Assembly: GCA_015178975.1 (NCBI GenBank)
Contig: WHVD01000259.1
Span: forward strand, 1 to 64,000
DNA from: Hysterangium stoloniferum
Taxonomy: Eukaryota; Basidiomycota; Agaricomycetes; Hysterangiales; Hysterangiaceae
DNA length: 64,000 bases
Direction: 5' to 3'
Under the pieces are notes generated by a model. It saw only the letters and a list, made by a program, of their open reading frames with translations. It did no database searches and was not told the DNA's origin. Below, piece by piece: positions 1 to 64,000 of this stretch (within the stretch, counting starts at the first letter, position 1; every line of letters begins with the position of its first letter). Position numbers and translations under genes: made by a program.

Positions 1-3000
1 GGGTGAGAAAGTTTTGTGGTTGAAAAGTAAACTAAATTTTTGTGGTCTGTAATAACATCTACCGGGTGGGCCGAGCCCTCCAAATAATGTCGCCATGTCT
101 TGAAAGCTTCAAAGATTGCGAGTAATTCCTTATCGTGAACGTCGTAGTTGAGTTCGGGCGCCGAAAATGTGCGAGACAGAAAAGCTACTGGGTGTACTTC
201 ACCATCGGTGTCCAGAATGGACAATATCGCGGCAAGCGCATAGTCCGAAGCATCAGTTTCCACGATGAGTTGAACGTCGGGTTTCCAGTGCGACAAAAAG
301 GGGCGGATGTAAACGCACTTTTCAATTCCTGGAATGCCGATCGGCATTCTTCGGAGAAATTCCACGGGGTGTCTTTGCGAGTAAGACGAGTGAGCGGAAC
401 GGTAATTTTTGAGTAATTGTGAATGAAACGGCGATAAAAATTGGCGAAGCCTAAAAAGGATTGAATATCTTTAACCTTTCGGGGTTCCGGCCAATCTTGA
501 ATGACTTGAATTTTAGCGTCGTCCATGCGGAGACCATCAGGTCCCATCATGAAGCCTAAGTATTCAACCGTGTCGACATCAAAAGAACATTTTTTACCAT
601 TCGCAAAAGACCATGTTTTCGGAGTCTTCGGAGGACTTCACGGACGTGTTCATCATGAAGTGTAGGGTCTTCGGAGAAGATGAGGATGTCGTCTAGGTAC
701 ACAATGACAAAGACGTCAAGGAGGTCGGAAAAGACGTCGTTGATAAAACGTTGAAAGACCGACGGAGCGTTGGTGAGGCCGAAAGGCATCACTAACCATT
801 CAAAGGAACCATAGCGAGTGCGAAAAGCTGTTTTCCATTCGTCACCTTCGGCGATCCGAACCAAATGATAGGCGTGTTTGAGATCTATCTTTGTATAAAT
901 TCGGGCCTTCCGAGGGGCGTCGAGTAAATCGGAGATTAATGGTAATGGGTACTTGTCTTTTCGAGTAATCGCGTTTAGTCCTCGAAAGTCAACGCAAAGT
1001 CGAAGGGAACCGTCTTTTTTCCGAACGAATAGGACAGGGGCTCCATAGGGAGACTTTGAGGGTCGGATAAAACCTATAGCCAAATGTTCATCCAAGAAAT
1101 CTCGGATAGCCGATAATTCGGACTGCGAGAGAGGATAAACTGGGCCTAGGGGCGGATGTGAACCATCTTCAATATCAATTTTCAAATCGTAAGGCCTGTG
1201 AGGGGCGAGTCGATCGGCTTTTTGTTTACTGAAGACATCTGCGAATTCATGGTATTTTTTAGGAACACCTTCTAAATCTGCGATCGGTTCGGTCACCGGG
1301 GATGCGAAGCGACCGGTGACTTCGTCAACTTTAAGATTGACTGTAAATGCTCGGGAGCCGTCCAGCTTGATGGCTCTCATAAAAGCTGCGGCGTTTATTA
1401 GAGAGACGGGCGGCGGAGAGCTCAGATTTGCCACGGGGGCCGGAGGTGCTGTAGAGGCCATATTTGCTGAAACAGGCGGAAAGGGACCAGTCGTATCGGG
1501 TGCCGACGGGGTTCGGAAATGGATACTGCCCAATACCCAATCAATCAACGGATTATAGCGGGTGAGCCAGTTATGTCCTAGAACCACGGAGCAGCTCGAG
1601 TCCAACTGTGTTACAAAAAACGTAACTGTCTGAAAGGTTCCACACGGGAACCGAAGTCGGAGTTCGCAGGCTTGCGAGATTACGGAGTTTGAGGTACCAT
1701 CAAAAAGTCGGAGCGGAATCGGATCTATTGCATAGGTTTTCAACTGATTTTTTCTGGAAAAACTTGTATCTATAAAACAATGGGTTGAACCTGAATCTAT
1801 GAGAGCTCGAAAAGTGAAACTCCCGAGAGGTTCCGAAGTAAGATTTATGAACAAAGAATTAGGATCATACAATGCGGATGCGTTAAGATGACAATTTTCC
1901 GGTGTGCGAGGAGATTCAACGCAACTCTCCAACCGCACGGAATCCAGAGAGTTGCTTAATCTTTTTTCGACTCGGCAGCCGGCTTGGCCGGTTGTGAGGT
2001 CGTGGCCGTGTTGGCCGATCGGGCTTTTGTGGCTTTTGGGCATGCAGCGACTCGGTGTCCGGGATCTGCACACAACAAACAAAGGTTGTTGTCCATTCGG
2101 CGTTGCTTTTCCTGTGGTAGGAGCTTGCCATCGGAGCCGAGTTTGCCAGTTAGGTCGGGTTTGTCTTTGTCTTGAGACTTATTCGACTGTTTGCCCTTGC
2201 CTTTTTTGTCGTTAGACCCTTTGTTTTCGGACTTCTTATCGGAAGTCGAGTTGCCAGTTATATTGGTGTTTTGGTTACCAGACTTGTTGGCATTTTTGTT
2301 GTCCGATGATTTTTTGTCCGACGGGTTTTCGCGACTGATTTCCGAACGTCGTTCCCAGTATCGAGCGTCTGCGTTTTGGGCTTTCAGGCGCATGAGAGGG
2401 AGGGTTTTCGGCTTGCCGGTCTCTCCTTTGGAGACTTCGTCTTTGAGGCGAGACGGAAGGCCGGAGTAAAACTGGTAACGGAGGGCCGAATCGCCCCAGT
2501 CGCAACGCGCGGCGAGGTTGTTGAACTGGACGATATAATCGGTGATGCGCTGAGTGTCTTTCATTTTGAGATTAGAAAGCGCGGTTTCGGCATCGCCGGT
2601 TTGGTCGTAGGGGCCGAAGTTGGTTTCGAGTTCCTCGACAAAGGCATCCCAATCGTGGAGCCAATCGGGGTCTTCAGAGGTGAGGCCAGAAAATGCGGGT
2701 TCAAACCAGGCTGCTGCGGAATCCTTAAGGTATGAGAGTGCGAAGTTTACCTTTCGGTCATCCGTTGCGAATGCAGCCGGGCGGTCCCGAAAGTTGAATC
2801 GACATTGCATAAGGAATGTCGGCAATTTCTTCGGGTTTGAGCCAGTAAATGGCTCGGGTTTGTTGACTCGGGTTTGCCCAGGTTCCTTTTCCTTGATATT
2901 GCTTTTAAGGAATTCATTAAGGGATCCTAGTGTACCTGAAAACAATTCCCATGTTTCTTCAGGGTCGAGAGCCGGTTTCTTCTTTGCAGACTTCTTGGAG

Positions 3001-4013
3001 CCACTAGCCTGAGGTTGGTCGCCATCCTCGGGTTCGTGTTCCGAAACTGGTTGATTGTTAATCTCCTCAGTTGCTTCGGGATCGGTTGCTTCAGTTACTT
3101 CTTCAGCATCGCCGGTAATCTCCACAAAGCGAGATTCTTCGGAGGTTTCTGGTAGCGGAGTTTTCTGAGTAGCTCGGGCTGTATACAGAAAAGGAGACTT
3201 GAGAGTGGAAGATTCTGCTTCGCCGCTAGGCTTGGCATTTTTCCTCGGAGGCATGTTTAGACGGAAAATGCGAGTGTGAAATCAGAATATACTGTTAAGA
3301 ACTAGAAACTGACTAATGTCGGTGGCCGACAGGGACCGATCGGAAGGACTTGGCTTCAGCTTATGGGCTGCGCCCTCGCAAATATCCGCAGGATGTCCTT
3401 AAATTTCGGGCGGGCGAAGACTAGTCCTAGTGAGTACCTTTCGGCGTGATACCGATCGGAATCGAAGGACAAGTCAAGCGTCGGGCCAAGGGGTCGGGGC
3501 CGGGAGTGGCAAGCGCACGCGAAGGCGGATGGGGGAAGTCTTAGTATGAGACTGATACAGGTGTATGAGGGTATTCTGAGTCGATATTCTGATTGTCCAG
3601 TAACTACAATTACAGCGGGTTCATATACAAGTAACAGGCGTCTGGAAAATACTAATGGGGAGAAGGGCAGAACACGGTATTAACAATAAGCTTGACTAGG
3701 AACGGGAAGTTTATGATTAGTTCGGAGGCCGATGATAACCGAGAGCGGAATTACGATAAAAGGAAATGGTTCGAGGACTACAAATATAGATAGACATATG
3801 CGAAACATAAGATTGAACGGATCAACATAATAAAGGGGACGTATCAAAAGTTTGACCAGACAATACGAGTTATTTGACGTGGGCGTAAATGGAGTTTGAT
3901 CTTCGCGAAACATTCGTCAGCTTCGGGGCCGATGGCTTTCCGAGGGGACGACTTGAAACGTTGACAAATGGCGATAACCTCGGGGCCGATAGGGTTGCGA
4001 CACGGTCGTAACA
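1..4013 (-). mobile_element. Ty3/gypsy LTR retrotransposon, family A, 5' part
   Basis: The element runs leftwards off the window edge. Its parts in transcription order are an LTR (3293-4013), gag (start codon at 3254, about 432 residues, ending in a CCHC zinc knuckle of the form CLLCADPGHRVAAC near its end), and pol, which overlaps the end of gag in another frame as is usual for gypsy elements. Pol shows a retropepsin-like ALIDSGSTHCF motif, reverse transcriptase with FGLTNAP and YLDD, and the connection/RNase H start (SFLGFANFYRRF). Integrase and the 3' LTR lie outside. It looks mostly whole in the visible part, with at least one break. CpG is well preserved, so it looks younger than the copies at 54-64 kb. 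Confidence 0.93.
3293..4013 (-). repeat. 5' LTR of gypsy family A
   Basis: This 721-bp repeat starts TGTTACGACC and ends CTTAACA when read on the minus strand, and abuts the gag leader. A solo copy of the same LTR lies in the opposite orientation at 52619-53341, which fixes both ends. The outer flank is CTTAA; its partner duplication would be off the left edge. Confidence 0.93.
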
Positions 4014-4242
4014 CTTAACCCCTATTGACCTTTCTAAACTATTGATGTTTGATACATGTAGTTAGGATAGCTACATATTTATAAATGAACAGTCAATACT
4101 CAAGGTGTATATCTTTTCTTAGCTAAATTAGTTTAAGACAATTGTAACTGTGCATGTACAGTTATGTGCAGCCACACTATATTCTGATTATGTGCAGTTG
4201 TGCAGCATCATTTTATGTATATAAACAGCAGAGCTGAATTAT

Positions 4243-5332
4243 TGTTATGACCTGTTCCCAGGTACTTCAATCTTCTGTAATTATCTGTAACCTTCTGACC
4301 TGATTTCCATCCACAGAACATTTCTAGTTCCCATACTTCTGAACCTGATCCTTGTTCTGCATTTGGTAACTTGTCTGCTGACAAGTATTCATTTGTTTGC
4401 TTGTTGTATTCCTGTTTCAGAATACTCACCCTAATCTGTCTTATTGTGATCCTATTTTGTAGTATAATAATGAAAGAATCTATATATTAGTTTCCATGTA
4501 TTTGTACTCTACCTTAGATCTGATATTGACTTAGTTTCTTATTCCTTCCTTCTTTCTGTATGCTCAATATTCAGAACTCTTTGGAACTCTAAATATCTAT
4601 AATCTTCCAGTGTAAACCTCTCCTCTGAAATTAAGGACATTCCAAGTGTTTGCATAGGGGTACAGCACATAAGCTGAATCCAACATGCTGACCCTATCTA
4701 GAAGTTTCTGAGTTCCTGGTTATTTCCTGATAGTTCTGGAATAAGTTCCTGACTGTTACGACCCGTTCCCAGATGTTTCAATATCCGACTTCCGATCTCC
4801 GACTATGGAACATCATAGTTACCGTATCTTCCACATTCTTCCCTTGTTCCGCATTTGGTAATTTGTCCGTTGACAAGTATTCACTTGTTTGTTTATTATA
4901 TTCCCATTTCGGAATATTGTCTCCCTGATATGTCTTATTGTATTTCCATTTTAAGATTATTTCCATTTCCGTCTTATTATGGTCTTAGTTTGTAGTACAA
5001 TAACGAGAAGACTTATATTAGTTTCCGCGAATTTGTACTTTACCTTAGATCTGATATCAACTTAGATCTGATATCAACTTAGTTTCTTATTCCTTCTCCC
5101 GTCTTTCTGTACACTCGATATTCGGAACTCTTCAGAACTCTGAATATCCATATCTTCCATTGTAAGTCTCACTTCTGAAATTAAGGACTTTGAGCGTTTG
5201 CGTAGAGGCACAGCATATAAGCTGAAGCCAACATCCTGACCCTATCCAATAGTTCCCGATTTCCCGGTGACTTTCCGATAGTTCTGGAATAAGTTCCCAA
5301 CATGGCACTTAACACTGACATAGCACTTAACA
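4243..5332 (+). repeat. Solo LTR of gypsy family B (outer), with target duplication
   Basis: The LTR starts TGTTATGACC and ends GCACTTAACA and is flanked by the direct 5-bp duplication ATTAT (4238-4242 and 5333-5337), so it is a solo LTR left by recombination. It is split by a second LTR of the same family at 4754-5314. Without the inner copy it is about 524 bp. It is depleted in CpG, with TG/CA where the inner copy has CG. The same family flanks the elements at 54496 and 63639. Confidence 0.9.
4754..5314 (+). repeat. Solo LTR of gypsy family B (inner, nested)
   Basis: This 561-bp LTR starts TGTTACGACC and ends GGCACTTAACA. It sits inside the outer LTR and is flanked by the duplication CTGAC (4749-4753 and 5315-5319), taken from the outer LTR's own terminal sequence. 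The outer LTR's last 13 bases resume immediately after the second CTGAC. It keeps more CpG than its host, agreeing with a later insertion. Confidence 0.92.
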
Positions 5333-7904
5333 ATTATGAAATATAAGCCTTTTGAACCACCTTACATAAGCTACATAGTATCATCCCATCTGCATTCATG
5401 CATCTTATTCCACATGTTCCAGGTTTACAGAATCCTTGCCATTAATGTGACTTACCTTAGTTACACAATCCATGTTAGAATATAGGGCTGTGCAAGCATG
5501 CATAAGGTGCCACACCGGCAATTTACCACCCTATTGTTCTTTTGAGTTTGGCTAAACCCTGTGTTGCCATACATCTATTGTTCTCAAGGCATATATAGCT
5601 AGTATAGATTTCTTGTACTTATGCTATCTGTTTGCCTCCTACGAGACACAGAGGGTCAAACAGAAATTATATTCATTATTGCTTGAGATTCACAAGCTTT
5701 AAGATCTTATTTCAACAATCCAAATTCAAGCTATTCATTCCCTTTTCCATATTCTATTCTACCTTTAAATACTCACAAATAAGAACCCTAAATTAATAGA
5801 CTACTGACACAGTCAGCCCTTTCATATATCATAGTTGTTGTCTTTAAGTTGCTGCTAAGTACTTAAGGATTCTCAATGAAAGTGATACATCACAGGTTGG
5901 GGTGGGGGTGGATCAAGTCTATCAAGTGAGAACTGTGCATCCATAGCCCTAGTTTGTTGTAGCCTAGTACCTGTTAGGTATTGTTTTCAGACCTCCTACA
6001 TGTGATCTCCATTGTAACTCACTTGTGTCTTGCTTCCAAGTTGGCCACATGTTGTGCATCAGTGTCTTATCTCCACCTCATGTATTACTTTTCACCAACC
6101 ATCTTCACTTCTTGGATATCCATTTTTACACCTTTCCCTGTTCCCATTTCAGATTTCAGTTCCTTTCATGATTCCTTTGCTCCATCTATGATTATTTATT
6201 CTACTTGTAACTTGTTTGCTCCAGTTTAGTATTTTACCTTGCCCTTTATTAGTACAAAAGATATGTCCTGTATATAACTTCTCTTCAGTTTAAATATTAA
6301 CTTAGAATCCCCCCTACAGTACTTCTCTCACATACATATGTATGAAGGTACTGACAAGGAAACTTCCTGGATGTTGGCTTTGGAACTTGGACATGCTATG
6401 AAAACTGTACTTGACTTGCATGATGCCTACCCTAGTAAACCTGGACCTTTATCATCACTCTAGCTTCCATCTTTCTGACATTCCATTTTCCAACTTTCCA
6501 ACTTTCTGACTTTTCTGACTTTTCTGACATCTGTCTATCCTTACTTTCTTTTCACAGAATCTTAACAAGTTCTCACTGAAAATCTTTGCAAGTAAAATTT
6601 ATTAAAATCATTCTACCTTTTCCTTCAAAGTTTCTGCTTCTCCAAATTTTGGCTCCTCCACATCATCTTCCAGTTCCCTCTCACCTTCCATGGTTTCCTT
6701 GACTTCTGTGATGTATTAGTCTTATTTTAATACTATCTTCTGAAAAAGGAGTCCAATGCTCTATCAAAATATGCAAATACTCAATTCACTGCAAGGTAAA
6801 ATAATTTAAGTGTGTATTTGATATTAATCAGTGGCAGCCTGAATAGACTTAGAACCCCTGAAGTCAAGAGTTTACGCACCCAACTTCACAAAGAAGGTTT
6901 TGAGAGCTGCTTTTGCAAGCTGTTCTTTTTCTGTGAAAACAACTACTAAAATATGAATAACAATTCACTGATTCTGAAACTAGATTCAACTTCGATTCTA
7001 GCTAGTTTATATATATTTTATACTATTTATCAATCAGTAAAAATATTTATAAACAGGTCAAAAGATTAGATATAGAATAAAACACTATTTGGCTAATATA
7101 TGCTTTATTTCTTCTAACCTACAGGGTCTACTGTGATACTAACTTATCAGGATCTTAATGTAGTCTTAAGGATCTTGCAAGGATATTCTCAGTATTTATT
7201 TATACTCAAACACTTAAGATGTTTTGTGAATATGCTTTACTGATTCACAATAAATGAGCAAATGGAACAGGATTATTTGTAATGTAATAAACAGTCAAAT
7301 TACTCAACTAGAAGTGACTGAAGTCTTAGACTACAAATAACAAGCAATGGAACAGGGATTATTTGTAATGTAATAAACAGTCAAATTACTCAACTAGAGG
7401 TGACTGAAGTCTTAGACTACAAATAACAATGCAAAGAAAACTAATAATCAGTACTCAATTAAGAGGTGACTGGAACATTAATTTTATTGTCCAATGGTGT
7501 TATCGTACATTTAGTATATTCTACCTGCACCAGGGATTTGGGAATGTCTACATTGTTTATGTAGACTTCCTAAACTCCCTAGACTCCCTAAATCTATAGT
7601 GAGCTTTTATATCAACCAGTAAATAGGGATCGCAAGAAAGTAGTCTGTCTAGCCGTCAAGCCGAGCTAGGGAGCCCTCCTAGATGGCTCTAGGCAATATA
7701 TATGGCATACTAACTGATCTTCCTGATGTGGCAGCAAATGGCCATGCAGATAGTTTTCTTATGCTCGGAAAATCAAGACACGGACAATTGAAAATCGTAT
7801 GAATCAGCTCTTGCCAATGGTATCAACGCTTCTACATACATACTATAGATTACATTATCGTACACATGTAAGAGGGGATGACAACAAGGGACAAAAAGTG
7901 GTTG
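5333..7904. other. AT-rich gene-free stretch
   Basis: No coding family is recognisable on either strand. The longest open frame is an 82-codon hydrophobic one at 5981-6229, which I do not accept as a gene. CpG is rare, as in the adjoining outer LTR, which suggests old methylated repeat DNA. One tandem duplication (7258-7430) stands out. Confidence 0.6.
7258..7430. repeat. Two-copy tandem repeat, about 85 bp
   Basis: The block beginning GCAAATGGAACAGG recurs 85-86 bp later with only a few changes; both copies end at ACTACAAATAACA. A shorter, diverged echo (AAGAGGTGACTGGAAC) follows near 7460. It looks like a simple replication-slippage duplication. Confidence 0.85.
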
Positions 7905-10067
7905 TCATAATGTTGGAAGTTCCGCTAATACCTCGGTAGCTAGGCGACATTGTTGGTGCAACCTTCTGATATCCCGCATTGCAGGTCGTTTCTTAGAGTC
8001 CAAGTCCCAGCATCGTCTGCAGATCAACCATAGCTCCTCTGTCAAACCAGGTGCAGTAGATGCAGCGGGACGTTTTGGTATCTGTCCATTCATGATTTGG
8101 GGCACTACGGCAGGATCGAGGGAGATTTCTGAATATGGCCGCTTCTCAGTAAGTATTTCCTGTAAAATCTCTGAATTTGTCTAGAGGCAAGCTTAAGTTT
8201 TGATGTACATACAATTACCGTCATTCCAAACGCCCAGACATCACTTTGTTCGTTGACTTTTTCATTCTCAAGCAGCTCTCGAGACATCCAGCGCAATGAT
8301 CCAGTCGTACTCGACGATGTCGTAATTCCTACTGTGTCTCCCAAGATCCTAGATAGCCCAAAATCAGTTAAGCAGGGAATTCCTTGATCAGAAATCAGAA
8401 CGTTTCCCTGTCAGACAAAATCAAGGAAATCGAAAAGTCAGGATGAAGTTCAGATTCTATTTGAACACATACCCCACGGACATCTCCATGGATGATGGAT
8501 GGTTCATGATCATGTAAAAATGCAAGTCCGTCCGCAATCCCAAGAATCTGCAAGGGTGGATGCGTCAAAACCAAGCGTTCGGTTATGCATAGCTCGTTGA
8601 CACACCAAAGGGAGCCGATCTACAGTTGGCCAACGCCCGATATAGAACATCACCGTACCATTCGACATCCACGGGGATAATAAAGCTGGTAGCTCATGCT
8701 GAGATTCTGGACTGAAATCGTATGAATAACCAAGGCATCGGAGTATATTGGGATGGATCATAGATGACCAAACGAGATATTCCCGCCACGCTCGCTAGCA
8801 GGGTACAGAAAATAAGTTCGCGTATGTTTAAAGAAACAGAGGCTTTGACCTTCAATAATTTTGCCCTCATAATTGGCATACCCATACTGCTAAATCCTCT
8901 CATTGTCTTGATGGCAATTTTTTTACCGTCTAATGTACCACTCCATATGTCCGCGAAGCCCCCGCATGCTTCGATATATTTGCTACGATGTTTTATTTTA
9001 CCATCAAGGCAAAGAGGGGATGTTCTCGTGAATGAATCCGGAGGTGATGATTGCGCATGGGCGGGCACTGGCTCAGGGCGATTGCCTAGGTAGGACGAAG
9101 CCGTATAATTAATCCAATTATTCTGCGGGGGCAATGGCAACGGTCGGCGTTTGCGCCTTAGTAACTGTGGTGGAATACTTGTCGCAACAGGGTTGCCCAA
9201 GTTTAAGGTTGTTACTATAATTTAGCGTTGGGGTGTCTAAATAAATGATGATGCGCCAGGAAAAGTAGGTCGATTCGACTTACCTCGATTGCCTACAGGG
9301 GGCGTTGGTAAAGGCGGGCGGATCCTCGATGCGGAACGCGTGAGCGTCTCAGATGAAGCTTTGTCCCCCGAAGTGCCAAAGCCGGAATCTGTGGCTCCAG
9401 AAGAAGTCTGCTTATTAATTTTAGGAACGGAAGGTAGCGGTCGCATTCCCTTCCGGGGAAGGTGAAGGGGGTGGGTGGGAAGTTGGGTATCCCCAAGAAT
9501 ATGACTATCTTCCTCATCTCGACGGTTGTACGAAGGCGGGTTGGTCTCTATAGAGGATTGATAGGTATGGCTACTTTCGCTCCCACTGGCATGATTGCTT
9601 ATGATTTCATCCTGAACATCGGACTCCCATCGGCGGTATCCGAAAAATGTCAATTCAGGATATCTTTCATGTAAGCCGCGGACAATTCCATTTGCTACAT
9701 CCTGAAGGCCCCGGTCTGTTAATAGAGCAATCGCACCACTACATTCACGAAGGCAGTCATCATAATGACCCATTAAGATGTCGTTGTGCTGTGCATTTCG
9801 ACTACCTGCAAGCTCAACACATATCGCTATTGCTAATGCTGTCAGTTGTAGGGTTGAGAAACTCTCCAGGGTGTCCACTATCTCCGCTACCGGCGGGGAA
9901 TCCTTTTCAAATTCGAGGAGTTGTCCGAGTAATATTGGAAGATCCGGAATAATCGCCTCTGATAGAAAAAAGTCGGTTTCACAGCATATTATCAAAACAT
10001 GTAACACCCATGGCACCGAAACAGACTCGCCGCCCGGCAAGGGAGGTGATGGGAGCGACAGCTCCAT
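7905..10067 (-). CDS. TKL-like protein kinase with N-terminal helical domain (kinase 1)
   Basis: Modelled as six exons (10067-9284, 9214-8850, 8794-8606, 8547-8473, 8407-8213, 8159-7905), 620 residues. Residues about 1-140 form a helical region of unknown family shared with the next gene. A basic, proline-rich linker follows (RPLPSVP, RPPLPTPP, RRPLPLPPQ), which could bind SH3 or WW domains. The kinase domain has a GGFADIW loop (about 346), AIK lysine (about 364), HGDVRGGN catalytic loop (Asp about 468), DFG (about 486) and an SDVWAFGM motif. HRD is replaced by HGD and the usual DLK lysine by Arg, as in many mushroom TKL-like kinases; the key Lys, Asp, Asn and DFG are present, so activity is plausible. 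Substrates are unknown. It lies in tandem with kinase 2 on the same strand. Confidence 0.88.
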
Positions 10068-10802
10068 TTCACAGTTTGGTTTACCTGGTGATAAGGTCTT
10101 GAGCAGAGATCACTTAAGACATCCAGAGAAACCTTTGACCAAAATAAGCGCCATGTAAGCTCTGGGAGGCTGTAGCTTCATGGGAATCGAACTTTTCCGT
10201 GACAGGATTGGTTAATTTAAGAGGAGTTGCAAGACATTGATTGGAAATCAAAGAAATCGTTGACGAGCCGATCTCGATTCTGGACCAATAGAACACTGAA
10301 AGCCGGACACCTAGGAACGATGAATCCTATAGTAAACCTACTCGGCCCGCTTCTAATATTAGTAAACTTACCCTCTATAGTTAAAGAGAAACAATGAGCG
10401 TTATAAAAGGGTCACCACCGGCAATTCTCTGTCCTCTGTGAAAAATGATTTGCTGCTGCTGCTACCGAGGTTGTGTCGGAAGGGCACTGAAGCTTGTGGG
10501 TACTTCAGCTCGAGCATATTAAAGGATGACAGAATGTTCCTGGTAGTAGTAGTGTACATAATCGAAAACATTATTCTTCCCAGAGTCCAACGAGTTGTGA
10601 AAGAATTGATAAGGTACGATTAACATGTCATCAAAGTTGCTAAGAGGTCACCGACTCCTCGCATACTGAATCATCAATGTCCAAGATTGATGTGCAAAAG
10701 GGAGGTGCCTGCCTCGAAGCATCGAGCCCGAAAAATCGATACGGCGAATCCAACTCAGTTGACTCTGTCACTCATGAGATACCATTGTCCACAGTCAATT
10801 CA
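10068..10802. other. Spacer between the two kinase genes
   Basis: About 735 bp carrying the upstream region of kinase 1 and the 3' region of kinase 2. I see no further gene and no clear repeat. Confidence 0.6.
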
Positions 10803-13257
10803 TCATAAACGCTCGATCAAACGAAGAATGTCCTTCATGGGAAGCCGTTCGTTGGGATTTTCTTTCCAGCATCCTTCACACAGATCCCAGAGGTCGTCTG
10901 TGAGAGCAACGGCACGGGATGCAGGTGGTCTTGCGGGTTTTTGACATTTAATAATCTGTATAACGACAGCAGCATTATTGATGCCAACATAAGGTAAGTT
11001 TCCAGACATAATCTCCTGGGGAAACATTCAGACAAATGGCTCACTCCGGCAGCTCACACACTTACCAGGACGGTCATCCCAAATCCCCATATGTCGCTCT
11101 GTTCATTGATTTCCGACCCCTGCAATGTTTCAGGAGACATCCATCTCGTTGAGCCGCCAATTCCGGGAGATGTGTTCAGGCCGAAGTTGTCCCCTCTAGA
11201 AAGCCCAAAGTCGGCCAAGCGGGCAACCCCCGTATCTGATACCAGAACATTTTCCTAAAGAGATATTCATATAACGCAGAAATCAATAAAAAAGAGACGC
11301 AACACACCGCTCGAATATCCCCGTGGGTGATCTTACGAGAATGTAAGAATGCTACTCCTTCGGCAAGTCCACTAATCTGGACCCGGGATAGCCAATTAAC
11401 AGTTAATACGTGGTATATTCGGCGACTTCACTAACCAATGGCAGTCGGTTTACAGTCGAATTGTTGAAAATGTAGCGAGCAGCATTTCCGTTAGACATCC
11501 ACGGAGAGATCAAAGCGGGGAGTTTATATCGCGAGTTAGCACAAAAATCGTAAGTGTAGCCTAGACAGGGCAATATATTGGGATGAACCAGATCGGACCA
11601 GATGACATACTCGCGCCACAATCGCTACGATTGAATGTAAGCGGTACTAAAACATCGAGTCGTTGCTAATCTATGACTCACTCTCATCAGCTTCGTTTCT
11701 TCACAGGGCGAATAATGGGCTTCATAACACCGAACCTCTTTTATTGCCACTGCCTTGTCCCCCATTGAACCGTTCCATATGTCTCCATATCCGCCGGATG
11801 TTATTGGCCATGGATTACTTCTCTCTATTAGACCATCAAGGCAACATAGTGAATCTTTCGGGAAAAAGTCTACAAGAGACACATGATCAATCTTTTGCTG
11901 TGTGAACAAGACGTGATGACCATTTCTCACCCGCAGATCCAGGCGGCTCGGTGTTTGCTCGCTTATCCTGAACTAAGCCAGGCTCCATAAAGCTGGGGGG
12001 GTCCTCCAGCGATAGAGGCGAAGAAATAAAACTGAGATTGTGTCGTGGGGGTTGCCCAGCCGAGTAATCAGCATCATTGGTGTCAAGGAGCGGTAAGAGA
12101 GTGTGTGATTTTGGTGTCCCAGAAATCGTGCCGCGGTCAACAGGCAATGGTGGCGAGGGCATCGAAATCGGCTGCAGTGGCGGGGACGTGAGCTGGGGTG
12201 TACAGAAGGTTCTTGGAACTATGCCAGAGGGGGGGTTAGCGGAGTGGGGCATTTGGGAAGGGAGATCTCCGGTCAACGGTATATGGCCCATAAGGGTCGA
12301 CATCAAAGTAAAGAAGTTGAGCGGTGGGTTTGAGCCTGGATGCTCAGGTTCAGGAGAGGTCACGGGTGTTTGGAGTTGAAGTGTCGTGGAGCTCCTCGAA
12401 GGACGTGCCGCGCTAGTTGTATTACGGTTTTTTCTAGGCTGTACACGGGACTCGGGCTGAGATTCAGTTGAAACATTAGGAATAACGGTGGGGGAAACAA
12501 CGGCGGGGGAAACAGCGGTGGGGGAGACAAGGCTTGATGGAAGGGGCACAGATTCCACACTGGGGTATCTGTGATATTTCAGCGGAAATAAAAGGTTGAA
12601 TATGGTGGTCATAAATGGCAATAAAATTGAAACATACCCTTGTCGTGGCCTTTGAGCTGTATGTGCAGGGTTCCCAAGCACTGGAGGTCGCTTTGAACCA
12701 TCTGCCACGTCGTTGACGTTTGGGATGCCATCGCCTACGAAAGAATCAGACTCGATGCCGATAATCCTCTGAGGAGCCGTTTCTGCTAATGAAGGAGGCT
12801 CTAAAGATTTATCGATATCTTCGACGGTGGCCGCACTGCGCTTGTGCAAGTCATGGTCAGAATGGCAAGTCACATCGCAGCGTCGCCGCTTGTTGAATTC
12901 AACTATAACCCCGTCCGCTAATTCCATGAAATCACTATCCTCAAGACTGGCTATCTTGGCGAGAACAGGATGGGTCTTTGGACACCAATAATCAAGATTT
13001 AAAATCATAAAATCGTCCTCGTGCGATCCTCGATTATGATAAGCAAATTCGAGATATACTGCTACACTCAATACAGTGAGCTGAGTAACTTCAAGTTTTT
13101 CAATAATCTCTGTAAGTTTCCCATTGGGAGGCGTCGGAGTAGATACTTTCCAGTTCGGAAATAACTGAGGCAGATATGGTCTGATCAAAGTGTCCTGGGG
13201 AGGTGAATAATCGGCGATGTCACGACAGATCTCTAAAATGTATTGACGTGCCGGCAT
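10803..13257 (-). CDS. TKL-like protein kinase with N-terminal helical domain (kinase 2)
   Basis: Modelled as seven exons (13257-12638, 12568-11931, 11869-11682, 11624-11436, 11376-11308, 11254-11066, 11015-10803), 701 residues. The N-terminal region matches that of kinase 1 (EIIEKLEVTQLTVLSVAV against EIVDTLESFSTLQLTALAIA). The linker is longer and Pro/Ser-rich, with a small five-residue repeat (SPTAV, SPAVV, SPTVI). The kinase domain has GGYGDIW (about 445), VAIK (Lys about 463), HGDIRAEN (Asp about 565), DFG (Asp about 583) and SDIWGFGM. Four introns inside the kinase domain fall at the same codons as in kinase 1. The first intron (69 nt) has no stop and keeps frame, so its retention would add 23 residues; I prefer splicing because donor and acceptor are good. 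Confidence 0.88.
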
Positions 13258-16200
13258 ATTGGACTATGGTCGTGTATCATACGGTGTATCGCTAGTATTT
13301 GGATGAGCTATCGACAATGATGGTATGAGCGGGAGTGTCGCCAAGCGTTTGTTCTATATTATAATAAAATTCTCAGTACTCTTCGAATTCTGCAAAGCAC
13401 CGTCTTGCCTGCAGGAATCGTTTGAAGTTGATAGCGAAATGTCGTGATATCGTTAGTTGAAAACGTACCCACAAGAGGGCAGTAGAGAGTTAAAGAAGAA
13501 AGCAACCCCAAAAAAATAGAGAGTCCAAGCATTTCGAAAAATGCATGGCAGATCACGCATACACCACGCGTCTCTTGCAAGGTATAATTTCGGGGCCAAG
13601 TAGCATTGTGGCAATTCAATGTACTTACGTATGTTTCTGACGTTATAACTGTGACACCCGAGCGCCATAAAAGAGGGGATCGTGCCAAATCACTGGCGGT
13701 AATCGAAATATGTACGTAGACCGTTTATCAGTCTTCATCGGTACAAGATTTCACATATTCGAGGTGGCTATCCCCGATATGTGCTTAAGTTTGAACCGCC
13801 ATGGGTACCAACCTTAATAGCGCTGGTTGATTTTCTTGACCAGGGAGCGCGGTTCAAGCATCTTTCCAAGTTTACGCTGAGGAGGGAGGGAGCCAGAGAG
13901 CACGTCCATATTAGATATACTTGTGTAGAACCAGCACGTGTGCGAGGTGACGACAACTACAGGAGGTCGGATTCATTATATATATATATTGGGAGAAGGG
14001 GTCGACATCTAAATGGCAAGGACAAACGAGAATTTAGTTCACATTAATGTTGTTCTTTAATCCAGACCGAAAATCGGGAATACAGACGCTTTAACCTCAA
14101 AATCAATAATAAGCCTTTATCCCGTTTATGCCAGTGGGTACCCACTATAACTTATATAATTAGTACGCAGGCGATGATAGAATGATCCCACGGGATGGAA
14201 GCAGCCCACATCAAAGTCATAGGTCGTCCTCATTGACCCCGATTCCGAGTAGACCACTTTCCACGTTGCCAAGTCAATCTTTTCACACTGATATCAGGTC
14301 GCATTCTATCTGTTATTGAATCGGCACAATAGACACGTGTTTCTCGATTATTTGCCGGAATTCTTGAGTAAGTGTAAGTAAATAAATATATCTAGCTGTC
14401 CTTTCTAAGGAATAGATTAATGTGCTAGCGTTTGTTTAAAGAATAAAGTGCGAATTTAAATGTTTATTTTGAATTCAATATTGCTGCTCATCGTCGTTGA
14501 CGACGACAACGTGTGCATATAGATCATCAATATACCCACTGAATCGCTATTATAAAGTGCCATACTTCTGGCGGGGGGCAGCTATGCCGCATTGTCCTGA
14601 CCTGTAACAAACAGTCCTCAAATAATAACAATAATCCCAAGCAACAAGTTTCCAACATTGTTCTGTCTATGGGAATCCAAGCTACAAGGGCGTACGATGC
14701 GGTTCTACAAGTCATTCGTCCCATGCCAAGCGTAAGACGACTAACATGCAATGCAGGCGTTGAAGCCTACCGACAAAGACCAGAGCAAAATGGGGCGGTG
14801 TTGAACTCCAGCCGTGAGATTGGAACCAAGTCATTTTTTTTCAGGCACCAGCCAATGATTCTCACGGAATATGAAGGGAACAGCAAGGCCAGGGCATGCA
14901 TACTCGAACACCCCACAAAAATAATGATAGCGTCAATGATATAGATGTATATCAATTAATCCGTGTGGTAGGAATGAACACCTTTCTTCATATCTGTGTC
15001 AAACCTGACACCAACAAAATACAATAGTTGCAAATATATTACACAACATCTAGGAAGCTGGGGATTCAGTAAGCTGATGTGAAAATGGAGTCAATGGAGT
15101 AAAAGTGTCACAAACCAAGAGGTCATCCGTGAGCAAATTCGCGACGACGTGCGCTGAAACCCCGACTACAAGAAAAGCGCTGTTATAAATGGCCCAGTAC
15201 AAAGTTGCAAGTCCTCCAGGAAAGTCGCAATCACTCATCTACGTCATTTGAATACATTTATGGAGCCCGATCGTTCCACATGATAGAAGAACAATATGCA
15301 AGGAACAAAGAACCACAAGGGAAGTCTCTTGAATCTCCGTCGAAATAGGAAGTACAACGTGGTGGCAAAGATCAGACGGAGACCTATCCTCGTAAACAAT
15401 TCAAGCAGGTTTAATTGATCATTTGCCAAAGATAGTCATGAGCGACTCACCATAAGCGATAGTATCTACATGGACGTTCTCCTTTTGTTATCGACAGCGG
15501 GTTCAGGTTTGTCAGTGATGTAACAATACAAGATCTATGGACCGAAACTACAAGACTCCAGACAGAGAACAGCGAGCCAGCTGAAATAGCAATAGATATC
15601 GATTGCTGACTCGCCACGGGCTAACCTATGTTATTGATCTAGCCCAAAGGCTTTAATAGCATTCCCTGTGTCGTATAATCCACCAGGGGGTATTCCCATA
15701 TGCGGCGACACGCTTGCCACTGTGGTTGACTACCCGTTTTGAAAGTGCCCAGGGTGATAGTAGACAATTGGAGAGGAACATTAGAGGGTTCTCTACCAGA
15801 ACTGGCTCGTTCGGTGGAAAGGGAGAATCGCCTGACTGAGTGAAGACACTACTCGTCTAGTAGCGAGAGAATGGTGTGGCTTGACGCCCAGCCGACGTGA
15901 AAAATTGGGAGATTGAAGTGATTGCTGTGCTTTAGAATTATTCCAGAGGAACATGCTGTTGTGTGGGATAGAGAAAAGCGAGACATGCTGGATTTAGTAC
16001 GAATCAAAAAAATCACCTGTGCTACAGTCCATACCAAACATGTTGAAGTCGTCGGTATTAGGTTAGCCGTACAAAATGTAGGAGGGTTTAAAATTTATGC
16101 TTTGTTCCTTTATAAAACCAAGGAAGCAGCAAGCCAGGCTTAGGTTCATTTCAACGTGTTCATTATCTGCAGGCAGCCGTCTCAACCAATTTATTGGACA

Positions 16201-16464
16201 ACATGGAAGCTAGATACACTCGCCATGATGCAGCAACTACCGGGAGTAAGGCGGAACAACTGAGATAGATGCAAACATTAAGGATTGAATAGGCAGTAAA
16301 ATCGGACCTCATAGCGGGAGTTTCATTACAAAACTTTATCGGGGTTCGTCGTTTGTGTGGAGGCTGTTTATTGCATACATAGTCAATAATATTAAAATGA
16401 CCGCATGGGGTCTTGTGGTACGAAATTGATAGGTAAATACGTGGTACGTCGCAATAAAATGATC
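13258..16464. other. Gene-poor stretch with unassigned small frames
   Basis: No family is recognised over 3.2 kb. Two adjoining minus-strand frames (15429-15244 and 15238-15050, about 60 codons each) are hydrophobic and could be exons of a small membrane protein, but I found no convincing splice junction joining them. Other frames of 60-110 codons overlap on both strands without motifs. A short TA repeat lies near 13976-13990. Confidence 0.45.
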
Positions 16465-17376
16465 TCACAAACCTGGAAGCTGAACTGCCTGCCTCCAATC
16501 CGCACAGCCCTCTATATTATCCCAGACCGTTTGTCCCGACTCGAATAAATCAATTAATTCATCGCGCGACATGCCTGTCGCGACACGCAAACGATTATCC
16601 GTGATCTGCGCAAGCAATTTCCACGACTCGCCGTGGAACTCATATGGCGCACCGGACATGAGAGAATGGACAAGAACAATCTTCATCGATGGCATTGCCA
16701 AAAGAAGTTCTATGGCCTCAAGTAATGCATCGGTCGTGTCGGAATCTGTCCAAAATCCAAAGCAGATGTGGGACAATGGCATTGTGCTGCATAGTTCGAG
16801 ATGTGATGGCGAGTATATATTGTCGATATACAGGTGAGTGGTATTCTCAAACAGTATTCTGCGGGGATTCAGCCACTGGCTGGGAGCGTTGAGAACCATG
16901 ATATGCCGCGGTTGTGGCCATAAGGAAATTTCATCGACAGCGGGATCGTCAGCATCGAAAGGCGACCGAAAAAGCGGGCAGATAAGAAGATGCTGAACGT
17001 CACGGCAGATCGACAATGTCCAGTCGCAGTGGGTCATCGCATAACGGTGGATGGATAGGTGGGTAATGTATTTCGAGGGGTCATTCGGTCCACATTGGGC
17101 TGCCTCTACACCTTGGATGAAAGATATGATAGTCTCTCGCTTGTCTAGGGAAACATATTCGTATAAAATAGGTATGACCCAGTGGTGAACAAGCTTGGAT
17201 ACTAAAGCCAAGCCGGGGCCAGTTGACGTGTCTGACAACACGGCGATTTCAACAATCTCGCGTATAAGCTCCACGGGGAGTGACGTTGTAAACATGCTAC
17301 GCATGGTCATATATGAAGTTGAATCGAAAATTTCGAAATCGCTACCACAATGGAGGCGGGCTGGATGCTGCATCAA
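16465..17376 (-). CDS. F-box-like protein
   Basis: Single exon, 303 residues. The segment TTSLPVELIREIVEIAVLSD at about residues 30-49 is the short F-box-like motif common at the start of mushroom proteins of this type; such domains dock onto Skp1 in SCF ubiquitin ligases. The rest is weakly leucine-rich with repeated positions for tryptophan and histidine, but I could not count leucine-rich repeats. An internal Met (MTMRSMFTTSLPV) just before the motif could be the true start. The C-terminus (QLPGL) is followed at once by a possible splice donor (GTTTGTGAG), so a further short exon downstream cannot be excluded. The substrate is unknown. Confidence 0.75.
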   Translation of the reverse strand: MMQHPARLHCGSDFEIFDSTSYMTMRSMFTTSLPVELIREIVEIAVLSDTSTGPGLALVSKLVHHWVIPILYEYVSLDKRETIISFIQGVEAAQCGPNDPSKYITHLSIHRYAMTHCDWTLSICRDVQHLLICPLFRSPFDADDPAVDEISLWPQPRHIMVLNAPSQWLNPRRILFENTTHLYIDNIYSPSHLELCSTMPLSHICFGFWTDSDTTDALLEAIELLLAMPSMKIVLVHSLMSGAPYEFHGESWKLLAQITDNRLRVATGMSRDELIDLFESGQTVWDNIEGCADWRQAVQLPGL

Positions 17377-17614
17377 AACGCCTGTAAAATCCGAATGAGC
17401 ATCGCCGGGAAACTATGATCCAGAATTAATTATCGTGCATGTACGTGGTGCGGTGCAATTTATTTGAAACGATAGATAATGTTTTGAGAAAACTCTTGCT
17501 CAGACTGGAGTTATATGGCTTCTGCTATTACAGTAAGTAGTAGTCAAAAAGAGACCAAAGATACTGAATTCAAACTCCGCTTGCCACTCTTCTCACTGTC
17601 CACTTACGGTATTC

Positions 17615-20601
17615 ATGGCCGAATCTATCAGTCTTGAAGAAACAAACAAAATCCGTATCTCGTTGGGTCTCAAGCCACTCACGGACGATGCAGAACCCGT
17701 TAATACCAAAGAACAAACAGCAGAGGATAATTATGCTAAGCGCAAAGACGATGAAACGAAGGAACGAGAACGAAAGTAAGTGGCTCTTATGGCTTTTAAC
17801 CAGTTACTGATTGCCCGACCATATATAATGTTATATAGACGAGTCCAAGGCAACATTGCGAAGTAAGTGTCATTACTGTCTTTTGCGCATCTTCAACCTA
17901 CTTCTACTTGTTTCCTTGCGTTCAGGCACCCGTTTGAGCAGGTTGCTCACCAAATGCTCTTTCTAGGATCAGAAATAGGCGTGAACTGAATGCGTCACTC
18001 ATCGGAACTACCCTCGGCGAGGATGAAGAAGTCGATGACACCATGAAGTGGATAAAACAAAGTAAGAAGAAGGCCAAGGAGTTGGCGAAGAAACGTCAGG
18101 AAGAAATGGATGCTTTGGATAAAGCTATTCAAGAGGAATACACTGAAAGTACGTATCATTTATCAGACTATGTGGGACCGATGCCAAATTCATTTATTGC
18201 AGAGGATCTTGCTGGCTTGAAGGTTAACCATGACTTTGAGGCCTTGAATGAAGGCGAAGAGCGAATACTCACACTTAAAGACAGTCGTATCCTTGACGGC
18301 GAAGGTATGTATCAAGATTTTGTTTGTAGTACCTGCTGACCGTCCAATCTAGAGGATGAACTTCAGAACGTTGAGCTTGCTGAGGATGAGCGCACGAAAA
18401 AGAACAATGAGCTAAAGATCAAGAAGAGGGATTATACCGGGTATGATGACGACGAATTCGTCGCTGGGAATGAAGGAATGAAACGTGCTGTTTTAGCCAA
18501 ATACGACGAGGATATCAATGGGACGCCCGAAATTGTAAGTGTAGCTTGTTATTTATCTCGCCTTCTCACCTGGTGATCTGTTATTTTAGGGTTTTCGATT
18601 GGGTGGGGCGGAGCCTAAGGTGTTGCGACCGACTCGACAGATGAAAGAAGAAGAAGCTGCTAGAGTCAATAAATCATTATTATCCATAGACTATTCAAGT
18701 GGGTTTTGTTTCTATACCATATGTCAGTGATTCTGGTTCTGATTGTTGGCACAGAGAACTTTGATATGGCAGATTACCAACAGGAGAGCGACGTTACTTT
18801 CAAGAAAAAGGTAAACTATCAAGCCTGCGTTTGTGTTTCAAATTCGTGATTTACCTTGCTTTTATTTGTAGGGCAAGAAGAAACGTCCTTCCCGACGTGT
18901 CGTTGAGGTTGACCCAGCTGATAATCTACCTCCCATCGACAACAAGATGGATGTAGATGAGAAGCCGACGACCCGTAGACGCGATCTTGAAGATAACTTA
19001 ATAGATGATGATGACATCCAGGCTGCACTCGCTCGTCAGCGGCGATCTAAAATTAAGAAGGCAAAACCATTGGACCCTGAAGAGATTGCGCGAAAAAGTA
19101 TGTGCTTTAATTTGAACTCAATGACAGATTAAAATTAACAGTCCTCAGTTTTGGAAGAACGCGCTAGAGAACAAGCGGACGATGCTGCCCGAATGGATGT
19201 AGAAGTCAAAGGGGAAGAAGCAGATCCTTCTAATCCGACCGGTGAAGTGGATGGCATTGAATTTGACGACACCTCTGAGTTTGTTCGTGCCATTCAGTAC
19301 AACCCCGTGGTGATTAAGGAGGAGGAGAAACCTGCGCGACTACCTTCTGCTCGTGCGGAATCCAGGGTCGACCCAGATCGTACTCGCACTGATTCACCGA
19401 TGGAAACGGATCAGGCAGTAGAAGAACTTGAGGCCGGGGAAGTGGCTGTCAAAGAGGAGGACGAAGAAGATGAGGCTATGCTAAACGCTATTGAGGCTGC
19501 CATCACTGCTACTGAAGCAGAAGAAATGGCAAATGGCGGCGAATCTATTGTGAGTATAGTTTATGTTTCATTTCATCACTGCTGACGACGTGTACTCGTC
19601 AGGTCGGAACTTCGTCCGAAGGGACATTTGCATCCGGTATGGCGTCGACTCTTACCATTCTACGCCAGCAAGGCATCCTTGCGGCGCCGTCTGCTGATCA
19701 AATGGAACGTGAACGCGTGCAGCGCCAGCGAGATCTTTGGCTGGCGGAACAACGGCGTCGCCTTGTTCAACGTGAAATAGATCGGTCCAGAGCGCGTGGA
19801 TCAGGGAAGGACCAGGCGACGCGTGAATATGAGAACCGTATGCGAGAGCAACAAGAAGCCCGCGAAGGCCTCGACCATTTCAAAAACTACAAGCCTGATA
19901 TCAACATCGTTTATCATGATGAGTTCGGACGAGAGTTAACGCCCAAGGAGGCTTGGAAGGCCTTGAGTCATCGTTTCCATGGCAAAGGTTCGGGTCGGGC
20001 GAAGACAGAGAAGCGTTTGAAAAGGATTGCGGAGGAGAAGAAAAAGGAAGCCATGGCGAGCGGGGATACACCCTTGAGTATGAATAGAGCATTCCAATTC
20101 CGTCAAGAGAAAGCAGGTCAGGCACACATGGTACTCTCGGTTGGCAACAGAGGGTGGGTGTTCTTTACCATTTTTTATATCTTACGCCTTTATATCTTAT
20201 ATAATTATAGTGCCGTACCCCAGATCAGTGAATTTCTCGACTCACAGCCGCTCACGAAGGGAGCGAAGTCAGAGAAGAAGGGGAAGAAGAAGAAGGAAGA
20301 CAAGACCGCGGCCCCTCAGGTTGTCGACATGACCGGCTTTACTGCTATGCCTGCCGCAATTATGCCTGCCTCAGCATCAGCATCAGCGTCCCCTGTACCA
20401 GCTCCGACCACAAGCGTAGGTTCCCCTGCCCCTAAGCCAGGCTTCTCGAGGATTGTCAGCGAGTCATCGCCTGCTCCAGGCTCGATATCAGGCACGCCTG
20501 TACCCGCCAACGGCGAACGGACAAAGGTAGCGTTCGGGTTTGGCACGAAACGTAAGGCAGGAGAAGATCCATCGGGAACACCTCCGACCAAGAAACGATA
20601 G
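17615..20601 (+). CDS. SNU66: Snu66/SART1, U4/U6.U5 tri-snRNP component
   Basis: Eleven exons (17615-17775, 17839-17862, 17967-18148, 18203-18304, 18353-18534, 18590-18698, 18755-18810, 18872-19097, 19149-19549, 19603-20153, 20211-20601) give 794 residues in one frame. The N-terminus MAESISLEETNKIRISLGLK carries the SART1 signature (EETN-x-R-x-x-LGLKPL), and the last third holds YHDEFGRELTPKEAWKALSH and HRFHGKGSGRAKTEKR, the most conserved block of the family. The middle is charged, Lys/Glu-rich and probably coiled or disordered; the tail has an Ala/Ser run. The protein belongs to the spliceosomal tri-snRNP and acts in the nucleus before catalytic activation. Exon 2 is only 24 nt. At exon 9 two AG acceptors lie 8 nt apart; only the second keeps frame. 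Confidence 0.96.
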
Positions 20602-21356
20602 AATTTGCGGCAGTAGAATTCAGGTCATGTATCAACGAATGCTGTATCAAATTGACGTTCGCGCTATTGCGAAAATATAATATAGACCATCAGTGAAGAT
20701 TGAGCTTGAGCTGCTTGGAAATAACATGTATTAGCTACAATCTATGCTTCACGAACCGTCTGCTCCATTCAATACAACGGATAGCGTACTTTCTAGGGGC
20801 GTCACCATTTGGGTGTAATCTGGGTAGACTCGCTACTGTTTCATGAAGGATCAGTACTATAAACATACATCCCACGTTTAATTAAACCCATTTATGTAGG
20901 TTTTCGATTTATGGGGAGGTCTAAACAGTCGCGATGGGAAGCCTGGAGCCTGGCGACAAAAAATCATGCTACAGCGCCAACTCCCAGGACTCACTCAGTA
21001 TCCCAAACACATCAGCTTCACTCAAGTTATGATACATATAATTAAAGTCGATAAGGATTGTTGTATTCGTTTTAACTGTTCTGAATGCAAGGATAAGATC
21101 GAGCTTGGCACAATCTCGTGTGGCCGTATTCCGGTTCACATTTATGTAAGTAATAACATAAAACAATTTTCGATACATAATTTAACTTCATGAAAACATA
21201 TTGAACTTGATGCGTAAGTGTAATATGAGCGGAGGGAGGATCCGGATAAGTATGCGAGAGAGGAGTGATCTTTTGTAATATACAGTGGGCAGGCTTATAT
21301 GTTTCTGTCCGACATCCCCGAGTTTGATGAGTGATATAGATACCAGCAATACACAC
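20602..21356. other. Convergent 3' spacer
   Basis: About 750 bp between the stop codons of SNU66 and the RMND1-type gene, which converge here. I see only short frames without motifs; it presumably holds both transcript ends. Confidence 0.6.
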
Positions 21357-22820
21357 TTATTCGACTTGCGGTTTAATTTCTATTTCGGAAGCGTGGCGAG
21401 CGGCAGGTTTGCCCGTTATCATTTCCCATAGTTCTGGTCCATCCCGGATAAGGGCCTTCAGAAGATCAATTTAGTTGGAACTTAGCCTCAGGCATACCAA
21501 TAAGCGACGTACGATGGAGGCTTCTACTGCAATAAGGACAATGATGATTACTTCCATACGGTAGCTTGATGACTTCACACCAAATATACAGACGTAAGTA
21601 GGTGCAAAAATTGCAAGACGAAAGGGAGTAGTACCTCGACTAAAAGCTCCCTAAGTGTAGATTGCACCTAACCGAAATAAAAACACATGATTATATGTAG
21701 CAAGAAAATATTCAGAAGGGCTTGCCTCGGCTGCATAAGTAATTTTCTCATTGACAGAAGCAATTCTGGCTTTGATTTCCAAGGCATCACTGACAGTATG
21801 AAAATAACCTTGTAGATATGTTGTAAAAATGACGCCAGGATAGTTTCGAGGAACATACCTTCAAGTTCTGGTTCTGTCCAATAGAAATCCGGCGTATCGC
21901 CGAAATTCTCCCGATTGAGGTTTGCATGCTGTCGGAAACGTAATAATTCTCCAAGTTTCTTGATTAACGCCTTACGACCGAGACTGGGTCTACCTGTTTT
22001 GCTGAGAGAATGCGGTAGCAGCGCCACGCTCTGGAGGAAACGCTCTAATGACGACTCTAGACCTGACAGTGCGGTAGAGCGTGCGAGTGCCTGAGAGAAT
22101 GCGTATCTTGCGGGTAATGATGTCAAGGGTAGAGTAGGGGTAGGAAGCTCAGCGAGTAAGGGCTCTAATGTAGACGCATCTGAAAGCGGGGGTGTTGTGC
22201 CAAGGATGATGAGATCTCCTTGCAAACGTGTAGGTCTGACAAAAAAAAGGCATAAATAGATATTGTGAGCGACGAAAAATACATTAGACACACTCTTTAG
22301 GGTCAGTAACATATTCCAAGTCCTCGGTCTCATCCTCCTTCAAAGGCGCAATCTCAATGCCCGAGACACTTTGTAATACTTCTTTCTTGAATCTTTCGGC
22401 CTCGTGTTCCCCAAGCCCCCAACAGACGAAACTTCCGTTAGAAAACACAAAAACCTCACCTTCTTTACCGGGTCGTCCCCATTTGGGGATCCAACACGCT
22501 TCCTGAAAGGTGCGTGCGGTAGTTGGCAAAGCCGGGGAGGAAAATAGATGTTGCAGCCCATATCTTTCGGCTGTGGTCATAGTAAAGACGGGTTGAATGG
22601 AGCCTCTGGTTGGCGTGGGGTTAACACGGATAGGAAGCGAGGCAGATGCGGCTCTGCGCAGGGATGTTGTGGCTTTCGGTTTCGGCTTGGAAGGGGCTTC
22701 AGGAGGTGGCACAGATGCCATTGTGCGAATGGGAAATTTTATGTATGAACGATGACATGTCGCACGCAGAAAATTATTGAAAAGGGTAGCCTGTAACGAA
22801 ACATCGTCAGATTTTAGCAT
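21357..22820 (-). CDS. RMND1/DUF155-family protein, probably mitochondrial
   Basis: Six exons (22820-22294, 22235-21859, 21808-21726, 21667-21635, 21572-21498, 21455-21357), 397 residues. The family is shown by FVFSNGSFVCWGL, YVTDPKEPTRLQGDLIILG, FSQALARSTALS, LNRENFGDTPDFYW and a hydrophobic segment near the C-terminus (MEVIIIVLIAVEASIV), likely a membrane span, ending in LIRDGPELWEMITG. Animal RMND1 supports mitochondrial translation; yeast relatives are poorly defined. The first Met gives a 33-residue basic leader, MLKSDDVSLQ to KFPIRT, before a second Met (MASVPPPEAP, 22722), and the longer form suits mitochondrial import. Intron 21668-21725 has a GC donor (GAG|GCAAGC), and the resulting VQSTLRELL fits the family. 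Confidence 0.92.
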
Positions 22821-23813
22821 GGTTGGACTTGGTTGTTCTCCCAGAACCGTATAGGGTAAACAAGAGCACTGCCATGTCTGAACAGCATATAACTTTCAGA
22901 ACAGCAAGTTACAGGGCTGGTTAGGTCCACCCGCTGATGGAAGATTGTTTCCAAGTGCGAATGAGGATCGTTATTTACCTTGAGCATAGTGTTGGCCTTA
23001 GAAAATGTTGTTTACATAATCCATTTGTAAGCAGCAATTCTGACCGACAGAAAAATGCCAGATTTATGATCAGCTTCAAAGATTGATTCCACCTGCCAAT
23101 ATATCTGCTCTATTAAAATAGAATTATGGTGTACCAATCTTGGTATCGATTTTAAACAACTTAAACTGTTATTTCAATTAATCGGCTAATAGGATTATGG
23201 TCCCGGGAAATCGGCGAGACTTACAATTGCATCACGTGTGATTCGAGGCGCGTTACGAGTTGTAAATACTACTGTTGACATGGTAAAGCTTTATGAAATC
23301 CAAATCCCTTCCAGTTTCTTTGACGATTCCTGGTATTTTTTTCAGGTGGCTTATTGAATTTGAGGACTTCGTTCCATTTATACGCAGGGCATCCATTCTA
23401 TGAGTACATGACAAAAATACCCATTTTTTCTTTACTGGATCCCGGGCCTGGTCCTGATATTTAGCGGGCGTTTAATGAATCAAAGGAGGTGAGTAGCTGA
23501 AGGCCACACTTTAAGACATATCGAGATGCTACGGTCATTGTGACGAGGAAGGAGAATCACAATCTTGTCGCATCGATTAGGACCCGGCACGCGGGGTTTT
23601 CAAGACACACCGAAAAGAAATAAGGATGCGACTATGAAGCAGCAGACTCCTCCACCTGTTGCATGCCGGCCCTTCACGTTTCAGATCTGTACAATTTCCT
23701 TGATCCAAGAACTGATCGGTCACAGCGCCGCAATCAATTGGAAATGTATGGGAGACGAAAGCCTACAAGTGGATACACTGAAGTCACCTATGAATCACAT
23801 GTGTGTCTGCGTG
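22821..23813. other. Intergenic stretch upstream of the RMND1-type gene
   Basis: About 1 kb between two minus-strand genes. Frames at 23565-23900 overlap the PTPA 3' end and carry no motif. I see no gene or repeat. Confidence 0.6.
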
Positions 23814-25259
23814 TCATCGCTGTGGTGGAGGTGGTGGCATTGCCGATGGACTCTGGCTACTAGCCCACGGACTGGAAGTCACCGGCACTTGAGGAGTTGA
23901 ATTGTTCGAAGGATATATAGTCGGTGAAGGTACATTAGATGGATTAATAGGCCATGGCACTGAAGTCATTGGCATTAGGGAACGTGTAGACTTCGATGGA
24001 TGTCCAGTCGGTGATTGCGTAGTTGATGGATGAAGGGTTCTAGCCGGGATATTCGGAGCATCCCAAGGGATCAATCCGCCTAGTGGTAAATGCTGTACAA
24101 CGACGCGTTTTCCTAAAACTTCCGCCTTGTGTATGGAATAAACAGAAGAAAGACTAGGCGGGTGGATTCGGTGCTCACATCGTACATCTTAAACATCCCG
24201 CTATTCACTTTAGACCATCGAGGGACACCTTGAGCAATGGAATGAAGTTGGGGCGAGTGTTCATGGAATGGTCCGGTCTTTAATTCGCGGATTCGCATGA
24301 TTGATATATAGTATAAATTTGTTGGGGGAAGAGGTGGACAGAGAACTGTTGAGGGAGGGGTATCATCGTCGTCTAGAAGCAAATACAACATCCATTGATT
24401 ATGTAAAGTGCAACTAGCAGAGGAAACTTGAAACTTTACCACGTATCTGTCCACTGCCAAATACATAGCCTAGAAAACCGTAATCATCCAAGCCCCACAC
24501 GCCATGACTGCCGGCTGGCTCAAGTTTATAAATATCCTGCAGCCGCCACACTAGACGCAAATACCTTCAAAGGGTCAATTCAAGCTCGGTGTCCGCAATT
24601 AAGATGTCACCTTACCTCTCAAACACGCGGAGGACAATACGGCGTTCTTCCTCTGGATCCACTTTGAAGAATCCAATTACTGTTAAGCAATACAGGAATA
24701 GAGCAAAGGATGTTTCGTGCCCTGTACCATAGTCTAACCTTTGGAACGAGCCGAACGAGGTGAGAAAATAAGGGGCGATCAGAGGGATGCTTTCATGAAG
24801 AGAGATCGGCAGCAGAGTGTGCAAAAGATTCTCCGACTCCTATAACATATATCAACAGATGATATATTTGGGGTAGCTATTACAAAGACCTCTTGAAGCT
24901 TCTGTCCATAAGAACGAAACGCTAGATTCCCAAATCGTTGAGGTGTAGGTAGTGGTGGTATCTCATCAATCCATGAATTAAGTACATCGAGCATCGCTAA
25001 CGTCTTCGTAACGGCCTAATGCAGGTTGGCCAATGATTTCTATTCTATTAGATTCATTGCATACCTCACTGTCCTTGCCATTGTCGTTCAAAGGAAGCTG
25101 ATAGCCAACTACAGACTCGTTCAGTTGACGCAGAAAAAATCCATAATTTTGATATCCAGATGTATGGTTCCAAGTTTCTACATCTTGATCTGTATGAATT
25201 TTCAACGTTGGTGGCTGTAAATCTGAGAAGGAAATCACAGGAGTGTACGGGAGTGTCAT
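23814..25259 (-). CDS. PTPA: PP2A activator (phosphotyrosyl phosphatase activator)
   Basis: Six exons (25259-25065, 25015-24890, 24839-24616, 24564-24440, 24372-24179, 24125-23814), 391 residues. Family blocks in order: [98 protein letters not shown]. These proteins (yeast Rrd1/Rrd2) are peptidyl-prolyl isomerase-like chaperones that prime the PP2A catalytic subunit. The start at 25259 gives [11 protein letters not shown], matching the family length; an in-frame Met at 25370 would add 37 residues and intrude into the shared promoter. The last ~90 residues are a Pro/Ser/Thr-rich tail with a repeated PSN/PST pattern, longer than needed for the fold. Intron 24840-24889 has an unusual GTCTTT donor. 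Confidence 0.94.
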
Positions 25260-25457
25260 GCAAAGGTATTTTGAAACTCCGAACGCAGGTTCGAATGACG
25301 CTGTTGTTACAGTGACGTCGTGACATCGTGACATATCCCTTTCACTCACTCCCTCCACCTCCTTCGGCAACCGTGAAGCCGTACTTTGTAGCTCGTCTCT
25401 TCCACTTCAAGTTTAACATTTGTATATCTCTAAGGAGCGTGTCTCTGCAGCCGTACT
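25260..25457. promoter_or_regulatory. Compact bidirectional promoter between PTPA and MEX67
   Basis: Only 198 bp separate the start codons of two divergent genes, so both transcripts must start from this interval or the leaders must overlap. I see no clear TATA box; CT-rich runs lie near the MEX67 side. Confidence 0.7.
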
Positions 25458-27717
25458 ATGTTTTCCGCTGCATCCGAACGTCCTCGCCACACCTTCGCAG
25501 CGGCGTTGCGTGGAGCTGGCCTCCTTGAAAAGGACCGAGAGAAAAACAAGGACAAGGATGCTCGAATGGCCGATGCATCTGGAAGCACCAAACGTTCTTC
25601 GAAAGTGCGATCTCACAAGGCGCGTAACACAGACAACGTTAAGGATCCTGGAACGAGCTCCAGGGCATCTCTGGTAATTCTTTGTTCATGCAGCCCCTAT
25701 TGGCACTTCGTTATATGTTTTCAATCATCACTTACCAAGCTACATTACGGTCATATTATCCCAGCTCGCCGCAAAGGCCCGCGGAACGTCGCTGCCCGTA
25801 TCCATTCGCGGCGCCGCCAAACTAGGCATAACCACGAAATTGTCACGCAGACCTCCTCACGATCCACTATCATCCTCGTCCGTTCCCAGTGAAACCATCT
25901 CTGTATGGAAGGATTTCGTTCAGAAGCGTTGGAACCCTCAAGCGCAGTTCTTAAACCTCGAGGTACCGATATGATATATAAGCAAATAGCTATCGCTAAC
26001 ACCATTCCAGTACATCAGGAAAGATGAAGTGTTACGACCGGTACGACGAGAGTCGAGCCCGCTTACAACAAAGGAAATTTCCGTTTTGTTTAAGCTCGCA
26101 TCTCAGCTTCAGCCAGAAGTGAGGCAGGGTATGCATGAATGACCTTCGGCAGCGCCATCTGACTCCTTAATTACAGGTCCAATCGTTGTCTCTGGCCAAT
26201 AACGAGCTTACAAGCACCAATACAATTCATAGTTTACACCATTATCTACCCGGTGTACGGAACCTGTCGTTAGCAAACAACAAGATTTGGCTTTGGAAAG
26301 AGTTGGACTATATCTCGGCACGCAAGGGCAAATGTTTGCATTTGAAGGAACTTGTGTTAAACGGGAATCCCATGCGGGAGCATGAGATGACATCTGCTAA
26401 GATGGAGCGATACAAAAGGTAAGTGGTGACAACCATCGATGAGATATCTTAGATTCAAATGACTATGTAAACATCAGCGAGGTTCTACGTCGTTTCCCCA
26501 CACTGGAACTCCTCGATTCGGAAGTCGTTACCAAGATCACTTTTGACACCTCTGAATCTTCCACACTTCCACCGCCACCTACTGGTCAAGGGCCGACATC
26601 ATTCCCCGTTCAAATGAATGGAGGCTTGATAGCTCCCGGCATGGAAGGTTTCGTAGCCGATTTCCTCACAAAGTTCGTACTTCAGTTGCACACCATCGGC
26701 GAGTTCTTGTGACATTGGCCGCAGATTCTTTACATTGTACGATACGGCTCGTTCAAGCTTGGCAGAAGTGTACGGTCCAAATGCTACATTCTCTTTTGCA
26801 GCAAATACATCGATTCCGCCGCGAGCTCGAATACAGGGGTACCACTACAGCACCGCCATGCCAAATCAAAAAAAGCTTGAGTGGTCACAGTGGCTCACTG
26901 GTTCTCGAAATTTGAGTCGACTCCATAATGCCCAAAGAGCAGAGCAGAGCTTGCACACTGGTACGGAAGACGTCATTCGAAAGGTGTTGTCGCTACCAGG
27001 CACGAAACATGACATCGCCGCTGTCGAGAAGTTTGTCGTTGATGCATGGCCCGTCCAAGGTGTCTTGCCAGCTCCTGCGGATGCTAGCACCGTCCTACTC
27101 ATCACTGTGCATGGTCAGTTCGAAGAAGGTAAGGACATCATTATTCCAATCCGATGCAAGTCCTTAGATGTCCCCAGAACCATCACACGGTATTCGTTCA
27201 TTCGACCGCACATTTATCCTTGCCCCTTCCCCAGAAGGTTCAAGAGCCCAGATGGCGGGCTGGGCTGTTCTCATACTCTCCGATCAACTAGTCGTCCGTG
27301 CTTATTCGAGTCATGAAGCATGGACACCTGGTGCAATCCGCATGCCACCCCAAGAAGCACCATCCACGTCCACACCCACGCCCGTGCCTCCGCCCGCGCC
27401 TCAGGCGGCGCCAGGCTTCCAACCACTCATGGGACCAGGTATATTGTTGCAACCCGAGCAACAATTGCGCGTAGCAATTGATCCTGTCCTTGGAGCACTT
27501 CCCGAGGCACAACGAGTATATGTCATTGAGCTGTCAGCGCGAACAGGGTTGACTGCTACCTATTCCATCCAATGCTTAGAAGGGAATGGATGGGATCCAC
27601 AGCAAGCTATGGCGAATTTTGAAGCTGTTCGAGTATGTGTAATGTTTTACGCTTGCTTTACTTTACTTATACTGTGTTCTGTAGGCTCAATTGCCATCCG
27701 AGGCGTTTGCATCTTAG
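25458..27717 (+). CDS. MEX67: Mex67/NXF1-type mRNA export receptor
   Basis: Eight exons (25458-25673, 25765-25962, 26011-26118, 26177-26418, 26478-26672, 26725-27128, 27178-27632, 27685-27717), 616 residues. Order: basic N-terminus; a region ending KDFVQKRWNPQAQFLNLE; leucine-rich repeats (VQSLSLANNELTSTNTIHSL, NLSLANNKIWLWKELDYI, LKELVLNGNPMRE); an NTF2-like domain (FFTLYDTARSSLAEVYGPNA, FDRTFILAPSPEGSRAQMAG); a Pro/Ala/Thr linker; and a C-terminal UBA/TAP-C domain (LTATYSIQCLEGNGWDPQQ) that binds FG nucleoporins. Mex67 pairs with Mtr2 and carries mRNPs through the nuclear pore. All parts expected for a working protein are present. In the NTF2 region two acceptors lie close together; the second (CCCCAG before 27178) keeps FEEEPSHGIRSFDRTF in frame. 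Confidence 0.96.
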
Positions 27718-28240
27718 GTTTTATTCATATGGACAGGGGACGACTTGAGTTGTCTTAATTGTATCACTAAATGCTCAGTTTTCCATTTCCGCTTCCCGAC
27801 TATTTCCTATTATATTTTGCGAAAGTCTCGTACCTTTATCCACACCTCCATCGTTCACCGTAGTTGCAATCGAAGCCCCAGTTCCATCCAACATACAAAA
27901 CAAATAGTAGTAGTTCATTGTAGCAGCCGTTCGTAGGGTACAAACATGGTTATCTTATTGCAGACGGTTCTAGTGACCTGTATCTCAAAAGACTGGCTTC
28001 AAGAACGATGTAGATTTCAATATTGATGTGTGCCAAATCAAAAGTAAGGGGGTGTAACTCCCTATTTGGCGATTTGGTAATATTTGGTCCCATTGTTCTC
28101 CCATCCCATTGTTCCCCACTAGTATATATTATGTACATGTGTATTTTCAATAAAGTAGTGGTTTTGTTCCCCATCACTCATTCTAGTGTCTGTCTACGCA
28201 GATATTAGTCTTACAGTAGGGTATTATCAAGAAGCACTGA
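27718..28240. other. 3' region of MEX67
   Basis: About 520 bp without a recognisable gene. It ends where the copied 3' flank of the ankyrin gene begins. Confidence 0.55.
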
Positions 28241-28990
28241 TGTTTTGGCATTAATAAGGGATAAATATCCTACAAATGCCTTTACATGATGCAGAGAGAA
28301 ACATACAGTGTATACGAGAGCGAAGGATGGAAAGTAGAGAATGTGTGGATTGATAAATAATGGGATAAATGAACGGACGAATGATCACCAGATGCCACAG
28401 AAGAACTACATGATTTCGTGTGAATGACGGTTTCTTATCGAGATCCTCCCTAGTAGATAGATGTGGTGATGTGGGCGAATCATACGCTGAAGGCCCTCGA
28501 TGTGGGAAAGTCTTTGCGGTGTTGATCGCGGGAGGAGCAACTAATCGCAAGCGAGTTGGTCGTCGCTCAAATGGAAACAGATAGAGATATTCAGGCTTGG
28601 CCACATCCACCGGTCGCAGCCTAGGACAGAACATCAAATGAGTATAGACACCCGCAGATCTGTGGACCCCTTCCGCCCATGTTCAGCAGCAGCATGCAGG
28701 GGCGTCTCACCCCTACTGTCTGTTGCGCGCAGAGACCCCTTATCAAATGCACAGTGCATACAACGGGTGAATCTTTGTTGTCGATAAAGCTCCAGCAGGA
28801 TTATGAGCACGATTCGCGGCGTTCGTACCATCCCTGGCTGTTCGAGCCAGATGATGCAACGGGGTGAATCCCGACGTGGAGAACAACACGCTGTGCGGCT
28901 ACCACTGCAGTATTTGGCAAACGCCTTGGTGAAACAGGATGGTGCATCAGAGCCAGACCCGTCACATCTCGTGCCCTCAATGGAATCTTT
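28241..28990 (-). pseudogene. Damaged partial copy of the adjacent ankyrin gene
   Basis: Three parts of the gene at 29155-32303 reappear here in order. The stretch 28241-28400 matches the parent's 3' flank (from about 28985, TTTTGGCATTAATAAGGG). The stretch 28450-28625 matches 30550-30735 (RPVDVAKPEYLYLF, SPTSPHLSTREDLDKK). The stretch 28675-28990 matches 30866-31195 (ATDSRGETPLHAAAEHGR). Relative to the parent it lacks the whole C-terminal half (about 1.4 kb) and the 5' half, and small indels put the remaining segments in different frames. It is therefore a tandem, internally deleted copy without coding capacity. Unequal exchange is a likely origin. Confidence 0.85.
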
Positions 28991-29154
28991 TGGCATTAAT
29001 AAGGGATAAATATGCTACAAATGCGTTTACATGATACAGACAGAACATACAGTTCCTGTATACGAGAGCGAAGGATGGAAGGTAGAGAATGTCTAAATTG
29101 ATGGATAATGGGATGAATGAAATGGACGAATGAATAAACAAATGACAATCACGG

Positions 29155-32100
29155 TCAAATGAGAATATGTCGGTGAACACCTCTCAATACCTCACGTATG
29201 ACTCGTGACCATACGTTTGCCTTTTGAATCTCTTCAAACATGCCCTCAATCGATTCCTGCAGCCCGCGAATTAACAATTGGCGCAGGACCTGTGGCTCTT
29301 CCAGGATATCCGTGGAAAGCACAGATACATCATCAACCGGTGATGATGTTGGCCTGGTATGACCACCTTCTGAGGACCGCTCTTCGATTGTGGAGAGGCG
29401 CGATGTATGAAAAGAATGGTTGTATCCATAAATACGCATAAGTAATAAAAGTCGGTCTTCCCTGAGCTGGAAAATAAATCATGAGTTTACATGAATCAGG
29501 ACGAGGAATACTATGGTCTACCTTGATCGCGTCTTCCACCAATTCTTGTGCTTGCAGAATCGCCTGCTGACCTTTCTTCAAAGAATTGTTGACTGAAGCC
29601 AGAATCTGCTTCACCTGCCCGAAATCGCTGTGTGCACGTTGCAGAACCCTCGGGGCGCCCTTCAACGCATTAGACAATGTGCTTGTCGAGCGCAAGTCGG
29701 GAAAGTCGTCCCGGTTGTCTGCGTGGAATGCACCAGATATCGGGGATCTTGGACTTGCACCAGGCACGGGAGAACTTCGACCACGAACCTCCATACTAGG
29801 AAATGCCGAAAACGTCGGGGATCTTCCACTTGGGCCAGGGACGGGAGAGCGAGGGTCGCGAACCTTGAATGACACAGTTGACCTACGGCGGGTGAGCAAA
29901 TGCAGCTGTGCCGTTGGTTTAGCTGATGTTTGATCAGGCGGCACACTACTGTTATTGTATCCAAGTCCGTCTCTCTGAGTTTCAGGAGCATCCAGCTTAG
30001 ACGGACGTGGTTTATCACCCAAGCGAAATGCCTCCGCGACTCTTTCCCGCCGAGTCGGCCGTACAGACAGTCCATTGACATCCTCGCTGACCCGGATCCA
30101 AAGCCCGACAGCCTTCTCAAATTCCCGCTTTGTATTCTTGAAGCGACTACGCGCTGTTTCCAGCCTGGTCACCCAATGGTCAAGGACATGTGAGGCCAGC
30201 TCCCGGCTGAAATGGAGCGTGTCGGACAGTGCAAGAATGTCCGGCAAGGAATCAAAGTCCGCGTGAGGTTGAGAATACCCATGCAAAGCTGACGCACAGA
30301 AGCTCAGATTATACAGAATATCGGTCGTACACGTTGGGACGTCGATGACCGACTGAGCTTCTTGCATGGGCGGCAGGGAACCGGCCATTGAGGCAGGGGA
30401 TGTTACAAAGAAGGATGCAGATGGACGGCGTCGAGGTGATCGCTGAGAGGGGGTAAGCCCAATACATGACCGACCTGAGCTATATGATTGCTCGCCAGAA
30501 GCCACAGAAGAACCAGATGATCTCGATTTATTTGACGGTTTCTTATCGAGATCCTCGCTAGTAGATTGATGTGGTGATGTGGGCGAATTATAAGCCGAAG
30601 GTCCATGTGGGAAAGGCAATGTGGTATTGATTGGGGGAGGAGCAACTAATCGCAAGCGAGTTGGTCGCTCAAAATGAAATAGATAGAGAAATTCAGGCTT
30701 GGCCACATCCACCGGTCGCAGCCTAAAACAGAACGTGCAAATGAGCATAGACCCCCCAAAGATCTGTGAACCACCTACCCTCTTTCATTCCTCATTTCTC
30801 TGGCCGCCCCTTTCCCATGGAGCTCGCCGTCGCAATCCAACATAGCACGAAGCACGGCAACACTTCGCCCATGTTCAGCAGCAGCATGCAGAGGCGTCTC
30901 ACCCCTACTGTCTGTTGCGCTGAGAGGCGCGCGGAGATCCCTTACCAAATGCACGGTGAATGCATACAACGGGCGAGACTCTGCTGTCGGTAAAGCTCCA
31001 GCGGGATGTGTACGATTGGCGGCGTTAGTACCATCCCTGGCTGTTCGAGCCAGATGATGCAATGGAGTGAATCCCAACGTGGAGAACAACCCGACGTCCG
31101 CGCCTGCGTGGTAGAGCGCGTCTACCACCGCAATATTTGGTAAATGCCTTTGTAAAACGGCATGGTGGATCAGAGCCAGACCGGTCTCATCTCGTAGGTT
31201 CACCAGAACAGGAACGCCCGTGAATGATCCGGCCGTGGTCGTCCGTCTTGGGAGATGCTGATCGCGACCACATGTCGACGCCGACAGAAGCGTGCAAACG
31301 GCGTCAGAATCGTCCTTGCGAATAGCGAGAAGAAGCGCCTCAGATACACCTCTGCATTCCACGCTGTCAAACAACGTTGCTGGAGGTGGAGCTAGCAGAT
31401 TGTCTGACTTCCGAAAGAAAAGATTCTGCTGGTCCACCTCCTCGTTTGGAAAAGGTGTGTTGGGGCGGATCTTTCGTCTTCGCGGAGGATGCGAGCCAGG
31501 CGCAGCAGCCTATACCAAAATCATCAGCATACCTATCGCGACGTTGGTACCTTCTGAAAAACTTCACGTACCTCAACCTTTCGAGAACGCCTTAACGTTT
31601 GTTCGCATAACCATAGAATCTGTGGATGCTGGACGGCATAGTAAATTGCGGAGTGTTGAGAAACATTTGTGAGTTCTGGTCGTGCGCCATGAACCAACTG
31701 TAGATAATGCACATGATATTTGTGAGTGTGTGAGGAACGAGTGAAGAAAATACTAACCAAACGCTGCACTACCTCCAAATGGCCATCTCTGACCGCGTCT
31801 GTTTGATAATAAACTTGGATTCAGGCAGGACAACGGACGGGCAACTCACACATAAGGGGTGTAGCACCTTGTTCATCCATAGCGTTGACTTCCATCAATC
31901 CTCCTGTGAATTCAAGCAAACACATGATCTCGGACGGCATGTTCAACCACGACATTAGACCCAAAAGTGTAACACCGCCCGCCCAAGCCAGGGGGGCGTT
32001 TAATGAATATAAAGAAAGCCCAGCATGTTGAGAGACAGTCAGGAGAACCTGAAGACGCTTTTCCGTAAGCCGAGGCTGAACTATCGTCTCGATGGCGTTG

Positions 32101-32303
32101 ATTCTACGAAATATTTAGCTAGGTGTAAAAGTACTAGTTAATGGCTCAAGAACTCACGTTGGCCCGAGTGCCGCATAGGCCAGAACGTTGCGTCCGAGTT
32201 CATCGGTCGCATTAACGTCGGCACCGGAAGCAAGAGCTTGGTGTACAACGGATGCATCGGCATTGACGACAGCTCGAAATAAGTCGATTGACTCTGGAGT
32301 CAT
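29155..32303 (-). CDS. Large ankyrin-repeat protein with disordered and coiled C-terminal half
   Basis: Seven exons (32303-32158, 32103-31850, 31798-31758, 31697-31572, 31509-30779, 30722-29522, 29466-29155), 936 residues. Ankyrin repeats are seen as VVHQALASGADVNATDELGR near residue 20-40, GATPLMYAVRDGHLEVVQRL at about 130-150, FTPLHHLARTARDG, and SRGETPLHAAAEHGRSVAVL at about 405-425. From about residue 435 the chain is Ser/Pro/Arg-rich with several SPVPG-type stretches, then a predicted helical segment (ALHGYSQPHADFD to FEKAVGLWIRV) and a C-terminal helical tail (VKQILASVNNSLKKGQQAIL and onward). No catalytic domain is visible, so a scaffold role is the natural guess. The combination resembles no fungal protein I can name. 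Exon 3 is 41 nt. Upstream non-coding exons are possible. Confidence 0.85.
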
Positions 32304-34575
32304 TTTGACGACATCCACATTCGTTCTGTTTTCCCCCAGTGTATCTAGTTATAAAGAGTTGTAAAGAAAAATAGATTAGTCAAGGAACAGTATATAGTAG
32401 CGAAGCGATGAGGCGCCTCATGGCGTTACTTACTTAGCTTATAGGAACAACGGGGTCCGATACCGGTGGTGCTCCGTATGGCTCGTCTATGAGATACGAT
32501 GAAATAACGAGGCGAGAAATTAAATCGCCTTTTAACTAAAAATCCAGGATCGCTAAAACCACCGATCGATCAGCCCGAGGAGGTTGGGAACATCGATCTC
32601 TAATGTAGGTGGATCTACATATACCCTTTCGGAAGGTTCGGAGATATTTGAACATCGCATCTTCAATATAACCGGCAAACTGACTTAAGTTGCCCGATCA
32701 ACACTCTTGAAGGTGGCCTAAAGGGAACAAAGGAACCAGGATCCAGGACAATACAACCTATAATTAGAAAATTCTCAGAATAGTCAGTTCAGGGACGAAC
32801 GACGCGAAACGGGTTCTAACCTTCTTTAGTCCCTGTCTGCAGAAGAAGCTGGTTATGCAGGACAGACAATTGGTTGATTCTAAAAGATCGGGGGTGGCCT
32901 TGTGAAATCGATCCTGCATTCTGGCCGTGTGGTAGGGTGCTATGAAATATGGAACCTGTCGTCGTTTCCTGGAAAATCGGGTAAGTACCTTTGAGAAAAC
33001 TCTGCATATTTTGCCTCATGGCATGAGAGACCTCATGGCCATGCTGCAATCTTCTAAATCCATCTATGATCTTGCTTCCCCTTGACGAAGCGACCTCGGG
33101 AAAGTTTTTCTTTGACATCTTCAGGACAGGAAATTGATTTGAATAGGAGATAGCTCCGCGCAGCGCTAATAGCCTTTTGAAACGCGCTGTAACCTTTTGA
33201 TGTTCACTGTCGAAAGTAGCGCTCGCTACAGAGTCCGAGAAGAGCGCCACCAGGCGCCAATATTTCCATGCAGTCATTAGAATCTATTACCATGGGGTTC
33301 ATCAAATGCGGCAATCTACCATCACCCGATATTGGCCGCCAAACGGGTGCAAAGTCGGGCAAAGGTAATCTGGGCACTGAACCTCAAAACGTGCTGAAAA
33401 AATGCCTCATGTCGGAGAAGGATTTTCGGAACCTATTGGGTCCTCCACAAGCCATGGGATACTTCGTGGCGTTCCTCCACGTGTTCTAGATAGACTATTA
33501 GTCTCAGACAGTAGGTTCGAGGGACAGATCCAGGTAACCCCAGGACCCAAGTGAAACATGGTCTAAAAATATTATATTTGGGTTCCGGCAGGGCGTCAAG
33601 AAGGACAATCGCGTGTATAATTGGCAATATAAAAGTGAGATCACTTTGATGGTGACTTGGTTATGCGTTATCTAGCCGGCTTGGGGAAATCACCAGATCC
33701 AGAAAGCAAACAGAGTTGGTCGCAATAAACCTCGAGCCTGAATGAAGAGCAAATGGGTTCGCCAATCCTCGGTCAGGCAACTTCTGATTTCTCGTCAAAG
33801 GATATATCTCGTCAAAAAGAGGGCAACATTATTCGGACCGCCAAACAACCGACAGACAAAGGCAAAACATTTTACCCTATAATCGGTTCTCGCCGATCCC
33901 TCAAAGTATAGATCGACAGGAAATTCAGGATTCTTGACTTTTCAAATAGAAACAAGAAGCGGACTTGAGGTTGAATCTTCAGTATCGCCTTGAATGAGTT
34001 GATACGATGGGGTGTATTCAAATTTGTTACAGACAGACTTGCGATGTTGAATACTGAATAGTGAATGAAGGAAGTACACGTATGTACTTGTACAAGATAG
34101 ATCGCTCATGATGATGGCCACGGGAAAACTTCGGAGTTGGAATACATTTCCCACACGGTGTTCCTTCTCCTCTGCACAGCCCGAAAGGCGATATTTAGGA
34201 GGATCTGTTAATAATGCTGCAAGGGATTGATTACAGACCTGAATAACCAGGTGGTGGGCTGAATTCCTCCTATGATCCACCAAGGCCCGATGTTCCTGCG
34301 CATGGTATATTACATAGAGTAATTTTTTGACATATGGACTATACCTAACAATCATTCTGAGGCTTTTATCTTGCTTTCATTTCAGAACACCCGGTGGATC
34401 ATAATAGTAGCCTTTTCATTCGTCTCTGAAGCCTTGGCGACAGTGGGAGCTGCATTCTAGTGCCATGCCCAATATAAATAGTTAATCTAGAAGTGCCCGA
34501 GTGGCCTCGGAAATGGTAAGTGCAGTCGCCTACATGTAATTCAATACATGTAAAGATCAAAAAATGTGGTCCAGG
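32304..34575. other. Gene-free stretch, one unassigned frame
   Basis: About 2.3 kb. The longest frame is 153 codons on the minus strand (33277-32816); it has no motif I recognise and no clear partner exon, so I do not call it. A second frame (34355-33942, 137 codons) is also without motif. No repeat was seen. Confidence 0.5.
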
Positions 34576-36453
34576 TCAATATGGATAACGGTCCTTCCGG
34601 TCCTCTGCATCCAGAATGCCAGCTGCAACCTGTTCTTGATGCAATTTATCCAACCACGGGAGCATCGTCTCCGCATATAGGTCTTTAACTCTAGATTCGG
34701 CAATAGGCTCTGGCCAACTCTATAAGAATATTCAATGAGACCCCACAAACAATACAACCAGGATGTCAGGACTTACCCGTATCGCCGCAGCAAGCCTTCC
34801 TGGTATCCCTGGTTCATGTACCATTTCCGTAACAGGGTGGAAATAGGTTCTTATCGTAAAACATATACAGCCTGTCTTTGGCATACGGCGAAGGCTTTGA
34901 CGTTCGCTTCTAAAATAGACTTGAGACATACTAGAAACTTGAGCATCAATAACGAGCTGCCAAGTCTCAATAGCGAAGACACACTCTGTGATCGGGACTG
35001 GAGGCTGCCATTTCCCTTTGGCAAGTGATTCGGGACGTGGCATGTGGGATGCCTGATCGAATTCATCCTCATTGCCGTGATGAACTGATGCCCACGCGAG
35101 GTCGGGGTCAATCTGGCGTAATGTGGATGGCCATAGAATACTGTATCAATAGATTATCGCCATACCTGGAAGAAATACTAACGAATAATTTGATCACCCA
35201 TATCAAGACTGTGTTTGTATAAATGACGCACATTGTTCCGAAGGACCGGCTTATCAACAGGTAGTTTCAGGAAGAACCTGCATTTATATGCGCATTAATT
35301 ACTTCTACAGGAAACGATGTACCGACCTATCCAGTGAGAGCTGTAGCTTCTCTTTATATTGGTACACGCCACCTCTCAGATGGATCTCTTTGAGAGGCAG
35401 TCCTAGTTTGTCTTCCAGTCGCCAAAAACCTGCAATCACACTACATAAGGACTAACTCATGAAAAAAAAAGCAGTTCTCACCTGGAATGCAAATAGCCCC
35501 CGCTCGAAGGTAGTATTGACCGTCGGAGCCTTCTACCATAATGGCAAGGTCTTCAGCCAACAATCCAGCGACTAACATGGGGTCGTCGATGTCTAAATCC
35601 CATTTATCGCCAGTAGGAAGAATTTCAACAGTCTTCACTCTTGCGCCATCGCTTCCAACAATACTATCTCCTGCTCCGAGTCCTCCTTTATCCACAACAC
35701 GGGTTACTTTGAAAACCTGTGGATATCGCGCGGCAACTTTCTCCACCGTCAGAAGAAAAATGGCACTAGCCGCCTGATTAAATACATACGGTACGATGCA
35801 AGCTCTGTGCAGACTTCTAGGGCCGCCTTTTCAGCACCAGGAAGAGTGCATACCGCCTTTGAGCCTCTGTAGACACATTGATTGAATATGCAGATCAGTG
35901 AAACACACGAGTTTATTATTTTTACCGTTCGTATGCCCTCTTCTTCCGAATCTCGAAGGTTTCAAGATAACTGGTTACGGAAAATTTACCATACAACCGC
36001 GTTAACCGACGGTAACTTGAAGTGCCCTTACGTGTTATCCAACTCAACCCACGAGTCCCACGACATTGCACGTATTCCCATAGTCACTGAGTACTTAGGA
36101 CCCCATCTTTGAAGAGTTTGCACGGGAATTGAGGCATCGGCGCGCATACACACACAAAGTTGCTCACCGAAAGGGACGGTACGGCACAGGTTTAGTAGTC
36201 TGTAGGTCGAAATCTGTCAAAGGCTGAAACTCAGGATAGCGAAAGTCCACTGGCGTCCATTCTGCACCAATTGTCCGTCAGCAAATACTATAGTTTTCAA
36301 AGACCTGTCAACATAGCCACCTCCGAACGGTCGTATCGGACATTTCTTCTTTGGGAACAAGAGGATAATGCGTCGGGCGCAGTACCATATAATCAACGCC
36401 GTCAACACAGCCTCAGTAGCGAATTGAATATTAAGAGAGAGACCGAGAGACAT
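34576..36453 (-). CDS. DUF3445 family (haem-dependent oxidative N-demethylase-like) with membrane anchor
   Basis: Eleven exons (36453-36321, 36261-36168, 36106-36032, 35970-35926, 35866-35790, 35736-35482, 35429-35327, 35277-35232, 35177-35166, 35112-34777, 34719-34576), 439 residues. The N-terminus has one hydrophobic span (about residues 10-33) followed by RRIILLFPKKK. The DUF3445 body shows YSVTMGIRAMSWDSWVELDN, LAARYPQVF, GFWRLEDKLGLPLKEIH, YKEKLQLSLDRFF, LRNNYFFQIDPDLAWASVHH, and SERQSLRRMPKTGCICFTIR. Bacterial relatives form the haem subunit of an oxidative amine demethylase; the fungal substrate is unknown. Exon 9 is a 12-nt microexon encoding YFFQ; without it the conserved RNNYFFQ motif is lost. 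The intron before exon 6 has a weak acceptor (GAAAG). Confidence 0.87.
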
Positions 36454-36466
36454 GGACAGATCGCGG

Positions 36467-36560
36467 AGCCGTATGATGCGCCGATAAGATATTCAAAAGG
36501 AAATCCTTTGTGAAGCCGTATGATGCGCCGATAAGAGATTTAAAAGGGAATCCTATTTGG
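36467..36560. repeat. 47-bp tandem repeat, two copies, upstream of the DUF3445 gene
   Basis: AGCCGTATGATGCGCCGATA occurs at 36467 and again at 36514, and the following bases (AAAAGG-AATCCT) match with small changes. It begins 13 bp upstream of the start codon at 36453, so it lies in the leader or core promoter. Confidence 0.85.
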
Positions 36561-37200
36561 ATAGGTAATTAAGAAGGGTGGATCGAAGCAGCGCATGGCT
36601 TGTTATATGTCCGAAGAGTGGCGGCTCGGCGGCCCGGCACTCTCACGAAACGGTGATTGGCTATATTATGTAAAATGCGAAGAGTTTGACGTAAAAACGC
36701 GAACGTGACCATTAGACAAATGCAGGAGCTTGCAAGGATACGCAGGTCTCATGGTATTGGCCGCTTCTCATTAACTTCGCACATCATGGGCTGTATTTGG
36801 CCACCAGGGTTCATGACATGCACTTTCGTTGAACAAATGGCCTGTTTATCGCCAGCAACTACAAGCGCTAATGATATGTAGCTGTCCATAGATGGATATA
36901 TAGCTCAGGGAAGGTACTCGCATGTGACTTTTTCGAGTTGAGAAACAAGTCTTAATTAAAAGCCTCTGTACCTGAAATACACAACGTAACGCGATGCTAA
37001 TTGGTCGATCAGATCCAAAGATATGTGATATAGGGAAAGGTCAGACGAGCGGAGGAATCGCCTTTTGTGACATTGTCACACCCCGTCACTTCATTGTTAC
37101 AACCTCTTCATGAAAGCTTTAATCGCATTGGAGGTTATTGAAGTAAATAGAAGTGCTATTTTGTAATCCGTACTTCGGAATTATCGTTGGATCAACATAT
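36561..37200. other. Divergent intergenic region
   Basis: Upstream of both the DUF3445 gene (minus) and the FHA/G-patch gene (plus). No gene, and no clear TATA box that I would assign. Confidence 0.55.
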
Positions 37201-38373
37201 ATGGATATCCCAATCAGGTTCGACGACGACGGCGTGGAAGAGGGTGAAATTGGCCCGCTCATGGATGACTATGACCCTGCACTTGAGTTTCCTGGCGATG
37301 ATGAGGTCAGCCAGTATCTCCCCAAAACTCGTATATCTTCACCATCTCCTCCTGCAGTACCTGCAGTGAACAAAACAACCACGTGCCGCCTCATTGTTCT
37401 CGCTTCTAGCATTCTACCACCTTCCAAGCGCATCGCTGTTCTCGATGGTCAGGCAGAGGTATCCATTGGTCGCGATGTCGTACCCTCCGCGAGGATCCGT
37501 CTAAAAGAAATGGCGGTTTCAAAATTCCACGCTTCAATATACTGGGATGGATCACGACGCGAATGGGGTATTGTAGACAGAGGATCTATGCATGGGACTT
37601 TTGTACGTTCTGCGCGAGATCCTTCTACGTCCGCCTCTGGTCATGAGTCACCCGGGACTAGGCTGTCCCAACCACGTCAATCGAGTATGCCGCGAGTTTT
37701 GAGGCATCTGGATCAAGTCACCATTGGCGGAACTACGTTCTTAGTGCACGAACACCTCAATGCACGACCGTGCTCAGAATGCGCGATCGACGGAAAACCG
37801 GAGATACCGCTCTTTTCTTCACGGGCACCTACTACAGTTCACAACCCTGTCGACGATAACCAACGAAAACGAAAACTCGCACATGCGGAGGAGGAAAGGG
37901 ATCCCAAACGAGCAATGGCGAAGCTGAAAGGCAGTCTGATGTCTCGACACCAATCCCACGATCTCAAGTCTTCCGCTGCATACAAAGACCGTTCCGCTCT
38001 CCGCCGACAACTGCACCCTGAACCCCGTATGCCCATTCCTCCGAGTCCTGCGGCACCTCCAGATATCAAGTTCGAAGCTGCGCCTGTTCGAGTGCCTGTC
38101 GAGTCTCTATTACCTCCCCGTCCGCCATCCCCCCCACCGCCAGTCTCATCAAGCAACATCGGCCATAAACTATTGCTTCTGCAGGGCTGGAGCCCAGGAA
38201 CGGCGCTCGGGGAAGACCCGAGCAGTGGGTTAGTTGAGCCCCTTAATCTGGCCCAGAACGCCCCGCGGGCTGGTTTGGGATCCGTGTCAGCGACCCCCAG
38301 TTCCTATATAAATGTTGATAATTGGAAGGAAGAGGCAAGACGGCGACGATGGGACGATGCGCGAGGTAATTGA
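37201..38373 (+). CDS. FHA and G-patch protein (AGGF1-like)
   Basis: Single exon, 390 residues. The start is the ATG at 37201 (MDIPIRFDDDGVEEGEIG); the frame is open upstream but has no ATG. An FHA domain spans about residues 62-170: SIGRD (88-92), SKFHASIYWD (107 on) and RGSMHGTFV (127 on), the Arg, Ser-x-x-His and Asn/His-Gly-Thr positions that hold a phosphothreonine peptide. A Lys/Arg-rich, then Pro-rich linker follows. The C-terminal G-patch-like segment (GHKLLLLQGWSP, GLVEPLNLAQNAPRAGLG) suggests a partner DEAH helicase. This order is that of animal AGGF1, linked to RNA processing. A tail rich in Arg and Trp ends the protein. The acidic N-terminus EEGEIG is also AGGF1-like. Confidence 0.9.
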   Translation: MDIPIRFDDDGVEEGEIGPLMDDYDPALEFPGDDEVSQYLPKTRISSPSPPAVPAVNKTTTCRLIVLASSILPPSKRIAVLDGQAEVSIGRDVVPSARIRLKEMAVSKFHASIYWDGSRREWGIVDRGSMHGTFVRSARDPSTSASGHESPGTRLSQPRQSSMPRVLRHLDQVTIGGTTFLVHEHLNARPCSECAIDGKPEIPLFSSRAPTTVHNPVDDNQRKRKLAHAEEERDPKRAMAKLKGSLMSRHQSHDLKSSAAYKDRSALRRQLHPEPRMPIPPSPAAPPDIKFEAAPVRVPVESLLPPRPPSPPPPVSSSNIGHKLLLLQGWSPGTALGEDPSSGLVEPLNLAQNAPRAGLGSVSATPSSYINVDNWKEEARRRRWDDARGN

Positions 38374-38659
38374 CCGGGGTAGCTATCCTGCATGGCTGTC
38401 AATACGATGTAGCTTAGTGCCGCGAGCAGAGCTGATACTATGCTTAAGGAGAACCTGAGAAGAATTGATGGCTCGTGCTTATACATGATCGGTGAATCTT
38501 TGTCCCACACCCCCCAGTTGTCAAGACCCACGCAGGCGGTGATAGACGCATCTTACGATAGGGCTGCAATAAGCTGTATTAGAGCTGAAAAAACTATGTA
38601 GCATATTATCGATATGGTATTTATTGTAACTAGACGCTGAGATAGAAGATTAGTCACTT

Positions 38660-40899
38660 TCAATCTTCCAAGGCTGGAATCGAAAACCCATATGCCATTG
38701 TCCTTCCTTCGGGGTCCTTTTGGTCAAGCTCCACTCGAAATGCCACATCAAGCGAGAAGGGACGTGTAGTCCCAGTAGCAGGTGTAGCCGCAGAAATATT
38801 CTGCTCCACCGTGCCTCCCCGCTCCGTCTTCGCAATCCGCAAGTCTGTATGCAGCTCGTTTGTATCGCCATTCGCCACGTCGGCTCCGTCTCCGTTTTGG
38901 GTCAGGCTCCTATTTGCCTCGGCAATCTGTGCAGCCAAGCCAGCGTGCTCAGTTATGATAGCATAGTTCCTCGCGGGCATAGTACTGGAAGCTTTGCGCC
39001 GCTTTCCTTCTGAATCCTCGCGAAACAAATCCATGAGATTCTCGTGTGTATGACGATCTAGAAAGTGTATTCGGTTTTGCTTGTGCATAAGCTTCGCAAC
39101 AGCTGGGGGTGGAGGTGCATTAGTGATGGCGGATGAGACCACGTTGACCATGTAACGCGGGTCCTTGTTCTGTTTAAAAAAGAAGGGTGAACTGTGTTAG
39201 TTTAATAATGGTGAGTTTGTAAGATGGAACTTGACCTGTGGGATATTAAACCGTGGGGGCGAAAAGAATCTTCCGACAGCTGCAAGATGGACATCTCCAC
39301 TTAGGATCGTGATGCGGACTTGCTTATCCGCAGCGAAACCTTGTAAACGCCGAACAAACTCATTCCGTTCGCGTTTGTGGTGCATAGAACACCCTACAAT
39401 GTCAATCAGTGCGATTCAGGATTGGTTAAGGGGAAAAACGGACAGTGGTCATCTAAATCATCGAGAAGCTCGGATGACCCATCAAATTTGTTGAACATAC
39501 CGTCTCCCCAACCAAAAAGTTTGCTGGCCAATTTTATTGGGGCAGTCAATAATTTACTACTCAGCAGACCTTCAAGCCAGACAAGTCGGGGATACGCGAT
39601 TGGGACACCAAGCAGCACTAGAACATGTTTGGTAGTCCCCTTTCGAATGTCCATTTCCAAACGGTCAAACATGGCGTCATAGCTGGACTGGTAGCATATT
39701 CGATGCCGAGTCCGCTCCACACGACAATCTAATCCGTAGAACATGGTTCTTGGCCCAAGATTTGAACAGAGAGAGAAGGCCCGTGCATGAATATATGGCC
39801 CTTTCTCAGCACCGACTACAAACGACGGGTCCGGTGCACTCTCAATCTCGGCAGGCGCGATATGGTGCTGGAAAAGACAATAATACTTGTGGGCTATCGC
39901 TCCGATCCCAAGGAATATCGGTGTTCGCATGAAACGGTCTTCGTATGACCCATACCCGTCAATGATACTATATGCAGAGGGATAAGCGAAGGATTTGTAT
40001 TATCTTTGGTGCTTACTCATGGTCGTCCCAAATCTGAATACTAGGAATGGATGCTGATGCTTCTCGGAAGGGACTAGTGGTGTACCACGATAGATAGTTG
40101 GTGAAATACCAATTATCCAGATCCCTGGATAATTGCGGAGTAAAAGGTGTTCTGGCTTTTCTGCGTGGTCTCTTTTCCTTGGACCAGGCTTTCAAAGGTC
40201 CGTCCACGAATACGCGATCAGAATATATCTGATCTCCTCCCCCTTTTGAGAAAACATGTGAATAACTTTGATGATAGCATATGAATATCCGTAACACACC
40301 AATCATAACATGAAAAGGATGGTTCTTGTGAACTAAACAGATTACTGTGAGGAGAGAGGTAATGACGTCATTTGATTACTTGCCACGGAGGACCTGTTTT
40401 GATATTATAAACAGCCCACAAGTACGTCTAATTCAGGACATACATCATTCCACAGAGCAGGCCCAGCAAACGCATCGTCTGGGATCTTGACAGAAAAGCC
40501 ATTGCAAGAATGAAACATGATACGCATATTCTCGTCTTTTGCCGGAACGCTGAATGAACCTTGCACTTGGGGGTTGCCTATGCTATATTGGATCATCTGC
40601 TCGGTGTCAGCGAGAGGCAAGGAAATGCTGTATCTCCAAAAGGAGTGTCCATTCTCAAAGAATATATTCTGAGGTGTTGATGCTGCAAGCTCTGTTTGTG
40701 CATTTTGGATAAACAGCCTAAGCGGTGAAGGCGGTGGTGCGTCGCCCAGAACCAGTAATAAGGAGCCATTCCAGAGTGGGACCGAATAATCGATATTAGT
40801 GTAGCTTCATAGTCGAGTTGAATGCAAACTGAACCAATAATAAAAGATAAAGAATAATTACCGTAATAGTGGACCGCAGAGAAGAGGCGACGCGGACAT
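38660..40899 (-). CDS. PhoD-like metallophosphatase domain protein
   Basis: Eight exons (40899-40862, 40804-40444, 40393-40384, 40332-40300, 40242-40017, 39967-39444, 39393-39236, 39169-38660), 619 residues, starting MSASPLLCGPLLRY. PhoD-like hallmarks are FHVMIGGGDQIYSD (Asp about 151), IQIWDDHD (219-223) and ITILSGDVHLAAVG (Asp 431, His 433), the metal-binding positions of this phosphatase/phosphodiesterase fold. The C-terminal ~170 residues hold NKDPRYMVNVVSSAITNAPP and a beta-rich end, as in long cytosolic fungal PhoD-like proteins; there is no signal peptide. Exon 3 is only 10 nt and is followed by a GC-AG intron (CGTG|GCAAGT); together they restore WNDVLRVHKNHPFHVMIGGG. The substrate is unknown. 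Confidence 0.92.
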
Positions 40900-41408
40900 G
40901 ATAGTTGAAGTTTAGGTTGGGAGAGACATGGATATACTCTCATAGGGGATGACAGCATACCTCAAACTTCGCCAAGAGCAGACGATCGAACTTCATCATT
41001 AACGCTGAGGCTGACTAAACCTAAATAAATGCATGTCAGGTAATTGACTGTCCTGCCAGTACCTGTCATGATAGACCAGACAGTTTATGTAGAAAATGAG
41101 TGCCTTGTGCGCCTTAAAGTAGGCGATATTCGCAAATGGTCAGAAGCCAGCCGGGTATTCGGAACGCCGAACGGCCCATTCAATTACCGTCGTCGTCGGT
41201 TCGGGTCAATTCCAAAACACGCCAGTTATTCCAAAAGGTATCTTAACTAAAGATATCTCGAAGACGGGTCCGACTTGTAGTGACTCTAGATGTGGAATAT
41301 GAAATATTAGATGGTGGGACTTCAATGACTTCATATGGTTGTGTGACGCGCATCAAGGAAACTCTGATTGGTGACATGCGTCACAACTCACGATGCTGTC
41401 GCCGTGAC
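40900..41408. other. Divergent promoter region of the PhoD-like gene and POP5
   Basis: About 510 bp between two divergent start codons; no further gene was seen. Confidence 0.6.
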
Positions 41409-42096
41409 ATGGTCCGTTTCAAAGTTTGTTGTGCATATTTTCCAATTTATCTATTCGTTAAAACCATCCCATAGAATCGTTGGTTACTTGTAGAGTTTAT
41501 TGAATGCCACTCTCAGGGGCCACTTCAAGAGCTTAACTCGAAACTTGTATGGCTGGCTCTCAAACAGAGCGTAATAACAAACTTCGGTGATGTTGGATGG
41601 GGTGCCGTTTCGACATCTTTGAACGGTAATCCAATAAATTAGTTCTCTGTACCTAGTCATAATCATGTTGATTCGACTCACGCAGTGAAATATTTTTCTC
41701 CTACTACCAATCTTTGCATAATTCGAATCGCTCGGGACCATCATAAGCTTGCTTGGGGCGCAACAACACTTCTTACCACTGTAAATGGGAAGGATTATAT
41801 ACCCCATCTAATTCATCTAGCTGGTAAGTCGTCTTTTACATGGTTGTTGTTTTTGTCACTACATGTTTGATTTTCTTTTTGTGAAAGGAACTATCAAGCA
41901 AGCCCAGCTGGCAGCAATCAGGCACAATAAAGAGATAATTGCAAGATACAGAGCGAAAGCTGTCGAAAGAGGTTACTTTCGTTCCATCCCTCTCAATTGT
42001 TCCTTAATAATATTTTTAGGTGAACCGTTGGGGAGAGATTCGTACCACGAATATTTACAACAAAGTCAAGAAGAAATAGAAATGGTACAAGATTAA
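41409..42096 (+). CDS. POP5: RNase P/MRP protein subunit Pop5
   Basis: Five exons (41409-41423, 41475-41625, 41686-41823, 41888-41971, 42020-42096), 154 residues, the usual Pop5 length. The protein starts MVRFKNRWLLVEFI, with the first five codons alone on a 15-nt exon, and contains VKYFSPTTNLCIIRIARDHH, the Pop5 core, and GTIKQAQLAAIRHNKEIIAR. Pop5 binds the catalytic RNA of RNase P and RNase MRP and helps mature tRNA 5' ends and the rRNA ITS1. All introns are 48-64 nt with GT-AG ends. It is divergent from the PhoD-like gene and its 3' end faces the fossil Crinkler-type gene. Confidence 0.96.
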
Positions 42097-42214
42097 TAGG
42101 TTATATGAAAACAATAAGGAACCATGAAGACTGAAGTCGGATTTGACTATTTATTTAACCGGCCGATTTATCCACTTTATCATCAACGGCACGAATGCAT
42201 AGTACAGACCCAAC

Positions 42215-44061
42215 TTAAAGCAGGAAAAAGTGCTTCACTTCATGTGTCGCTTTGGCTATCGATTCTCCAATCCTCCACTCTTTCAAATCCCATCTAGCAT
42301 CCTTCGCCTTGTTGCCATGAACGTTCTCCATAGCCAAAGACCGTTTGTCGCGAGCTAGAACGTCGCAGTAAGCTGCTTGGTCTGACCTATCAATGCGAAT
42401 GACAGAGGCTCCCCAATTAGCCAATATGAGACCTATATTTCTTGTGAATCGACTAGTAAGTCGAGAGAAATGGATTTAGAGAAATACCACAAAATGGTCC
42501 TGGAGCGACATGCAAACTAGACGAATTTCGCATGACCTTTAAGTAGACCAAAGATGGAACCTTGCAAGAGGTGTAAGAGGACCCAGAAACACAACCCCAA
42601 TTCGTGGGCTTCATCAAAGTATGTTACGCTTAGAGCTTGGGGAGACTGAATTGTGGAAAGAAATGCCATAAGGTCTTCAGTGGCCTTCTTGGCGATGGGT
42701 TCATAAAATATGGTACTGAAGTCATGGGGATCGGGATTGCTTGGTTCCCGGGTCACCCGTCTGTGACCTTATAGGACTCGTGTTTGGGCCTCTATGCTTC
42801 CCTTTTAACTGCTAAAACACCGAGAGCATGACGCCAAGAGAAAAAAATAACGACTTGCAGAATTTGCTTGTTTAACAAGTTCCGCAAAAAATCAGTCCCG
42901 GCTGTTCCGCGCTCCCTGTGGTTCCATAAGCTCATGCCAGTGCCAAGGAGCTGTGGTCCGTCAAACTGATGATGACGTTTGGCTGTCTGCAGCCAGTCGA
43001 GCATAATTTTATGTGCAGCAGCAAGAAAGCAGGCAATGGCGTCATGGGCAGTCAAACTCAGGTCATTATCCTTGGTAAAAGCAGCAAAGTACTTGACAAC
43101 CTCTAGATCGGAAGGTGGATAACCTGCAGCACCCGCCTGGCGAAATCAGATCGGAAGGGTGAATATGTGTGTACCGGCCTAGCGGGGAGTTTGTAGCATA
43201 GCGTAACAGTACAGAACCCCCAACACACCTCTGTAAGCATGCGCGACTTCCCTGTTCCGGAACTTTGAACCACGGGAATCGCTTTAGCGTAAATTATTTC
43301 TTTGTTTGTTCGCACTTCGTCATCGGTCCTTTTAAGATATTCGATGAAATTAATAGCAGTATATCCAATAAAGGGTGTATTGTAGGCCGTCATGAGCCCT
43401 GCCAAAAATGTGTCAAACGTCAATGATGGGAGCCAAGAGTGTCATACTTTGAAGATTGTAACGACTAATATTGCAATGTGTAAGTATTCGAGTTAGAGTA
43501 AAGGAGAAAAAAAGCGTGCCGTTGATCAGCGCTCGCCCACGACGCATCCTAAGTTTAGCTGTGAAAGGGATGCGGGATTGTGGTTAAACCCGAACGAACC
43601 TTCCGATAGTCCAAAATGTACGTATGATGCGTAATTAGATTACGCCAATCATCCTTTTCCACACCTTTCCGCATTCCAGCATTCCATTGTTCCGCCTCTT
43701 TTGTATTGAAACTTCTTAGAATGTCACCACGTTCTTGAAAACCTGGAGCCGCGATAACACTGCCTTTGAATTTTGTCTTTGCTACTTCCAAAAGGAGGTA
43801 CTCCAAAGCTTGCGAAGACAGCAAAAGCCGGTCTTTATCGTTGACCTTGACCAGTTGGCAAAACTCCGAGTATCATTTCATCTCGACGTTCAGAGCATCT
43901 AGGTCAACTCCCGCCAGACCCGCCATCGAGGAAGATGATGAAGAGGCGGAAAGGCCTCCTGAACTAGGTATGTCGACATCCATTGCATGATGGTCTGTCA
44001 TGGCGGTTAGGATTAAGCCTTGTGGGGCTGACGTTACAATACTCGTCATGTCATGGCTCAC
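42215..44061 (-). pseudogene. Fossil Crinkler (CRN)-type P-loop protein gene
   Basis: On the minus strand, segments in order show a Ser-rich N-terminus, SQALEYLLLEVAKTKF, THHTYILDYRK, FIEYLKRTDDEVRTNKEIIY, a Walker A-like VVQSSGTGKSRMLTE, IFTLPI and GYPPSDLEV, then FLAAAHKIMLDWL and a Walker B-like VTYFDEAHEL. This order is that of the NTPase-bearing Crinkler-like proteins common in mushrooms. It looks broken, with about two interruptions. A gypsy fossil follows directly. Whether the ancestral gene acted on other organisms or inside the cell cannot be read from sequence. Confidence 0.7.
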
Positions 44062-44286
44062 ATTGTAAGATATGGTGTGCTATGAGCACAAAATATCTAA
44101 TGTGAAAAGATGTGTAAAATCTCTTAATATCCTAGAGAACTTGAGTGACTTTATATACAGTGAAACTACGAGTGGCACAATCTATACAAGTGATGTTACA
44201 TGTATTGATGACAAGATTGCAGTGTAGGGAGTCTCACTCCCTCAGACCTCCCTGGGACTTGAATGTTGACTGTCCCCAGTCAACCT

Positions 44287-45070
44287 ACTCTTCAGAAAAA
44301 CAAGGGGTATCGTCTTCGGGTGGAATATTATCGATAAGGGAGGCGACCGGGATGAGTGTGCGAGAACGCGGGTGGTAGGGGATAAGACGGAACGCAGCGT
44401 AGGGCTGCTTGTGAACCGCGCCATTGAGCTCAGCTAATCGAACGACAATGAGAGGGCCCAAATAGCGGTTTGTTTTGCGTGATAATTCCGTTTCGATGCG
44501 TGAGTTCCTGACAAGCACAAGCGATCCTGCTGCAAAATCGCAGTCAACGATGAGATTTTCATGGTCCTTCTCAAATTGCGCAATCGACATGTAGCGGGAC
44601 TTCAAGACTCGTTCTTTAATGGCTTCCAGATCCGCTGGACGTTTTTCAAGCTGCCGGGCACGGAGCGCAATGAGTTCAACCGTGGGGAGGGGTTTATCAA
44701 TTTTTGGCACAAGATGGGTTGCTTCAACGATGTCAAAGGGGGCAACACTCTCGATTCCATGAGCTAGATAAATGGCGAATAACCTATATCCTTCTTGACA
44801 GTGACGCGATCGGCCCAAAAAACATGGGGCGTGATTTCCAACCCACGAGAAAGGTCGCCCGCGCAAGTTTTGACTATGGCTTCACGGATGGTCCGATGGC
44901 TGCGTTTAACGAGACCGTTGGCCTGCTTATTGTAAGCCGAGATTCGAATGTGATGAATATGGTATAGCTAGCCAGTCCAATGCCGCAATGAAAGGGTGCC
45001 GATGTCTGTGATAATTTACGACAGTGGCCCCCAGCGACAGAGAATGTCATTGAAAATAAATTTACCGAGA
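44287..45070 (-). mobile_element. Gypsy retrotransposon fossil (integrase end)
   Basis: Read on the minus strand it gives integrase-core text (HIRISAYNKQANGLV) and then the chromodomain-less integrase C-terminal part (ELIALRARQLEKRPADLEAI, GSLVLVRNSRIETEL, YAAFRLIPYHPRS). No LTR or gag is attached. It is a truncated old piece with several breaks and of a different subfamily from the elements at the window ends. Confidence 0.8.
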
Positions 45071-46083
45071 GTTACTCCCGTCTCATGGGCCAGAATCCTG
45101 TACTCAGGATAGGCGGTAAGAGAGGACCGCGCCTGTACAATACATTGTTGCCCTGATGCCTTCGGCATGTGCATAGAGTCGAGGGGATATCTCAGGTGTC
45201 ATGGTAGATGTAGGTTGATCCGCTGGTTCGTCAAGGGCTAGTTCATGTATCTCCCCCTCACTTGATGGACCAAGTAAATTTTTATGCCCCAAGGCCTTCC
45301 TCAAAAATGACATCCCTAGAGCAGAAGATGCATCGGGTTGTGGGATCATATAGTCAATAAGCATGGCCCCCAAAATGGCCAACCAGTGCAATTGGGAACA
45401 GGTCGGCTTTCGTGATACACGACCAGGAATCTTTGATGCAGTTGGTCCCTGGAACGCGGCTCTCATGTCACTCCCTGCGATTTTGTACACTCTCTCAAAC
45501 AGGAAAAAAAGTCCAACCATAACACTTAGCCTCATTACGAAACATTCTTGAAGTCATTGCAACAACATCATATAGCTGGTGTGATGGATGTGTAGACACT
45601 ATTGTCTGTTGGGAATATTTCTCCCCTGCCACAAGCCTGGAAGGTTGGAACATAGTAACCCTTCAATTTGTATGGGCATGATTGTTAGAATTCGAGCATC
45701 GTGAACAACACAAAATTCCGAAACAACATGATCAAGTGGCACAGCTATTTTCAGCTACACAATGAAACTGCCGCTCCCTTGTGCTACTCGCATTGCTTGT
45801 ACCATCCCTATTGTTCCCTTCACATATATAAACCATCTTTCCTATTATGCTAGACCTCAGTCCGTTATACGCTACTGTTATATGAGACTGAGGTGAGCAA
45901 TTTTTTAATACCGGTACTTAAATATTTATACTAATAATGTATTAGCTATAATATTTAGGTCTGACTTTTTAACAGTGATGACTCTTGAGGAATTAGTGCA
46001 TGTGTCTGCAATCCTAACACCATAATGACGCTAATCATACATACTATCGGAATCAATTTACATGGTATCCCCCTCTTTCGCTT
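45071..46083. other. Unassigned stretch
   Basis: About 1 kb. One minus-strand frame of 143 codons (45535-45104) directly follows the gypsy fossil but shows no motif I can name. The rest is AT-rich. Confidence 0.5.
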
Positions 46084-47265
46084 TTATTCATTGTCAAAAT
46101 TCGTCCCAATGCTCCAGTCGCGCCATTCTTCCACATCTCGTTCAAGTTCCTTCACTCTGAATGACTTCCATAAAAGGGCATCATCCCCCAAAAGAATCCT
46201 CGAGGGTACCTTCCGGGACTTTGCTAAGCCATGCCCTGTAAGGAGATCAACAATCCGCTCAGCAGCCTTGTGGGGATCCCCTGGCTGTTTAAAGTCAGGG
46301 GAAACCCTCTCCCTACTAGGAGCCAATACATCATCGTATTCAGTAATACGCTTAGCTGCGGTGGTGGGTTCCTATCGGAAAGGAATATGATTGGTGGTCA
46401 AGGAATGTAATGACGAAGGTTGACCCACAGCAAATACTTCAGTACGAAACTCTCCAGGTTCAATACAAGTCGCAGTTATCCCAAAGGGAGCGACCTCGGC
46501 CGCTAAAGTAATTGTGAGCGCTGCAAGTGTAAGCCAATAACCGCGTCAGTGCCATTGTGAAGCTGCAGTGCATGTACTCTTACAAGCAAGTGCTGCCTTG
46601 GATGATGTGTAGATGGCGGTACCTTACACAGATAATCAATATTGATACGTCCATCTCAGCAATGCAATTACCGGGTACTGGCAGGTCTGAAATGCCGGAA
46701 CCTATCATGGCTATCGTGCCTGCCTTCCGCTGGCGCATGTGAGGGAGAACTGTCCTGGTAAGGTTCACTGTTTGCTTCGTGAGTAAACCGACGTCCTAAT
46801 CCTCAAAAGTTTCCCGGATCACTCACTCGGGCCGAAAACGCTGGTCTGGTATTGTCTGAGCGTTTCTTCGGGGCTAATTCAAAAAAATCAAAATTAAATG
46901 CTGCCGATCATACCAATAGGACACACACTTTGTCTCCTCTATAGCACCGTGTTGCAGAAAACCAGCATTGTTACAAAGAATATCAACGTGTCCGTGGATC
47001 GATATGGCTTTATTCGTGAATTCACCGAGCTTCTCCAGCGGAGCGGTGACATCGAGAGAGAGTACATCCGCTCCTTTTGCGATCAAATCAATCAGCCTTG
47101 TGTTTGGATCCCCTCTGCATGTGGCGATGACCTTGTCTCCCCTCGCGAGGGCACCTGAGAGCGCGATGGTCATGCATCATATATATCGCGGATAAAGAAC
47201 GTACTAAGACATATTTCCTTTCCCAGTCCACTGCTACATCCTGTGATTATCCAGACTCTGGTCAT
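46084..47265 (-). CDS. Classical short-chain dehydrogenase/reductase (SDR 1)
   Basis: Seven exons (47265-47205, 47154-46929, 46873-46827, 46767-46672, 46622-46584, 46520-46429, 46371-46084), 282 residues. Rossmann cofactor motif TGCSSGLG (residues 8-15), CNNAG (81-85) and catalytic YTSSK (Tyr148, Lys152) with an upstream Ser-containing MIGSGIS mark a classical SDR using NAD(P)(H); IATCRG after the second strand hints at NADP preference. The C-terminal ~95 residues (QPGDPHKAAERIVDLLTGHG, EEWRDWSIGTNF) match the type annotated as NAD(P)-binding oxidoreductase in fungi. The substrate is unknown. Its first six exons have exactly the lengths of those in the gene at 50739-51893, with an aldo-keto reductase between them on the same strand. 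Confidence 0.92.
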
Positions 47266-48681
47266 GGTAGTATACAAATAGGAAAAGAGGAATTTGCAGC
47301 GGTGGTAAACAGGTGAAACCACCTATGTACGCCGGTGAATACGGTATCTATAAATATGAGTCATGCTGGTACCAAATACTGTAGCTTGAAAAACGTCCTT
47401 ACAGAAATGCGTGACAAATTATTAGAAATAGGAAGCTACCACGTGGGTGCTCCAAAGTGTCGATGTTGAGTGACATCTGGTTGAATTGCTACGAATCTCG
47501 ACCAAATCTCCAGGTTGGAAACGTGATTACACGGCGGTTGCGGTAGGGTCGAGATCTCCATTACATACCGAATTTCATATTCAGGAGCCTGGCACAGCTG
47601 AGGGTCAGAATTGTCGATCTCGGATATCCTCCGAAATTCATAGAGAAATTATAAAGTTTTCCCAAGAATGTTAAAATTTTTTAAACGTGCACGGCTATAT
47701 GCTCAACGTTGTGAGTCTGTCATAATATATACGTACACCGTTACAACGCAATAGTTTTATTTCAAACTGCTATCGCAAAGTAAGTTTGCCAAACAATATT
47801 AGATGCTTTCACCGGACCACTAGTTCCGTATGATGTTCCGGATCCAGGTATCCCTATCTCTGTTCGCGTAGCATTATGTAGTATTTCATGCGGTGATCGA
47901 TTGAATCGCGCCAGATATCATGCAATAGAGTTCAGCCTTGCACGAGTTCACAATTCTTGTGGTCATGTGGCTCAATGGCACTTCCAGCCGCATCTCAACG
48001 GATATCGTCAGATACCGCTACTTAAATCGTTCGTCAATATTTGGTTTTCATCATGTCTATGTGAGATAACCATGAATTCGAGACTTATGTAATGATTAGT
48101 TAGTTTGCCCCACCCTGGCACTAACATTCTCAAAGAACGTCTGCCCCTCAGGCTTCTGACTGGCATGTGAATGAACGGGCTACTAGCACACACACCCAAC
48201 ACCCAACCAATCCTAAGTGGTCGATCCGCTATACTTTAAAAAAAAATTTTATTCCTTGAGAGGTCTAACTGTGTCAAAGCTGGCGGACGTTGATCATGAC
48301 AAGTCGGCGATAACATAGTCAATATTAACAGGCCTTTTGCATTTCATTTCATTTTTATCTACTAGGGCAAAGTATTTATTACGGTAAGGTGAAACTTCCA
48401 AACCTTTTACTTTACGGAGGACTAGAGGGTCAAACGCTTCGATAGTACCAGCCAGCCTCATTTTCTCTCCAATGTATAATGTACCTGGTGTATTTATTCC
48501 CTGATAAGTATTGCACTACAGGAAATTAATACTTACCTACATCAACTATCTAGTTAATATAACGTTAGCCTTAGAAAGCGATAACATGGCACTACACTGA
48601 AAGTTGACCTTTGCCAGAAGGCAAAACTATTCGGTTGAAAACAGCCCCATTGCATTCCAGACTTTAACAAGGACATTTATT
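47266..48681. other. Spacer between SDR 1 and the aldo-keto reductase gene
   Basis: About 1.4 kb. Around 47790-48100 a plus-strand reading (DAFTGPLVPYDVPDPG and following) looks protein-like but has no family I recognise and no start; I do not call it. A poly-A/T run lies at about 48235-48252. Confidence 0.5.
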
Positions 48682-50130
<1,449 letters not shown>

Positions 50131-50738
50131 TATTAACAAGGATTAATCGAGATAGCTTTCAGCACAAAAGGCTAAAATGAGAATAACAGTTATATAAACG
50201 TTAGCTACTGTCACATGCAAGCGCCGCTTATACATTGGGTATATATCGGAAGGCCGGCTCCACCTTGAAGGAGTTCTCACATAAATTGAATATCCAAAGT
50301 AATCAGTAATCAATTAATCAATGGTGATCATTATGTACGAGGTATTGTTAGACTCGTATGCCAATACGTTAGAATCTAGATCGGGGAGTGGCTCACTTAA
50401 GAAGTCGCCCACGTAGTTACTTTCGTATATCTAATTTTATAAAAAGATCTCGCAATCATAAAACATAGTACCTATAAAACACAGTGTATGAGCCTACCTT
50501 TTTGTCCTGACGATAACATCAATTATCGACGATGACGGTGAGTCTTTTTATTACCAGCTTAACGCATTTTACGCTACATGAAAATAATGAGTGAGTGCCG
50601 CTACATGACAACTGCAGGTAAACTGATGATACTGTAGATTGAGATCTTCGAGAACTCATCCTGCTATAGTGACAGCAATGTGTGCATTTTCGTGATATAA
50701 GTACAAGACTGATTTGTGGGGCTTAAGATTAGTCAAGG
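50131..50738. other. Spacer upstream of the aldo-keto reductase gene
   Basis: About 600 bp with no recognised gene; it contains the 3' end of SDR 2 and the promoter of the reductase gene. Confidence 0.6.
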
Positions 50739-51893
50739 TCAAAACCCTGTTCCCAAGCTCCAGTCTTTCCATTCCTGCAATAGAACTTTTCGAGTGTCTA
50801 CTGCGTTGCTAATTGAATTATATGCATCATCGCCAAGGGCTATCCCAAACGGCATCGGTTTTCCAGAGGCATATCCGCTATGCGTCAAAAGATCTACTAT
50901 GCGTTCAGCACCCTTCTTAGGATCGCCAGGTTGCTCTGGAGGTGTGAAGGAGGCCAGAGTCTCTTCATAGTCTGGAATTTTGTTCAAGGGCACGACAGGT
51001 ACCTGTGAAAATGTTATTAAAAGCTGGTATAAACAGTGGGAGGTGGAAACCAAGCTAAAAACGACGAACCGCAAACACATCAGTGTGGAAACTTCCAGGC
51101 TCTATGCATGTCACTTCGATACCAAAAGGTTGGACTTCGGCGGCTAGAGTTCTAGATAGAGCTGAATTGTTCATATGAGTTCAAAAATGATAGTCTGCCC
51201 ATAAAAACAATGGTAACGTACAAAGTAAAGCCGCCTTAGCAGATGTATAACTTCCGATACCTAGGCACGTCGACTTAAATGAAGGTCCAATGGTTACCAG
51301 TTCTGGTTACCTGGGAATGTAAGGTGTGCTCCTTGAGACCCAATCATTGCCACGACACCCGTCTTCCTTTCCCTTAGATGTGGGAGAAATGCCCGCGTAA
51401 TATTTACTAAAAACCGATCAGCGGTCACAATCAACTACATCAGAGACCCGTACATGGTCCAAATACGAGTGTCTGATACTGCTTCAAAACTTCTTCTGGT
51501 CTGAAGATATGTCATGAGATATAAAGGCTTTTTATTCAAGACCAGTAACCCCTACGAAAGCTCCTCAAATGTGCCAAATTGCACGTATCCGGCATTGTTG
51601 CATATTATGTCCACATGTCCGTAGGCTTCGATTGCCTCATGGGCAAATGTTTCGATGTCTTCTTTGGATGCGGTGACATCCAATGAAAGGGCACGAGCTC
51701 CTTGTGCTACAAGGTCTGCAAGACGTTCTTCGGCGTTGCCGCGACACGTTGCTATAACCTTATGGCCTCTCTGCAGAGCACCTAGTAGAGTTAAAGTGTA
51801 ATACTATAATGTGGCAAAATAACAAGACATACTAAGACAAACATCTTTTCCGAACCCAGAGCTGCATCCTGTAATCACCCATACAATCGTCAT
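50739..51893 (-). CDS. Classical short-chain dehydrogenase/reductase (SDR 2)
   Basis: Seven exons (51893-51833, 51781-51556, 51500-51454, 51406-51311, 51260-51222, 51161-51070, 51002-50739), 274 residues. Motifs are TGCSSGFG, ICNNAG and YTSAK (Tyr148, Lys152), at the same residue numbers as in SDR 1. The C-terminal region (EQPGDPKKGAERIVDLLTHS, EWKDWSLGTGF) also corresponds. Sequence differs throughout (for example KVIATCRGNAEERLADLVAQ against KVIATCRGDPNTRLIDLIAK), so the duplication is not recent. It is the most upstream of the three oxidoreductase genes. Confidence 0.92.
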
Positions 51894-52618
51894 AATAATG
51901 TTGTAGAAACGTTGGGCTTTGAGATGATGGTTACTAATAGACCACGACTATCCCTTATATCCCCCACCCGAATGCTTGGCCGATCACCGCGGCTAATGCT
52001 AAGACACTGGGTGGTAAAAGATAAATTCACCGCTTAATGATATATTTAAAATTGCCCACTCTTTGTCTTTGTCCATGTTTGGGTGAGTGGACCCCCGGTG
52101 GACGCGAATCCAGGGGCCACAGGCTCCATTGCGCAAAACACATGAGCGAGCCCCAACAGCATGCCAAACTAATAGTAAATACATGAAAAATCAATTTAAA
52201 CTACGAGTTTTAGGGCAATAAAGGAGCAGGAAAGGGTGGGATGGCGGGAAAAAGAAAATTACTCAAGGAAAGCCTGAGCAATCCTTGAGGGCCGGCACCA
52301 ATTAGTTTAAGGTCATTACAAAACCTTAGGGTTTTATTTTATTTTTAAACCTATGTTCAAACTTGAGGTTTCTATAAGGGGTAAACAACAAGTTTGGATC
52401 ACGTCTAAACTAGAATTAAAAGGAGTTGTAAGTGTATAAGTTTGGGGCCTAATTATACCTGAAGTATAGTCTTAGGTTTAGATGTTGCTTTCCACAGATA
52501 TCCACACTTTGAGTTTACATTCTTACTTGAACTTATGTCTATAATTGAAGTAATAACTGAGTTCAAATCCATTTTAGGACTTAAAGTTTTGTAAACAGGT
52601 TTAGATAATATTTTAGTG
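51894..52618. other. Transition into the repeat-rich end
   Basis: About 725 bp; AT-rich and CpG-poor from about 52190 onward, with no recognised gene. A 61-codon minus-strand frame (52184-51999) has no motif. Confidence 0.5.
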
Positions 52619-53341
52619 TGTTACGACCGTGTTGCAACCCTATCAGTCCCGAGGTTATCGCCACTTATCAACGGTTCAAGTCACCATCTCGGAAACCATC
52701 GGCCCTGAAGCTGACAAATGTTTTCGCGAAGATCAAACTCCATTTACGCCCACGTCAAAATAACTCGTATTGTCTGGTCAAACTTTGATATGTCCCCTTT
52801 TATTATGTTGATCCGTTCAATCTTATGTTTCACATATGTCTATCTATATTTGTAGTCCTTGAACTATTTCCTTTTATCGTAATCCCGCTCTCGGTTATCA
52901 TCGGCCTCCTAACTAATCATAAACTTCCCGTTCCTAGTCAAGCTTATTGTTAATACCGTTTTCCGCCCTTCTCCCCATTAGTATTTTCTAGACGCCTGTT
53001 ACTTGTATATGAACCTGCTGTAGTTGTAGTTACTAGGCAATCAGAATATCGACTCAGAATACCCTCATACACCTGTAATAGTCTCATACTAAGAATCCCC
53101 CCATCCGCCTCCGCGTGCGCTCGCCCACTCCCGGCCCCGACCCCTTGGCCCGACGCTCAACTTGTCCTTCGGTTCCAATCGGTATCTCACTGAAAAGAAC
53201 TCTTTAGGATTAGTCTTCGCCCGCCTGAAATCTAAGGACACCCTACGGATATTTGCGAGGGTGCAGCACATAAGCTGAAGCCAAGTCCTTCCGATTGGTC
53301 CCTGTCGGCCACCGACATTAGTCAGTTTTCAGTTCTTAACA
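52619..53341 (+). repeat. Solo LTR of gypsy family A with target duplication
   Basis: This 723-bp LTR runs from TGTTACGACC to CTTAACA and is flanked by the 5-bp direct repeat TAGTG (52614-52618 and 53342-53346). Along its length it matches, with scattered differences, the reverse complement of the LTR at 3293-4013. No internal sequence remains, so it was left by LTR-LTR recombination. Confidence 0.94.
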
Positions 53342-54495
53342 TAGTGCCACCTTAAATGCTGTAACTCCTGATGTGTGATTGGCAATGTTCATATGTATCA
53401 CACTTGGCCTCCACTAAGAATCCTTTGAGATTTTGGATCCGAGGCTTTGTCCAGTGTATGTATATAGTGTAACTTTGAAGTGACCAGCAGTGTGGTTTGG
53501 AGTCAATAGCATATATGCAAAGTTGGAAACCTGTCATCAAATAGGCTCACTGGGTCCGGTTCACACAGTTGATAGGACCACGGTGTATTGCTCAATGAGC
53601 TAGTGAACAGTCTACATGGTGGGCAGCATATGGTAAGGAAAGAGAAGGCAAACTACCTAGGCTATATATGTATGCTGTGATCATGTGCCAAGAACAAAAG
53701 GGACAGAACAATAAGAGTGGAACAAAAAGAGAATGTGTAAGACTGGGGTGCCAGGCTTACAAAAGTAATTTGTATATGCTAATAGAGTATATTTGTTACC
53801 AATACATATTACAGGTGTGTGATGTAATAATACTATCACAGAAGCTGTGAACTGGACAGATCCAAACAGTCACAAGATGAGATATGATATGATAACTAAT
53901 CATACATTATCATATTCTAACAGGAAAGTGACTAGAGTCAAAACAGGAGAAGATGGTAAGAAGGAGTTGGGTCCCACATATCAGGCACTTGTAATATTAG
54001 TGCTGGAGGTGCCTAACATTTTGCCTACTCAGTTTGTCACATTGGCAAAGCATGTTGTCCTCACTGTCTGCTATCTTCACTCAAGGACACAAGGCTCTAT
54101 GTATAAACTCTTCTTCTTGCTCATACTCTCTTACAAATAGAAAAGGTGAGATCTCTTTTAGTGATAAATTGACTCAGGTTGTCACATCGGTATAGGCTTA
54201 TTTATAGAAGCTCCAATGATCATCCATTGGAGCCTACAGTATAAGAGTTAAACTTGTTTAATGTCCAAAAGGTGGGTCAAGAGTGATCGGATGTATATAT
54301 GTACATAGTATCTTTTAAGCATCTACCATATTATTAAATATAAACTTCTCCAATTTTGTGTAGTCCAGTGGAATTCCATATTCCTGTATCTTTCTTGTAA
54401 TTAGCTAGAGCATGATACAATTCAAAATCCACAAAACTGCTGGATGTGGTTGTTGGAAGGGCCACCTCAACAGGGCCTGTGGTACTCACACAAGA
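53342..54495. other. AT-rich, CpG-poor decayed stretch
   Basis: About 1.15 kb without a recognised gene. A frame at 53847-54140 (97 codons) carries no motif. Base composition resembles the neighbouring gypsy fossil. Confidence 0.5.
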
Positions 54496-55103
54496 TGTTA
54501 TGACCTGTTCCCAGATACTTTAATATCCAATATTATCCAACATATCTGACTTTCTGCCCCAAGTCTCTGATCTGACTTCCCGTCTCAATATCCAATCTTG
54601 ACTTCTGACTACAGAATATTTATAGTTCCATACTTCCAGATCTCATCCTTGTTCTACATTTGGTAACTTGTCCATTGACAAGTATTCACTCATTTGCTTA
54701 TTGTATTTCCCATTTAAGAAATAATTTCCTTAGCCCATCTTATTGTATTCCCATTTTGGAATACTACCAATTCCATCTTATTGTGGTCTTAGTTTGTAGT
54801 ACAATAATGAGAAAACTTATATTAGTTTCTGCAATTTGTACTTTACCTTAGATCTGATATTGACTTAGTTTCTTATTCCTTCTTTCTCTCTGTATGCTCA
54901 ATATTTGGAACTCTTCAGAACTCTGAATATCTATAGTCTTCCAGTATAAATCCCATCTTTGAAATTAAGGACATTCTGAGTGTTTATGAAGAGGCATAGC
55001 ACATAAGCTATGTAAAGCCAATATCCTGAACCTATCTGAGGTTTCTGAGTTCCCAGACATTTCCCAATAGTTCCAGAATAAGTTCCTGACATGGCACTTA
55101 ACA
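54496..55103 (+). repeat. 5' LTR of gypsy family B, plus-strand copy
   Basis: 608 bp, from TGTTATGACC to GGCACTTAACA; family member of the solo LTRs at 4243-5332 and of the partial LTR at 63639. The upstream flank is CAAGA; no matching duplication remains because the 3' end of the element is gone. Confidence 0.9.
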
Positions 55104-57134
55104 GTATATCAGATCTCAACTCTGTGACTCACTCATCATGGGTCTCAAATGCAAAGCTGCCAAAGGACCATCCCAACTTCAATCCCCATTGCAACTTTAT
55201 ACATACCACTCAACCTGAAACCCCAGCTCAGCTGATAGCATCAGCTTCCATTGAAGAATTTACTGAGGTGGCAAAAGATCCTGACACTCCTGATGTTTCT
55301 GATGACAACATAGAAGAACAACTGGACAAATCAAAAAAGAAATCTTCTGATGAACTGACTGAAATGATGTTTATCAATTCCATTGTGAAATTCACTGACT
55401 ATCTGAAATCTGCTGAGGAAAGCAAAGAATCATCCCACACTGGATTCAAAGAACCTGAACCATTTACTGGCAAGGATCTGAAAAAATTGAAGAACTTCCT
55501 TCTCCAATGCCATTTCAGTTTCTGTGATTGACCCTCTGCATTCAAGTCTGACAGTCAAAAAGTCAATTTCATGCTCTCATATCTTAAGGATACCACTCAG
55601 GATTGGTTTGAACCCATACTATCCAGAATATCTGATGAGACACCTGTATGGCTTGATGACTGGGACAAATTTGTGGAAGAACTGGAAACTAACTTTGGAC
55701 CTTATGATCAGTCTGGCAAAGCAGAAAATGAACTAATGATGCTCAAGATGGAGGACAATCAATGAGTTTCCAATTATCTCATCAAGTTCAATACATCTCA
55801 CTGCATGCTGTGGATGGGACAATTATGCCTCAGGCACCAATTCTATATGGGTCTTCCATCATGTCTAAGGATAACATCTGCAAAGAAGGAAAGCCAAAAA
55901 CTTTCCAACTTATGTGGATGAAAGCTCAGACATCCGATGCCTGCTACTGGGAATGAAAAGTGGAAATTTCCCAAGAAAATCCCACAAAATGTTCTCAAGA
56001 TAATAAGGCATCATCAAGCAAGCCTTCTGGCAATAACTCTGGCAATAATACTGGCAAATCAAATTCTGATTTAAAAAAAGACAAGAAATCCAACAAGGAA
56101 AAACAGTCAACTTCTGATAAACCCAACATTTCCCATTTGTTGGGTAGTAAACTCACCCTGAAGGAGAAACAACAACACATGGATAACAACCTTTGCCTTT
56201 TCTGTGGGAAAGGCAGACACAAGGTTTCTGACTGCACCGTTAAGTTAAACACTTCCAAAGCTTGCATGGCAACTTCCACTATGGCTCCTACACCCAAAGA
56301 AAAACCCACCATGGAGTCAAAAAAACCCACTGGAATCTGCACAGACAGAGGGTTGCATTGACTCTCTCTGTGTTTCTGAGATTATCCATCTCAACATATC
56401 TACTCTCTCTAATCCCGACTTATTATTTATAAAACTCATTTCTGACCTTCTTGGAAATTTAGTGTTCCAAGCTCTAATAGATTCTGCCTCCACACACTGT
56501 TTTGTAGATACCACCTTTGCCATGAAACATAATCTGAAACTCCTTCTATTCCTGCAATTTCTTTGCATCTGTTTGATGGCACTAGCAACATGGCAATTAC
56601 TTAAGCCTGTGACATGTCTATCCAGTTCCTGTGTGGAACATCCCAGATGGTTACTTTTTTCATAACACAGTTGGACTCTAGCTGTTCAGTCGTTCCTGGA
56701 TACAACTGGCTCACCCAATATAATCCATTGATTGACTGGGTATTGGGCAGTATTAATTTCTGGATTCCTGACACTTCCATTCTTCCTGCAGCATCTAATC
56801 TGGCCAGAGCCTCTTCAGTCTCAACAGCATCTCCAGCTTCTACCAAAACCTCTGAACCTCTGAAAATCTCTCTCATCAATGCTGTGGCATTTGTTAGGGT
56901 GAGTAAACTGGATGGATCACAGTGTTTTTTGATCAGCTTAAAAGTTGATGAAGCATCTGGATGTTTTGCAACTCCAAAATTATCTGAGCTATGTAAAAGC
57001 TGACCTGGAAAGAGTTCCCGAAAAATACCATGATTTCATGGATATTTTCAGTAAGCAGAAAGCTGACCGGCTTCCACCACATAGGCCTTACAACTTAAAA
57101 AATCAACATTGACCCCAGTTCAAACTCTCCATTA
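54496..57134 (+). mobile_element. Gypsy family B fossil, plus-strand copy (LTR, gag, start of pol)
   Basis: The copy starts with an LTR (54496-55103), continues with gag (first Met inside the LTR end, MALNSISDLN; capsid-like EPEPFTGKDLKKLKNFLLQC; zinc knuckle CLFCGKGRHKVSDC) and the protease end of pol (LIDSASTHCFVDT, then KADRLPPHRPYNL), and stops at the transposon boundary. It belongs to the same clade as family A but is clearly separate. It looks old: several breaks and heavy loss of CpG. The 3' half is missing. Confidence 0.9.
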
Positions 57135-57161
57135 AGGTAGGCATCATCAGAAACCAGCACC
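57135..57161 (+). repeat. Left terminal inverted repeat of the DNA transposon
   Basis: 27 bp beginning AGGTAGGCATCATCAG; two mismatches to the reverse complement of 60492-60518. Confidence 0.9.
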
Positions 57162-57509
57162 TTTATGTAAGCATATTATGTAAGTGCCAGGAGTGGCAAA
57201 ATCTGAGGTCGAGCAAAAATTTTTTGGATCTTTGCCCCCATTGATAAGAAGGATGTTGTAAAAGAAAGCATTAATGATTGAATTACCGCTGAGGTGATCA
57301 TGTGTCCATGCTTACTGTTCAGTCTGGATTATGTGATCAAGCTTATTGTTACTCGATCAGGTCCACAATGGGAAGAAGTAAAAGTAGATAGGAAATGTAT
57401 ACTACAAAGTGAAGACATTTATGCTGATATTTGTCCTAGGAAGTTGTACCTGGGCATAGAAGCCTCATTTCCAACAAAGGAAGAGTATTTTACGGTACAT
57501 GTATATATC

Positions 57510-60157
57510 CTACTTCTTATTAAACTCGTCTTTGAGCTTTTTGAGAACATCAGGAGGGAGGGTCCAGTGGCTATGATATTTCCTGTTGGCCCACACTGCA
57601 ATAGGACCAGAGACACCTTGCAAGTATGCATTGATAAATCGTGCTGCTCTGTTGGCATATCTACTCACAAAAAAACAGTTATAATGTGATATTAGATAAA
57701 CAGAATTACTTACCTTCATATTTGAAGAAGAGGTACATTGTCAAGGCTGTTCTTTACATTCTGCTCCATCTCCTTGATATCAGATGTTTTCGGGCTGTTC
57801 CGATAAGTAAGTTTGGAGGCGACCAAATACTGTTCTATAAAATTTAGTTCACAGTGATACTTTGGATAAAAGTCACAAATGTGGCCTCATGAAGTTATTA
57901 GTTCCTCAAGGTGAGATTTCTGATTTTTAAAATCAGGCTGTATGAACAATAGCCGTTGACAGCAGCAATCAGTCTTTCCCAGTTGACATTTGAAGCCATC
58001 ACATTGGGCATTCAATCCCTTTTCTGGCCAGAGACCTCGTTCATGAATGATGTTTTCCATTCCTTTGAACCATCCCAGCATGGTTGGGTGATCTGCTTCA
58101 AAATAAAATTTCTGGAATGTCTTGTCCCTGCCAAAAGTTGTTGTTCGCATTTTGGGTCCTTCTTTATGGTGGCACCATGTTGGGTGTGGATTCTTGGGCA
58201 TTTTTCGAGCTGATAGAGCATCTGGTGCTTGTTTCTGGTGACTCGGGGCATTATCAAACAAAAACAGTCCTTGTGCAAAGTTATTTGTTTTTCCTTCAAA
58301 GATATCTATGGCATGATCAACTCGGTGGATGAGATCTTCACCAGAAAAATATCCATCGCGGTTCTTTCCTGCTTTAAAGAGGATATGTGCTTCACTGGGA
58401 AACATCAAAGCCTATTTGACAGCTCTTAAAACCATGGACTTACTCATCACCATCTTTCAACTGACCCCACTCTGTTGTTAAAAAGTCTGATACCATGAGG
58501 GACTGCCCTTCCCCCTTCTTTTCCATCATCGCTTTTTCTGTTGTGTGAACCCACTTTGTTTTCCTGCAATAATTTTCGTAAAATGTCGACTCATCATGTG
58601 TCACAAGAATTAAATGGAATCGCACTCTGGGGACAGCAAAGGCTGGTCCTGGTCTTGAAACTTCATTGCCGTCATTATTGTAGATTGTGAATTTCTTCTC
58701 ATATTCTTTCCATCGTGCAACAAAACCTTCTTGGTACTTGACAATGTCTTCCCTTTCATGACCATCAATGTACATTCCATTCTGTTTCCATGTATACCGC
58801 CAGCTAAGTTTCTTCAGCCACCTCTGTGCAGTTCACAACTGAATCTCTCTTGCCTTTCCAGTTGCATTGAGTTGTTCTTGAACCTCTGGAGTTGCTATGT
58901 AATCCACAACATCCTGTGCACAGATGTAGCCATTCTTTGCGATCTCGGTAAGGTGCAGCTGAATTTCTTGTGCAAAATCTTCATCATCAAGAATAGGTGA
59001 GTGAAATGTGCCATATTGATGGAGAGGAAGCTTCCCAGTGGAAAGATATCATCGAAGCCAAGTGCGAATGTTTCTGGCATGGTAGACACCATCTCCTGCA
59101 GCCTTTGCAGCCAGTAACGATGCTTTGCACCATGAGTATGAGAGCTGATGGTCCAAATAAAGGTTTAGTGTCCCCACCATAGCTGTGATTTGAACATGAA
59201 AGAAGACACCAATTATTTTGTCACAGCTTGCAATGTTGAGCTTTACCCGAGTGTGCCGCAGTGCTGGGAAGTCTTTGTAACACAATCCATTTAGTAAGTC
59301 ATCTGTTTCATTTTCGGGAATTGTGTCTTGAAGGTCCTTTGATTTCTTCAGTTCATGCAGGAGTTCTTCAACACAATCTTTGGCAGATTTTCTGTGAGGT
59401 AAAGCCACTGGCTCCGAGACAGCTTGTACCTGAGATGCACTATTTAGGGAATCAAATGTCAAATGTGGAGGATCCCTTGTCTTTGACTTGCTATTTTCGA
59501 AGGCAGTGGTTTCCTACATCCAGGTGTAAGTTTCAACCACAACAGCAGGGTTTTTTTTGTGAAATGTATACTTACATAACTCTCTCCATCCTCAGAAAAT
59601 AATATTTGGAGGTGTTCTTGTGCCTCCTTCATGCTTTCATCTTCAAAATCTCTATCTCCATCCAAATCCAAGTCAGAACTTTCATGAACAGTGTCATGAA
59701 CAGTGGGTTGTACCACTCTGTGTCCTGAGTTCGCAAAAAAAGACTGAATAAACTGTTGTCCAGTGTCACCAAGCTTCCTTCATTTCTGAGCATGGTAGCA
59801 TTTGGTTTGTGGTGCATTGCCAGTGTAGTGTCGTTTGCGATTTGGCTGTCCTTGTGCAGCCTCCCATTCTGCTTTGACAGCAGCAAGCTGTACTTGAGCA
59901 AGGATTTGACTGAACATGAAGATATCAGTCTCTGTCCGGACATTTCCAGTCTCTTCTTCATTATCTGATTCATCCTCATCCATGTCTGAGCCCAGGTCCT
60001 CCAGAATAAAGAAACATTGCTCAGGATTTTGTATTGTATTTTGCTCAAAATCTGGGTCTTCTGTTGCAGTAATGTCCTCCACTGAAGGCTTCTGCCTTGC
60101 TTTAGCCTCCTGGAGGTTTTTTACTCTTGCTGTCTTTGCTTTAGATGGCCTGTTCAT
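57510..60157 (-). pseudogene. DDE transposase gene, disrupted
   Basis: Segments in order: an acidic N-terminus from the Met at 60157 (MNRPSKAKTARVKNLQ), a helix-rich DNA-binding part (NIRTWL, YLSTGKLPLHQYGTFHSPIL, EIQLHLTEIAKNGYI, TAQRWLKKLSWRYTWKQNG), first catalytic Asp in LVTHDESTFYEN, second in LFLFDNAPSH, the acidic third position in YPKYHCELNFIEQY, and a C-terminal helix set (RYANRAARFINAYLQGVSGP). Introns are plausible, e.g. after KDGD near 58440. At least three in-frame TGA codons lie at about 59051, 58835 and 57889, each where a CGA arginine codon could have decayed, so this copy should not make active enzyme. The architecture is that of a large transposase family common in mushrooms. 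Confidence 0.85.
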
Positions 60158-60491
60158 GATTTAGTGCCAGTTTTACACATTTTTTTCGCTCATGTGCTGG
60201 CAGTGATATGGACATGTGATGTATTACATAAGTGGCAAAATATCTGAAGCCCAAATTTCTTTTTGTCTTTTCCTTTTTCCAATATGAAAATAAAGTCATT
60301 TCTGAGGTCTTTGATTTTCAAAAATTGTGTGCCTAATATCTCCATGAATATTTAATTTTTTTAATATTTGTCTCCTGGGAAATGGAGAATGACATGGCTT
60401 CTTATATTCCTAGAGCTCAAAAGTGCAACAGATGTGTTGTGGTCGTCGTTATTAAGGTCGGTGTTGGCAGACCATTTGGATTACATAATGG

Positions 60492-60518
60492 GGTGCTGGT
60501 TCCTGATGACGCCTACCT
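60492..60518 (-). repeat. Right terminal inverted repeat of the DNA transposon
   Basis: 27 bp; read on the minus strand it begins AGGTAGGCGTCATCAG and pairs with 57135-57161. Confidence 0.9.
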
Positions 60519-61236
60519 TATTAGTGCCAGAGTTGCTGGTGTTATTGCCTGAGTTGTTGCTGGAAGACTTGCTAGTCAACGCCTTGTTGTTCTGAGAACG
60601 TTCTGTCAGATTCTCTCAGGAGACCTCGGCTTTTTGTTCCCAATAACGGGCATCAGATGTCTGAGCTTTAATCTGCATGAGTTGGAGAGTTTTCAGCTTT
60701 CCATCTTTGCAGATCTTGTCTTTAAGGCGTGACAGAAGTCCCTTATAGAAATGATGCCTGAGGGCGGAATCGTCCCATCCACATCATGCAGTGAGGGTAT
60801 TGAACTTGACGAGATAATCGGAAACTCGTTGATTGTCCTTCATATTAAGCGTCATTAATTCATTTTCCACTTCACCAGATTGATCGTAAGGCCCGAAATT
60901 AGTTTCCAGTTCTTCCACAAATGTGTCCCAGTCATTGAGCCATATGGGTGTCTCGTCGGATATTCCAGATAGTCTGGGTTCGAACCAATCCTGAGTGGTA
61001 TCCTTGAGATAAGAGAGTGCGAAATTGACTTTTCGACTGTTGGATTTAAATGCAGCGGGTTGATCACGGAAACTGAAATGCCATTGGAGAAGGACATTCT
61101 TCAATTTTTTCAGATCCTTGCCGGTAAATGGTTCAGGTTTTTTGACTCTGGTGCAGGATGATTCTTTACTTTCCTCAGTGGATTTCAAATAGTCAGTGAA
61201 TTTCACAATGGAGTTGATAAACAACATTTCAGTCAG

Positions 61237-62637
61237 TGTAAGTTTGTTACTAGGAATATACCTAATAACCTGCGTGCAATGGTCAAGTCTTTATGACAGT
61301 CACTGACACCAGTCGTTCTTGAAACCAGTCTATAACCAAACACACTCAGAGTGAGAGGCTAGAGATTGGACCTTGGATGATGTAAATGAAGATGAAGACA
61401 AAAGGCTGATGTAAGCCCAATGTCGAGGAGTGTAGAACTTCAACAATAAGAGACACTTTAGTATCCCTTACTGGTCATAGGAGTGAGACTGAGAGTAAGA
61501 CTTAAGAGATTGTCCTTAAGAATGAGCTTCGAAATGAGATACAACGAAATTGCTTGTCCAATAGTGGGCAAAAGAGAGGCCCTTATATACATGAGAGAGC
61601 ACAAGCCAAATCAAACATCTACAAACAACAACACAATAACGATGTGATATGGTGTGAGTCATCTCTGAGTCATCACAATAGGAGTGTTAGTAAAGCTGTG
61701 AACAATAATAGGGGGAGGCTGTGCTGAAAAATAAGAGAATGACAAACAAAAGATGAGATCAGACATGTGATACAGATAAATGGGGAAACACAATAGAACA
61801 ATAGGGGAAGTGAGTCGGACAATAGGAGAGATGAAGTAATAGAAGTGATGGTTGATGAAACATCAATGATATGAGTCAGAAACACTCAAGAATCCCATGA
61901 TAATGCATCACCCTCAAATGCTATGCTTGATTTCAAAATCTTGACAATATTACCAATTGATGAACCGAGATTGGATATGTTCTGTTCCTAGTTTTGCAAT
62001 ATAAGGAGGGAATGCAATCAATCACCATTTTAGAACCAGGTGGTGAGTAGGCTCTACAACCACGTAAGGAACATGAATCGACAACGACCTCGACGAGGCT
62101 CTACTTGACTTCCCTGTCGTGAATAACTTGGGTCCTCTGTGATCTCCTATTGGAGTGAACGTTGCCATGTAACAGATTCCTGATGACGGTGGGGAACAGT
62201 CCTGCTGGAACACTCGATTGAATCAATAGTGGAGGATTTCAGAGGAGCCATCATAGTGTTGTATATGAATGAAGGCAGGATCGTCTGGAGCATATGGGAG
62301 TTGAATACCTTGTCAACGGAGGAAACGATGGTATTTCTTGGAGGAGCATGAGTGGGCTGGTAGGGGCTTAGGAATGATGTCTGAGGATGAGGAGAAATGA
62401 GATATTATTGGCTGGAGTTCTATTTGGGAGTGAAGAGTCAGTTTTGAGTAGGAACTGAGGGTTACTTTGGAGGATGATGCAATGTTGAACATGATGGAGG
62501 TTTGGTCATCTGTTTGATGAAACTGATTTGGCTGTGTAGAAGTCACCTTGAGTGCCAAAGTATATATAAGAATTTGTGCTTGTGACATGACTTGAAACTA
62601 TTGCCATATAGGTTACTTTCCGATTGAACTCTCTACA
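61237..62637 (-). mobile_element. 1.4-kb LTR-like insertion in gag
   Basis: The insertion starts TGTAAG and ends CTACA on the plus strand, so both termini read TGTA...TACA. Gag sequence is continuous across it: CATTTCAGTCAG on the left and TTCATCGGAAGATTTC on the right. Flanking bases TCAG(T) and TCGG(T) fit a 4-5 bp target duplication with one change. On the minus strand a TATATAAGGGCC box lies near 61575. It may be a long solo LTR or a non-autonomous LTR element; the internal frames (62588-62313, 62213-62022) have no known motif. Confidence 0.7.
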
Positions 62638-62720
62638 TCGGTTCATCGGAAGATTTCTTTTTTGATGTCACCGGCTGATCTTCTGCTTCATTGTCAGAAG
62701 TGTTGGGATTGTTGGGATCC

Positions 62721-63440
62721 TGTCAGGGCAATATATATAATATATATTTTTGCCATTTATTTTTGATTTTAGTTTATTTTAACTATATCTACATGTAGCA
62801 GTACAGGCATGGTGCGAGAGCGATTATGTAATCATGCTGCTGCCTGCATGAAAAGCAGCGTGGTGCAGTAACACCGCGACATGATGTAGCGGTGGCATGA
62901 TGCAAATGACAGCGCCGATATAAGGCTGATGCTGCCACCCACGCATGGTCATACAGTGGCGGCCATGCAGCAACACAGCACTGTGACGTGATGTAGTGGT
63001 GGCATGGCACAAACAATGGCACTGACATAAGGCCGACGGCACCGCCTACACCCCAATGGACACACAGTGTGAAGCACTGTGTGCCCATGGAGGCCTCCTT
63101 GTGCGCCGGCACTGCAACTGCAGTCGGAGCCTACGCAAACACCGGCACGCCGCGTGGACCTACACAGTGCCGGGTGGGATTACATAAGCACCGAAGCGCA
63201 GCTATGCAATGTAGGGTGCATACATGCCGTTTTTAGTATTCTTCTCAGGTTTTTCATAAATAAAAAATACTAAATAAATATTAAATAAATAGTATAAATA
63301 GGGGGCATGTACATAGTTGGTCTTTAGTTTCAATCTTTTAGGAATCCCACTAAAACAAGTGTGATCTCCCCTGTCATTGAGCTGTCCCCTTTTCACTTCA
63401 TATCTTTGTGTTTTATCTTGTGTTTGGTAGCCTTGTTAGT
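62721..63440 (+). mobile_element. 720-bp insertion in gag, probably a solo LTR
   Basis: It is bounded by direct repeats GATCC (62716-62720 and 63441-63445), with gag sequence resuming on both sides. It starts TGTCAGGGC and has a TATAAATAGGGGG box near 63294 on the plus strand, as in an LTR promoter. The right terminus (TTGTTAGT) is not a clean CA end, so the class is uncertain. Confidence 0.65.
62845..63060. repeat. Degenerate 107-bp tandem repeat, two copies
   Basis: GATGTAG[C/T]GGTGGCATG occurs at 62883 and 62990, and the surrounding bases match with many substitutions over about one unit on each side (cores such as GA-ATAAGG, TGGCATG and CAGCAACAC). It lies inside the 720-bp insertion and is GC-rich, unlike its surroundings. 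Confidence 0.7.
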
Positions 63441-63638
63441 GATCCTTCATTACCTTGGTAACTTCCTCGGTTAACTTCCTCGGTAACTTCTTCAATGGAA
63501 GCTGATGTTGTTGGCTGATTTGGGGTTTTGGGTTGGGTGGTATAAAGTTGCAATGGGGATCGAAGTTGAGATGGTCCTTCAGCAGCTTTGCATTTGGGAC
63601 CCATGATGAGCGAGTTGCAGAATTGAGATCTGATATAC

Positions 63639-64000
63639 TGTTAAGTGCCATGTCAGGAACTTATTCTGGAACTATTGGAAAGTCACCGGGAAGTTGGGAA
63701 CTATAAGATAGGGTCAGGATGTTGGCTTCAGCTTATGTGCTGCACCTCTACGCAAATGCTCAGAGTCCTTAATTTCAGAGGTGAGACTTACAATGGAAGA
63801 TACAGATATTCAGAGTTCTGAAGAGTTCCGAATATCGAGCGTACAGAAAGTCAGAAAAGGGAATAAGAAACTAAGTTGATATCAGATCTAAAGTAAAGTA
63901 CAAATTTGCGGAAACTAATATAAGTCTTCTCATTATTGTACTACAAACTAAGACCATAATAAGACGGAAATAGGAGTATTCTAAAATGGGAATACAATAA
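63639..64000 (-). repeat. Partial 5' LTR of gypsy family B, minus-strand copy
   Basis: Inner end TGTTAAGTGCCATGTCAGG on the plus strand; it corresponds to the last part of the LTRs at 55103 and 5314 and runs off the window. Confidence 0.88.

Follow-up and report, generated by a model that had tools for sequence, protein, structure and literature searches.

The DNA analysed here (the window) is a stretch of 64,000 nt from Hysterangium stoloniferum, lying on contig C178 of a 111-Mb assembly of 554 contigs. Its minus strand carries a gene resembling HODM_asu (PF11927), in which one predicted exon is only 12 nt long. The gene was modelled by hand, the start codon and first exon being the least certain parts of the model, and the features relevant to the short exon are as follows.

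34576..36453, minus strand: gene model of 12 exons and 421 aa, HODM_asu-like (PF11927), built against a paralog on contig C13 and supported by the Pfam match
35232..35277, minus strand: exon 8, 46 nt, ending ...VLRNN in phase 0; a 46-nt exon is also present in the paralog model
35178..35231, minus strand: intron 8, 54 nt, GTGCGT..CGTTAG, with weak donor and acceptor; in-frame stop if retained
35166..35177, minus strand: microexon (exon 9), TATTTCTTCCAG, encoding YFFQ; counterpart 12-nt exon in the paralog
35113..35165, minus strand: intron 9, 53 nt, GTATGG..CGCCAG; stop three codons in if retained
34985..35112, minus strand: exon 10, 128 nt, starting IDPDLAW, placed from the sequence and the gene model

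With the microexon included, the predicted protein matches PF11927.14 at 258.4 bits (residues 86-390, profile positions 1-269 of 273), which exceeds the 25-bit gathering cut-off of Pfam and extends over most of the profile; without the microexon the score falls to 240.8 bits, a cost of 17.6 bits. The match bears out the assignment made in the first-pass annotation, where the product was called a DUF3445 protein, a name that we take to denote the PF11927 family. No family was matched in a search of NCBIfam. Among proteins in the PDB, the only convincing relative was the alpha subunit of HODM, a heme-dependent oxidative N-demethylase (5lte, 5lth and 5lti; E 4.9e-16).

Read along the minus strand, with slashes at the junctions, the sequence runs AAT/GTGCGT...CGTTAG/TATTTCTTCCAG/GTATGG...CGCCAG/ATTGAC, placing the 12-nt exon at 35177-35166 with a GT-AG intron of 54 nt before it and one of 53 nt after it, in agreement with the first-pass annotation in coordinates, sequence and lengths. 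Being internal, 12 nt long and bounded by canonical GT-AG introns on both sides, it falls within the definition of a microexon (3-30 nt). When the donor at 35231 and the acceptor at 35113 were held fixed and all internal exons of the form AG...GT or AG...GC with both introns of at least 35 nt were enumerated, it was the single one that keeps the frame and is free of stops. It had been described as the only frame-keeping reading, which holds for internal exons; plain skipping, in which exon 8 is joined directly to exon 10 across one 119-nt intron, is likewise in frame, as the annotation had itself remarked. Several other readings were rejected. A single intron from donor 35231 to any acceptor up to 35113 gave nothing in frame except full skipping, and an early stop resulted in each case from retention of intron 8, from retention of intron 9, and from use of the AG at the end of the microexon with intron 9 retained. 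Dinucleotide shuffling of the 119-nt stretch, searched for internal exons of no more than 45 nt with GT donors and introns no shorter than 45 nt, produced one that was in frame and free of stops in 19% of cases and such an exon of 12 nt in 3.2%; the window sequence alone is therefore no proof of a microexon.

The fungal comparison was made among paralogs of this one genome, in which two further PF11927 loci were found, a nearer one on contig C13 and a distant one on contig C534. The nearer paralog (L009, C13:374933-376738) was modelled manually, one exon at a time, and 255 of 411 aligned residues (62%) are identical to the window gene. Nine of the 11 introns of the window gene occur in it at exactly aligned positions and in equal phase; intron 1 also agrees in phase, but its position adjoins an alignment gap. 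The C13 gene can be read as RNN-YSFQ-LGPDLAW by way of a 12-nt exon, TATTCATTTCAG (C13:376132-376143), which is flanked by introns of 55 and 51 nt, in the same place and phase as in the window and likewise after a 46-nt exon. The two microexons are identical at nine of 12 nt, differing by one synonymous change (TTC/TTT) and by one codon changed twice (Phe/Ser). Frame alone is not decisive in the paralog: six internal exons keep frame there if introns may be as short as 35 nt, and two if the minimum is 45 nt and donors must be GT; the YSFQ exon was chosen because it resembles the window exon and fits the family. This choice is allowed for in a shuffle test in which the best-matching 12-nt candidates of each shuffled intron pair are scored: both members contained a 12-nt exon in 0.2% of 20,000 trials, and peptides as similar as YFFQ and YSFQ in 0 of 20,000. 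The two genes differ at most synonymous sites (pS 0.89, saturated; pN 0.26), and their flanking introns show little or no likeness, with 12 of 300 shuffles scoring as high as the upstream pair (a weak likeness) and 86 of 300 as high as the downstream pair (not significantly alike). The shared exon is thus not merely undiverged DNA, and it would be older than the duplication that produced the C178 and C13 genes. At the C534 locus, a distant relative read from one open frame, that frame crosses the place without an intron (FERTSWEIVDDRNL) and aligns at the same length (RTSWEIVDDRNL), with WEIV at the four positions.

Beyond this genome, the fungal segment RNNYFFQIDPDL aligns without a gap over RLNWTLTINPRL of 5lte, where WTLT occupies the position of YFFQ. 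Two samples of bacterial relatives were then compared at these columns. The first comprised 80 loci, mostly from Pseudomonas, kept from 120 relatives found with a bacterial HODM fragment, and had no gap at the four columns and Trp at the first position in 80 of 80. The second, which was more varied, was drawn from 200 genomes of one phylum, 32 of which gave 41 matches; 30 loci (L091-L120), one per genome, were aligned, leaving out nine second copies and the two weakest matches. No gap was seen in 29 of these 30, and Trp came first in 25. A one-residue gap in L117 was the sole exception among the 110 loci, which represent 107 distinct sequences (L094 repeats L087 and L088), and the four residues were missing as a block from none of the 110 and from neither of the two other paralogs. 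Searches with another query or in other collections gave no relatives: the fungal protein itself yielded 34 pattern matches and 0 relatives in bacteria, a viral contig set examined for misfiled fungal contigs yielded 3 pattern matches and 0 relatives, and plasmids yielded no match. The description of YFFQ as conserved proved too strong, and the expectation of an aromatic YF-Q motif in relatives was borne out in part. The YF-Q letters were not found in the bacterial set and vary even within the genome (YSFQ and WEIV); with Trp mostly at the first position and the columns ungapped, what the family keeps is mostly Arg-x-Asn followed by an aromatic residue, plus the length.

The paralog's matching exon and the ungapped family alignment make inclusion the normal reading. 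The 12-nt microexon is accordingly taken, with a probability of roughly 0.9, to be a real, ordinary and normally included coding exon of an HODM_asu-like gene. The 21 modelled introns of the window gene and the C13 paralog measure 48-73 nt, a range in which 54 and 53 nt are typical and 119 nt is an outlier. Two short introns of typical size would each be removed by intron definition, and splicing would join RNN-YFFQ-IDPDL and so restore an ungapped family domain. Splicing in the cell and constitutive inclusion are both probable under this model.

The alternative that survives best concerns the 3' end of the microexon, where the pyrimidine-rich TTCTTCCAG precedes GTATGG and might itself serve intron 8 as its 3' splice site; intron 9 would then be removed directly from exon 8, and the microexon would be lost in two steps. 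Splice sites were scored with a model trained on the 17 other introns of the two genes, whose own sites are self-scored and hence flattered. The acceptor before the microexon scores 2.8 in the window and 3.2 in the paralog (17 training acceptors, 1.9-10.2), and is outscored in both genes by the AG that ends the microexon (6.9 and 6.0). Two donors score lower than any of the 17 in the training set (3.9-10.7): that of intron 8 in the window, at 3.5, and the one following the paralog's microexon, at 3.2. Scanning from the branch point favours the first AG. The window has two YTNAY branch-point candidates, and downstream of one of them (TTGAT, 25 nt before the intron ends) the TTAG acceptor is the first AG met, so that scanning would prefer it to the AG 12 nt farther on; in the paralog, no YTNAY candidate makes the used AG the first. 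A TTY-CAG string follows simply from Phe-Gln codons and the CAG/GT exon-end consensus. The stronger AG may hence be a competing acceptor, and may equally be a by-product of these codons and that consensus. In favour of the two-step route, the first step would remove an intron of 66 or 67 nt, inside the usual size, and skipping through alternative acceptors is described for fungal stwintrons in a portion of PMC6616335. Against it, apart from the scanning order and the codon explanation, stand a score based on 17 training introns and a product that would lack four positions found throughout the family sample. It is accordingly judged unlikely that in both paralogs the microexon also provides the polypyrimidine tract and AG for a rival acceptor, such that selection of one of two acceptors separated by 12 nt, with another round of splicing after it, would form a conserved recursive-type switch.

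Still harder to sustain is a regulated cassette, in which controlled inclusion and skipping would give two proteins of different activity, somewhat as for Xlr2 in Trichoderma. Both isoforms would be in frame and the splice sites of intron 8 are weak, and passages from several sources provide precedents: a microexon switch in a filamentous fungus (PMC11121469), exon skipping in the basidiomycetes Cryptococcus (PMC3990503) and Ustilago (PMC2219887), and a suggestion that microexons in Phanerochaete P450 genes promote alternative splicing (PMC1184071). However, skipping in one step needs the 119-nt intron, beyond the 48-73 nt of the 21 modelled introns, and the four residues are absent from none of the bacterial loci and from neither other paralog. 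Fungi are moreover thought, according to an excerpt of PMC2219887, to use intron definition, whose failure leads to retention rather than skipping; among 193 events in Ustilago, the same excerpt gives 12 of exon skipping against 114 of retention. The proposal that inclusion or skipping could switch activity is thus unsupported, requiring either the outlying intron or the two-step route to make a protein of a form seen in no relative sampled. That the exon is spurious, with the true transcript joining RNN to IDPDL and the 12 nt belonging to an intron, would keep the frame but is scarcely credible beside the paralog's matching exon, the shuffle test and the ungapped family alignment.

What the four residues contribute was assessed in two ways. 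In a scan of four-residue deletions against a bacteria-only HMM, loss of YFFQ cost 9.7 bits, the 113th largest of 303 (median 7.4); YFFQ does not rank with the most damaging deletions, so the case for skipping as a complete loss of function is weakened, and the sequence argument for essentiality is moderate. A structure was predicted for the bacterial relative L011, together with 20 other sequences. Confidence in the L011 model is modest (mean pLDDT 65.8; 73 in block 221-230); its best PDB matches are 5lth and 5lte (TM 0.75, rmsd 9.5), and it places W227-T230, which match YFFQ, inside a strand spanning 222-231. As predicted on this relative, the microexon would supply four residues of a ten-residue beta-strand, which a four-residue deletion would shorten, so that some harm to the fold on loss is plausible.

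Tiny coding exons of this kind have been recorded in basidiomycetes. The available text of PMC1184071 describes microexons coding 2-10 aa in the P450 genes of Phanerochaete chrysosporium (the shortest 6 bp), with frequent introns of 45-55 bp, and that of PMC2897884, on the annotation of Laccaria bicolor, reports that basidiomycete genes frequently have small exons coding <10 aa. The present case would resemble these in its tiny exon, small introns and enzyme gene, while belonging to another gene family. In the filamentous fungus Trichoderma virens, Xlr2 also has a short exon that contributes to a conserved domain. According to PMC11121469, that microexon measures 20 nt, which is not divisible by three, and RNA-seq showed its inclusion to depend on glucose, whereas the exon here is 12 nt and frame-neutral. 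The same paper puts the number of fungal genes with predicted microexons at only three, which is at odds with the basidiomycete papers. RS-exons and fungal stwintrons, as presented in extracts of PMC6224609 and PMC6616335, are similar in that competing or sequential sites beside a short exon can cause skipping. Unlike in those systems, the included junction here (AAT/TATTTC) regenerates no donor, and no nested intron was seen. A literature search by family and enzyme name turned up nothing on isoforms of fungal DUF3445 genes in the text consulted, where the single mention of DUF3445, in PMC10406608, is a figure-legend abbreviation.

HODM itself is a sequence relative that aligns without a gap over the microexon; it differs in being bacterial and in having WTLT for YFFQ, and the fungal protein adds an N-terminal hydrophobic stretch, judged by eye. 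Heme binding and oxidative N-demethylation are known for bacterial HODM from the titles of the PDB entries. The value of the present case lies mainly in annotation. As a passage of PMC4084796 notes, predicting small exons is difficult when RNA-seq is lacking, and a microexon of this kind may escape automatic annotation, with four residues lost inside a conserved domain; the paralog pair illustrates how microexons can gain support without RNA. Wider interest would follow only if the two-step acceptor choice were true.

Several further features of the window deserve mention. Intron 3 (36031-35971, minus strand) has no counterpart in the C13 paralog, whose exon 3 spans the place, pointing to intron gain or loss after the duplication. 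The predicted N-terminus (36453-36321, minus strand) contains the hydrophobic stretch VLTALIIWYCARRIILLF, which suggests a membrane anchor; the N-terminus of the paralog is also hydrophobic by eye. Intron 10 (34984-34931, minus strand) is 54 nt long, a multiple of three and stop-free, and its retention would give a 439-residue protein. As a putative source of isoforms it would be no weaker a candidate than the microexon, although a 67-nt intron at the same place in the paralog makes splicing of intron 10 likely. Away from the gene, two long overlapping ORFs at 556-3254 (minus strand) resemble the gag and pol of an LTR retroelement, and the YLDDILIF motif within them is presumably of retroelement type.
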